IMG/VR virus record: IMGVR_UViG_3300027659_000124
Span: 1-32,769 of that record
Origin: a virus
Reading direction: 5' to 3' (one strand)
Length of the DNA stretch: 32,769 nucleotides
How positions within the stretch are numbered: the first letter of the stretch is position 1; each line of letters opens with the position of its first letter. This document shows, one piece after another, positions 1-32,769 of the stretch. Both the position numbers and the translations under genes were made by a program. Below the pieces are notes generated by a model. The model was not told where the DNA came from and made no database searches. It was given only the letters and a program-made list of their open reading frames with translations.

Positions 1-114
1 TGTGACGTCATTGACACAAACTATAATTACAAAATTGGAACTAGAGTCGATCAAACATATCCATACGAAAATCGCGTTGAGGCATTCATAGAATTTGTAT
101 TACAGAAGCGTTAG
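1..114 (+). CDS. 3' end of an unidentified gene (partial)
   Basis: The first frame of the window is open from base 1 to a TAG at 112-114, giving the last 37 residues of a protein that starts outside the window. The residues include the stretch YENRVEAFIEFVLQKR at the end, a mixed charged and hydrophobic sequence typical of a folded domain. The family is not recognisable from so short a tail. Its place just before the capsid gene suggests a head-assembly protein such as a portal or scaffold, but this is inference from position only. Confidence 0.55.
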   Translation, partial: CDVIDTNYNYKIGTRVDQTYPYENRVEAFIEFVLQKR

Positions 115-123
115 ATATATAAT
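95..123 (+). promoter_or_regulatory. candidate sigma70-like promoter overlapping the stop of the first gene
   Basis: TTGTAT at 95-100 and a perfect TATAAT at 118-123 are separated by exactly 17 bases. The -10 box is strong, while the -35 box matches only its first three bases. It would start a + strand transcript near 130, running through the region opposite the candidate minus-strand RNA and possibly on to the capsid gene. No experimental support can be read from the sequence. Confidence 0.3.
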
Positions 124-480
124 GCTTACTTGGTGGTGAGTTCGGTGCATAGCAGATCCCACATAATGGGATACTGCTAAAAATACACGATGCTTTCTCG
201 TATGGAGCCGTTCGTATGCTTTTATGAATCACTCGGCCAGAGGTCGTCCTTTGCCTAGCCTTACTTTAGTTTACACCTTTCGGTGAGAGCCAGTTTGATT
301 CGCAGACCTCTTCCTTTCGGAAGAAGCTATTAAGTTGGTAGTCTGTTACCCCTCCCAACGCCTCTCCTTCACACGGGAGTCCTTTTCAGGTTTGTTCCGC
401 AGTCATGGGATAGAACCATGCCGTGCTACGCTCATCTTATTTTAGGGCTACTCTTGGGAACTGCCGTTAGGCTTCATACA
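121..480 (-). ncRNA. candidate structured non-coding RNA, family not recognised
   Basis: This stretch has no convincing reading frame but is rich in inverted repeats. Read on the minus strand, two helices close on GAAA (GNRA) tetraloops: one at 306-327 (about 9 bp) and one at 274-285 (4 bp). Other helices are 151-178 (10 bp with one bulged base), 404-420 (CATGG/CCATG), 352-356 with 375-379, 337-350, and 240-245 with 305-310 closing a multiloop around the 274-285 hairpin. A 5-bp pairing of 139-143 with 458-462 could close the whole domain. The minus strand is purine-rich with more A than U and more G than C, as in large structured RNAs and opposite to the flanking genes. Two loops are A-rich on the + strand instead, so strand is likely but not certain. 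Neither group I nor group II intron core signatures were found, and tmRNA and RNase P consensus ends are absent. Confidence 0.5.
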
Positions 481-523
481 AAAGGAAAAACCCGCCTTGA
501 TATTCACAGTATCGAGACGGGTT
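481..523 (-). terminator. rho-independent terminator, stronger on the minus strand
   Basis: AACCCG (489-494) pairs with CGGGTT (518-523), and TTGATA (497-502) pairs with TATCGA (510-515), around a 7-base loop. On the minus strand the stem is followed by TTTTTCCTTT, a good U-tract. On the + strand it is followed only by ATTTTGC. It may act in both directions. On the minus strand it would stop transcripts coming from about 580, upstream of the candidate RNA, so it could instead be the RNA's 5' domain. Confidence 0.6.
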
Positions 524-583
524 ATTTTGCTGGAGAGTAAAATTGTTTCGCCTGAATCCTGTGAAAATTCAAGTAAGATGTTA

Positions 584-614
584 GAAATATTGCATTTTTT
601 TTTTAACAGGTCAA
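584..614 (-). promoter_or_regulatory. weak candidate minus-strand promoter
   Basis: On the minus strand TTGACC (complement of 609-614) is followed 17-19 bases later by AATATT or TATTTC (complement of 584-591), with an A10 run in the spacer. It would give a transcript leftward from about 578 into the terminator hairpin and the candidate structured RNA. The -10 match is poor. Confidence 0.2.
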
Positions 615-667
615 ATGTTTTTTTCATCGTTACACAATTATTTTTTCTATGTCACGGAATGTTTTTT
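595..667. promoter_or_regulatory. phased A/T tracts, predicted intrinsically bent DNA
   Basis: T-runs of 10, 7, 6 and 6 bases lie at 595-604, 618-624, 641-646 and 662-667. Their centres are 21.5, 22.5 and 21 bases apart, close to two turns of B-DNA, so the bends should add in one direction. TTGACA follows directly at 669-674. Curved DNA upstream of a promoter commonly raises its activity, but the promoter itself is not clear here. Confidence 0.5.
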
Positions 668-731
668 GTTGACATATTCGTTAATATATCGCAGTTCTGA
701 ATTCACTTCGGCAGGTAGGTTCCGTATACCT

Positions 732-824
732 ATGACTCCGTGGAAGTCACAGAATCCACAAACAGGCCGTATCAACAAGCCCAACGTGCCGGGGCGAACA
801 AACAAGAAACAAGCAATGGAATAG
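732..824 (+). CDS. possible 30-aa basic peptide
   Basis: ATG at 732 opens a 30-codon frame ending at TAG 822-824. The product starts MTPWKSQNPQTGR and is rich in Lys, Arg, Asn and Gln. Codons use C and G in third positions more than most of the window, as in the capsid gene that follows. There is no family recognition and no clear Shine-Dalgarno. The frame also stays open upstream to 615, but that part is encoded by the T-tracts and looks non-coding. It could equally be chance. Confidence 0.2.
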   Translation: MTPWKSQNPQTGRINKPNVPGRTNKKQAME

Positions 825-924
825 CATATGCTTTTCTATGCACTTGAATGTCGCCCAATAGATTTTTCTAAAGGGTCGGTTCAAGCAGAACAAACCTAAA
901 CAAACAAAGTAGAAAACTAAAATC

Positions 925-2133
925 ATGGCTCAAGAATGTATCCCATTGGCGACAATTCAGAATTTCGCCTCTAAAGACGTAAATCGTATCATTGGTCAGA
1001 TCGCTAAGGTCTTGGCTCGTAAATCCCCATACATCAACTCGATTGATGGTGGAACCCTTCCATCCGTATCGGACGTTGTTCGTAGCGTGGTTGAGGAAAT
1101 GGCAGTTCCTGCCGCTTCTCTCGCCGCTCCTACCTTCGTAAACGACACGGGTCTTTGTGGTATCGGTGCAACCCCTGACGTTGTTGGCTCGACTGAGTAT
1201 CAGTTCCAACTCCAGACACTCCGTGGTGCTGGCCCTCGTGTTTGCGTTAAGCAAGCTCGTACAGCGTTCAAAGGTTCTTACCTCCAAGCTCAAGTTTCTC
1301 TTGAGAAAACGATCCTTCAGATCATCAATGCTGACATCCGTTATCAATACCTCATTCAGTCTGGTATCAAATACGTTGTCAACAGCACATACTCGTTTGG
1401 CAATAACCTCACGGGTGATATGCAGCAGATCAACACTCAGTTCGCCGCTCATCTCCCTGATGCAGCAATGAACTTCAAAACCCTCTATCGGATTGGTACG
1501 TTCCTCCGCGAAGAGATGCTTGCAGAACCTTTCGCATCAAAAGATGGCGAGTTCTTCCAAGTTCTTGCTAGTGCCGATCAGATCGAAACCTTCCGTAATG
1601 ATGCAGACGTTAAAGAAGACTTGCTCTATCTTACCGCTGGTTCGTTCAAGTTGGGTGATGAGTCCATTTCGGGCTATCAGTTCATGGGTTATCGCGGTTT
1701 CGCATTCGGTATCGACCAACAGCCACTTCGCGCTACTGGTTTTGACGGAAACGGCAACCTTGTCCTCGTCAACCCAATCGTCAGCACCGCTGTTACGAAT
1801 GGTTTCGCTCAACGCCGCAACCCAGCTTGGGTAGCTGCACCTTACGAAATTATGTTCGTAATCGGTGGCGAAGCATTCAAACGCCTTGTGCCTGAACAAT
1901 ACGTTGGTGAAGGAACATTCCGTTTCGCTCCTCAACTCGCCATGGGTGAGTTGGAGTGGACATACTTCCGCGATAACGATTGTAACTTGTATGGTGACTT
2001 CGGTCAGCATATCTATCAAATCCAACGCGCTATCCAACCAATCCGCCCACAGAACGTGTGCGCGATTGTCTACAAGCGTTGCCCATTTGATGGCAATCCA
2101 CTTCCCTGCTCGACCGTAACAACGGGACTGTAA
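925..2133 (+). CDS. probable major capsid protein
   Basis: A 402-aa protein with the size and mixed alpha/beta composition of a phage major capsid protein. It is the first large gene of the structural block and has a long private leader. Its codons favour C-ending forms (AAC, ATC, TTC, CTC, CGT), unlike the A/T-ending codons of the genes that follow, as expected for the most abundant virion protein or for a different gene origin. It has seven cysteines, three of them in the last 30 residues (around KRCPFDG and LPCSTV), which is many for a capsid protein and could allow disulphide or metal cross-links. The start follows an A-rich leader without a Shine-Dalgarno. A stem-loop lies directly downstream. 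The call rests on position, size and composition, not on a recognised signature motif. Confidence 0.6.
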   Translation: MAQECIPLATIQNFASKDVNRIIGQIAKVLARKSPYINSIDGGTLPSVSDVVRSVVEEMAVPAASLAAPTFVNDTGLCGIGATPDVVGSTEYQFQLQTLRGAGPRVCVKQARTAFKGSYLQAQVSLEKTILQIINADIRYQYLIQSGIKYVVNSTYSFGNNLTGDMQQINTQFAAHLPDAAMNFKTLYRIGTFLREEMLAEPFASKDGEFFQVLASADQIETFRNDADVKEDLLYLTAGSFKLGDESISGYQFMGYRGFAFGIDQQPLRATGFDGNGNLVLVNPIVSTAVTNGFAQRRNPAWVAAPYEIMFVIGGEAFKRLVPEQYVGEGTFRFAPQLAMGELEWTYFRDNDCNLYGDFGQHIYQIQRAIQPIRPQNVCAIVYKRCPFDGNPLPCSTVTTGL

Positions 2134-2150
2134 TCAGGTAGGTTAATATC

Positions 2151-2178
2151 GGTGCGGCTGGATAATACTAGCCGCACC
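2151..2178 (+). terminator. stem-loop after the capsid gene, weak terminator
   Basis: GGTGCGGCT (2151-2159) pairs perfectly with AGCCGCACC (2170-2178) around a 10-base loop. The stem is GC-rich but is followed by TCATTAGCTTATTT rather than a U-run. It may be a leaky terminator or a 3' stabiliser that raises capsid output relative to the fibre genes downstream. Confidence 0.5.
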
Positions 2179-2197
2179 TCATTAGCTTATTTAATCA

Positions 2198-2470
2198 ATG
2201 GACGTTATCCCTTCAACTTTAGATACAGCAAGTTTTCGCCATCTGGTTTTAGATGGTGTTTCTAACATTGAAACAACACTTGCTAACATTAGCGGATTTA
2301 GCATTCCTGAATACGATGAAATTTCCATTGCGTATTATGGTGTAACAAATAATATATCTAATGTAGTTTACAAGAAAGATTCAGTAGTTGTTGCAACTCT
2401 CACTTTGTTGTATTCAATTCAACCTCCAACAACAAACGATGCCAATCTTGTAAAAGTAACAGTATCTTAA
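2198..2470 (+). CDS. small hypothetical virion-associated protein
   Basis: A 90-aa protein between the capsid and the first collagen-like fibre. It starts MDVIPSTLDTASFRHLVLDG and has beta-rich segments such as EISIAYYGVTNN followed by VVATLTLLYS. The alternation of hydrophobic and polar residues suggests a small beta sandwich. The family is not recognised. Its position suggests a head decoration or fibre-attachment role, which is inference. The start has no Shine-Dalgarno. Confidence 0.6.
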   Translation: MDVIPSTLDTASFRHLVLDGVSNIETTLANISGFSIPEYDEISIAYYGVTNNISNVVYKKDSVVVATLTLLYSIQPPTTNDANLVKVTVS

Positions 2471-2477
2471 ATTTTTA

Positions 2478-6102
<3,625 letters not shown>

Positions 6103-6104
6103 TT

Positions 6105-6269
6105 ATGGATACTTACGCAATACTCGATAAAGATGGAGGATGGTTAGTCAATCTTGTTGTTTGGAATGGTAATCTGAAGGATTGGCAACCTCCTGCTGGA
6201 ACAATTGCAAAACGAATAGAAGACGTTGATGTTTCGCAACTTCCAGAAAGACCATCAGATGCCATTTAG
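6105..6269 (+). CDS. small fibre-associated protein (54 aa)
   Basis: ATG at 6105, two bases after the stop of the collagen-like fibre, opens a 54-codon frame ending at TAG 6267-6269. The product has the pattern YAILDKDGG, LVNLVVWNG, then DWQPPAGT, which resembles small phage proteins commonly found next to tail-fibre genes (a Y-A-hydrophobic-D start, then N-V-V-x-W-[DN]-G and P-P-x-G-T). Their role is not established; they may be fibre chaperones or tip proteins. It overlaps the start of the next gene by 11 bases, suggesting translational coupling. Confidence 0.7.
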   Translation: MDTYAILDKDGGWLVNLVVWNGNLKDWQPPAGTIAKRIEDVDVSQLPERPSDAI

Positions 6270-8496
6270 GTTAGATCCAACATCTGGAAAATTATCTTTT
6301 TTTCAAAATCCAGCAGTAATAAATGATTCTGTAAACGATCTTCCAACAAGTCTACCAGATGGGACTACGGCATATAGCCTTAATGCAACTGGATTTGGCA
6401 AACAAGGGAATAATAGTCAGTCTATAGTTTACCCTAAAGATAACATTTGGTATCGAGCGGACACAAATGATGAAGTTGTTCCAGATGTCAATTCAATTTG
6501 GGATGTAGGCTCAAAGTACAATAACTATGATCCCACTGCTGGAGCGTTTAACAAGACTGTAATTTCATCTGTAACGATTAACAATATCTTAACAGAAAAC
6601 TCATTTATTGATATGCCAATTAATGGGCAGTTGATTCGCGTATATGTTAAGTACCAAGTTAAAAACACACTTCAAGGACAAGGCAATCTTCCCTGTTTCA
6701 TTTTCAGTAATGGATGGGGAGCAAGCGTAGCGGACTACACTAGCTATGCTAACCTTGGTTATGCAGTAATCCAATACGATTGGAGAGGGACATTCAATGG
6801 AACAATCGCTCCATATCCAGCAAATTTGATGACTGTTTACCCAACAGAATTGAGTCGGCTAAACCAGAATGTAAATCCTAACGCAAATTACACCAGTCAA
6901 GCGTCTGTTGCAACTATAGCGGATGTCCGCAACCAAGATATGTATTATTGGTTCGCAATGCCTAGACGGGTATTAGCGTATGTAAAATCTTTAACAGCCG
7001 ATATTGATATTACTAAAATCGGTTTCTGGGGCAACTCATGGGGTGGTCAAATTGCTTATAATATGTCTATCGAACCAGACATTAAAGCTGTCATTGCAGT
7101 CTATGGTAATGGATGGATCCACTGGTGGAAGACGTTCAATGTATTCCCATACGCTTTGCCATACGTCGAACCGACATTTACGGATGGCAACAACTATTAC
7201 ATCACAACTCTTGAGCCACAATCGTATGCGAAAAGCTCAACCGCTCCTGTTCTGTGGCTAACAAGCACAAATGATTTCCACGGAAACTTTGACAGAGGAT
7301 TCCGTAATTTTGAGATTTCTCCTGCTGGTGGTGGATTTGCTTTTAAAGTAAACGCATCGCATGATATTACAGGTTTGGAGCAAAATATTCAATTGTGGTT
7401 TGATCATAAACTGAAAGGAACGATTGCTACTTGGCCCTCTAGCCCCAATACTATTCCTAGCCTTGTTCCTTCTGGAGCAAACACTGGCTATCCAAAAGTA
7501 ACTGTAACTCCATCTGACGCAGCAAACATTTCAGCGATTCAAATCTATTATGCTCTTGAAACTGCTGATTGGCAGAATAGAACATGGCTAACCGCAACAA
7601 CTGTAAACAATGGTGATGGAACATGGAGCGCAGAAACTCCTTGCTTTAACATTGATGGATATGTCTTTGCTTACGCACAGATCACCTATGCAAACACGAT
7701 TGTAGTTTGCAGCAAACAGGCTGCATTTATTCCGTCTTCCCTTGGTAATGCGGTTGCCGCTCCGAACAACTATTGGAGTCCCACAAACGCAAGCGCAACG
7801 ATCAATTTATGGCTGGATGTAGCGGATAACAATACGCTCACATTAAATGGGCCGCTAGTAACTGAATGGAGAGATAAGTCCAGCATAGCAAACCATGCAA
7901 TTCCTAACTCTGGTGAGGAGCCTGTTCTTGCAACAGTTAATGGAATGAATGCAATCCGCTTTACTGGGTTGAAGCGTCTATTCTCCACAAATAGAGTTAC
8001 CACTAGAGATTACAGAAACGTATTCATTGTTGCTCAATACGAAGGTGGAACAGTGTTTTACAATAGCTCATATTCATTCATGCCTTTGTTTGGTGGAGCG
8101 ATTGATGGGGGCAGCGCAAACGGAAACTGCTTCTTTGGAACAAGTCTAATCCAATCGTTTGCTAACAATACATTTTTAGGTGGGCCATTCTTTCTAAATG
8201 CAACCCAAGTGTCCGCAGACGGAACGAATAGAGTTGTCCTACCACAACTCAATACATCAATGGGATTCATATCAGCCAACTCAGCGTCAGCAGTTGCTGT
8301 TGCAGGATACGGAATCGCAACTCTGCGACAAAACCTTAGCCCGTGGGATGGAGTTGTATGCGAAATCGTATCTTATGGCTCAACTTTAACATTGACTGAT
8401 AGACAAAAAATGGAAGGGTATATCGCATGGAAATGGAATTTAGTTTCTTTGCTTCCATCTGGTCATCCATATAAAACAACACGACCAACAGTATAA
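6259..8496 (+). CDS. tail fibre/spike with alpha/beta-hydrolase esterase and LamG-like lectin domain
   Basis: The likely start is ATG 6259 (MPFRLDPTSGKLSFF), giving 745 aa. An in-frame ATG at 6226 would add 11 unlikely residues and a longer overlap. Residues about 100-395 form an alpha/beta hydrolase. The nucleophile elbow is GNSWGG with Ser260, Asp339 lies in STNDFHG and His368 in NASHDITG, so a complete catalytic triad can be seen. The surroundings resemble dienelactone-hydrolase or acetyl-xylan-esterase types. Residues about 505-745 look like a concanavalin/LamG-type lectin, with WLDVADN, WRDKS and an ending EGYIAWKWNL...LPSGHPYK that is common in such domains. The likely role is to bind host surface glycan and remove ester groups during adsorption. 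The fibre assignment comes from its neighbours. Confidence 0.75.
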   Translation: MPFRLDPTSGKLSFFQNPAVINDSVNDLPTSLPDGTTAYSLNATGFGKQGNNSQSIVYPKDNIWYRADTNDEVVPDVNSIWDVGSKYNNYDPTAGAFNKTVISSVTINNILTENSFIDMPINGQLIRVYVKYQVKNTLQGQGNLPCFIFSNGWGASVADYTSYANLGYAVIQYDWRGTFNGTIAPYPANLMTVYPTELSRLNQNVNPNANYTSQASVATIADVRNQDMYYWFAMPRRVLAYVKSLTADIDITKIGFWGNSWGGQIAYNMSIEPDIKAVIAVYGNGWIHWWKTFNVFPYALPYVEPTFTDGNNYYITTLEPQSYAKSSTAPVLWLTSTNDFHGNFDRGFRNFEISPAGGGFAFKVNASHDITGLEQNIQLWFDHKLKGTIATWPSSPNTIPSLVPSGANTGYPKVTVTPSDAANISAIQIYYALETADWQNRTWLTATTVNNGDGTWSAETPCFNIDGYVFAYAQITYANTIVVCSKQAAFIPSSLGNAVAAPNNYWSPTNASATINLWLDVADNNTLTLNGPLVTEWRDKSSIANHAIPNSGEEPVLATVNGMNAIRFTGLKRLFSTNRVTTRDYRNVFIVAQYEGGTVFYNSSYSFMPLFGGAIDGGSANGNCFFGTSLIQSFANNTFLGGPFFLNATQVSADGTNRVVLPQLNTSMGFISANSASAVAVAGYGIATLRQNLSPWDGVVCEIVSYGSTLTLTDRQKMEGYIAWKWNLVSLLPSGHPYKTTRPTV

Positions 8497-8499
8497 TTT

Positions 8500-8679
8500 A
8501 TGAATGATAACACGACTTTAAATGGCATTATAGGAACTGTAATATCCAGTAGTGGATTCTTTGTTTCAATCCTTCCAGAAATTGATGCAACGATAAGAAC
8601 ATTTGGTGCATTTGTTTCAGTAATTGCGGGTGTATTAACTTGCATTTATATGTTTAAAAAAATTAAGAACTTCAAATAA
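8500..8679 (+). CDS. holin-like small membrane protein
   Basis: A 59-aa frame from ATG 8500 to TAA 8677-8679, three bases after the spike gene. Hydrophobic segments at about residues 8-25 and 35-52 are separated by a short acidic turn (PEIDAT), and the protein ends in a basic tail KKIKNFK. This hairpin topology, charged tail and position beside an endolysin fit a class II holin. No family signature is visible. A second candidate holin lies at 8884, so one of the two may be an antiholin or pinholin. Confidence 0.55.
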   Translation: MNDNTTLNGIIGTVISSSGFFVSILPEIDATIRTFGAFVSVIAGVLTCIYMFKKIKNFK

Positions 8680-8692
8680 CACTTGACCTATA

Positions 8693-8887
8693 ATGAGAAT
8701 TCTACTCACATTGTTTGTATGCCTTGCATTAACAAGCTGCATATCAATTCCCATTCCTCCAAGTGGAGACAAAATGGGTGATTACGGAAGAGTAGAAATT
8801 GGAATAAAAATTAGATATATACCAAACGACCAACTCGATTGGTTTAATCCTATAATTCCACAACCTAAATTATATAAAGACAAATGA
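8693..8887 (+). CDS. small lipoprotein, possible outer-membrane spanin
   Basis: A 64-aa protein with a short hydrophobic signal and lipobox LTSC (Cys16), followed by a proline-rich SIPIPPSG and a second proline-rich end IIPQPKLYKD. This matches the general shape of o-spanins (Rz1-like): a lipoprotein signal, then a short proline-rich periplasmic part. The lysis-gene context supports it and implies a Gram-negative host. No inner-membrane spanin partner was identified. It overlaps the next gene by an ATGA junction. Confidence 0.5.
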   Translation: MRILLTLFVCLALTSCISIPIPPSGDKMGDYGRVEIGIKIRYIPNDQLDWFNPIIPQPKLYKDK

Positions 8888-9060
8888 AAATTGTAGATTA
8901 CATCTTGGCTCGTCTCTTGGAATCGTCAACCTATCGTGGCGCGATTTTTCTTCTTGGTGGACTTGGTATTGCCGTTGCTCCTGAACAAGCCAACGCTATT
9001 GTTGCTGCATCAATGGCTGTTGTAGGAGCTATAAACGTATTCCGAAAACAAAATAAATAA
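8884..9060 (+). CDS. holin-like protein with two hydrophobic segments
   Basis: A 58-aa frame from ATG 8884 to TAA 9058-9060. Two hydrophobic stretches (about 19-32 and 37-53) are joined by a short PEQAN loop, with a charged N-terminus and basic C-terminus (FRKQNK). Such a pair of short helices around a P-E-Q turn is seen in small proteins next to phage endolysins and often annotated as holins. The gene overlaps its neighbours on both sides (ATGA upstream, TAATG downstream), so it is translationally tied to the lipoprotein and the endolysin. GC-richer codons than most neighbours are visible. Confidence 0.6.
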   Translation: MKIVDYILARLLESSTYRGAIFLLGGLGIAVAPEQANAIVAASMAVVGAINVFRKQNK

Positions 9061-9578
9061 TGCTTTATAAGCTAACCGTAATTGCATCCCGTGAAATAGG
9101 GGTGCAAGAAACTGGCGGCAATAATTGTGGAAAACGTATTCGTGAATACCAATCCGCAACTGAACTTACTCCAGCTGCATGGCCTTGGTGTGCAGCACTT
9201 GTTGATTGGTCTATTCGTGAATGGTTAAAAGATAAAGAAGTTGTCGATTGGCTAGGTTTAAAAAACAAAACTACTGACCAATGGAGGCCAACAACAGCGT
9301 TAGCATATGGATTAACAGCATGGGCAAAACAAAGGCCAAATACGACTAAAGTTTATAATGAAAAAGATAGAGCAGTTGCTGGAGACATCGTTACCTTTGA
9401 TTTTTCGCATACAGGAATTGTTTTGGAAGATTGCGGCGAACATATTGTAACAATTGAAGGAAACACTAATGGCAGTGGGGGTAGAGACTCTGAATCTGGT
9501 GATGGAGTATGGAGAAAGATTCGCAAAAAATCACTTGTAAAAGACATTATTAGAATACATCCATCGACAGCTAAATAA
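9060..9578 (+). CDS. CHAP-type endolysin (cell-wall amidase/peptidase)
   Basis: A 172-aa protein with the residues of a CHAP/NlpC-like cysteine hydrolase: Cys44 in WPWCAALVDW, His117 in DFSHTGIV and Asn135 in IEGNTN. The start (ASREIGVQETGGNN) is typical of single-domain phage CHAP enzymes. It should cleave peptidoglycan cross-links or the amide bond at the end of infection. No signal peptide is seen, so it would depend on the adjacent holin for release. It follows the holin candidate with a 1-base overlap, completing the lysis cassette. Confidence 0.75.
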   Translation: MLYKLTVIASREIGVQETGGNNCGKRIREYQSATELTPAAWPWCAALVDWSIREWLKDKEVVDWLGLKNKTTDQWRPTTALAYGLTAWAKQRPNTTKVYNEKDRAVAGDIVTFDFSHTGIVLEDCGEHIVTIEGNTNGSGGRDSESGDGVWRKIRKKSLVKDIIRIHPSTAK

Positions 9579-9580
9579 AT

Positions 9581-10345
9581 ATGGCAAATATCACCCACAA
9601 GTGGAAAAAAGTCCTAGCAGTTAGTTGTTCACATGCGAAATATTGTTGCCCAGATGCTTGGAAAGCTGTAATGACGTTTAAATCGCGTTTTTCACCTGAT
9701 ACAATCCTGCATCTTGGAGACTTTATTGATTTATCAGCCCTAATGGGCAATGGAATAGGTTCTGGAAGTGATGGAGATGAAGTAACTCCAGACATTGACA
9801 CTGGGTTAATGCACCTACGTGAATTAATGGCTGGATGCAAGAATCCTTATGTTCTTTGTGGAAACCATGAAGATCGTGCATGGAAACTAACTCACAGCAA
9901 AAATTCTGTCACTTCATATTGCGCTCATAAAATTGTATCTGCAATTGAAGACACAACTAAAAAGTTAAAAGCTAGGTTAATTCCTTATTCTGGAATTGAA
10001 CAGATCGTTGACATAGCAGATATTGGGTTTACTCATGGAACTTGCTATGGTGAATCTGCGGCTAGGGATATGGCAGAACAATACTGCAATGGCACTAGAC
10101 GTAAAATAGTAATGGGACATACTCATCGTGTTGCCATACAGAATGCCAGAACATATCATGGTGGAACTTGCTATAATATTGGAACATTAACGTCTAGGGG
10201 AGCGTTAGAATACGCTAAAAACCGAAGAAGCACTTTCAGTTGGTGTCAGGCTTGGTGTTGGGGTGAGTATTGTGAATCGCTTAATCAATCTTCACTTCAA
10301 ATAACGCAAAGAGGAAGAGGAGAAGCATGGAGAATGCCAATTTAA
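9581..10345 (+). CDS. calcineurin-like metallophosphoesterase
   Basis: A 254-aa protein with most of the metallophosphoesterase motifs: LHLGDFID (GD), LCGNHED (GNH[ED]), FTHG and MGHTHR (GHxH). The first motif, normally DxH, reads SCSH, so the usual first metal-binding Asp is absent. The many cysteines in the N-terminal part (SCSH, YCC) and the C-terminal part (WCQAWCWGEYC) are unusual. Relatives include nucleic-acid or phosphodiester hydrolases, and phages often encode them without known substrate. It directly follows the endolysin. Activity is uncertain because of the altered first motif. Confidence 0.75.
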   Translation: MANITHKWKKVLAVSCSHAKYCCPDAWKAVMTFKSRFSPDTILHLGDFIDLSALMGNGIGSGSDGDEVTPDIDTGLMHLRELMAGCKNPYVLCGNHEDRAWKLTHSKNSVTSYCAHKIVSAIEDTTKKLKARLIPYSGIEQIVDIADIGFTHGTCYGESAARDMAEQYCNGTRRKIVMGHTHRVAIQNARTYHGGTCYNIGTLTSRGALEYAKNRRSTFSWCQAWCWGEYCESLNQSSLQITQRGRGEAWRMPI

Positions 10346-10346
10346 C

Positions 10347-10610
10347 ATGACCCCAAACGATTTTCTTAAAATTCTACTAGAGGCAAGCAATAAATGCACA
10401 GATCCAGCACCAAAGGGATGGTATTCTAAAAATGATCTATGCAAAGTATGGAATATCAAAAAAACTTCGTGTAAAGAAAGGATTACATCAGGAATGAAAT
10501 TAGGACTGATTGAAAGAAAAGATTTCTATATTCCAAATGTAAATGGAATTTTATTTCCTGTCCCTCATTATTTTTTTAAATATGAAAAAAAGCCTAAGAG
10601 TAAGAATTAA
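10347..10610 (+). CDS. small winged-helix-like protein
   Basis: An 87-aa protein starting one base after the phosphoesterase stop. The middle (YSKNDLCKVWNIKKTSCKER followed by an Ile-Thr-Ser-Gly-Met-Lys-Leu-Gly-Leu-Ile stretch) has the spacing of a winged helix-turn-helix, where a helix is followed by a turn and a recognition-like helix, then a beta-wing. It ends in a lysine tail. It could be a small regulator of late genes, but no family is recognised. Confidence 0.5.
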   Translation: MTPNDFLKILLEASNKCTDPAPKGWYSKNDLCKVWNIKKTSCKERITSGMKLGLIERKDFYIPNVNGILFPVPHYFFKYEKKPKSKN

Positions 10611-10851
10611 CGGGCAAGTATGGACTATTAGTTATGGTATTCCGGGTAAAACCAATGGAATTATTGATGATGGGTGTTGCGACTACGAAAAACGTAAGAT
10701 TACAATCAATCGAAATGCAGAAAGCAATCTTCTTAATGTATTATCGCATGAAGTGCTACACGCAAGACTTCCAGACTTTAGTGAGGACGCTATTGAAGAG
10801 TTAGGCTCATTAATTGACGAGATTTATGTCAAAATGCAGCAAGTTTCTTAA
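10582..10851 (+). CDS. small HExxH zinc-metallopeptidase-like protein
   Basis: The start chosen is ATG 10582 (MKKSLRVRINGQVWTI), giving 89 aa. An upstream ATG at 10543 adds an improbable leader. The motif HEVLH sits in LNVLSHEVLHARLP and is followed by an acidic EDAIEELGSLIDE helix, as in short phage SprT/IrrE-like zincins. The N-terminal beta strand region (GQVWTISYG) and NGIIDDG also fit that group. Such proteins occur in many phages without known substrate. It overlaps the preceding gene by 29 bases. Confidence 0.6.
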   Translation: MKKSLRVRINGQVWTISYGIPGKTNGIIDDGCCDYEKRKITINRNAESNLLNVLSHEVLHARLPDFSEDAIEELGSLIDEIYVKMQQVS

Positions 10852-10857
10852 TTTCAT

Positions 10858-10887
10858 TTGACAACAAGTAAATATCAATATTAAATT
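10858..10887 (+). promoter_or_regulatory. promoter before the second collagen-like gene
   Basis: TTGACA (10858-10863), 18-base spacer, TAAATT (10882-10887). The expected transcription start is about three bases before ATG 10897, so the message would be nearly leaderless. It belongs to the same group as the sites at 13615, 24720, 25307 and 30752. Confidence 0.55.
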
Positions 10888-10896
10888 CCGAAAAAT

Positions 10897-12423
10897 ATGA
10901 GTTGCTACGATGAATGCGTTCCAGATTATCCTGTTTGTGATTGTGTTGACACCAGAGGTGCTACTGGAGCTACAGGCGTAGGATTTGTAGGAGCCACTGG
11001 TCTTACAGGAGCAACTGGTGCTGGAGCAACTGGCGCAAGCGGATCTGGCGCAACTGGAGCCACTGGCCCAGCTGGAATTGGAGTACAGGGAGCAATGGGG
11101 CCACAAGGAATACAAGGGCCACAAGGACAGGCTGGAACAAATGGTTCAACTGGAGCTACTGGAACAGAGGGAGCCACAGGAGCTACTGGTTATGGGGCAA
11201 CTGGCCCAGCTGGAACGTCTCCAGTATTAACTCGTCAAAGTTCTACAACCTTCCCTATTCAAGTAGGAACAAAAACATTTTTTTATACATCAGCAGATGT
11301 TGGATGGACTTATGGATCACGCATTCGCATTGTTGCTAATTCTGCATATCCTTTTGATTGGATGGAAGGCAATATCATTAATGTTGCTTCTAATTTTGTA
11401 ACCGTATATGTTGATAAAACTCAAGGTTCTGGAACATTTTCAGACTGGGTTATTGCATTAACTGGAGATGGAGGCATTGGAGCAACTGGTGCTAGTGGAG
11501 TTCAAGGTGCAACTGGTTCAACTGGGCCAGCAGGATCTACTGGAGCTGGAACTACTGGAGCAACTGGAGTTGATGGGCCAACAGGGCCACAGGGAGCAAC
11601 TGGAATTACTGGAGCCACTGGATCTGGAGCGACTGGAGCGACTGGAACTATTTTAAATTTTATTGGAGAATGGACAAGTGGATCATATGCAGCTAATACA
11701 GTTGCTGTTTCTCCAATTGATAGAAACACATATATTAGTCTAGTTGTAACATCAAATGTTAATATAGACCCCTCTTCTGATCCAACCGAATGGGAAATAT
11801 ATTCATATGGAGGCGCAACTGGAGCCACGGGATTAACTGGAGCCACTGGAGCTGGAATTACACTTAAAGGTACAGTTGCAGATATTGTAGATTTACCTCA
11901 AGTTGACAATGTAGTTGGAGATATTTATATTGTAACAAATGAAGATGGACATGGGTATATTTGGGATGGATCTTCTTGGAACGATGTTGGCCCAATTCAA
12001 GGGCCACAAGGGCCACAAGGTGCAACTGGAATACATGGATCTACTGGCATTGAAGGAGCAACTGGCGCAACTGGTTCTGGAGAAACTGGAGCAACTGGTT
12101 TAACTGGCATTGAAGGAGCAACTGGCATTGAAGGAGCAACTGGGCCACAAGGCGCAACTGGGTTACAAGGAGCTACTGGAGTTACGCCCCCATCAAATGC
12201 AGGAAATATTTGGACATTTACAGGGGATGGATCAACATTAACTTGGTCATTAACAGGAAATACATCTGGTAGTATTGTTTCTGCAAATTATTTAGCATCA
12301 ATTGATGGCATTTTACAATCTCCATTAAACTATACAATCAACAATGTTTCACCAAGAACACTAACAATTTCAACTGTTCCATCTGGAAGTTTCCTTGTTG
12401 TTGTATCTCTTTCTACAGCTTAA
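10897..12423 (+). CDS. second collagen-like fibre protein with carbohydrate-binding-like modules
   Basis: A 508-aa fibre. Its N-terminus is rich in cysteine ([16 protein letters not shown]: five Cys in 16 residues). Gly-X-Y blocks (mostly GAT) at about 22-108, 190-248, 303-318 and 365-430 alternate with small beta domains. One at about 249-302 ([17 protein letters not shown], later PTEWEIY) resembles CBM5/12-type carbohydrate-binding modules. Another (about 319-365) contains [20 protein letters not shown], a pattern common in phage fibres. The C-terminal domain ([13 protein letters not shown]) matches the domain at residues 533-603 of the first collagen gene. It probably forms a trimeric appendage. 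Confidence 0.8.
12041..12107 (+). repeat. second copy of the 67-bp collagen segment
   Basis: Matches 3224-3290 at 66 of 67 bases. Further shorter identical segments (for example around GATGGGCCAACAGGGCCACA) are also shared by the two fibre genes. Confidence 0.85.
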
Positions 12424-12445
12424 TAACAAATAAGAACCTAAAATT

Positions 12446-13612
12446 ATGGCATTAACAAAAGCAACACAAAATGTAATTACGCCAAACATCGTAACTACTG
12501 ATACCCGTCAAACAATTACAGCAGAAAAAGTAATTCAAGCACTTTATTCTACAACATCAACTACAACACTAACTATTGGAACTGGTTCTAAAACACTAAC
12601 TGTTCAAACTGGACTTAGTTGGGTTGCTGGTCGAAATGCAGTTATTACAAATGGATCAACAAGATCTATGTCGGGATCGGTAACAAGTTACAATCCTATT
12701 ACAGGAGTAATGGTTGCAAATATTACTACTACTGGAGGTGGAACTGGAACATATGGGTTTTGGACTGTTACTCAACAAACTTCAACTGCACTTCCTGCTT
12801 TGCGTATTACATCCAATGATAGCGCAAATGCTTTTGTTGTTGAAGATTCAGCTAATCCAGATTCAACACCATTTTATGTTACTAGTTCAGGACTTGTTGG
12901 TGTTGGTGACAGTTGCGCTATTACTAACGATTGTAGTGTTGGATTAAATTTAATGGTTAGTGAAAATATAAATATTGGAGGAAATTTAAGAATTACAGGC
13001 TCTAATGCTACGTCAGGATGGTTTGCTGTAGATGGATGGAACGGGAGAGGCTTTAACAATGTTATAAATACACAAAATGGGAGCTTACAAAAAACAACAA
13101 CTGCAATTAATTGTTTATCGTCAACTGATAATACGTCAATTGTTTATAATTTATTAGATTCAGCAAGCTTATATTTAGAATTGCAAGAATTGCTTGCGTC
13201 AACTGCAATCTCATCAAGTGGGTTTGGTGGAACATTGCAATTAAAAATAATGTCATATGTCATTGCAACAACTGTGGCAACAGGAGTTCAAGTTCAAACG
13301 GTTGGAGCATATACAAGTCCAGTTTTTGTAGTAAACGCATTAACAAATTCATCTAATTACACTGGTTTTACATTAAATGGACTTACAACAGCAACAAATA
13401 TAACTACAGTAGATGGATTGGCTCAAACAGCAGGAGGAATTCCAGCAACTGGATATGCTACCATTCAAGCAACCGCTGCAACAACAATAGCAGATGGAGC
13501 AATAAATTTAACATTGCGAGGACATACTACTGCTGATAATACAACAACAACCTTCGGTTCATATACAACAGCGGAGATTATTTGTTCTAATTTTTGGAAT
13601 GCTGAAGGATAA
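12446..13612 (+). CDS. putative fibre or appendage protein, Thr-rich beta structure
   Basis: A 388-aa protein dominated by Thr, Ser, Val, Asn and Gly in alternating patterns, as in beta-helical or beta-sandwich fibre shafts. The N-terminus (residues 1-35) contains TRQTITAEKVIQAL. The 13652 protein has a similar TQTITGQKTF, so both may share a short strand-repeat domain found in phage fibres. The C-terminal half (about 260-388) is a beta-rich domain. No enzymatic motif is visible. It lies between two cysteine-N-terminal fibre genes. Confidence 0.65.
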   Translation: MALTKATQNVITPNIVTTDTRQTITAEKVIQALYSTTSTTTLTIGTGSKTLTVQTGLSWVAGRNAVITNGSTRSMSGSVTSYNPITGVMVANITTTGGGTGTYGFWTVTQQTSTALPALRITSNDSANAFVVEDSANPDSTPFYVTSSGLVGVGDSCAITNDCSVGLNLMVSENINIGGNLRITGSNATSGWFAVDGWNGRGFNNVINTQNGSLQKTTTAINCLSSTDNTSIVYNLLDSASLYLELQELLASTAISSSGFGGTLQLKIMSYVIATTVATGVQVQTVGAYTSPVFVVNALTNSSNYTGFTLNGLTTATNITTVDGLAQTAGGIPATGYATIQATAATTIADGAINLTLRGHTTADNTTTTFGSYTTAEIICSNFWNAEG

Positions 13613-13614
13613 TA

Positions 13615-13643
13615 TTGACAAAAACAATCAACAACATTAGAAA
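13615..13643 (+). promoter_or_regulatory. promoter before the third fibre gene
   Basis: TTGACA (13615-13620), 17-base spacer, TAGAAA (13638-13643). The -10 box is imperfect. The predicted start lies about two bases before ATG 13652. Confidence 0.45.
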
Positions 13644-13651
13644 TAAACACT

Positions 13652-14794
13652 ATGTCTTGCAATAATCGCAGAAGCGGCCCTTGCTGCCCAGATACACCTT
13701 ACCCACAGGTTTCCCATGAAAGCGTACCATCGCTAATTGATAACCTTGTTAATGCACTTTATGGGTCTATTTCAAAGTGCGTTAAAAAAGGACGTGTAAT
13801 TTGGAATATCCCATGTGATCCATCAACAACACCAGCTGAAGTGTCTGGAATTCCACGCGAACAAGGAGAAGGTCTTCTTTGTTATATCATTCGGGTATTG
13901 AATGAAGATGTTGCAGTAATTCCAAATGTTGTTCAAACAAATACAACACAAACAATAACTGGTCAAAAAACATTCACGCAAAACATTATTGCTAGTGGCG
14001 GAATTAATGGCAATGTTACTGGAAATATTGTAGGAGATATTGTTGGTGATGTCACTGGTAATGTTGTTGGTAATGTTGTTGGAAATTTAACTGGAAATGT
14101 TATTGGCAATGCAACGACAGCAACTAACGCAACTACTGCGACTACTGCGACAACTGCAATTACTGCAACAACTGCAAATACAGCTACAACTGCAAATATT
14201 TTAACAACCACTAGAACAATTGCTATTTCTGGAGGTATTACTGGAACTGCTACGTCTTTTAATGGTGGAGCAAATATTTCAATTCCAGCAACGATTACAT
14301 CTGGAGCGACAATTACATCTCCTGTGCTTGCTGGAACAGCAACAGGAAGTTTAACATCAAAAGTTATTCAAGGTATTACAGATGGAAGTTCTGTAACTGC
14401 TGGATATATTGGAGAATTAATAGAAGCAAGTCAAGCAAGCACATCTATTACAACTGGTGCTACTCTAACAGCAATAACGCTATCTCTTCCTGCTGGTGAA
14501 TGGGATGTTTTTGGAAACGCAACATTTAATTTTTCTACAACAACAGTAACTGCAAATACAGCAATAGCGGTTGGTGTAAGTACTGCTCTTGCAACGCTTC
14601 AATTAGACAAGCAGAATCTACTTATGCTTCCATTGTTTACAACAGCAACATTGGCCCCAGCGTTTGCTCTTGTAACTCCAAAAGTTCCTGTTACTCTTAC
14701 AGCTACAACTCCCATATATCTTATCGTTAAAGCCCCGGGATTTACTGGAACAATAACATATACAGCTACAATTAAAGCCCGTAGAATCCGTTAA
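13652..14794 (+). CDS. fibre-like protein with GNV and TTA tandem repeats
   Basis: A 380-aa protein with a cysteine-rich N-terminus (MSCNNRRSGPCCPDTPY). Residues about 120-153 are eight tandem 4-residue units of the form G-[ND]-[VIL]-[TVI] (as in GNVTGNIVGDIVGDVTGN). About 154-182 is a run of Thr-Thr-Ala and Thr-Ala-Asn units. Such low-complexity strands are expected to make a beta-helix or a trimeric shaft. The C-terminal 120 residues form a beta sandwich-like domain (LPAGEWDVFGNATF, later IYLIVKAPGFTGT), resembling fibre head domains. Function is inferred from composition and neighbours. It could be another adhesin. Confidence 0.65.
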   Translation: MSCNNRRSGPCCPDTPYPQVSHESVPSLIDNLVNALYGSISKCVKKGRVIWNIPCDPSTTPAEVSGIPREQGEGLLCYIIRVLNEDVAVIPNVVQTNTTQTITGQKTFTQNIIASGGINGNVTGNIVGDIVGDVTGNVVGNVVGNLTGNVIGNATTATNATTATTATTAITATTANTATTANILTTTRTIAISGGITGTATSFNGGANISIPATITSGATITSPVLAGTATGSLTSKVIQGITDGSSVTAGYIGELIEASQASTSITTGATLTAITLSLPAGEWDVFGNATFNFSTTTVTANTAIAVGVSTALATLQLDKQNLLMLPLFTTATLAPAFALVTPKVPVTLTATTPIYLIVKAPGFTGTITYTATIKARRIR

Positions 14795-14797
14795 TTT

Positions 14798-15202
14798 ATG
14801 CCATATACTAAAGAAAAAACTAAAATGCCAGAAGGTTTTTATGACCTTGGAGAAGAACTTAATACAATCTCTATTTCAATGGGTGAAACTGAAGATGAAG
14901 AAGAGTCCCCCAAAATTCATTATCCATCATTATATTTTGAAAATGCAGAAGCCTTGAGCAAACTTCCAAAAGAAGGAACTGCTACTATTTATTTCAAAAA
15001 AGTAATGGAAAAAAAAGAAACTGTAATGCGTGATGGCAAGGAAACAAAGCGTCATTGCGTTGAACTTTGCATATGTGGAATTAAACCAAAAGGCGCAAGC
15101 AAAATGGAATCTACAGCTAAAAAAGAAGATCCAGAAGATGCAATTGAAATGGGACTAGCTGAAGCTGGTGAATCCAAAAACGAAGAAGACGAGAAAGATT
15201 AA
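14798..15202 (+). CDS. acidic hypothetical virion-region protein
   Basis: A 134-aa acidic protein starting three bases after the preceding stop (TAATTTATG). A second ATG at 14825 (MPEGFYDLGEEL) is a possible alternative start. The central part (ATIYFKKVMEKKETVM, then RHCVELCICGIKP) looks like a folded beta domain with three cysteines. The C-terminus is a highly charged Glu/Lys/Asp tail ending in EEDEKD. No family is recognised. Together with the next gene it leads into the tail-tube block. Confidence 0.6.
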   Translation: MPYTKEKTKMPEGFYDLGEELNTISISMGETEDEEESPKIHYPSLYFENAEALSKLPKEGTATIYFKKVMEKKETVMRDGKETKRHCVELCICGIKPKGASKMESTAKKEDPEDAIEMGLAEAGESKNEEDEKD

Positions 15203-15204
15203 TT

Positions 15205-15531
15205 ATGGCCGATAAAACTATGCCTCCAACCGAAGCTCCAACACCAACCACAGACGCTATGCCGGGGGAAATGGCAGCACCAACACCAGAAATGGTTCCA
15301 CAAGGAGGTCAAGTTATGGTTGAAATGCCATCTGATGCCTTTGATGCTGTTTATGCTCTTGTAACACAACTTGCAAGTGGACTTGAATCACTTAAAGCCG
15401 ATGTTGATGCACAAAAGGGTGCAGGAGCAGGAATGGCTCAAGAAAATGCACAAGCTCCAATGCCACCAGAAGGTGCAGGAACTGATGAAGAGTTTCTGAA
15501 ATCTATTGCAGAACAAGGTTCCGTGCGATAG
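15205..15531 (+). CDS. Pro/Met-rich hypothetical protein
   Basis: A 108-aa protein with a Pro-, Thr- and Met-rich N-terminal third (MPPTEAPTPTTDAMPGEMA) and a predicted helix at about 48-75 (FDAVYALVTQLASGLESLKA). It ends in a short acidic helix. The disordered N-terminus and amphipathic helix suggest a small assembly or scaffold-like factor. That role is guesswork. It starts from TTAATTATG two bases after the previous stop. Confidence 0.55.
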   Translation: MADKTMPPTEAPTPTTDAMPGEMAAPTPEMVPQGGQVMVEMPSDAFDAVYALVTQLASGLESLKADVDAQKGAGAGMAQENAQAPMPPEGAGTDEEFLKSIAEQGSVR

Positions 15532-15540
15532 CATTGTGCC

Positions 15541-18500
15541 ATGTTTGTATCCGAAATCTTCGATGAATGCGCTGAAATTTTAGGAACTACCGACCAAACA
15601 AAGGTATTTCGGAAAATCACGCAAGCTGTTCAGACCTTGATGGAATCTGGACATTGGACTCATGCGACTGCTGAAGTAGATGTTTGCACAGGTTGGGATA
15701 AATGTTCATTGGCATTGCCAAGAGGTATTGATATTCCACTTGCTGTAAATATTGATGGTTCTCCAACTTATTTTAGGAATCGTTTATTTCAATACCATGT
15801 AAACAAAGGCGGAATGTATAATTCTGTTGAATGGGCATGGGATGATCGTGGATATGTAGCTACATTGATGGATATTGTGCGTCCTTCTCAACTTGTTGCT
15901 GTTGCTGAAAGCAATAATGATGTTGGTAAAATTATTCGCGTACTTGGAACTGATAAAAACAATCGCGATCTTCGTTCTCAAACCCCCAATGGAGCGGGAG
16001 TAGATGGATTATTGATCCCAATTCATTCTCAACAAGACTTCCAATATGGAACAATTGCTCCAGATGGAAACACAATTGCAACAAGAGATGTCGCCATTGA
16101 TCCTATTAAAAATTTTACAACGACAACGCCTCATGGTCTATCATCTGGTCAAGGAATGGCTGTTAGGCTTGTTAATGGAGTTATTCCAGTTCCACTTAGT
16201 GATGGTCAAACCTATTACATTGGTGTAATTGACGCATATACAGTTCAATTATTTGGAGACTCACTTAATGCACAAGCATTACAATACCCAATCGGATTGC
16301 AATCTATTGATGGCTTTGGATCATTGCAGTTACAAAACAAACGAACAGCTCAAATTGAAACATCACTAAAGTTTGTTCCACCATCTCCAACATTCACTAT
16401 TAATTTTGCAAATGAGATTGTATTCCCATCTCAGTCTCTTCCAGCTCCATTAGAAGCAAAAAAAACATATTTTGCTCAACCTATTGACACGGATCACATC
16501 CAGATTTTTTCAAATTTAACAGATGCTACAAATAATACAAATCCTGTTTATTTGACTGGTTCAAATAATATCATTGATGTTGATATTCGTAAGCCTATAA
16601 CTCCAGAAACAAAACTTGTTTTTCCTGTCAAACATTATTTTAATGATGGCGATCAAGTTCAAGCATTTACAAATGGAGGAACACTTCCACAACCTCTAGT
16701 TGCAAATCAAAATTATTTTGTCAATATTATTGATGATTACTCTGTATCAATTCATTCCAATCAATCTGACGCACTAGGATCAAGTCCAACTAATTTTGTA
16801 AATCCAATTGATATTTCAACATCTGGATCTGGATCAAATTCGCTTGTAAAATTTATTCAAGCAACATCAACAACTGGAATTGAAAATCAAATTACATCTA
16901 AAGGATTGAATATTACTCCAGCTTCTGGGGCTGGAGCTTCATTTCAAGCTGTTGTTGTTGGAGCTGTAACGGAAATAAATATTTCATCATCAGGTGGCGG
17001 ATACACAACTATTCCAAATGTAACTTTCTCTGATCCGCCAACACCTCCAGAAGGCAGTCCAATTGTTGCAAGGACAGCTACTGCTTATGCTGTAAGAAAT
17101 ACTATTACTAATAGCATTAGTGGAATCGTTATTACTGACCCCGGACTTGGGTACTCTATAGCTCCAACAGTCTCAATTGATCCACCCCCATCAAGTGAAA
17201 ACATAGTTATTTCAACATTAGCTGCTGGAGCAACTACTGTTGCTTCTTGTACAACAGCAACAGCGCATCAATTTACAACTGGAAATACAATAAGAATAAG
17301 TGGGGCAACTCCAATAACATATAATGGAGATTTTGATGTTACTGTTACTGGAAGCAATTCATTTACATACAATTTACCAATAGCAGTAACTCCAGCAGCA
17401 ACTGGATCAATGACTTGCAGTATAAAGCCCGGGAATCAAGCTGTTGCAACATCAAGAATAACAACTTCATTTGTATCTCATTATAATTTAATTTCTGGTG
17501 GATCTGGATATACAGAAGCTCCACAAATTCAAATTACTGGAGGAAATGGATTTGGAGCAACAGCGACTTCAACAATTGCATCAGGAGTTGTTACATCTGT
17601 AAATGTAATAACAACTGGAACTGGATATACTTCAGTTCCAAATGTTAGTATTGAACCATCAACTGGTGTATTTATTAATTTTTCTTCAACTGGTGTATTG
17701 CCATTGCCTCTTATTTCAGGAACATCATATCGAGCAGAAGATCCAGATATAATTAACAATACATTCACAATTAAAAACTCTGATTTTAGTAATGTTAATA
17801 TAACTTCATCTGGAGTAGGAACCTTATACGTTGTTCTTTCTCGATCATTTGCAGTTGATTTTACTAATAGCTGGCTAGGTGATTTTACAAATTTATCAAT
17901 TGGGCAAGCAGTTTATTTTGGAACTAACTATATTCTTCCAACAACAATACCATCTATTGATAATGGAGTAACTCCAAGATATCTTAGATATATTTCAAAT
18001 TCAATAGGTCAAATTTACGATACTTTTTCAAACGCAACAAATACAACATCTGAGGCAGGATTAATCAATATTGATTCGTTTGGAGTTGGTCAAATTTATT
18101 ATGGACTAAGGACACAGGTAACACCTTCAGTTGACACTAATCTTGTTAGTCTAATAAATCTTGCATTTTTGACTAAAAATGAAGTTGTTCAATTTAGCTC
18201 ATCTGGAACACTTCCATCACCACTTATTGCTAATATAGATTATACAATAAATATTATTGGAGACTCAATTGAAGTTTATAATGGTGTAAATCAAGTTTTA
18301 TTTACTGATGCTGGTATCGGTCAACTTAGTCTCGATATTATCCGTAATGTTCAAGTTCAACCATCGAATAACATTCTTGCTACAGCATCACTTTATGAAA
18401 CAGGAGCAGAGCTTGTTGTTAGAGCTAAATTAGGTGATGTTTTGCCAACTGGACTTGTTGAAGGAACAAATTATTATGTTCGACGCATTAACAACGATTC

Positions 18501-19059
18501 CTTTGAACTTTACGATACGCTTAATGACGCTAGAAACCTTGATTCAATTACGGGACGTAAAACATACACAACCCCCGGCAACAAAGTAACGTCTAAATTT
18601 TTTACTGATGCTATTTTTGAGGCTGTTCTAGTAAAATCCATTGCCCACATTGAAAAACCCCTTACAGACGGCTATGTGAGCCTTTACGCATGGGATTACG
18701 GTCGCAGCAATGACATGACTTTGATTGGTCAGTATCATCCAACAGAAGTTAATCCACAATACCGAAAGATTAGGATTGGTAAATCTTGTGCATGGGCTAG
18801 GATTCTTTACAAAGTAACATCTCCAAAAGTTTCTTCTATTTACGATTTTATTCCACTTGAACAAGAACGTGCTATTATTGCAGCTGTTCATGCCGTTGAT
18901 TTGGAAGACAAAGATTTTGCTGATCAAGCTGTTCGTTATTGGGGAATTGCTTATCAGTATCTTAAAAACCAACAAGAGTCTATTGATGGTCACGCAATGA
19001 CCCCGCCACAGATAAATAATATTACTTATGGCGATGGAACTGATGTAGTTATGTGGTAA
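15541..19059 (+). CDS. large tail/head-tail-junction protein with repeat insertion
   Basis: A 1172-aa protein. Its N-terminal ~175 residues (helical start SEIFDECAEILG, then LPRGIDIPLAVNIDG) and C-terminal ~150 residues (YAWDYGRSNDMTLIGQYHP, then helices ending DGTDVVMW) look like the two halves of a conserved podoviral gatekeeper or tail-tube protein. Between them are repeats. One type, with the core LP-x-PL-x-x-x-x-x-Y, occurs at about 215, 300, 382, 720, 891 and 968. Another, with the core GxGYtxxPxVxI, occurs four times between about 480 and 720. The repeat part is visibly more AT-rich than the two ends, suggesting a later insertion or expansion. It sits directly before the tail-tubular-B-like gene. 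Confidence 0.6.
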   Translation: MFVSEIFDECAEILGTTDQTKVFRKITQAVQTLMESGHWTHATAEVDVCTGWDKCSLALPRGIDIPLAVNIDGSPTYFRNRLFQYHVNKGGMYNSVEWAWDDRGYVATLMDIVRPSQLVAVAESNNDVGKIIRVLGTDKNNRDLRSQTPNGAGVDGLLIPIHSQQDFQYGTIAPDGNTIATRDVAIDPIKNFTTTTPHGLSSGQGMAVRLVNGVIPVPLSDGQTYYIGVIDAYTVQLFGDSLNAQALQYPIGLQSIDGFGSLQLQNKRTAQIETSLKFVPPSPTFTINFANEIVFPSQSLPAPLEAKKTYFAQPIDTDHIQIFSNLTDATNNTNPVYLTGSNNIIDVDIRKPITPETKLVFPVKHYFNDGDQVQAFTNGGTLPQPLVANQNYFVNIIDDYSVSIHSNQSDALGSSPTNFVNPIDISTSGSGSNSLVKFIQATSTTGIENQITSKGLNITPASGAGASFQAVVVGAVTEINISSSGGGYTTIPNVTFSDPPTPPEGSPIVARTATAYAVRNTITNSISGIVITDPGLGYSIAPTVSIDPPPSSENIVISTLAAGATTVASCTTATAHQFTTGNTIRISGATPITYNGDFDVTVTGSNSFTYNLPIAVTPAATGSMTCSIKPGNQAVATSRITTSFVSHYNLISGGSGYTEAPQIQITGGNGFGATATSTIASGVVTSVNVITTGTGYTSVPNVSIEPSTGVFINFSSTGVLPLPLISGTSYRAEDPDIINNTFTIKNSDFSNVNITSSGVGTLYVVLSRSFAVDFTNSWLGDFTNLSIGQAVYFGTNYILPTTIPSIDNGVTPRYLRYISNSIGQIYDTFSNATNTTSEAGLINIDSFGVGQIYYGLRTQVTPSVDTNLVSLINLAFLTKNEVVQFSSSGTLPSPLIANIDYTINIIGDSIEVYNGVNQVLFTDAGIGQLSLDIIRNVQVQPSNNILATASLYETGAELVVRAKLGDVLPTGLVEGTNYYVRRINNDSFELYDTLNDARNLDSITGRKTYTTPGNKVTSKFFTDAIFEAVLVKSIAHIEKPLTDGYVSLYAWDYGRSNDMTLIGQYHPTEVNPQYRKIRIGKSCAWARILYKVTSPKVSSIYDFIPLEQERAIIAAVHAVDLEDKDFADQAVRYWGIAYQYLKNQQESIDGHAMTPPQINNITYGDGTDVVMW

Positions 19060-19060
19060 A

Positions 19061-21172
19061 ATGAAATCAGAACAAATTACATCAGGTAGGCAAGAAAAAA
19101 CTTCAGCAGGATGGGTGCGTGGAGTAAATTCTATGCGAAATCCTTGGGCATTACCTGAAGACCAAGTAAAATGGTCAGTTAATACACAGTTCCGTGGTGG
19201 TATTGTTCAAACAAGACCGGGACAAGCAATGAAATTATCTCTTCCTGCTGGAAATTTTCAGGGGGGAATACTTTTTTTAGCAAACAAACAATACAAATCC
19301 GCAGATGGAATAAATCCACCTCAGATTTTTGATGTTAATGGAAATGGCATACAACAAAATGAAATTCCATATATTGTTTTTGCTGTAAATGGAAAAGTTT
19401 ATTGGAGTCCATTCCCGCTTGTTCAGCCTAAATCATGGGTTCCATACCAACTTTCTGGAATCTCACTTGATCCAAATGTAAAACAATGCGTTTTTACACT
19501 TGCAACACAATCTGCTAACATTTCTACTGGTGGTGATGTTTCAATTACTCCATCTCATCGTGTTTTATTTATTCAAGATGGCATTTCAGCTCCTGTTTAT
19601 TGGGATGGAAGTAATACAACTGGAGTTCAATCATCATCCATTCCAACTGGAACATGGATGGCATATTCTGGAAATAGGTTATGGATAGCAAGTGGAAACA
19701 TAGTTCTAGCGTCTGATCTTGGAGATCCTACAAGCTGGAAAGAACGGGAATCAGGAACTGGGCGAGGGGACTTCTCTTTTACCCGTCCAGTTACGGCACT
19801 TACTAACTATGTTGGACAGAATAACGATCAAAGACTTTATGTTTTTACTGATCGTTCAACATTTGCACTAGCAAGTGGAATTTTAGATAGAACAGCTTGG
19901 CCGATTACATCAAACTTTCAAACTATTTTATTTCCAAATATTGGTTGCATTGCTGGTAAATCTATTGCGTTTCAAGCTGGTCAAATGTGGTGGTATTCGC
20001 AAGGTGGACTTATTGCTGCTGACGTTGCTGGAAATGCTTATTTGTCATCTCAAGTTCTTTATAAAGACGTTGAAATGGTTCGTGCAAAGGCATATATGGC
20101 TGGAGATCAGACTGGAATTTGCGCTGCATCATTTGAAAATTATCTTCTTTATAGCATTCCTTACCTTGAGCCGCTAAATTCAGCTACAATGGTAATGGAT
20201 TGGGCATCAGCATCTGAAATAAATCAACAAAGATCTCCAGCTTGGTGTGGAGTGTGGACAGGAACACGTCCCGTTGAGTGGACTTCTGGAATTATTAATG
20301 GACAACCTAGATGTTTTCATTTTTCTGTTGATTATTCAGCAACAAGTGACGGTTCTTATATTTCACTTTGGGAATCATTTATGCCAACAAGAATTGACTC
20401 ATATTTGAGTTTCAATGACGATGGTACAACGGTTGACCTATTTAACCGAATTTACGCACAAGTTGAAACAGCGTTACTTGGGGATGGAATGGATTACAAG
20501 CAATTTGTGTATGGAGAGCTTGAATGCTGCGAGATTGGCGGAACAGTTGACGTTAAAGCGTCATACAGAGGGTCTAAAGGCCAATATCAATCAATCCTAA
20601 ATACAAGATTATTGGCTGTAACTGAAAACTATCAATGGGAAAATACTCCATTTGCTCCAGAGATTGAAAAGCTGGGATTTTTAAATACGCAATATCGTCG
20701 ATTAATAACTGAATCTACAACGCGAAATGCAACGTCATTGACTTGTGAATCAAAATTAACAACAGACATTGATAAAGGTTTTTCAATGTTAATTGAATGG
20801 TGTGGAGAGTTTGGTCTTGAGATAATTCGTATGTTCCAAGATCCGTGGAGTGAGCGGTCAACTGGAGTACCTCAATCAAATGAAACGCAATCATGCGTGG
20901 CAGCTCAAGATGGGGCAACATTGACTTTGGATCTTTTGCCTAATCCATACGAGTCTCCTATAACGGAACAAAAATCATGGTACGCTAAAGTGTTTAGAAC
21001 TGTAACATTATCATGTTCATTTCCATCAATAAAACCATCAATTTCAGCAACAGCATCTGCTTCATTTCTTTCAACTATTTCATTTTTTCATGCTGAACAA
21101 CAAGCTGGAATATTAGCTGAACAAGCAGCAACTTTAGCAGCAAACCAATATCGCATACAAAACCCTTGTTAA
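19061..21172 (+). CDS. tail nozzle / tail tubular protein B-like
   Basis: A 703-aa protein starting one base after the preceding stop. The N-terminus (GWVRGVNSMRNPWALPEDQV, then RGGIVQTRPGQ) has the layout of podoviral tail tubular B or nozzle proteins: an early statement of positions, N-x-x-x-G, then a T-R-P-G element. Repeating WD-like beta segments (PVYWDGSN, NRLWIASGN, RLYVFTDRSTF) suggest a propeller. An Ala/Gln-rich helix forms the last 40 residues (HAEQQAGILAEQAA). The length suits that family. The assignment is by pattern and gene order. Confidence 0.6.
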   Translation: MKSEQITSGRQEKTSAGWVRGVNSMRNPWALPEDQVKWSVNTQFRGGIVQTRPGQAMKLSLPAGNFQGGILFLANKQYKSADGINPPQIFDVNGNGIQQNEIPYIVFAVNGKVYWSPFPLVQPKSWVPYQLSGISLDPNVKQCVFTLATQSANISTGGDVSITPSHRVLFIQDGISAPVYWDGSNTTGVQSSSIPTGTWMAYSGNRLWIASGNIVLASDLGDPTSWKERESGTGRGDFSFTRPVTALTNYVGQNNDQRLYVFTDRSTFALASGILDRTAWPITSNFQTILFPNIGCIAGKSIAFQAGQMWWYSQGGLIAADVAGNAYLSSQVLYKDVEMVRAKAYMAGDQTGICAASFENYLLYSIPYLEPLNSATMVMDWASASEINQQRSPAWCGVWTGTRPVEWTSGIINGQPRCFHFSVDYSATSDGSYISLWESFMPTRIDSYLSFNDDGTTVDLFNRIYAQVETALLGDGMDYKQFVYGELECCEIGGTVDVKASYRGSKGQYQSILNTRLLAVTENYQWENTPFAPEIEKLGFLNTQYRRLITESTTRNATSLTCESKLTTDIDKGFSMLIEWCGEFGLEIIRMFQDPWSERSTGVPQSNETQSCVAAQDGATLTLDLLPNPYESPITEQKSWYAKVFRTVTLSCSFPSIKPSISATASASFLSTISFFHAEQQAGILAEQAATLAANQYRIQNPC

Positions 21173-21173
21173 T

Positions 21174-21428
21174 ATGCCATCTATAATTGACGCATCTGTA
21201 AAAGTAACTGAATTCCCTAATAGGTTTGTATCTCCATTTGGTGATGATCCCATTGTTCCTCTTTATTCGTCTGTTCCAATTCCTATTGAAGATAACTCTT
21301 GTCTTCCTTGTGTAGTATGTGGTAATTTTTTAACTAGAAATAAAGTAATACAGAGGCAAGCAGAAATATTTAGCGGTTATATTCCTAGTGAATTAGGAGG
21401 AAATGAAATAAGAGTAGGAACAAATTAA
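21174..21428 (+). CDS. small cysteine-containing hypothetical protein
   Basis: An 84-aa protein starting one base after the nozzle gene. A cluster CLPCVVCGN (about residues 40-48) has three cysteines with CxxCxxC spacing, a possible metal or disulphide site. The first 35 residues are rich in Pro, Phe and Val. No family is recognised. It could be a small tail-completion or accessory protein. Confidence 0.55.
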   Translation: MPSIIDASVKVTEFPNRFVSPFGDDPIVPLYSSVPIPIEDNSCLPCVVCGNFLTRNKVIQRQAEIFSGYIPSELGGNEIRVGTN

Positions 21429-21433
21429 TAAAT

Positions 21434-21820
21434 ATGAAACCAAAAATAGATTACAAACTTGTTCGGTCTGGAACAAATGAGTTTTTAGAGTTAGTTGATT
21501 TTGCTGAAGATTTTAACCATCAAATTATAGAACATCCAAATGTTAATGTATATGCTCATTATTCTAATGGAAAACTATTTGGATACTCTGATCACGTTTA
21601 TCTCCCAACAGTTTATCCAGCCTTTCATCCAAAGCACACACGACCACAAGATATTATTCAAGTTATGAGTGATTGGAGGGCGCATACTCAACTTTCTGGA
21701 TCTCCCGGATATATTGGAGTTCCTTTAATTAATGATAGACCTAGTTTTACTAATGATGTTATGTTAAAATTAGGTTTGACTAAAATGGATAGAGAAGTTT
21801 ACTCTATGACTAATTTTTAA
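21434..21820 (+). CDS. possible GNAT-fold protein
   Basis: A 128-aa protein with strand-helix order resembling a GNAT acetyltransferase: NVYAHYSNGKLFGYSDHVYL, then a His/Pro-containing stretch, a helix QDIIQVMSDW, and the ending MLKLGLTKMDREVYSM that resembles the C-terminal 'm..klGf......y' of the fold. The acetyl-CoA motif R/Q-x-x-G-x-G/A is not obvious, so activity is doubtful. Phages often carry such proteins next to tail genes. It starts from AATAAATATG. Confidence 0.4.
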   Translation: MKPKIDYKLVRSGTNEFLELVDFAEDFNHQIIEHPNVNVYAHYSNGKLFGYSDHVYLPTVYPAFHPKHTRPQDIIQVMSDWRAHTQLSGSPGYIGVPLINDRPSFTNDVMLKLGLTKMDREVYSMTNF

Positions 21821-21822
21821 TT

Positions 21823-22845
21823 ATGGGTGGAGCAAAAACAGTTAACGCAAGCAAATATATCAGCAAACCTGATTCATCAAGAGATATAGCTATACTTATG
21901 GCTATGCAGCAAGCTCAGATGGGACAGCAAGCTCAACAAGCTGAGTTGATGAAAGCTGCGTCTGAAATGCCTCCAGAACAGCAGTTTTATGATCCACTAA
22001 AAGAATCTAAACGACTAGCTGAAATTGGGATGGCAAACGCTCAAAAAGCTAGAGAGCTTGAGATGCAAACATCTCCAGAAGCTGCTGCAATGAGGCAAGC
22101 GCAAGCAAAAGAGTTTGCCTCGCTAACATCCCCAGAAAGAGCTAATGAATATATAAATCAATGGACTGGAAGGCAAGGTCTTATTCAAGGACTTGAAACG
22201 GGGTTGCAAGACTCAAGCATTGGAAAAGCTGCGATGTATGATTCAGCACTAAAAGCAAGGCAAAACTATGAGCAACAGAATCTAGCCTTGCAGCAACAGT
22301 TACTACAGCAAACGCAAGCTCCAGTTGGGGGAATTGATCCAGCTTCATCTATTTCTGCACAACAAGCTGCACAAGCGCAAAATTTACAATCCATGCAGAA
22401 TTGGCAAAATTCTATGTATGGTAATGTTGGTGCATATAATCAATCTACAGCTGATCAAATGGCGCAAATGGGAGTTAATTTCCAAAACACGCAAGAAACA
22501 GCAGCTCAAGACCAACAGAATTATATTAATGCAATGATGCAAAATCAAGCTCAAAATGAAGCTGGAAAGAACGCTATGAAGTCAGCATATTTGCAAGCAG
22601 CTGGAAGCATTGCTCAAGGTGCAGCTAGTGGCATAGGTTCTGCATATGCCGCAGGAGGATCTGCTGGTGCTGGTGGAGGGTTAAATTCATCTGGCTTTTA
22701 CAATTCAAAATTAGCTGGAGCGAATGCTTCTGGTGTAGCCCCAAATCAATTGTCTCAACAAAGCTCAACTGGATTAGGTGGATTTATGGGAATTGGAAAA
22801 CAAGGTGGATATTATTATAATCCAAGTGGATCATATCGCTCATAA
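21823..22845 (+). CDS. Gln/Ala-rich internal virion-like protein, paralogue of next gene
   Basis: A 340-aa protein rich in Gln, Ala and Met with long predicted helices (residues 22-50 and 95-250), such as AMQQAQMGQQAQQAELM. Residues around 166-190 (APVGGIDPASSISAQQAAQ, then NLQSMQNWQ) match the next protein almost exactly in pattern, showing a duplication. The C-terminal 100 residues are Gly/Ala-rich with Gly-Tyr and Tyr repeats (GGYYYNPSG). The size, helix content and place after the nozzle fit an ejection or internal virion protein. A family name cannot be given. Confidence 0.6.
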   Translation: MGGAKTVNASKYISKPDSSRDIAILMAMQQAQMGQQAQQAELMKAASEMPPEQQFYDPLKESKRLAEIGMANAQKARELEMQTSPEAAAMRQAQAKEFASLTSPERANEYINQWTGRQGLIQGLETGLQDSSIGKAAMYDSALKARQNYEQQNLALQQQLLQQTQAPVGGIDPASSISAQQAAQAQNLQSMQNWQNSMYGNVGAYNQSTADQMAQMGVNFQNTQETAAQDQQNYINAMMQNQAQNEAGKNAMKSAYLQAAGSIAQGAASGIGSAYAAGGSAGAGGGLNSSGFYNSKLAGANASGVAPNQLSQQSSTGLGGFMGIGKQGGYYYNPSGSYRS

Positions 22846-22848
22846 TTT

Positions 22849-23616
22849 ATGACACGACCAGATCCAACATTAAGTTTACAGGGATTCATGCTTCAATCGC
22901 AAGGGCAAATAAGTGCCTTGCAAAATAAAGCTAATTTACTTCGCTCATATTCTTCACAGGCTCCAGCAATGCAGTCTTTTGATGCCGCAAAAACATCTAA
23001 GGAAGCATCTGAGTTTGGAATGGACAACATCCAAAGGTCTAAAGAATTTGAACGATTATTTAACCCAGAAACAGCTCAAATGCGACAAGGGTTGGGAGAT
23101 CGTGTTGCAGAAGCGACAAATCTTGATGCAAGTAAAAAGTGGATGGATCAATGGGCTATTAAAAGCGGACTTGGAAGCGATAGTCTTATTGGACGTTCCG
23201 CTATTTATGACCAATCGACACAAGAAGGACGGCAAGCTAAATTGCAGAACTTGCAAATCCAACAAGGGTATTTGTCGCAAACTCCAGCTCCTATTGGGGG
23301 GCTGGATCCAGCATCTATTATTGCCGCAGAACAAGCTGCAAAAGCTCAGAATCTGCAATCCATGCAGCAATATCAAGGTAACGTGATGCAGGGAGCACAA
23401 CAATTAAATCAATCTACAACTGATTGGATTAATAGTAATCTTGGGCAGCTGCAAAGAGTAAATTCTGTTGACAGGCAGAATCAATCCAACTACGAACAAG
23501 CACTATTAAAAGGAGCGCAAAATAAAGCGCAGGGTGAAAATGCAACTAGAGGAGCTATGATTAGTACTGGTGGTGCGGTTGCTGGTGCGGCGATTGGTGC
23601 TGCAATTATTATATAA
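22849..23616 (+). CDS. Gln-rich internal virion-like protein, paralogue of previous gene
   Basis: A 255-aa protein sharing the order and motifs of the preceding one: a helical N-terminus, an xMRQ segment, and APIGGLDPASIIAAEQAAKA followed by NLQSMQQYQ. The end differs, finishing in a hydrophobic Gly/Ala helix (AVAGAAIGAAIII) that could insert in a membrane. It starts from TAATTTATG and ends one base before the PP-loop gene. The difference in C-termini suggests division of labour after duplication. Confidence 0.6.
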   Translation: MTRPDPTLSLQGFMLQSQGQISALQNKANLLRSYSSQAPAMQSFDAAKTSKEASEFGMDNIQRSKEFERLFNPETAQMRQGLGDRVAEATNLDASKKWMDQWAIKSGLGSDSLIGRSAIYDQSTQEGRQAKLQNLQIQQGYLSQTPAPIGGLDPASIIAAEQAAKAQNLQSMQQYQGNVMQGAQQLNQSTTDWINSNLGQLQRVNSVDRQNQSNYEQALLKGAQNKAQGENATRGAMISTGGAVAGAAIGAAIII

Positions 23617-24453
23617 ATGGAACAACTAATAAATAAAACAATAAATAAAATAACAGAATGGAATAAAAGATGGCCTAGAGCAGTGGTTTTGTGGAGTGGA
23701 GGAAAAGACTCCACGGCATTGCTTCATCTTATTAAATTCAAAGCTGGAATTGATCTTCCAGTAATTCAATATCGTGAACCAAAAATGCGAGAACGATATG
23801 CGTATTCCGATAAGTTAATCAAAGATTGGAAGCTAGAAGTGTACGATTACCCACCGAATAGGGTTTCAATTGCTGATGGCCCAGACGTTGAAACGGGAGA
23901 GTTGCGTTTTGACTTTATCAAATACTACCAATGGGGAAAACAAGCTGCTGTATGCCTTTCTTTGGGAACAGAACGACCAAAGGATAGCGAAGACTACCTG
24001 TGTGCCGTTACAGACCTATTACAACGCCCTACAGGCACTTTTAATTGGCCTTGGGGGGCAGTATATATTGGGACAAAATATTCAGATACAGATTTAATTA
24101 AAGGCCATGTACCACTTGCTGTTGATATTCGATATGCTGACGATTCGCCAATGTCACTTTATCCGCTCAGAGATTGGACTGATAAAGACATTTTTCAATA
24201 TTTGGAAGAAGAAGGAGTAAAGCCAGATCCAACTCGATATGTAAAAAGTTGGGATACTTGGGGGAACAATAAAGATAAATCACTTAATGCCGACTTTTAT
24301 CCTGTTTGCTTTAACTGCGTTAATCGACATGAAGGGAAATACGTTGATTGTCCAAAATTGAAAGCTAAAATATCTAACATTTCTCATCTTGCTCCATATG
24401 AAGACTTGGTAAATGAAGACTTAGGATTTCGTCCTGTTGTATGGAACAAGTAG
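23617..24453 (+). CDS. PP-loop ATPase, PAPS-reductase/DndC-like
   Basis: A 278-aa protein with the PP-loop motif SGGKDS at residues 27-32, which binds ATP pyrophosphate, and the later element YPLRDWTDKDIFQYLEEEG characteristic of the PAPS-reductase group. Near the C-terminus Cys231, Cys234 and Cys245 (VCFNCVNRHEG, then VDCPK) form a CxxC plus one Cys, a likely metal or Fe-S site, as in several members that thiolate or adenylate substrates. The family covers sulfate reduction, DNA phosphorothioation (DndC) and tRNA thiolation. No dnd partners are present here. It overlaps the YkgJ-like gene by 13 bases and lies inside the virion block. Confidence 0.8.
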   Translation: MEQLINKTINKITEWNKRWPRAVVLWSGGKDSTALLHLIKFKAGIDLPVIQYREPKMRERYAYSDKLIKDWKLEVYDYPPNRVSIADGPDVETGELRFDFIKYYQWGKQAAVCLSLGTERPKDSEDYLCAVTDLLQRPTGTFNWPWGAVYIGTKYSDTDLIKGHVPLAVDIRYADDSPMSLYPLRDWTDKDIFQYLEEEGVKPDPTRYVKSWDTWGNNKDKSLNADFYPVCFNCVNRHEGKYVDCPKLKAKISNISHLAPYEDLVNEDLGFRPVVWNK

Positions 24454-24728
24454 AGTTTGACTGCAAGTCATGTGGGGCTTGCTGTGCTTTTAAATGGTCA
24501 TGGCCTGTTTTCAAGAGAGATAGATCAGATGCAAAAAGTATACCAACAGACATGGTGAGAACTGACTATCCATTAATGAAAACAGAAAATAATAGATGTG
24601 TTGCATTAGATGGAAAGATTGGTGAATCTGTGTGTTGCAAAGTATATAATGATAGGCCAAACTCATGCCGTAAATTTGAACCGGGAAGTGATTTGTGCAA
24701 GGAAGCTAGAAAAAAACTTTTGACATAA
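24441..24728 (+). CDS. YkgJ-type cysteine-cluster protein
   Basis: A 95-aa protein with CKSCGACC at residues 8-15 and later Cys53, the pair Cys65-Cys66, Cys76 and Cys86, arranged as in the YkgJ (zinc- or iron-chelating cysteine cluster) family: an early CxxCxxCC, then C, CC, RPxxC and C. The function of that family is not settled; some members were annotated as Fe-S oxidoreductases. Its start lies inside the PP-loop gene, giving tight coupling. A promoter box overlaps its last codons. The pair may act together in a sulfur or metal modification step, which is inference. Confidence 0.8.
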   Translation: MEQVEFDCKSCGACCAFKWSWPVFKRDRSDAKSIPTDMVRTDYPLMKTENNRCVALDGKIGESVCCKVYNDRPNSCRKFEPGSDLCKEARKKLLT

Positions 24729-24748
24729 TTTTATTTAAGCGTTAAATA
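24720..24748 (+). promoter_or_regulatory. strong promoter overlapping the YkgJ stop codon
   Basis: TTGACA (24720-24725), 17-base spacer, TAAATA (24743-24748), followed by CT. The start of transcription would be about four bases before ATG 24759. The -10 box TAAATACT is shared exactly with the site at 25330. Confidence 0.65.
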
Positions 24749-24758
24749 CTAAAAAACT

Positions 24759-25301
24759 ATGAGCTTTTGGGGAATGATTACTGGCAGTGATGATAAAGAA
24801 GATGATAGACGCAGAGAAAGAGAGGCTGCTGATGCTGCTGCCGTTGCTGCTGCCGTTGCTGCTGAAGAAAAAGCAAGAAAAGCAAGGGAACAGGCTCTTG
24901 TTATTGAATTAATAAAACAACAAGAAGCTGCTAAAAAAGCTCAAAATGAAAAAACAGCAAAATTAGTAAAAGAACAACAAGATAAAGCTCGCAATTTTCA
25001 AATTCAATCTCAAAATAAATCATTTTCTCAATTGCAATCACAAGGAGAAGATCAAGCTAAAGAAATGCTATCTTCTTCATATCCTCAACAAACACAAATG
25101 CAACAAAATGTTGGGTTCTCTCAGTCCCCCAATAAAACAACATCAGCGCAAGGTTTTACTTCTTCTCAAATTGGAAGACAAGCACCTCAACAAACAATGG
25201 AAACTGCTCCATTAGTAAACCAAAAATCTGGCGGAACACAACGTCCATTAAATACATATAATTCTCCTCAGATTTCTGGATTAGCATTTGGTGGATCATA
25301 A
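24759..25301 (+). CDS. coiled-coil virion-region protein with shared C-terminal peptide
   Basis: A 180-aa protein. Residues about 10-85 are a charged Ala/Lys/Glu/Gln-rich coiled coil (RRREREAADAAAVAAAVAAE). The rest is Gln/Ser/Thr-rich and probably flexible. The last 16 residues, NTYNSPQISGLAFGGS, closely resemble the last 16 of the next protein (identity at 9 positions). The gene has its own TTGACA promoter and an almost leaderless start. A helper, scaffold-like or packaged internal protein is the best guess; no family is recognised. Confidence 0.6.
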   Translation: MSFWGMITGSDDKEDDRRREREAADAAAVAAAVAAEEKARKAREQALVIELIKQQEAAKKAQNEKTAKLVKEQQDKARNFQIQSQNKSFSQLQSQGEDQAKEMLSSSYPQQTQMQQNVGFSQSPNKTTSAQGFTSSQIGRQAPQQTMETAPLVNQKSGGTQRPLNTYNSPQISGLAFGGS

Positions 25302-25306
25302 AGAAT

Positions 25307-25335
25307 TTGACTTATTTTAATCAATCCATTAAATA
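25307..25335 (+). promoter_or_regulatory. promoter before the second tail-peptide protein
   Basis: TTGACT (25307-25312), 17-base spacer, TAAATA (25330-25335) followed by CT, the same arrangement as at 24720. The leader to ATG 25385 would be about 43 bases. Confidence 0.65.
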
Positions 25336-25372
25336 CTGAAACTAAACATCAGAATAAAATAACTAAACTTAA

Positions 25373-25377
25373 AAGGA
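25373..25377 (+). promoter_or_regulatory. ribosome binding site AAGGA
   Basis: AAGGA lies seven bases before ATG 25385. It is one of the few Shine-Dalgarno-like sites in the window, where most starts have none, and it goes with the longer leader made from the 25307 promoter. Confidence 0.45.
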
Positions 25378-25384
25378 ATATAAT

Positions 25385-25852
25385 ATGGGAGGAAGTAGAA
25401 AAAGCGCACCAGCACCAGAACCTAAACCAGCGGTTGATCCAATGCTTGAGTTTTTGAAACAACAACAAGTTCAACAAAAACAGCAAATTATTGATAATTC
25501 TGTCGCTGAACGTCAAGCATTAGCGCAATCTCAAAATCAACTTGGATCTCAAGCTGAAATGCAAGGAGAACAGGCTGCTAGGCAAGCATTATCAACTACT
25601 GGTTCAATGCAATCAATTAGAGATGCAAATGCTCTTGCGGCATCTCAAGCAGCAACATCAACTGCTGGACAGCAAGCCACTGGAGGTGGATTTGATCTTA
25701 ATGCTTATCAACAAAATGCTCTAGCAAATATGGGATATAGTGGAAATATGTTGCCAAAAACAGCGGCAAATATGCCATCTGGTGGACAATATAATCCAAC
25801 TAATACATTTTCACTTCCTCAAACATCTGATCTAAAGTTTGGTGGAGTTTAA
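25385..25852 (+). CDS. Gln/Ala-rich virion-region protein with shared C-terminal peptide
   Basis: A 155-aa protein. A Pro-rich start (APAPEPKPAVDP) leads into a Gln-rich helix (about 20-75, FLKQQQVQQKQQ) and Ala/Ser/Thr-rich linker. The last 16 residues, NTFSLPQTSDLKFGGV, match the C-terminus of the preceding protein in spacing, with N-T-[YF], PQ, S, L and FGG in common. The rest of the two proteins is not alike, which argues for a functional tail rather than simple duplication. Own promoter and Shine-Dalgarno are present. Confidence 0.6.
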   Translation: MGGSRKSAPAPEPKPAVDPMLEFLKQQQVQQKQQIIDNSVAERQALAQSQNQLGSQAEMQGEQAARQALSTTGSMQSIRDANALAASQAATSTAGQQATGGGFDLNAYQQNALANMGYSGNMLPKTAANMPSGGQYNPTNTFSLPQTSDLKFGGV

Positions 25853-25854
25853 TT

Positions 25855-27468
25855 ATGGCTATCAGCTACTCTTCCGAGGGTTACAAGGTAACTCCTCAAT
25901 TCGCCAATCTTGGCGCATTGCAGGGATTACAACCACTTGACGTAACACGGAAGGCTGAATTCCAGCCTCGTCCACTTGCTCCAATCGAGGTTTATTCGTC
26001 TCGTCCAGAGCTTGTGGCTCAAGGACTGGCACAAGGCATTCAATCTGCTGTTAGTGGCATTACTGGAGGAATTACGGCATACTATTCAGGTAAAGCTGAT
26101 ATTGCTAAAGAAGAAAGAAAATTCGAACAACAAGTTGCACTTGAAAAAGAAAAGCGTAAAACTGATGATGCTGATTTTTACGATAAAGAGCTTTTTAAAT
26201 TTGATGCTCAAAATGCTGGGAAAGCTGATTATCAAGAAAACAGAAACAAAATTGTTTCGATGATTGCAGAAAGAAAAGCATCAATTCCCAGTGGTGCTTT
26301 GAAAATACAAACATCAGAAGATAAAGCTGAAGCTAAAATTAGTGCTGATGATAAAAGTAAAGCAATAACTAATGAAGTTATGCTTCCCGATGAAGTAAAT
26401 TTAACGGCAAATCAAACTTACGCAGGAGTTCCTGATTCTGTTGTAGCTCAAGATAAGGAACTTTTAAATAAACTACAATCAGAAGAAGCAAAAGTTCAAA
26501 TAGAACCTGTTTTATCTGGGATTGTTCCAGCCGAATCAACTCAACCTCCTGTTCAACCAAAAGTTTTGACTGGAATGACTCCTGCTATTGAACAATCAGC
26601 TAATAGCAAACCTCCAGAGGTTGACACAAAACAACTTCCCAAACCAGATTATCCTACTGGAAGATTAACCACTCAACAAGCTCAAGAAATAATCAAAAAC
26701 ACACCAACTAATAACCATTGGGAGCTTTCAATTAAGCCGATTGGTGATGGATGGAATATTATTGAACCTGTTAGCAAATTTGAAAAAGTTACTTCAGAAC
26801 AAAGACAGCGAAGGGGTGATTGGTTTAAAGAAAGACAAGATGTAAGAGCAGAAAATAAAGCTGCTTTAGAAGAACAAATAAAAGGATCAAAAATACCTGA
26901 GCCACTTGCGCCATTAAAAGATCAGATTGAAACCTCGGCAACCACTGTAAGAGACATTAATGAAGTATTAGAAATACTTAAAGATAGTCCCGGAGCAGTT
27001 GGTAAAATGAGTTCTTATCAGGCAAAGTTAAATCCATTTCAAAACAATGCTTCAACAGTAAGAGGACTAATGAACTCTATTTACTCTAATGTAGCATTAG
27101 GTGCATTGGTTAATATGAGAAAAGCATCTCCTACTGGTGCTGCTGTTGGCCCGGTTAGTGATAAAGATATGGAATTATTTAAATCATCTGAAGGTGCTTT
27201 AGATATTGATCAATTACCAGCTGATGTTGTAATTGAAAGACTTGAGCAAATTAAAAACAAAAGAGTTGAAATGATTAATGATGCAGCTAATAACATTAAG
27301 CGATTTGATGATTCTTACAAAATTCCACAGCTTCAATTTGAAAAGAAAAAGAAAGCGGTTTTAAATAAAGGTAAAATGGTTAATGTATTTAGACCAGATG
27401 GAAAGCCGGGGCAAATTCCAGAAAGTCAACTTCAAGAAGCACTTTCAGAAGGGTTTAAACTTCAGTAA
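25855..27468 (+). CDS. putative internal virion / ejection protein
   Basis: A 537-aa protein with a start MAISYSSEGYKVTPQFANLG and a GC-richer N-terminal part, then charged coiled-coil segments (about 82-120, KEERKFEQQVALEKEKRKTD) and a Pro/Gln/Glu-rich flexible middle (160-280). The C-terminal 200 residues are helical (including TVRDINEVLEILKDSPGAVG). Its length, helix content and place before the 1002-aa protein fit an ejected internal protein. No lytic-transglycosylase motif is visible. Confidence 0.55.
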   Translation: MAISYSSEGYKVTPQFANLGALQGLQPLDVTRKAEFQPRPLAPIEVYSSRPELVAQGLAQGIQSAVSGITGGITAYYSGKADIAKEERKFEQQVALEKEKRKTDDADFYDKELFKFDAQNAGKADYQENRNKIVSMIAERKASIPSGALKIQTSEDKAEAKISADDKSKAITNEVMLPDEVNLTANQTYAGVPDSVVAQDKELLNKLQSEEAKVQIEPVLSGIVPAESTQPPVQPKVLTGMTPAIEQSANSKPPEVDTKQLPKPDYPTGRLTTQQAQEIIKNTPTNNHWELSIKPIGDGWNIIEPVSKFEKVTSEQRQRRGDWFKERQDVRAENKAALEEQIKGSKIPEPLAPLKDQIETSATTVRDINEVLEILKDSPGAVGKMSSYQAKLNPFQNNASTVRGLMNSIYSNVALGALVNMRKASPTGAAVGPVSDKDMELFKSSEGALDIDQLPADVVIERLEQIKNKRVEMINDAANNIKRFDDSYKIPQLQFEKKKKAVLNKGKMVNVFRPDGKPGQIPESQLQEALSEGFKLQ

Positions 27469-27476
27469 TTTTCTTT

Positions 27477-30400
27477 ATGGCTATTGATTTTATACCAACT
27501 GAAGAGGAACCTAAAAAGGAAGAAAAAGAACCATCTAAAAAAGAAATATCTTTTACTCCACAAAACGAAGAGGTTCAAGAAGAGGAAGAATCTTCTATGA
27601 CTGCTGGTGGAACTGCCTCCGCTGTTGTTCGTGGAGTTTCCCCTACCTTAGCTCAAGCCGGGACTGGTGCTTTGATGGGAGTTGGATTTGGGCCTCCCGG
27701 GATGGCTGTTGGTGCTGTTGGAGGTGTTATTTCTGGTCAATTAGCTGATCTTGCTATCTCTGGAATCAATTCTGCTTTTGGAACTCATTACTCAACAACA
27801 AAAGAAGCAGTAACTCATCTTCTTGATAAAATTGGTGTTCCTGAACCAACATCTTCTGGAGAAAAATTAACTGAAGCAATTACTGAAGGTGCTTCTGAAA
27901 TGTTTGGTGGAGCAAAAGCTGCTGGAACATTGTCTAAATTAATAAAACCAGAATCTATTCTTTCACTTCCAGAAAGACGCACTGCTGAAACAATTAAAAA
28001 AACAGCAACTTTTGTCGGTCAAAGACCAGTTGAACAAGCATTAATGGGCGGGGCTGCTGCTGGTGCTGGTGAAGCAGCTAAACAAAGTGATTATGGGCCA
28101 TTGGGACAAGCAGGATTCTCTTTGGCTGCTGGTACTGCTGTTCCCGTTGGAGGAGGTATTTTAAAAGGCGTAAGAACATTATTCCCTCCATCTCAAGCAA
28201 CAAGAGCAACTCAAGCCAGAGAACTCACTAAATCAACGCTCCAAGCATCTGTAATTGACAAAGAAAAAGCGGCTGCTGAGTTAGCAAAAGCGTCAGAGGT
28301 TAGTGGTGAAGGCGTTAATCTAATGTCTGGAGATATTACTGGAGATCCAAGGCTATTGCAGCTTCAAAAGAGTCTTAGATCAATTTCATCTGAAATGATG
28401 AAAAGAGACATTGAAAATGTTAAAGGTATTTCACAAAAGATTGGTAAAGGACTTGAAGAGACTGGTGCTGCACCAGAACAGACTCAAGCATATTTTAAAT
28501 CTAAACTAGACGATCTTCGTGCTCAGACAGAATCAATTGGAAAATTCGTTCAAGAGTCTGGTGATATTGAGGCTCAAAATGTATTTAATCAAGCATCAAA
28601 ATCAATTGCTGAAAATACTGCTCTCGCTGAAAGGGGAGTTATTACAACAGAAGAAGCATTAAAAACAGCTTCAGAAAAGCTATCAAATTCATTCTCTGAG
28701 TTATCCGCTCAAAAAAATGCAGTTATAAAAGACACATTAAGTTCTAATGTTGCTGATATTATTGGAAAACAAAGATCAGTAGAAAAAGCAAAAATTAACG
28801 ATCTTTATAGTAAAGCTGAAGGTGAAGTTACTCCATTTATTCAACGAAACACAATAGATTCAAAAGAAGGACTTGTTAAGGAATTTGGTGAAGAAAGACG
28901 ACTGCCACAAGAAGTTAAAAAGATACTTTCTGAGGTTGTTGATGCTGATGGAAATCCAGTTCCAAGAGAATTATCTCAATTAAGAGCCGACATAAAAGCT
29001 ATTAATTCTGAGATACGATCAGCACAATCAAGTGCAGCAAGGCAATCAGAAGTTCCTGCTTTAATTAGATTCAAAGAAGCATTGAATGCCGATATGGAAG
29101 ACCTTGGTGATGTAAGTGAAAATTTAAAAACTGCGAATCAAGCATATTATCAATATGCTCAAAGATACAAAGAAGGTGCTTCTGGAAAAGCATTCGGCCC
29201 TAAATCTGATGTAAATAAAGTTATTAACGAATACATTCCATCTGGAGTTAAGGCAGCTACCCCAATTGAAATTAAACGACTAAGAAGTGCCATTGAAGGC
29301 GATCCAACCATTCCTAAAACTCCAGAGATGGAGTCAGATGTTAAATCTGGAATAGATAATGTAAACCAATGGATTTATAGTTCAATGGCAGATTCTGTTG
29401 GAAAATCAAAAACATCTGAATCAATAAGAAGCTGGATTAATACTGGTGGAAAAAGAATTCTAAATGTATTTCCAGAAGCTAGAGCTAAAGTACATGACGA
29501 ATTAAATAAATTTGAACAACTTGAAGATGCCGTAAAACAAGCTAATAAAGGAATTAAAGAAGCGTCAGATGATAAAATACTTTCAGGTCAGAATGCAACT
29601 CAAGTAGAAAGAGAAGCTAATAATAGTTCAAAACTATTAATAAAACAAGCAGAGAAAGTAAAGAATGAATTGTTTGATGAATTTCAAACATCTATAAATC
29701 CAAAATCAAATCCAGCGGCAAGATTTGTGGGTGGTAATCCTTATGAAATTGTTGGCAAGGTAATGTCTGATAAAGTTAATCTTGAAAATAATGTTCAAAA
29801 CCTCGTTGCACAAGCAGCAATGGATGAAACAGGACAGGCTCAAGAGGGGCTTAAAAACGCATTCCGTGGTTGGCTTAACTCTAAAGAAGGAGTGCGAACA
29901 ACATCTAAATCAACTGTAGGAATAGGAGTTCAACAACCAACTATTCTAAATGAAGATTTGCAGGCAAGTTTAACAAAAATGCGTGATTTGTTAACTGAAG
30001 GAACCTCAACAAGAAATGCGCTTGATTCTGTTTTTGGAAAAGATTCTTATGAGTTATCTAACCTTGATAAAGCAAGGCAACAACTTGAAATTATTTCAAA
30101 AAAAGGTTCATCAGCTATAGCTGAATCTGTTCAAGTTGAAAAAATTGGTCAACCAAAAGGATCTCAAATTAATGATTCTTTATTGAGTCTTGCCGCAATT
30201 GGTGGTGCTGGAGTTAAGGGATACTTGGCATTTAAAACAGCAGATTTACTTAAACAAATTCAAAAAAAGTATAAAGAAGACACGCTTGTTTTGTTTAAAG
30301 ATATGCTTACTGATGCAATGCTTAACCCAGAGACTGCAAGGGTAATGTTGCTTGAGCCAACTAAACAAAATATGCCAGCAATTAACAGATTGCTTAGAAC

Positions 30401-30485
30401 ATTTGGAGTTGATCTGAAGGCTGAATCAACAACACAAAAAGAATCAGAAGAGCCATCATCAGAGATTCAATTTGAAGAACAATAA
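27477..30485 (+). CDS. large internal virion / DNA-ejection-like protein
   Basis: A 1002-aa protein. An acidic/Lys N-terminus (1-40) precedes a Gly/Ala hydrophobic segment at about 62-97 (ALMGVGFGPPGMAVGAVGG) and a second at about 187-230, either of which could insert into membranes. Residues 240-890 are mainly charged helices and coiled coils. A third hydrophobic stretch lies at about 902-925 (LSLAAIGGAGVKGYLAF), followed by an acidic tail ending EIQFEEQ. Such long helical proteins with glycine-rich hydrophobic pieces are typical of podoviral internal proteins that form the ejection tunnel. No enzymatic motif was recognised. Confidence 0.6.
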   Translation: MAIDFIPTEEEPKKEEKEPSKKEISFTPQNEEVQEEEESSMTAGGTASAVVRGVSPTLAQAGTGALMGVGFGPPGMAVGAVGGVISGQLADLAISGINSAFGTHYSTTKEAVTHLLDKIGVPEPTSSGEKLTEAITEGASEMFGGAKAAGTLSKLIKPESILSLPERRTAETIKKTATFVGQRPVEQALMGGAAAGAGEAAKQSDYGPLGQAGFSLAAGTAVPVGGGILKGVRTLFPPSQATRATQARELTKSTLQASVIDKEKAAAELAKASEVSGEGVNLMSGDITGDPRLLQLQKSLRSISSEMMKRDIENVKGISQKIGKGLEETGAAPEQTQAYFKSKLDDLRAQTESIGKFVQESGDIEAQNVFNQASKSIAENTALAERGVITTEEALKTASEKLSNSFSELSAQKNAVIKDTLSSNVADIIGKQRSVEKAKINDLYSKAEGEVTPFIQRNTIDSKEGLVKEFGEERRLPQEVKKILSEVVDADGNPVPRELSQLRADIKAINSEIRSAQSSAARQSEVPALIRFKEALNADMEDLGDVSENLKTANQAYYQYAQRYKEGASGKAFGPKSDVNKVINEYIPSGVKAATPIEIKRLRSAIEGDPTIPKTPEMESDVKSGIDNVNQWIYSSMADSVGKSKTSESIRSWINTGGKRILNVFPEARAKVHDELNKFEQLEDAVKQANKGIKEASDDKILSGQNATQVEREANNSSKLLIKQAEKVKNELFDEFQTSINPKSNPAARFVGGNPYEIVGKVMSDKVNLENNVQNLVAQAAMDETGQAQEGLKNAFRGWLNSKEGVRTTSKSTVGIGVQQPTILNEDLQASLTKMRDLLTEGTSTRNALDSVFGKDSYELSNLDKARQQLEIISKKGSSAIAESVQVEKIGQPKGSQINDSLLSLAAIGGAGVKGYLAFKTADLLKQIQKKYKEDTLVLFKDMLTDAMLNPETARVMLLEPTKQNMPAINRLLRTFGVDLKAESTTQKESEEPSSEIQFEEQ

Positions 30486-30493
30486 AAAATAAT

Positions 30494-30637
30494 ATGCCAC
30501 TAAGAAAATGCGCCTCACAAAATTGCTTTGACAGGAATGTTTCAGCAGAAGTAAAATCAGGTAAGCCTGTAAAACAAGCTGTTGCGATTGCATATAGCGT
30601 CCAACGTGAAGCTAAGAAAAAAGCTAAAAAGAAATAA
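30494..30637 (+). CDS. small basic protein (DUF6496-like pattern)
   Basis: ATG 30494 opens a 47-codon frame ending at TAA 30635-30637. The sequence pattern is MPLRKCASQNCFDRNVSAEV, then KSGKPVKQAVAIAYSV, then a Lys-rich tail. The G-[KR]-P-x-K-Q-A-V-A-I-A core matches a widespread family of short phage proteins of unknown function. The basic tail suggests nucleic-acid contact or packaging with DNA. The two cysteines are additional to the usual core. Its coding potential is strong despite the short length. Confidence 0.75.
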   Translation: MPLRKCASQNCFDRNVSAEVKSGKPVKQAVAIAYSVQREAKKKAKKK

Positions 30638-30652
30638 ATTTATTCGTTCAAT

Positions 30653-30745
30653 ATGAATCAAGGTGATTGGAGTATTTTGATAATGGCAATTGCGTCATTT
30701 ATTGGTGGTGGTATTTGCATTGGCATTGCTACTTGGTGGGAGTAA
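30653..30745 (+). CDS. 30-aa single-span membrane peptide
   Basis: ATG 30653 to TAA 30743-30745 encodes 30 residues. A short polar start (MNQGDWS) is followed by a hydrophobic, glycine-containing segment (ILIMAIASFIGGGICIGIA) and a TWWE end. One membrane span is predicted. A role is unknown; small phage membrane peptides of this kind may regulate lysis or envelope contact. Confidence 0.5.
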   Translation: MNQGDWSILIMAIASFIGGGICIGIATWWE

Positions 30746-30751
30746 AATTAG

Positions 30752-30779
30752 TTGACGAAAGTTTAGTAAATAATAGGTT
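30752..30779 (+). promoter_or_regulatory. weaker member of the TTGAC promoter group
   Basis: TTGACG (30752-30757), 16-base spacer, TAGGTT (30774-30779), ending seven bases before ATG 30786. The -10 match is modest. Position relative to the start codon resembles the other sites. Confidence 0.3.
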
Positions 30780-30785
30780 AAATAA

Positions 30786-31442
30786 ATGATCACGTTAAAG
30801 TCTGTCGATCCAGTATCCATGAGGTATGTGACTGCTGGCGACTGGGAATGGTTGCCTAATGGCGAGTTGAAATGTTCTGTTGCTGAGTACGGCAATGAAG
30901 ATGGAGAGTTTTTAGTTAATCTTCATAAAATGGTGGAGGGTTGGTTATGCCGTAAAGCTGGAATCCGCGAGGATGAGGTATCTGCGTTTCATATTTCAAA
31001 TCCAGAGGCTCCACATCACAAACAGAACCAAACTGCCACAGAGGTAGAAAAGATCGTCTGTGAGGCAATGTCGATTGATTGGGAGGCACACAAAGAGTGG
31101 GTTCAACGTGCAAGTGACGAGGTGGAAGAAAAATCATTCCATGAAGTTCCATCAATCCTTATTAATGGGCCTAGATTCTGGGCTGAATTGCATTTGTTAG
31201 GAGTTCGACACAGGCAGGGAAAAAACATGACAGGATGGCTTAATGATTGGCGTGATTCCATTCCATTCAATGGATGTCCATGCAAAGAACATCTTGATAA
31301 TTGGTTTTCAGAAAATCCTCCTGATTGGAATCGTTTTTTTGAATGGGGAATTGATTTGCACAATGCAGTAAACTTGCGTATTGGAAAGCCTACTATGGAT
31401 GTTGAGAACGCAAAGGAATTGTGGATGCAAAAACATTTTTAA
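30786..31442 (+). CDS. fusion protein with ERV/ALR-like sulfhydryl-oxidase C-terminus
   Basis: A 218-aa protein in two parts. Residues 1-105 resemble a phage domain that usually carries an HExxE-type site; here the positions read LHKMVE, with Lys in place of the first Glu. The pattern PEAPHHKQNQTATEVEK and MSIDWEAH also fits it. Residues 130-212 resemble ERV/ALR-type FAD sulfhydryl oxidases: FWAELHLLG, then IPFNGCPCKEHL (Cys164 and Cys166), then FFEWGIDLHNAVNLRIGKP with the LHNxVN element. The usual CxxC is replaced by CPC, so redox activity is likely but not certain. It may make disulphides in virion proteins. Alternative: a structural relic of the fold. Confidence 0.6.
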   Translation: MITLKSVDPVSMRYVTAGDWEWLPNGELKCSVAEYGNEDGEFLVNLHKMVEGWLCRKAGIREDEVSAFHISNPEAPHHKQNQTATEVEKIVCEAMSIDWEAHKEWVQRASDEVEEKSFHEVPSILINGPRFWAELHLLGVRHRQGKNMTGWLNDWRDSIPFNGCPCKEHLDNWFSENPPDWNRFFEWGIDLHNAVNLRIGKPTMDVENAKELWMQKHF

Positions 31443-31449
31443 AAAAGTG

Positions 31450-31477
31450 TTGCAAGTTTTAAAATAAACTATATATT
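31450..31477 (+). promoter_or_regulatory. candidate promoter before the terminator/iteron region
   Basis: TTGCAA (31450-31455), 16-base spacer, TATATT (31472-31477). If used, it would make a transcript of only about 50 bases ending at the terminator 31503-31535, so it could drive a small RNA. Both boxes are imperfect. Confidence 0.3.
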
Positions 31478-31502
31478 TCCATTAGTTTCTTCACCGAACT
31501 GT

Positions 31503-31535
31503 AGCCTGTGTTAGCGCACAGGCTTTTTCGTTTTT
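31503..31535 (+). terminator. rho-independent terminator
   Basis: AGCCTGTG (31503-31510) pairs perfectly with CACAGGCT (31517-31524) around a 6-base loop and is followed by TTTTTCGTTTTT. This is the clearest terminator in the window and ends the late transcript after the ERV/ALR-like gene. Confidence 0.85.
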
Positions 31536-31536
31536 A

Positions 31537-31596
31537 AGTTCGGTGTAAAGTTCGGTGAAAACGCTGGTGAAAAGTACGGTGTAAACGCCGGTGAAA
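31537..31596 (+). repeat. five exact 12-bp tandem iterons, with an inverted copy upstream
   Basis: Units begin at 31537, 31549, 31561, 31573 and 31585 and follow the form A[GC]NNNGGTG[TA]AA, for example AGTTCGGTGTAA and AGTTCGGTGAAA. There is no gap between units. TTCACCGAACT at 31490-31500, before the terminator hairpin, is the exact reverse complement of the first 11 bases of unit two. The block lies in the 218-base gap between genes (31443-31660). It may be a protein-binding iteron array (replication or repression), or an RNA structure in which the upstream arm pairs with unit one or two. One frame across the units stays open (FGVKFGENAGEKYGVNAGEK) but has no start codon. Confidence 0.85.
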
Positions 31597-31638
31597 AACA
31601 CTTTGCATTTTTGATCTGAACGTATAAATTCACGCAAT

Positions 31639-31649
31639 CGTTAATAACG
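31639..31649. promoter_or_regulatory. perfect 11-base dyad before the small-gene run
   Basis: CGTTAATAACG is a palindrome about its central A, lying between a TATAAA at 31623-31628 and the start codon at 31661. The placement fits an operator over a promoter. No -35 box at normal spacing goes with the TATAAA. Confidence 0.4.
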
Positions 31650-31660
31650 ATAATAAATAT

Positions 31661-31897
31661 ATGGATACTTTACAGATTAAACCTAAAAAAACATTAAGTA
31701 AGAAAAGCCTCTACTCTGCTGGAAGTTTAACAACTTCTGGAACTACAGATGAACGGGACATTTGGTTAATTAACTTAGCAGCGCAATTTGATCGTGCTTG
31801 CGATTACTTCTGGACAAAAACTCCAGAAAGACGAAAAGTTCAAGCCGAATTCAAAAAGAATTGCAGTTATATTAATAATAGATATGCGAGTAAATAA
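31661..31897 (+). CDS. small hypothetical protein
   Basis: A 78-aa protein starting MDTLQIKPKKTLSKK, followed by a Ser/Thr-rich linker and a helical domain (DIWLINLAAQFDRACDYFW, then ERRKVQAEFKKN). It is the first gene after the terminator and iteron block and probably starts a separate transcript. No family is recognised. Its end overlaps the next gene by 14 bases. Confidence 0.55.
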   Translation: MDTLQIKPKKTLSKKSLYSAGSLTTSGTTDERDIWLINLAAQFDRACDYFWTKTPERRKVQAEFKKNCSYINNRYASK

Positions 31898-32120
31898 TCA
31901 TCCAGCATTTCCAGTCACGGCATACCCCGGTGACCAACATAGTCCCAAGGTGCGACCTAACTCTGGAATGGGAATGCGCGATTGGTTCGCAGGACGAGCA
32001 CTAGAAGGAATTCTTGCAAATCCAGAAGAACTAGCTATGGAAGCACCTCCTGAAGACATTGCTCGTATCGCATTTAAATTTGCAGACGCAATGCTAACAG
32101 AAAGAGAAAACCACCAATGA
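31884..32120 (+). CDS. small phage protein with GMxxRDWFAGRAL motif
   Basis: The start ATG 31884 (MRVNNHPAFPVTAYPGDQ) is preferred over an upstream ATG at 31788 that would run through the previous gene. The 78-aa product has the pattern PAFPV, then GMGMRDWFAGRALEGILAN and IARIAFKFADAML, which is common in short proteins of many phages (G-M-[ST]-x-R-[DE]-[YW]-F-A-x-[RK]-A). Their function is unknown. It shares an ATGA junction with the next gene. Confidence 0.7.
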   Translation: MRVNNHPAFPVTAYPGDQHSPKVRPNSGMGMRDWFAGRALEGILANPEELAMEAPPEDIARIAFKFADAMLTERENHQ

Positions 32121-32260
32121 AAAGCCAAACATCAGCCAGCTTGAAATTTGGATCTCCTATGATCATTTCAAGTGCAGTAACAAAACCACAAAAAACAAAC
32201 ATTCGTGTATCTATGCCTAAAGCAAAAGCAAAGATGCCAAAACTAACAAAGAAGAAATAA
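32117..32260 (+). CDS. small basic hypothetical protein
   Basis: ATG 32117, overlapping the previous stop, opens a 47-codon frame to TAA 32258-32260. The product starts MKSQTSASLKFGSPM and ends in a run of Lys, Ala and Met (KAKAKMPKLTKKK), giving a strongly basic C-terminus. It may bind nucleic acid. No family is recognised. Support comes from tight overlap with its neighbours. Confidence 0.5.
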   Translation: MKSQTSASLKFGSPMIISSAVTKPQKTNIRVSMPKAKAKMPKLTKKK

Positions 32261-32262
32261 AT

Positions 32263-32478
32263 ATGAGCGAAGAAAAAGAACTTGTAGGATTCGGTGAAGA
32301 CCAACAAAAAGCCATTGACCACGCAATCAAGGGAATTGAAATTGACGCAATCAGCAAAGATGAAGTCTTTCTTGATTTCATTGGCCGATTGAAACGCTTT
32401 AACTTTGAATGTTCCGTTGCATTGCATCTCCTCGAAAAGAAGACGCTTGCAGACATGGCTGAAAAAGCTAAAGAATGA
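32263..32478 (+). CDS. small acidic helical hypothetical protein
   Basis: A 71-aa protein with a Glu-rich start (MSEEKELVGFGEDQ) and mostly helical sequence (DHAIKGIEIDAISKDEVFLD, then ALHLLEKKTLADM). It starts two bases after the previous stop at AATAAATATG and overlaps the next gene by four bases (ATGA). No family recognised. Confidence 0.55.
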   Translation: MSEEKELVGFGEDQQKAIDHAIKGIEIDAISKDEVFLDFIGRLKRFNFECSVALHLLEKKTLADMAEKAKE

Positions 32479-32720
32479 GTATTATTAGTGACCATGCACA
32501 TGACTCCCATGACATGGGTGGAAGCTGCAAGTCTTGTGGGGTTGATTGGATTGATCACATGGGCGTTCAATCAACTTGCTCAAAATTACAACAAGCAAAC
32601 GAGCTTTTACTAATGGCTTTGAGCTATGTTAAGCAACCAGAGTATTCAAGAGACATTGGCGAGCAGGAAATGTATTTTGACTTCCGAAAAGCAGTAGAAA
32701 AGTTTTATGGAAAACATTAA
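32475..32720 (+). CDS. small hypothetical protein with CxxC and His-rich start
   Basis: An 81-aa protein. Residues 6-12 (DHAHDSHD) are rich in His and Asp, and CKSC at 18-21 with a further Cys34 could bind a metal. The C-terminal half is helical (ANELLLMALSYV). It overlaps the genes on both sides. The family is not recognised. Confidence 0.55.
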   Translation: MSIISDHAHDSHDMGGSCKSCGVDWIDHMGVQSTCSKLQQANELLLMALSYVKQPEYSRDIGEQEMYFDFRKAVEKFYGKH

Positions 32721-32769
32721 GAAGTCTGAGTGGTCTGGACAGGCTGGTAAAGGCGATGAAGAACGTCCA
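32707..32769 (+). CDS. 5' end of another small gene (partial)
   Basis: ATG 32707 starts inside the previous gene and the frame is open to the window end (21 codons: MENIKKSEWSGQAGKGDEER and on). The G-K-G-D-x-x-R-P piece resembles the start of short phage proteins that follow it with an aromatic-rich helix, but too little is present to be sure. Confidence 0.5.
   Translation, partial: MENIKKSEWSGQAGKGDEERP

What the first reader, a model, noticed from the sequence alone, without database searches (positions are those of the whole stretch)
121..480. Candidate large structured RNA on the minus strand next to the capsid gene
In a phage block coded entirely on the + strand, about 360 bases have no gene but many helices. 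On the minus strand two helices end in GAAA tetraloops, and that strand is purine-rich with A over U and G over C. A 139-143/458-462 pairing could close the whole domain. I do not recognise the family. Large ornate RNAs of unknown function (GOLLD, ROOL) are known from phages, so a new member or a new class is plausible.
Basis: partly seen in the sequence, partly recalled or inferred. Interest (0 to 1): 0.8.

Follow-up and report, generated by a model that had tools for sequence, protein, structure and literature searches.

The report
New structured phage RNA, minus strand
A family of uncultivated phages carries a previously undescribed RNA of about 465 bases with its own promoter and an evolutionarily conserved fold; it comes in at least three interchangeable versions and, among near-complete genomes, occurs only in phages that also carry one type of DNA-replication gene.

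Summary
On the minus strand of window ~579 to ~112 lies a structured RNA with its own sigma-70-like promoter (-35 at 614-609, -10 at 591-586), found in about 45 related phage loci. In the window's body type (14 sequences), 20 of 77 pairs show compensatory changes (0/500 shuffles); the GAAA loops are conserved. The body exists in three dissimilar types, one per locus, behind the same leader; an HNH-like ORF replaces it in two loci. No Rfam family matches. A short segment (X1) recurs 63-81 nt downstream at the 3' end (X2), and the copies covary. Among records of at least 55 kb, all 11 with the RNA have a DnaB-type helicase and none of 19 without it do, although those share this capsid family. 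So the RNA goes with the replication module, not the capsid. Mechanism is inferred: ColE1 RNA II-like priming is my first guess (0.3); a GOLLD/ROOL-like assembly, a homing cassette, or an anti-defence RNA remain open. Identity as a new structured RNA: about 0.95.

The parts
586..614 (-). sigma-70-like promoter, TTGACC - 17 - AATATT (TG before -10)
   Evidence: alone not above chance; promoter-like at a conserved distance (81-99 nt before H2) in 37 of 38 leaders, with TTGAC in 36
552..572 (-). leader hairpin H1; loop TTCACAG (plus 559-565)
491..521 (-). leader hairpin H2; loop CTGTGAA, complementary to the H1 loop (pairing bases at plus 503-509); terminator-like here, but without a U-run in L124-L126
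   Evidence: perfect complementarity of H1 and H2 loops in 23 different leaders; permutation p=5e-5
441..485 (-). P1 region CTTTTGTATGAAGCC..GGCAGTTCCCAAGAG, shared by all three body types
470..479 (-). 5' strand of the conserved domain-closing helix (partner 200-209)
   Evidence: helix 1: 92.9% paired, one pair with double change
404..420 (-). hairpin with a 7-nt T-loop-like loop (UUCUAUC; UUCAAUC in L124); stem covaries
   Evidence: helix 4
310..323 (-). GAAA-loop hairpin, stem strongly covarying
   Evidence: helix 8, 6 of 7 pairs with double changes
274..285 (-). GAAA-loop hairpin CACC-GAAA-GGUG
   Evidence: helix 11
200..209 (-). 3' strand of the domain-closing helix
177..197 (-). X1, purine-led variable segment (GAAAGCATCGTGTA...) repeated as X2
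   Evidence: X1 tracks X2 across 31 loci, permutation p<=5e-5
151..178 (-). 3' hairpin between X1 and X2
   Evidence: helix 14
114..129 (-). X2, direct repeat of X1 at the 3' end of the element; abuts the TAG stop of the upstream plus-strand gene
112..579 (-). whole predicted RNA (start and 3' end approximate)
   Evidence: inferred from promoter position and extent of conservation

Best explanation
Shown by sequence comparison: the minus strand carries a ~465-nt phage non-coding RNA locus, one per record, with its own promoter, a 5' module of two hairpins with always-complementary loops, an exchangeable structured body (three types seen), a 3' hairpin, and a covarying direct repeat X1/X2. Also shown: near-complete records that have it also have a DnaB-type helicase, across two different sets of virion genes, and those without it lack that helicase. 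Inferred: it serves replication initiation in the manner of ColE1 RNA II. The folded transcript presents purine-led X1 so that, as RNA polymerase reaches X2 63-81 nt later, X1 (same sense as X2) pairs with the template strand there, holds an R-loop open, and gives a primer or an opening for the phage DnaB helicase. The kissing-loop leader and the body alleles would set activity or specificity.
For: Structure. Strand and promoter. Kissing loops. X1/X2 tracking; no third copy in the nine loci searched and no complementary partner found inside the RNA, which leaves DNA or a protein as the likely partner. One locus per record: (25 of 50 records with a convincing match; G042 has one at each contig end). 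Helicase link: 11/11 with the RNA vs 0/19 without among records >=55 kb, Fisher p 1.8e-8; window-type virion genes are shared with RNA-less records. No DNA polymerase A in RNA-bearing records. ColE1 RNA II for comparison: promoter 550 bp from the origin, no plasmid initiator, R-loop then helicase loading (PMC5043065).
Against: No transcript, R-loop or origin has been observed. GC skew shows no consistent origin at the RNA: a minimum near it in one record, maxima in others. L011 and L079 have the leader with an HNH-like ORF and no RNA body, and G001 has DnaB but no RNA found; all three are fragments, so another copy cannot be excluded. X1 and X2 often differ at 2-5 positions. The records share descent, so they are not independent and the Fisher p is only descriptive.
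Confidence: 0.3

Rival explanations
1. It is an RNA that works as a homo-oligomer, like ROOL or GOLLD: the complementary H1 and H2 loops pair between molecules and the RNA forms a ring or cage of unknown cargo.
For: Loop-loop complementarity kept through 23 sequences; ROOL and GOLLD are phage RNAs with intermolecular kissing loops, some of them covarying, and GOLLD has a conserved GAAA loop (PMC12286853); no protein partner beside most loci.
Against: H1 and H2 are close enough (40-56 nt between the loops) to pair within one molecule; no Rfam match to GOLLD or ROOL; it does not explain X1/X2 or the DnaB link.
Confidence: 0.25
2. It is the RNA part of a selfish homing cassette: the leader plus an RNA body and/or an endonuclease gene spreads between phages, and X1/X2 reflects how it inserts or recognises its site.
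For: HNH-like ORF directly downstream of the RNA in L108 and L122, a NUMOD3 homing-type ORF downstream in L114, HNH-like ORF in place of the body in L011 and L079; several insertion places.
Against: Most loci have no endonuclease; never two clearly separate loci in a record; win, L005 and L090 keep the first part of X2 with different flanks, so X2 is mostly element, not target; the HNH matches are below Pfam's cut-off.
Confidence: 0.2
3. It is an accessory RNA for conflict with host defences or with other phages (decoy, antitoxin or superinfection exclusion), with body alleles as specificities.
For: Dissimilar bodies swap behind near-identical leader and flanks (L108 vs L118); an Rfam abiF RNA sits beside the cassette in L012 and L013; absent upstream of the capsid gene in close capsid relatives L001/L002.
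Against: Strict link with one helicase type; no Rfam similarity of the bodies to a known defence RNA.
Confidence: 0.15
4. It is a plus-strand 3' UTR RNA or attenuator of the upstream genes, ending at the 491-521 hairpin.
For: Plus-strand fold z -3.0; hairpin 491-521 could end plus-strand transcripts.
Against: Minus-strand promoter conserved in 37/38 leaders; GNRA loops and leader G-U pattern favour the minus strand; the upstream gene differs between loci carrying the same RNA.
Confidence: 0.05

Closest known systems
GOLLD and ROOL large phage RNAs (Rfam)
   Same: Phage-encoded, large, ornate, no ORF, GNRA loops, loop-loop pairing
   Different: No covariance-model match; about 465 nt rather than ~600 to 800 and more; not beside tRNA islands in the loci read; swappable bodies; X1/X2 repeat
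ColE1 RNA II
   Same: Own promoter about 500 nt from the proposed site of action, long structured transcript; from memory, RNA II also has an internal G-rich loop that helps its 3' part hold on to the template
   Different: In a phage; no sequence relation tested or claimed; no antisense RNA I seen; origin function not shown
HEARO / omega RNA of IscB-IsrB
   Same: RNA with an HNH-type ORF nearby in some loci, mobile look
   Different: No Rfam match; ORFs are small HNH-like or NUMOD3 homing types and most loci have none; no 5' guide seen
phi29 packaging RNA (from memory)
   Same: Phage RNA with two complementary loops that vary between phages
   Different: Larger; missing from many phages with the same capsid family; tied to the helicase and not to the virion genes

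Membership tests
GOLLD | Match to the Rfam covariance model | tested here: not met
   no match, window at E<=10, relatives at E<=1
ROOL | Match to the Rfam covariance model | tested here: not met
GOLLD/ROOL-type assembly | RNA-only homo-oligomer | not testable with these tools
   Complementary loops found; oligomer not testable
HEARO / IscB omega RNA | Match to the Rfam HEARO model and an IscB/IsrB-type ORF | tested here: not met
   No model match; neighbouring ORFs carry only HNH-like or NUMOD3 matches
Group I or group II intron | Match to Rfam intron models | tested here: not met
IS110 bridge RNA | Adjacent DEDD recombinase and guides matching both flanks | tested here: inconclusive
   No recombinase recognised among neighbouring ORFs by eye, no family search run; X1 relates to one end only
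ColE1 RNA II-like primer | Persistent RNA-DNA hybrid used as a primer at an origin | not testable with these tools
   Only indirect: X1/X2, DnaB link; GC skew not supportive
phi29-type pRNA | Needed for DNA packaging, hence present with the virion genes | tested here: not met
   Absent from 19 large records with the same capsid family; absent upstream of the capsid gene in L001/L002

The most novel reading that the evidence does not exclude
A dsDNA phage family starts replication from a dedicated, own-promoter, allelic structured RNA that opens the origin through an internal copy (X1) of the origin sequence (X2) and whose kissing-loop leader sets specificity: an RNA-primed phage origin with exchangeable RNA cores.
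Probability: 0.22. Interest if true: 0.92.

Novelty: new variant of a known kind. Interest (0 to 1): 0.72.

Why it matters
It adds a large structured RNA family to the few known from phages. Unlike what is reported for GOLLD and ROOL, it comes with a genetic link to one helicase type, natural body swaps behind a constant leader, and a covarying repeat that could point to pairing with DNA. If the replication reading holds, phage origins primed by a dedicated folded RNA would become directly testable.

Tried and rejected
Closing pair 139-143/458-462: not conserved. X1 as a guide copied from flanking DNA: win, L005 and L090 share the RNA and the start of X2 but have different flanks, so X2 is mostly element. 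A third strand pairing with both X1 and X2: no extra copy, own-versus-other complementarity equal, duplex energies p 0.27-0.91. Replication origin by GC skew: inconsistent. Two copies per genome: G042 has one at each contig end, type 1 and type 2; only alignments of 132 and 165 bases link the ends, so it may be one locus with two alleles, not settled. Named phages: no match to the RNA or to the capsid protein. GTDB genomes: none, and one chance pattern hit in a G+C-rich contig of a Coriobacteriia bin without the rest of the RNA. HNH reading frame extending back to X1 in L108: an open frame only, not conserved in other loci.

Full report
What was checked. The block at 121-480 has no credible gene and Rfam has no match to it at gathering scores or, in any part that overlaps it, at E<=10 beyond weak chance matches in the flank.

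Relatives. A capsid-protein search in IMG/VR gave 80 loci. Upstream of the capsid gene they hold the window's RNA (type 1: L005, L006, L007, L010, L013, L054), a dissimilar one (type 2: L003, L009, L012, L016, L017, L019, L042, L055, L062, L063, L064), a minus-strand HNH-like ORF (L011, L079), or nothing (L031, L045, L048, L049, L051, L053). Pattern scans added loci in other genomic places, among them beside a dCMP deaminase gene, near a DnaB gene, at a point where gene direction changes (L086, L087, L108, L110, L111, L117), and a third body type (L118). All occur in uncultivated phages; neither named phages nor GTDB genomes showed one.

Structure. Type 1, 14 sequences: RNAalifold gives 77 pairs, 20 with double changes; shuffles never reach this, and sliding the partners by one to three columns cuts the paired fraction from 97% to 33-46%. 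Type 2, 18 sequences: 62 pairs, 30 with double changes. Both structures were predicted from the alignments on which they were counted, so the shuffles and the double changes, not the raw paired percentage, carry the weight. GAAA loops are kept on the minus strand while their stems change.

Strand and extent. A TTGAC box and a -10-like box lie at a near-constant distance upstream on the minus strand in 37 of 38 leaders tested (L126 with GTTGCG in place of TTGAC); the remaining one, L114, lies at a contig end. In the window the promoter is 614-586 (that single hit is not more than shuffles give, so conservation is the evidence). In the leader, G-U pairs outnumber A-C mismatches 98 to 17 on this strand and are outnumbered 16 to 47 on the other; for the type 2 body this comparison does not separate the strands.

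Leader. Two hairpins, H1 (552-572) and H2 (491-521), have complementary loops: TTCACAG/CTGTGAA in the window, GAAACAG/CTGTTTC, GTAGCCA/TGGCTAC, GACGAG/CTCGTC, AACGCAAGA/TCTTGCGTT and so on, 23 different pairs checked; own pairs beat mixed pairs (p 5e-5). H2 looks like a terminator in most loci, but in L124-L126 it has no U-run and the pairing is still kept, so I read it as part of the RNA. In L011 the same leader with the same pairing (GTCGTGGG/CCCACGAC) precedes an HNH-like ORF; in L079 the match is shorter (about 5 bases, by eye).

Exchangeable bodies. L108 and L118 share leader and flanks at 94-96% and differ almost completely in the body. Body types look like alternatives at one locus: a covariance model of the leader found a convincing match in 25 of 50 phage records, always at one place (a 26th, G028, is marginal at E 0.07), with G042 showing one at each contig end.

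X1 and X2. The segment after the closing helix (X1, 177-197) recurs in the same sense 63-81 nt later (X2, 114-129), on the far side of the 3' hairpin. Across 31 loci X1 resembles its own X2 more than others (p<=5e-5 overall and within types 1 and 2); L016 has 16 of 16 identical. Neither a third copy nor a complementary partner in the RNA was found. Being of the same sense they cannot pair with each other; X1 could pair with the DNA strand complementary to X2, or both could be bound by one protein.

Link to replication. A profile of 20 fetched records showed a DnaB-like helicase and two small protein families in the RNA-bearing ones only. A Pfam search over 50 records confirmed the helicase: among records of at least 55 kb, 11 of 11 with the RNA have DnaB_C and 0 of 19 without. 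RNA-bearing records without DnaB (G003, G005, G030, G038, G047, G048) are all below 55 kb and incomplete. Virion genes of the window type are shared with RNA-less records, and the other RNA-bearing group has mostly different virion genes, so the link crosses virion types. No RNA-bearing record has a family A polymerase match. Shared descent still inflates the statistics.

Interpretation. That this is a structured RNA encoded on the minus strand is well supported (about 0.95). What it does is not shown. I rank an RNA II-like role in replication first because it accounts for the helicase link, the own promoter at a similar distance from the site, and the internal copy of the 3' end (compare ColE1, PMC5043065). 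GC skew gave no support, and L011 and L079 lack the body. A GOLLD/ROOL-like oligomer (PMC12286853), a homing cassette with HNH/NUMOD3 ORFs and an anti-defence or exclusion RNA all remain possible.

Noticed in passing
L012:2951-2987 and L013:3099-3135: Rfam abiF RNA (44.5 bits, above gathering) on the side of the cassette facing the upstream gene; in L012 followed by a short ORF. Possibly a phage-carried mimic of an antitoxin RNA.
   Followed up: partly
window 700-924 (+), and upstream of the capsid gene in relatives: The capsid gene's 5' leader (CTTCGGCAGG...CCGTATACC...GTGCCGG) is conserved and shows hairpins with changing stems; a possible second structured RNA, only 9 sequences aligned.
   Followed up: partly
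L114:7749-8501 (-), L108:2134-2754 (+), L011:2216-2764 (-), L079:2880-3593 (-): NUMOD3 or HNH-like endonuclease ORFs next to or instead of the RNA.
   Followed up: partly
L107:3569-3845: A type 2 RNA cut off before X1 and the 3' hairpin, joined to the upstream gene region.
   Followed up: no
L124 and L126, downstream of X2: A further conserved stretch (GCGAGCGAGCAGTTAACA..CTxGTTAC.GATTGCAGAGCGGAAAGTCTGGATTG) shared by these two distant members.
   Followed up: no
L159:52-1575 (G029:51052-52575): ORF with an LIGWIVTDGSF motif, by eye intein or homing-endonuclease-like, beside genes conserved in all records; a GIY-YIG-like ORF lies in the same record at G029:56400-57101.
   Followed up: no
window 2482-6102 and 10897-12423: Very long collagen-like (G-A-T repeat) proteins, probably virion fibres.
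   Followed up: no

Follow-up and report, generated by a model that had tools for sequence, protein, structure and literature searches.

Erv-like CxC proteins of tailed phages as candidate sulfhydryl oxidases of the bacterial cytoplasm

One gene (here erv) in the window, as we call the whole 32,769 nt stretch analysed (positions 1 to 32,769 of the uncultivated virus record IMGVR_UViG_3300027659_000124), encodes a protein with a predicted Erv/ALR fold and a CPC motif in the position of the usual CxxC (Table 1). As the fold is accompanied by predicted FAD-site residues and a CPC pair that are invariant, our best guess from the sequences is that the product is a thiol-oxidising flavoenzyme. The explanation that we prefer, with a probability of roughly 0.6, is that it is an Erv-like CxC sulfhydryl oxidase, probably FAD-dependent, that makes disulfides in phage proteins within the bacterial cytoplasm. 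Disulfide formation in that compartment is suggested by the pairing of a compact Erv gene with a gene for a Cys-rich protein in a second phage group, by the Cys-only conservation of that protein and by the cytoplasmic assembly of tailed phages.

Table 1. Coordinates of the features of the window considered in the text
Feature	Position	Strand	Evidence or remark
Putative capsid protein (so named in the earlier note), 402 aa, 7 Cys	925..2133	+	
Collagen-like fibre, Cys-clustered N-terminus	2482..6102	+	Pfam Collagen, E 2.9e-32
Small HExxH (HEVLH) zincin-like protein	10582..10851	+	Tracks erv
Collagen-like fibre, Cys-clustered N-terminus	10897..12423	+	Pfam Collagen, E 2.2e-14
Fibre-like protein, MSC..CC cap, conserved PYPxxSxESVPSL domain	13652..14794	+	Found with and without erv
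47-aa basic protein, KCASQNCF motif, left neighbour of erv	30494..30637	+	
30-aa hydrophobic peptide ORF (MNQGDWSILIMAIASFIGGGICIGIATWWE), directly 5' of erv	30653..30745	+	Sequence reading
CxC Erv-like gene (erv), 218 aa	30786..31442	+	ORF; PF04777 E 4.3e-8; 47 IMG/VR relatives
N-terminal domain, aa 1-120, degenerate zincin-like fold (predicted)	30786..31145	+	AlphaFold model, weak structure matches, alignment
Erv/ALR-like domain, aa 121-218	31146..31439	+	Pfam, profile, conserved residues, model, structure matches
CPC motif (C164-P165-C166) in CxxC position	31275..31283	+	Codons TGT CCA TGC
Terminator-like hairpin and T run, directly 3' of erv	31503..31524	+	

Residues 121-218 matched the Pfam family Evr1_Alr (PF04777) with an E-value of 4.3e-8 and a score of 33.9 bits (cut-off 27.6), and phmmer matched the window protein to human ALR at E 2.8e-4. 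With a 13-sequence profile the best match was the structure of ASFV pB119L (E 9e-13), followed by ALR, AtErv1 (Arabidopsis) and yeast Erv1. PF04777 was matched at E<=1 by all 13 family members scanned, and its cut-off was passed by 29 of 31 records. An AlphaFold model made with 13 close sequences had a pLDDT of 48 and was set aside; the model used was made from 38 diverse relatives and had a mean pLDDT of 89.4. Every one of the first 16 PDB entries aligned with it has an Erv domain (Z 13.7 to 5.6); among them are 3gwl (Z 13.7) and yeast Erv1 (Z 13.0). Foldseek gave a probability of 1.00 for the Erv fold, though with a best E-value of 1.2e-3, and the best matches among the predicted viral structures in BFVD were the sulfhydryl oxidases of Yasminevirus and Fadolivirus (36-38% identity). 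An earlier note on this DNA had read the C-terminal half as ERV/ALR-like and proposed structure prediction as a check; profile matches agree with those of the model, which fits Erv structures with Z up to 13.7, and at the level of the model we take the Erv/ALR fold as confirmed.

The CPC motif that the note had placed where ERV/ALR proteins have CxxC is read directly from the codons, and C166 aligned with the second Cys of the Erv CxxC in the profile alignment. CPC was invariant in the 47 relatives of this large form inspected in IMG/VR, and was kept even in L029 (GDCPC) and L031 (EKCPC), the flanks of which mismatch the CPC-containing search pattern. Across 38 sequences with identities down to approximately 35%, W132, H136, H192, N193, N196 and W213 were invariant, as were both cysteines of the motif. 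We take these six residues (W, LH, HN-x-VN, W) to be Erv flavin-site positions, and alignments show that pB119L, ALR and AtErv1 share most of them. The predicted FAD-site residues, which the note had suggested checking, are therefore kept in the window protein and its relatives. No conserved second (shuttle) Cys pair was found in the alignment, where C30, C55 and C92 are each lost from some relatives; many viral Ervs are also without a shuttle disulfide (PMC3509050).

A broader scan retrieved compact proteins of approximately 130-150 aa that also exceed the PF04777 cut-off. The scan patterns for this family covered HNxVN and the C-terminal helix and excluded the Cys motif, and 80 of the 142 loci returned were kept. 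All 80 have CxC and none has CxxC; the middle residue is of nine kinds (D, S, Q, G, K, P, A, H or N), and many of the 80 sequences are closely related, which makes them fewer than 80 independent events. Neither the window-type nor the compact family shows any variation at the predicted flavin-site residues (W, LH, HN-VN, W). As CxxC is the stated signature of the Erv family (PMC10598087) and is replaced by CPC in the window type and by CxC in the compact type, we file these proteins as Erv-like CxC variants and not as canonical members. In mitochondria, the Erv1 partner Mia40 uses CPC as its redox motif (PMC4019985).

The compact erv genes point to a substrate. All 78 with enough upstream sequence to be testable stand directly behind a long Cys-rich ORF, the 3' end of which they overlap in examples such as L342. 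The product of this ORF has approximately 460 residues (435-516 aa where complete), is 6.5-9.3% Cys and has a Cys-capped N-terminus, starting like MGCFGKCGCPCCL. Such Cys richness is reached by only 8 of the 128 ORFs of >=150 aa in four genomes. When 64 distinct copies with identities down to 17% were aligned, 20 of the 22 columns conserved at >=95% were Cys, and the other two were M and P. The converse pairing also holds, as erv is the next gene in 31/31 copies of the Cys-rich gene with downstream sequence, a test that takes in relatives at >=28% identity. In G065, tailed-phage genes for head, neck and minor tail proteins lie upstream of the pair. Comparison of the Cys-rich protein with PDB sequences returned no match. 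One contig carries a second, divergent CxC-Erv fusion, directly behind a Cys-capped protein with 7.2% Cys that looks unrelated to the Cys-rich protein of approximately 460 residues. Given the gene pairing and the Cys-only conservation, we conclude that the upstream protein is likely to be the dedicated substrate of the compact Erv.

In G062 (29607-30578, in L428), a CxC Erv-like domain begins a 323-aa protein that also has a C-terminal domain, and this protein stands behind a 349-aa Cys-rich protein.

Tailed phages assemble in the bacterial cytoplasm, which is a reducing compartment. We infer FAD binding, oxidase activity, virion disulfides and the substrate: the CPC disulfide would take electrons from the thiols of a phage protein and hand them to FAD, from which they would reach oxygen or a different acceptor, and disulfides would thereby form at the site of assembly. 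In the second group, the compact Erv would oxidise the paired Cys-armoured protein of the tail-gene region. By analogy, the window phage may use the same chemistry, and its collagen-like fibres are no more than candidate substrates. Counting against an oxidase are the absence of CxxC, the lack of a conserved shuttle pair and the lack of a thioredoxin partner, none being found in 24 genomes. A wider proposal, to which we give slightly less than even odds, is that tailed phages of at least two groups encode their own cytoplasmic oxidative folding, with a one-protein CxC Erv serving Cys-armoured tail or fibre proteins; within it, and with equal reserve, this single protein may combine a motif of the Mia40 type with the flavin site of Ervs.

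In the window's own phage group, the link between erv and virion cysteines that the note had proposed did not hold. The N-termini of the proteins starting at 2482, 10897 and 13652 do read as clustered cysteines, as it had quoted them; the third begins MSCNNRRSGPCC and, unlike the other two, is not collagen-like by Pfam. The capsid that it had called cysteine-rich is a weaker point: the protein has 1.7% Cys versus a window mean of approximately 1.0%, and the ORF had no Pfam or PHROG hit and remains a putative capsid gene. Nearly all relatives, whether or not they carry erv, conserve six of its seven cysteines. At least 160 viral loci have the Cys-capped fibre domain (PYPxxSxESVPSL). Of 26 records with this domain that were tested and in which erv had not been seen before, two gave an erv match, a full gene in G052 and an N-terminal part at the contig end in G032.

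Ten near-complete genomes lacking erv encode a putative capsid protein 82-89% identical to that of the window and have most other structural genes in common with it. Five of the ten end in exact terminal repeats and are thus apparently complete. Fibre caps retain 2-4 cysteines in erv-carrying genomes and 2-3 in those without erv (means of 3.3 versus 2.7, p 0.08 without phylogenetic correction). Fibres that are collagen-like and have Cys close to the N-terminus are as common without erv as with it (7/13 versus 7/15). No Cys-rich protein family that tracks erv was found in the window group. As genomes lacking erv retain both the cysteine caps and the cysteines of the putative capsid protein, the co-occurrence that the note had put forward as a test is absent, and its fibre link fails in this group. 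What survives of its phage-run disulphide set is drawn from the second group, with its paired Cys-rich protein.

The presence and absence of erv need one to two changes on trees, so erv is an old gene, kept by vertical descent and absent from one part of the group; in G040, which lacks it, its two neighbours are simply adjacent. The gene for the small zincin-like protein was found in 13/15 genomes with erv and 0/10 without (p 2e-5), an association that may be one inherited event, as one to two changes account for the distribution of erv. Among the compact loci L305-L384, an HExxH zincin-like ORF lies downstream in 31/34, and erv and zincin genes therefore keep company in both groups. The mirror image of erv is seen in a Cys-rich 155-aa protein (G015:2524-2991, in L059), encoded by 10/10 genomes lacking erv and 1/15 carrying it.

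That erv is lacking in close relatives whose virion cysteines are the same marks it as accessory in the window group, as might be expected if the enzyme oxidised host thiols instead, in a redox, defence or shut-off target, with its N-terminal domain recognising a host protein. The variability of that domain also fits. We consider this unlikely, as it does not explain why erv in the second group is constantly paired with a phage gene for a Cys-rich protein behind the tail genes. Less probable still is a role in metal or Fe-S handling for the CxC Erv-like proteins and their Cys-rich partners, with CxC as a metal site. The partners could bind metal instead of forming disulfides, part of the CPC of Mia40 binds iron or Fe-S in vivo (PMC4019985), and the window phages also carry a CxxCxxCC protein; a metal chaperone would have no need of the predicted flavin-site residues, which are invariant in both families. 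That the Erv fold was kept solely as a redox-inactive structural or binding module of a virion or assembly protein would suit the loss of the classic CxxC spacing, but is the least credible reading, as conservation is among the highest at both cysteines and at the predicted FAD-site residues, while the residue between the cysteines is free to vary.

The gene for the CxxCxxCC (zinc/iron-chelating) protein (window 24441-24728) is overlapped by a PAPS-reductase-like gene (23617-24453), and many window-group phages, both erv-carrying and erv-less, have the pair. In both groups, genes for calcineurin-like phosphoesterases are found close to Cys-capped fibre or Cys-rich genes (window 9581-10345; downstream of compact erv, as in L342:3254-4255).

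Residues 1-120 are confidently predicted to form a separate domain in the AlphaFold model. Its matches to the zincin metallopeptidases IrrE (Z 5.2) and abylysin (Z 4.5) are weak (rmsd 3.5-3.8), and its sequence is variable across the aligned relatives. The catalytic HExxH is HKMVE in the window and HELVE in many relatives, and is lost from others. As the catalytic motif is degenerate, we read the modelled domain as a probable scaffold or binding domain, and under the oxidase explanation it would bind the substrate or a partner. Ac92 and R596 are precedents for an extra domain fused to a viral Erv (PMC3509050). In L008 (10001-10678), an in-frame stop lies inside the erv N-terminal domain, reflecting either a pseudogene or a sequencing error.

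Among known systems, the closest by profile and structure are ASFV pB119L and the compact Ervs of NCLDV, which share the Erv fold, coding by a virus and a single Cys pair at the flavin site. However, pB119L has CxxC (CTRC), and NCLDV infect eukaryotes whereas the window virus is bacterial. Cellular Erv1, ALR, Erv2 and QSOX have the Erv domain and FAD-site residues in common with the window protein but use CxxC, usually with a shuttle pair (PMC4019985, PMC3509050), while the phage CxC-Ervs are without a conserved second pair. Mia40 has the same CPC redox motif (PMC4019985) in a twin CX9C fold that is not a flavoprotein, and the likeness is one of motif alone, set here inside an Erv fold. Baculovirus Ac92 (P33) likewise joins an Erv module to an additional folded domain at the N-terminus (PMC3509050); it belongs to a eukaryotic virus, and the likeness is one of domain layout. 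In CyDisCo, a sulfhydryl oxidase makes disulfide-rich proteins in the bacterial cytoplasm, and yeast Erv1p with PDI allows proteins with 8 to 44 disulfides to fold in that of E. coli (PMC7037224). CyDisCo is engineered and includes PDI, whereas the phage cassette would be natural and no PDI was found.

Our findings suggest that some phages bring their own disulfide-making machinery into the reducing bacterial cell. If so, a CxC site in the Erv fold would alter the view of what Erv catalysis requires, and CyDisCo would have a natural counterpart in phage disulfide-making in the bacterial cytoplasm. The origin of phage structural disulfides would also become directly testable, because the gene directly upstream of that for the compact enzyme encodes an obvious candidate for its substrate.

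Erv enzymes have been described in eukaryotes, in giant viruses and insect viruses, and in a few bacteria (PMC10598087, PMC3509050); for tailed phages, no description of an Erv was found in the open-access literature. The phage CxC Erv-like proteins thus apparently constitute an undescribed group of bacterial-virus proteins. IMG/VR, INPHARED, PLSDB and one genome per GTDB species were searched with pattern-limited scans. The 47 relatives of the window protein, at 35-100% identity, came from IMG/VR, and the scans found none in INPHARED, PLSDB or the GTDB genomes; the single GTDB match, L225, was rejected, being a chance match over 12 residues that had no PF04777 hit.

Upstream of erv, hydrophobic peptides like that of the 30-aa ORF were also found in several relatives, and the 47-aa KCASQNCF protein is present in relatives without erv. 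The evidence for a terminator 3' of erv is weak, as one such hairpin was found where 0.9 are expected by chance. Two contigs (G010, comprising L054-L058, and G028) each carry two different erv genes, 62.5 kb apart. Duplication was rejected for G010, where the flanks of the two copies match only in patches (77-91%), and for this reason the two-erv contigs are likely to be pairs of related phages joined in assembly.

Follow-up and report, generated by a model that had tools for sequence, protein, structure and literature searches.

A 12-bp direct-repeat array beside a phage promoter shares its unit with the linkers of winged-helix genes

Introduction

Direct repeats placed near one helical turn apart are found in the replication iterons of plasmids and phages and in the 12-mers of the RctB type, and direct repeats abutting a promoter constitute the tandem operator sites of bacterial repressors. 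The subject of the present work is an array of 12-bp units in a virus fragment of 32,769 bases (the window, i.e. the whole stretch of DNA analysed). It differs from the replication repeats in having no adjacent initiator gene and in being absent from most relatives; from the tandem operators it differs in that no repressor gene was identified near it and in its unusually fast change of copy number. The unit AAGTTCGGTGWA, the 12-bp pitch and the small number of copies are shared, instead, with the linkers of Schlafen/AlbA_2-HATPase_c_4-wHTH and Fic-wHTH proteins (PF04326, PF13749, PF02661, PF13412); in these genes, however, the array lies within the coding frame, directly before a C-terminal winged helix, whereas in the phage it is non-coding, is placed at a promoter and is followed by no winged helix. 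A second phage family (loci L060, L061 and L062) carries three copies of the same unit in the gap from a stop codon to a start codon, but there the array and the gene behind it run in opposite directions, with 15 bp up to the ATG of that gene, the unit number is constant across the three loci, and no cassette of promoter (P1) and terminator like that of the window was seen.

The DNA and peptide strings of the repeat occur in no paper of the open-licence part of PubMed Central, and the accessible parts of the literature on intragenic repeats and winged helices, on Schlafen/AlbA/HATPase proteins and on 12-bp phage operators hold nothing on point.

Architecture of the array and its surroundings

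The original prediction, of five gapless 12-bp units with 12-bp periodicity over 60 bases, was confirmed within the window (Table 1). The units vary in sequence, with matches at 34 of the 48 positions compared at lag 12; when the intergenic region was shuffled 2000 times under a dinucleotide model, no shuffle scored as high at any lag from 9 to 15. The predicted inverted arm is likewise real, being an exact 11-bp inverted copy of 31549-31559 (equalled in 11 of 5000 shuffled flanks), and the terminator was found where it had been placed, between the arm and the array; folding of 31484-31531 gives a z of -4.0, and this is the sole terminator-like site in 30400-32769 (shuffle mean 1.6). The array is non-coding: in the frame that crosses the units a start codon is lacking, since a TAG at 31512-31514 is followed by no ATG, GTG or TTG ahead of them. 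In Rfam the sole match, CRISPR-DR10 at 32305-32342, is below threshold (26.1 bits, gathering 39). The motif GTWCGGTGWA has no further occurrence in the record of the window; a 9-base version, TTCGGTGAA, stands isolated at 32290-32298 inside a small coding ORF, 27 bases past its start; it agrees with the arm over 9 bp, which may be chance or may mark a target of the P1 RNA.

Table 1. Positions of the array and of the elements around it, in window coordinates
Feature	Position	Strand	Description
Erv1/Alr-like gene (sulfhydryl oxidase family)	30786..31442	+	218 aa; PF04777, 33.9 bits, cut-off 27.6
P1, promoter-like	31450..31477	+	TTGCAA - 16 nt - TATATT; 9/12 to consensus
Arm	31490..31500	-	TTCACCGAACT, inverted unit copy (AGTTCGGTGAA on minus strand); just inside predicted P1 transcript
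Intrinsic terminator	31503..31530	+	Stem 31503-31524, 9 pairs, then T run
Array of five 12-bp units	31536..31595	+	Gapless; also reported by Tandem Repeats Finder
Unit 1	start 31536		AAGTTCGGTGTA
Unit 2	start 31548		AAGTTCGGTGAA
Unit 3	start 31560		AACGCTGGTGAA
Unit 4	start 31572		AAGTACGGTGTA
Unit 5	start 31584		AACGCCGGTGAA
P2, promoter-like	31603..31630	+	TTGCAT - 16 nt - TAAATT; 7 bp from last unit to -35
Leader hairpin	31637..31651	+	ATCGTT-AAT-AACGAT; just 5' of start codon
ORF, first gene after P2	31661..31897	+	78 aa; no PHROG or Pfam match

The array is flanked by two promoter-like sites of one class (TTGCAW-N16-TANATT), known here as consensus matches only; the pattern TTGC[AT][AT]-N16-TA.ATT has two matches in the window (0.25 expected) and only two in the 62.8-kb relative G003 (0.7 expected), in both cases P1 and P2. 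P1 points into the arm and the terminator, and the putative transcript would be an untranslated RNA of about 45-50 nt. The P2 block is kept in relatives with and without the array, as is the leader hairpin, which shows a compensatory change (TCGTC..GACGA in L016, TCGTT..AACGA in the window). The ORF that follows has relatives and opens a run of small ORFs to the right of the array. The Erv1/Alr-like gene forms the left border of the region and is not part of the array. Its product carries a CPC motif and has 29 related viral loci; the literature on phage Erv1, in the parts accessible, is mainly giant-virus, baculovirus and expression-strain work.

The array in related phages

Relatives were found via the upstream gene (15 loci and 14 more distant ones). 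The number of readable downstream regions, window included, is 29, with L289 left out (it ends 29 bases past the gene); L288/L297 and L289/L296 are pairs from two contigs, and L018 was left out of alignment A2. The array is present in six of these 29 regions, with five units in the window, seven in L012, three in L013, two in L014, five in L015 and three, the middle one degenerate, in L018; it is a clade-specific gain. The most distant relatives have no array, their next gene beginning within about 20 bases. No full-length gene runs across the units in any relative read, and relatives devoid of the array have an Erv1-like protein with the same end point. Among GenBank phages, neither nucleotide relatives of 31200-31900 nor a tblastn relative of the 703-aa protein were found.

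In all six phages with the array the distance to the -35 of P2 is 7 bp, i.e. the array holds the fixed position that an operator array would have at its promoter, the promoter being a consensus match. The flanks of L012-L015 are 91-99% identical to those of the window; those of L012 in particular are 98-99% identical, and nevertheless unit number and unit sequence differ, so that the array changes faster than its surroundings. L012 has five identical AAGTACGGTGAA units, as if homogenised; the 5' units of L012 and L015 read GTACGG, with the arm still GTTCGG, and the last units of the window, L012 and L015 diverge further. The arm is present in the window and in L012-L015 and absent from L018, which also lacks P1 and the terminator and has its array directly 3' of the stop codon. 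The flanking stretches of window and L018 are 80-86% identical; between L013 and L018, a comparison weak on its own, the array is 32/35 identical and the leader 52/68. Free drift of the units in relatives, which the original prediction had named as evidence against itself, is thus seen in part: number and sequence change rapidly among close relatives, yet L018 and unrelated phages have AAGTTCGGTGAA as an unaltered unit.

As a minor observation, the Erv1-like gene of L018 (5001-5681) contains one in-frame stop after residue 61.

The unit in winged-helix genes of bacteria and archaea

GTDB genomes were scanned for two units in a row (AAGTTCGGTGWAAAGTTCGGTGWA), and the pair (AAGTTCGGTGWA)x2 was found in 70 stretches from many bacterial and archaeal phyla; the chance expectation is about 0.01 at equal base frequencies, although the assumption of independent bases understates tandem repeats. 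By longest frame, 36 of the stretches encode KFGE/KFGV and 34 SSVK, the third frame being blocked by TGA in units ending GGTGAA, and both frames are mixed in some linkers (L182, L184 and L223); the use of two reading frames points to the DNA, not the peptide, as the common element. Of the encoded proteins, 67 of 70 match a winged-helix profile, the domain beginning 1-28 residues past the repeat in 65, and the ten carriers scanned comprise eight Schlafen AlbA_2 + HATPase_c_4 proteins and two Fic proteins.

To avoid choosing by the DNA repeat, a second sample was collected by searching the winged-helix domain itself, with one sequence as query in Bacteroidota (15/148) and with profile A1 in the phylum of the Geobacteraceae carrier (31 of 198 genomes), in that of the Spirochaetes carrier (34 of 198) and in Bacteroidota (51 of 296); this sample still leans towards repeat carriers, because A1 was made from ten domains, mostly those of carriers. 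After removal of weak, short or more than 85% identical entries, 95 of 107 linkers were used. The best period before the domain is 12 in 47 of them, 24 in five, 11 in six, 18 and 21 in one each, and none in 35, so that arrays of 11 or 12 bp (24 included) lie 5' of the winged helix in 58 of the 95 genes and those of 12 or 24 bp in 52; control windows elsewhere in the same genes passed in 0 of 212 cases. Since 11 is not a multiple of three, the 11-bp arrays cycle through all the frames, as is the case for the coding repeats before the winged helix of L199, L202, L214, L237, L265 and L166.

The peptide is not conserved, and the 11-12 bp repetition of the DNA is: single-change codons between adjacent units are 20 synonymous versus 107 non-synonymous, and adjacent imperfect 12-bp units (113 pairs) differ at codon positions 1, 2 and 3 in 86, 96 and 65 cases, respectively. 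Two further observations bear on the same question. AAA occurs in 58 of 66 cellular arrays and TTT in none, as would be expected if the linker need only be hydrophilic, and this counts against a pure DNA role. A second copy within the locus (about 8 kb or less) was found for four of 146 cellular arrays, so that nothing points to a matching operator at the promoters of the genes concerned; the three of these loci that were read are a decayed fragment or a gene end, and the fourth, L106, has a second unit pair 1.6 kb off. A codon-usage test with the degenerate KFG[EV]x2 matched one of 395 Bacteroidota genomes, namely the one used as centre, and the SSVK pattern proved too loose, its backward control matching at a similar rate. 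A tblastn search of the window and of the related phage loci, the 62.8-kb record included, found no winged helix of this type.

On plasmids, the consensus query retrieved two genes, annotated as ATP-binding protein (Emticicia) and as RNA-binding domain-containing protein (Arcobacter). In L118 (354-731), a short protein consists of an N-terminal part, presumably similar to an HsdM-type N-terminus, joined to a KFGV repeat and a winged helix, which suggests that repeat and winged helix move as a module.

The unit in other phages

When viral contigs were scanned with a looser two-unit pattern, 13 stretches came up: four from the present family, three intergenic (L060-L062) and six others (L058, L059, L063-L066) lying in frames 73 to 345 codons long, some of which may not be genes. 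L060 and L062 belong to an unrelated phage family, and their three units are 36/36 identical with flanks of 77.5% and 67%; the identity extends over a further 18 bp, up to and including the ATG, to give 54/54, in what is one pair of contigs, L061 being identical to L060 over the compared stretch. This identity is the best sign of selection on the unit, as DNA or RNA, in phages; the L013/L018 comparison gives a weaker sign of this kind, and the drift in L012 and L015 runs against it. No nucleotide relatives of L060:1-1400 were found among GenBank phages, and BLAST with the array alone gave short matches only, the best E being 1e-2 in phages and 2e-3 with a four-unit consensus.

Possible functions of the array

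The reading that we favour, with a probability of roughly 0.4, is that a winged-helix regulator binds the array as a set of DNA sites and so acts on P2. The units would be a cluster of putative binding sites, i.e. a direct-repeat operator of 12-bp pitch and core GTTCGGTGAA set against P2; the arm, where the short P1 transcript begins, would be one more site, inverted. The likely binder would be a winged-helix DNA-binding protein of the type that Schlafen/AlbA_2-HATPase_c_4 and Fic proteins carry C-terminally; it is presumably encoded by the host, since none was found in the phage sequence examined. Binding may repress the small genes that follow 31661 or tune their transcription, and the copy number, changing fast presumably by replication slippage, may tune its strength. 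Protein binding, the winged helix as binder and the effect on P2 are what we infer from the constant 7-bp placement, the unit pair in the GTDB stretches and the L060/L062 identity; the lack of a winged helix in the phages, the rarity of second copies in cellular loci, the drift to GTACGG, a turnover faster than that of the flanks and the existence of reversed-core arrays in viral contigs speak against them.

Among the options of the original prediction, a site array for a protein fares best, in the operator-like form at a promoter and not as a replication or partition site. In G003 the place of the array is at the end of a rightward structural block, converging with a leftward block that holds a DnaB-type helicase, and is apparently not in or beside an origin or an initiator gene; moreover, a site needed for replication should be kept in relatives, most of which have no array. 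Replication iterons were thus rejected.

The main rival, only somewhat less probable, is that the array has no function, being a slippage minisatellite tolerated in a non-coding gap, as the cellular linkers would tolerate hydrophilic, frame-neutral units. The changing unit number between nearly identical flanks, the homogenised units of L012, the absence from 23 of the 29 readable regions and the excess of AAA over TTT are what such a repeat would be expected to give, and arrays of the reversed core exist too. Slippage does not explain why unrelated phages share this unit, why winged-helix genes contain it in two frames, or the 54/54 identity and the 11-bp arrays in coding DNA.

More speculative than either, and in our view doubtful, is a generalisation of the binding-site reading, by which a winged-helix family of bacteria and archaea (Schlafen/AlbA_2, Fic; plausibly defence-linked) would recognise tandem sites of 11-12 bp and carry them in its own genes, directly 5' of the part that encodes the DNA-binding domain, and phages from different families would carry them at gene starts as operators or decoys for these proteins of the host. 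If this holds, the repeat is a DNA code read across phyla, for which coding DNA offers whatever frame happens to be open. If the unit is a binding site, it provides a testable target, together with a candidate binder, for the large and poorly understood group of Schlafen/AlbA_2 and Fic regulators, and it is one that phages use or abuse. Even with slippage only, this would be unusual coding DNA that retains the repeat and not the protein, with arrays of 11 and 12 bp that use different frames yet hold a single position within one protein family, and an unconstrained peptide.

A decayed coding repeat had also been proposed, and in its simple form it failed, there being no start codon and no full-length gene in the relatives read; the open frame behind it was, on the other hand, a real lead, since the same DNA unit is coding (KFGV/KFGE) in winged-helix genes. 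That the array is what remains of a winged-helix gene's linker, the gene having been lost, or of a lost C-terminal extension of the Erv1-like protein, is very unlikely: the frame KFGV-KFGE-NAGE-KYGV-NAGE is open through the units, the array of L018 adjoins a stop codon, and L099 holds a decayed winged-helix fragment with such units downstream of a gene; but no winged-helix sequence lies 3' of the array, and the end of the Erv1-like protein is the same where the array is absent.

Still harder to credit is an array of phased A-tracts, in which AAA or AAAA every 12 bp would bend the DNA or serve as an upstream element of P2 with no specific binder. AAA or more does stand at each unit junction, right upstream of the -35, and is frequent in the cellular arrays; however, 12 bp is off the helical pitch, the coding strand of the 66 cellular arrays has AAA and never TTT, whereas bending is strand-neutral, and the conserved GTTCGGTG part is left unexplained.

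Least probable of all is an RNA element, in which the short P1 RNA would pair with units in read-through RNA or in other messages: P1, arm and terminator do make a compact unit and the arm pairs with a unit in the predicted fold (z -3.1), but the units of L012 and L015 no longer match the arm perfectly, the arm not having followed, and L018 has its array in the absence of the whole cassette. The proposed switch, with the arm competing with the terminator, was not borne out either, since the predicted fold of 31480-31620 holds both the terminator and the arm-unit helix, which is nested outside the hairpin, and not two mutually exclusive structures.

Other repeats in the window and in viral contigs

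A generic GGTGWAAA core, common to all phage arrays, was considered and dropped, since it gave 29 viral stretches against nine for the reversed core and most of the stretches read were coding repeats (NEGVN and similar); that the reversed core still gives nine implies that 12-bp arrays as such are not rare. In different phage proteins (L003, L006, L010, L011, L138, L141, L145 and L151), (N[E/D]GV)n is encoded by GGTGTAAATGAK repeats. The window itself contains long collagen-like coding repeats in tail genes (2482-6102 and 10897-12423). Finally, on the minus strand of L137 (about 4700-5000), GGTGTAAATGAT is repeated three times directly after a terminator-like hairpin, in a layout like that of the window with a different unit, ahead of what are, by appearance, tRNA genes.
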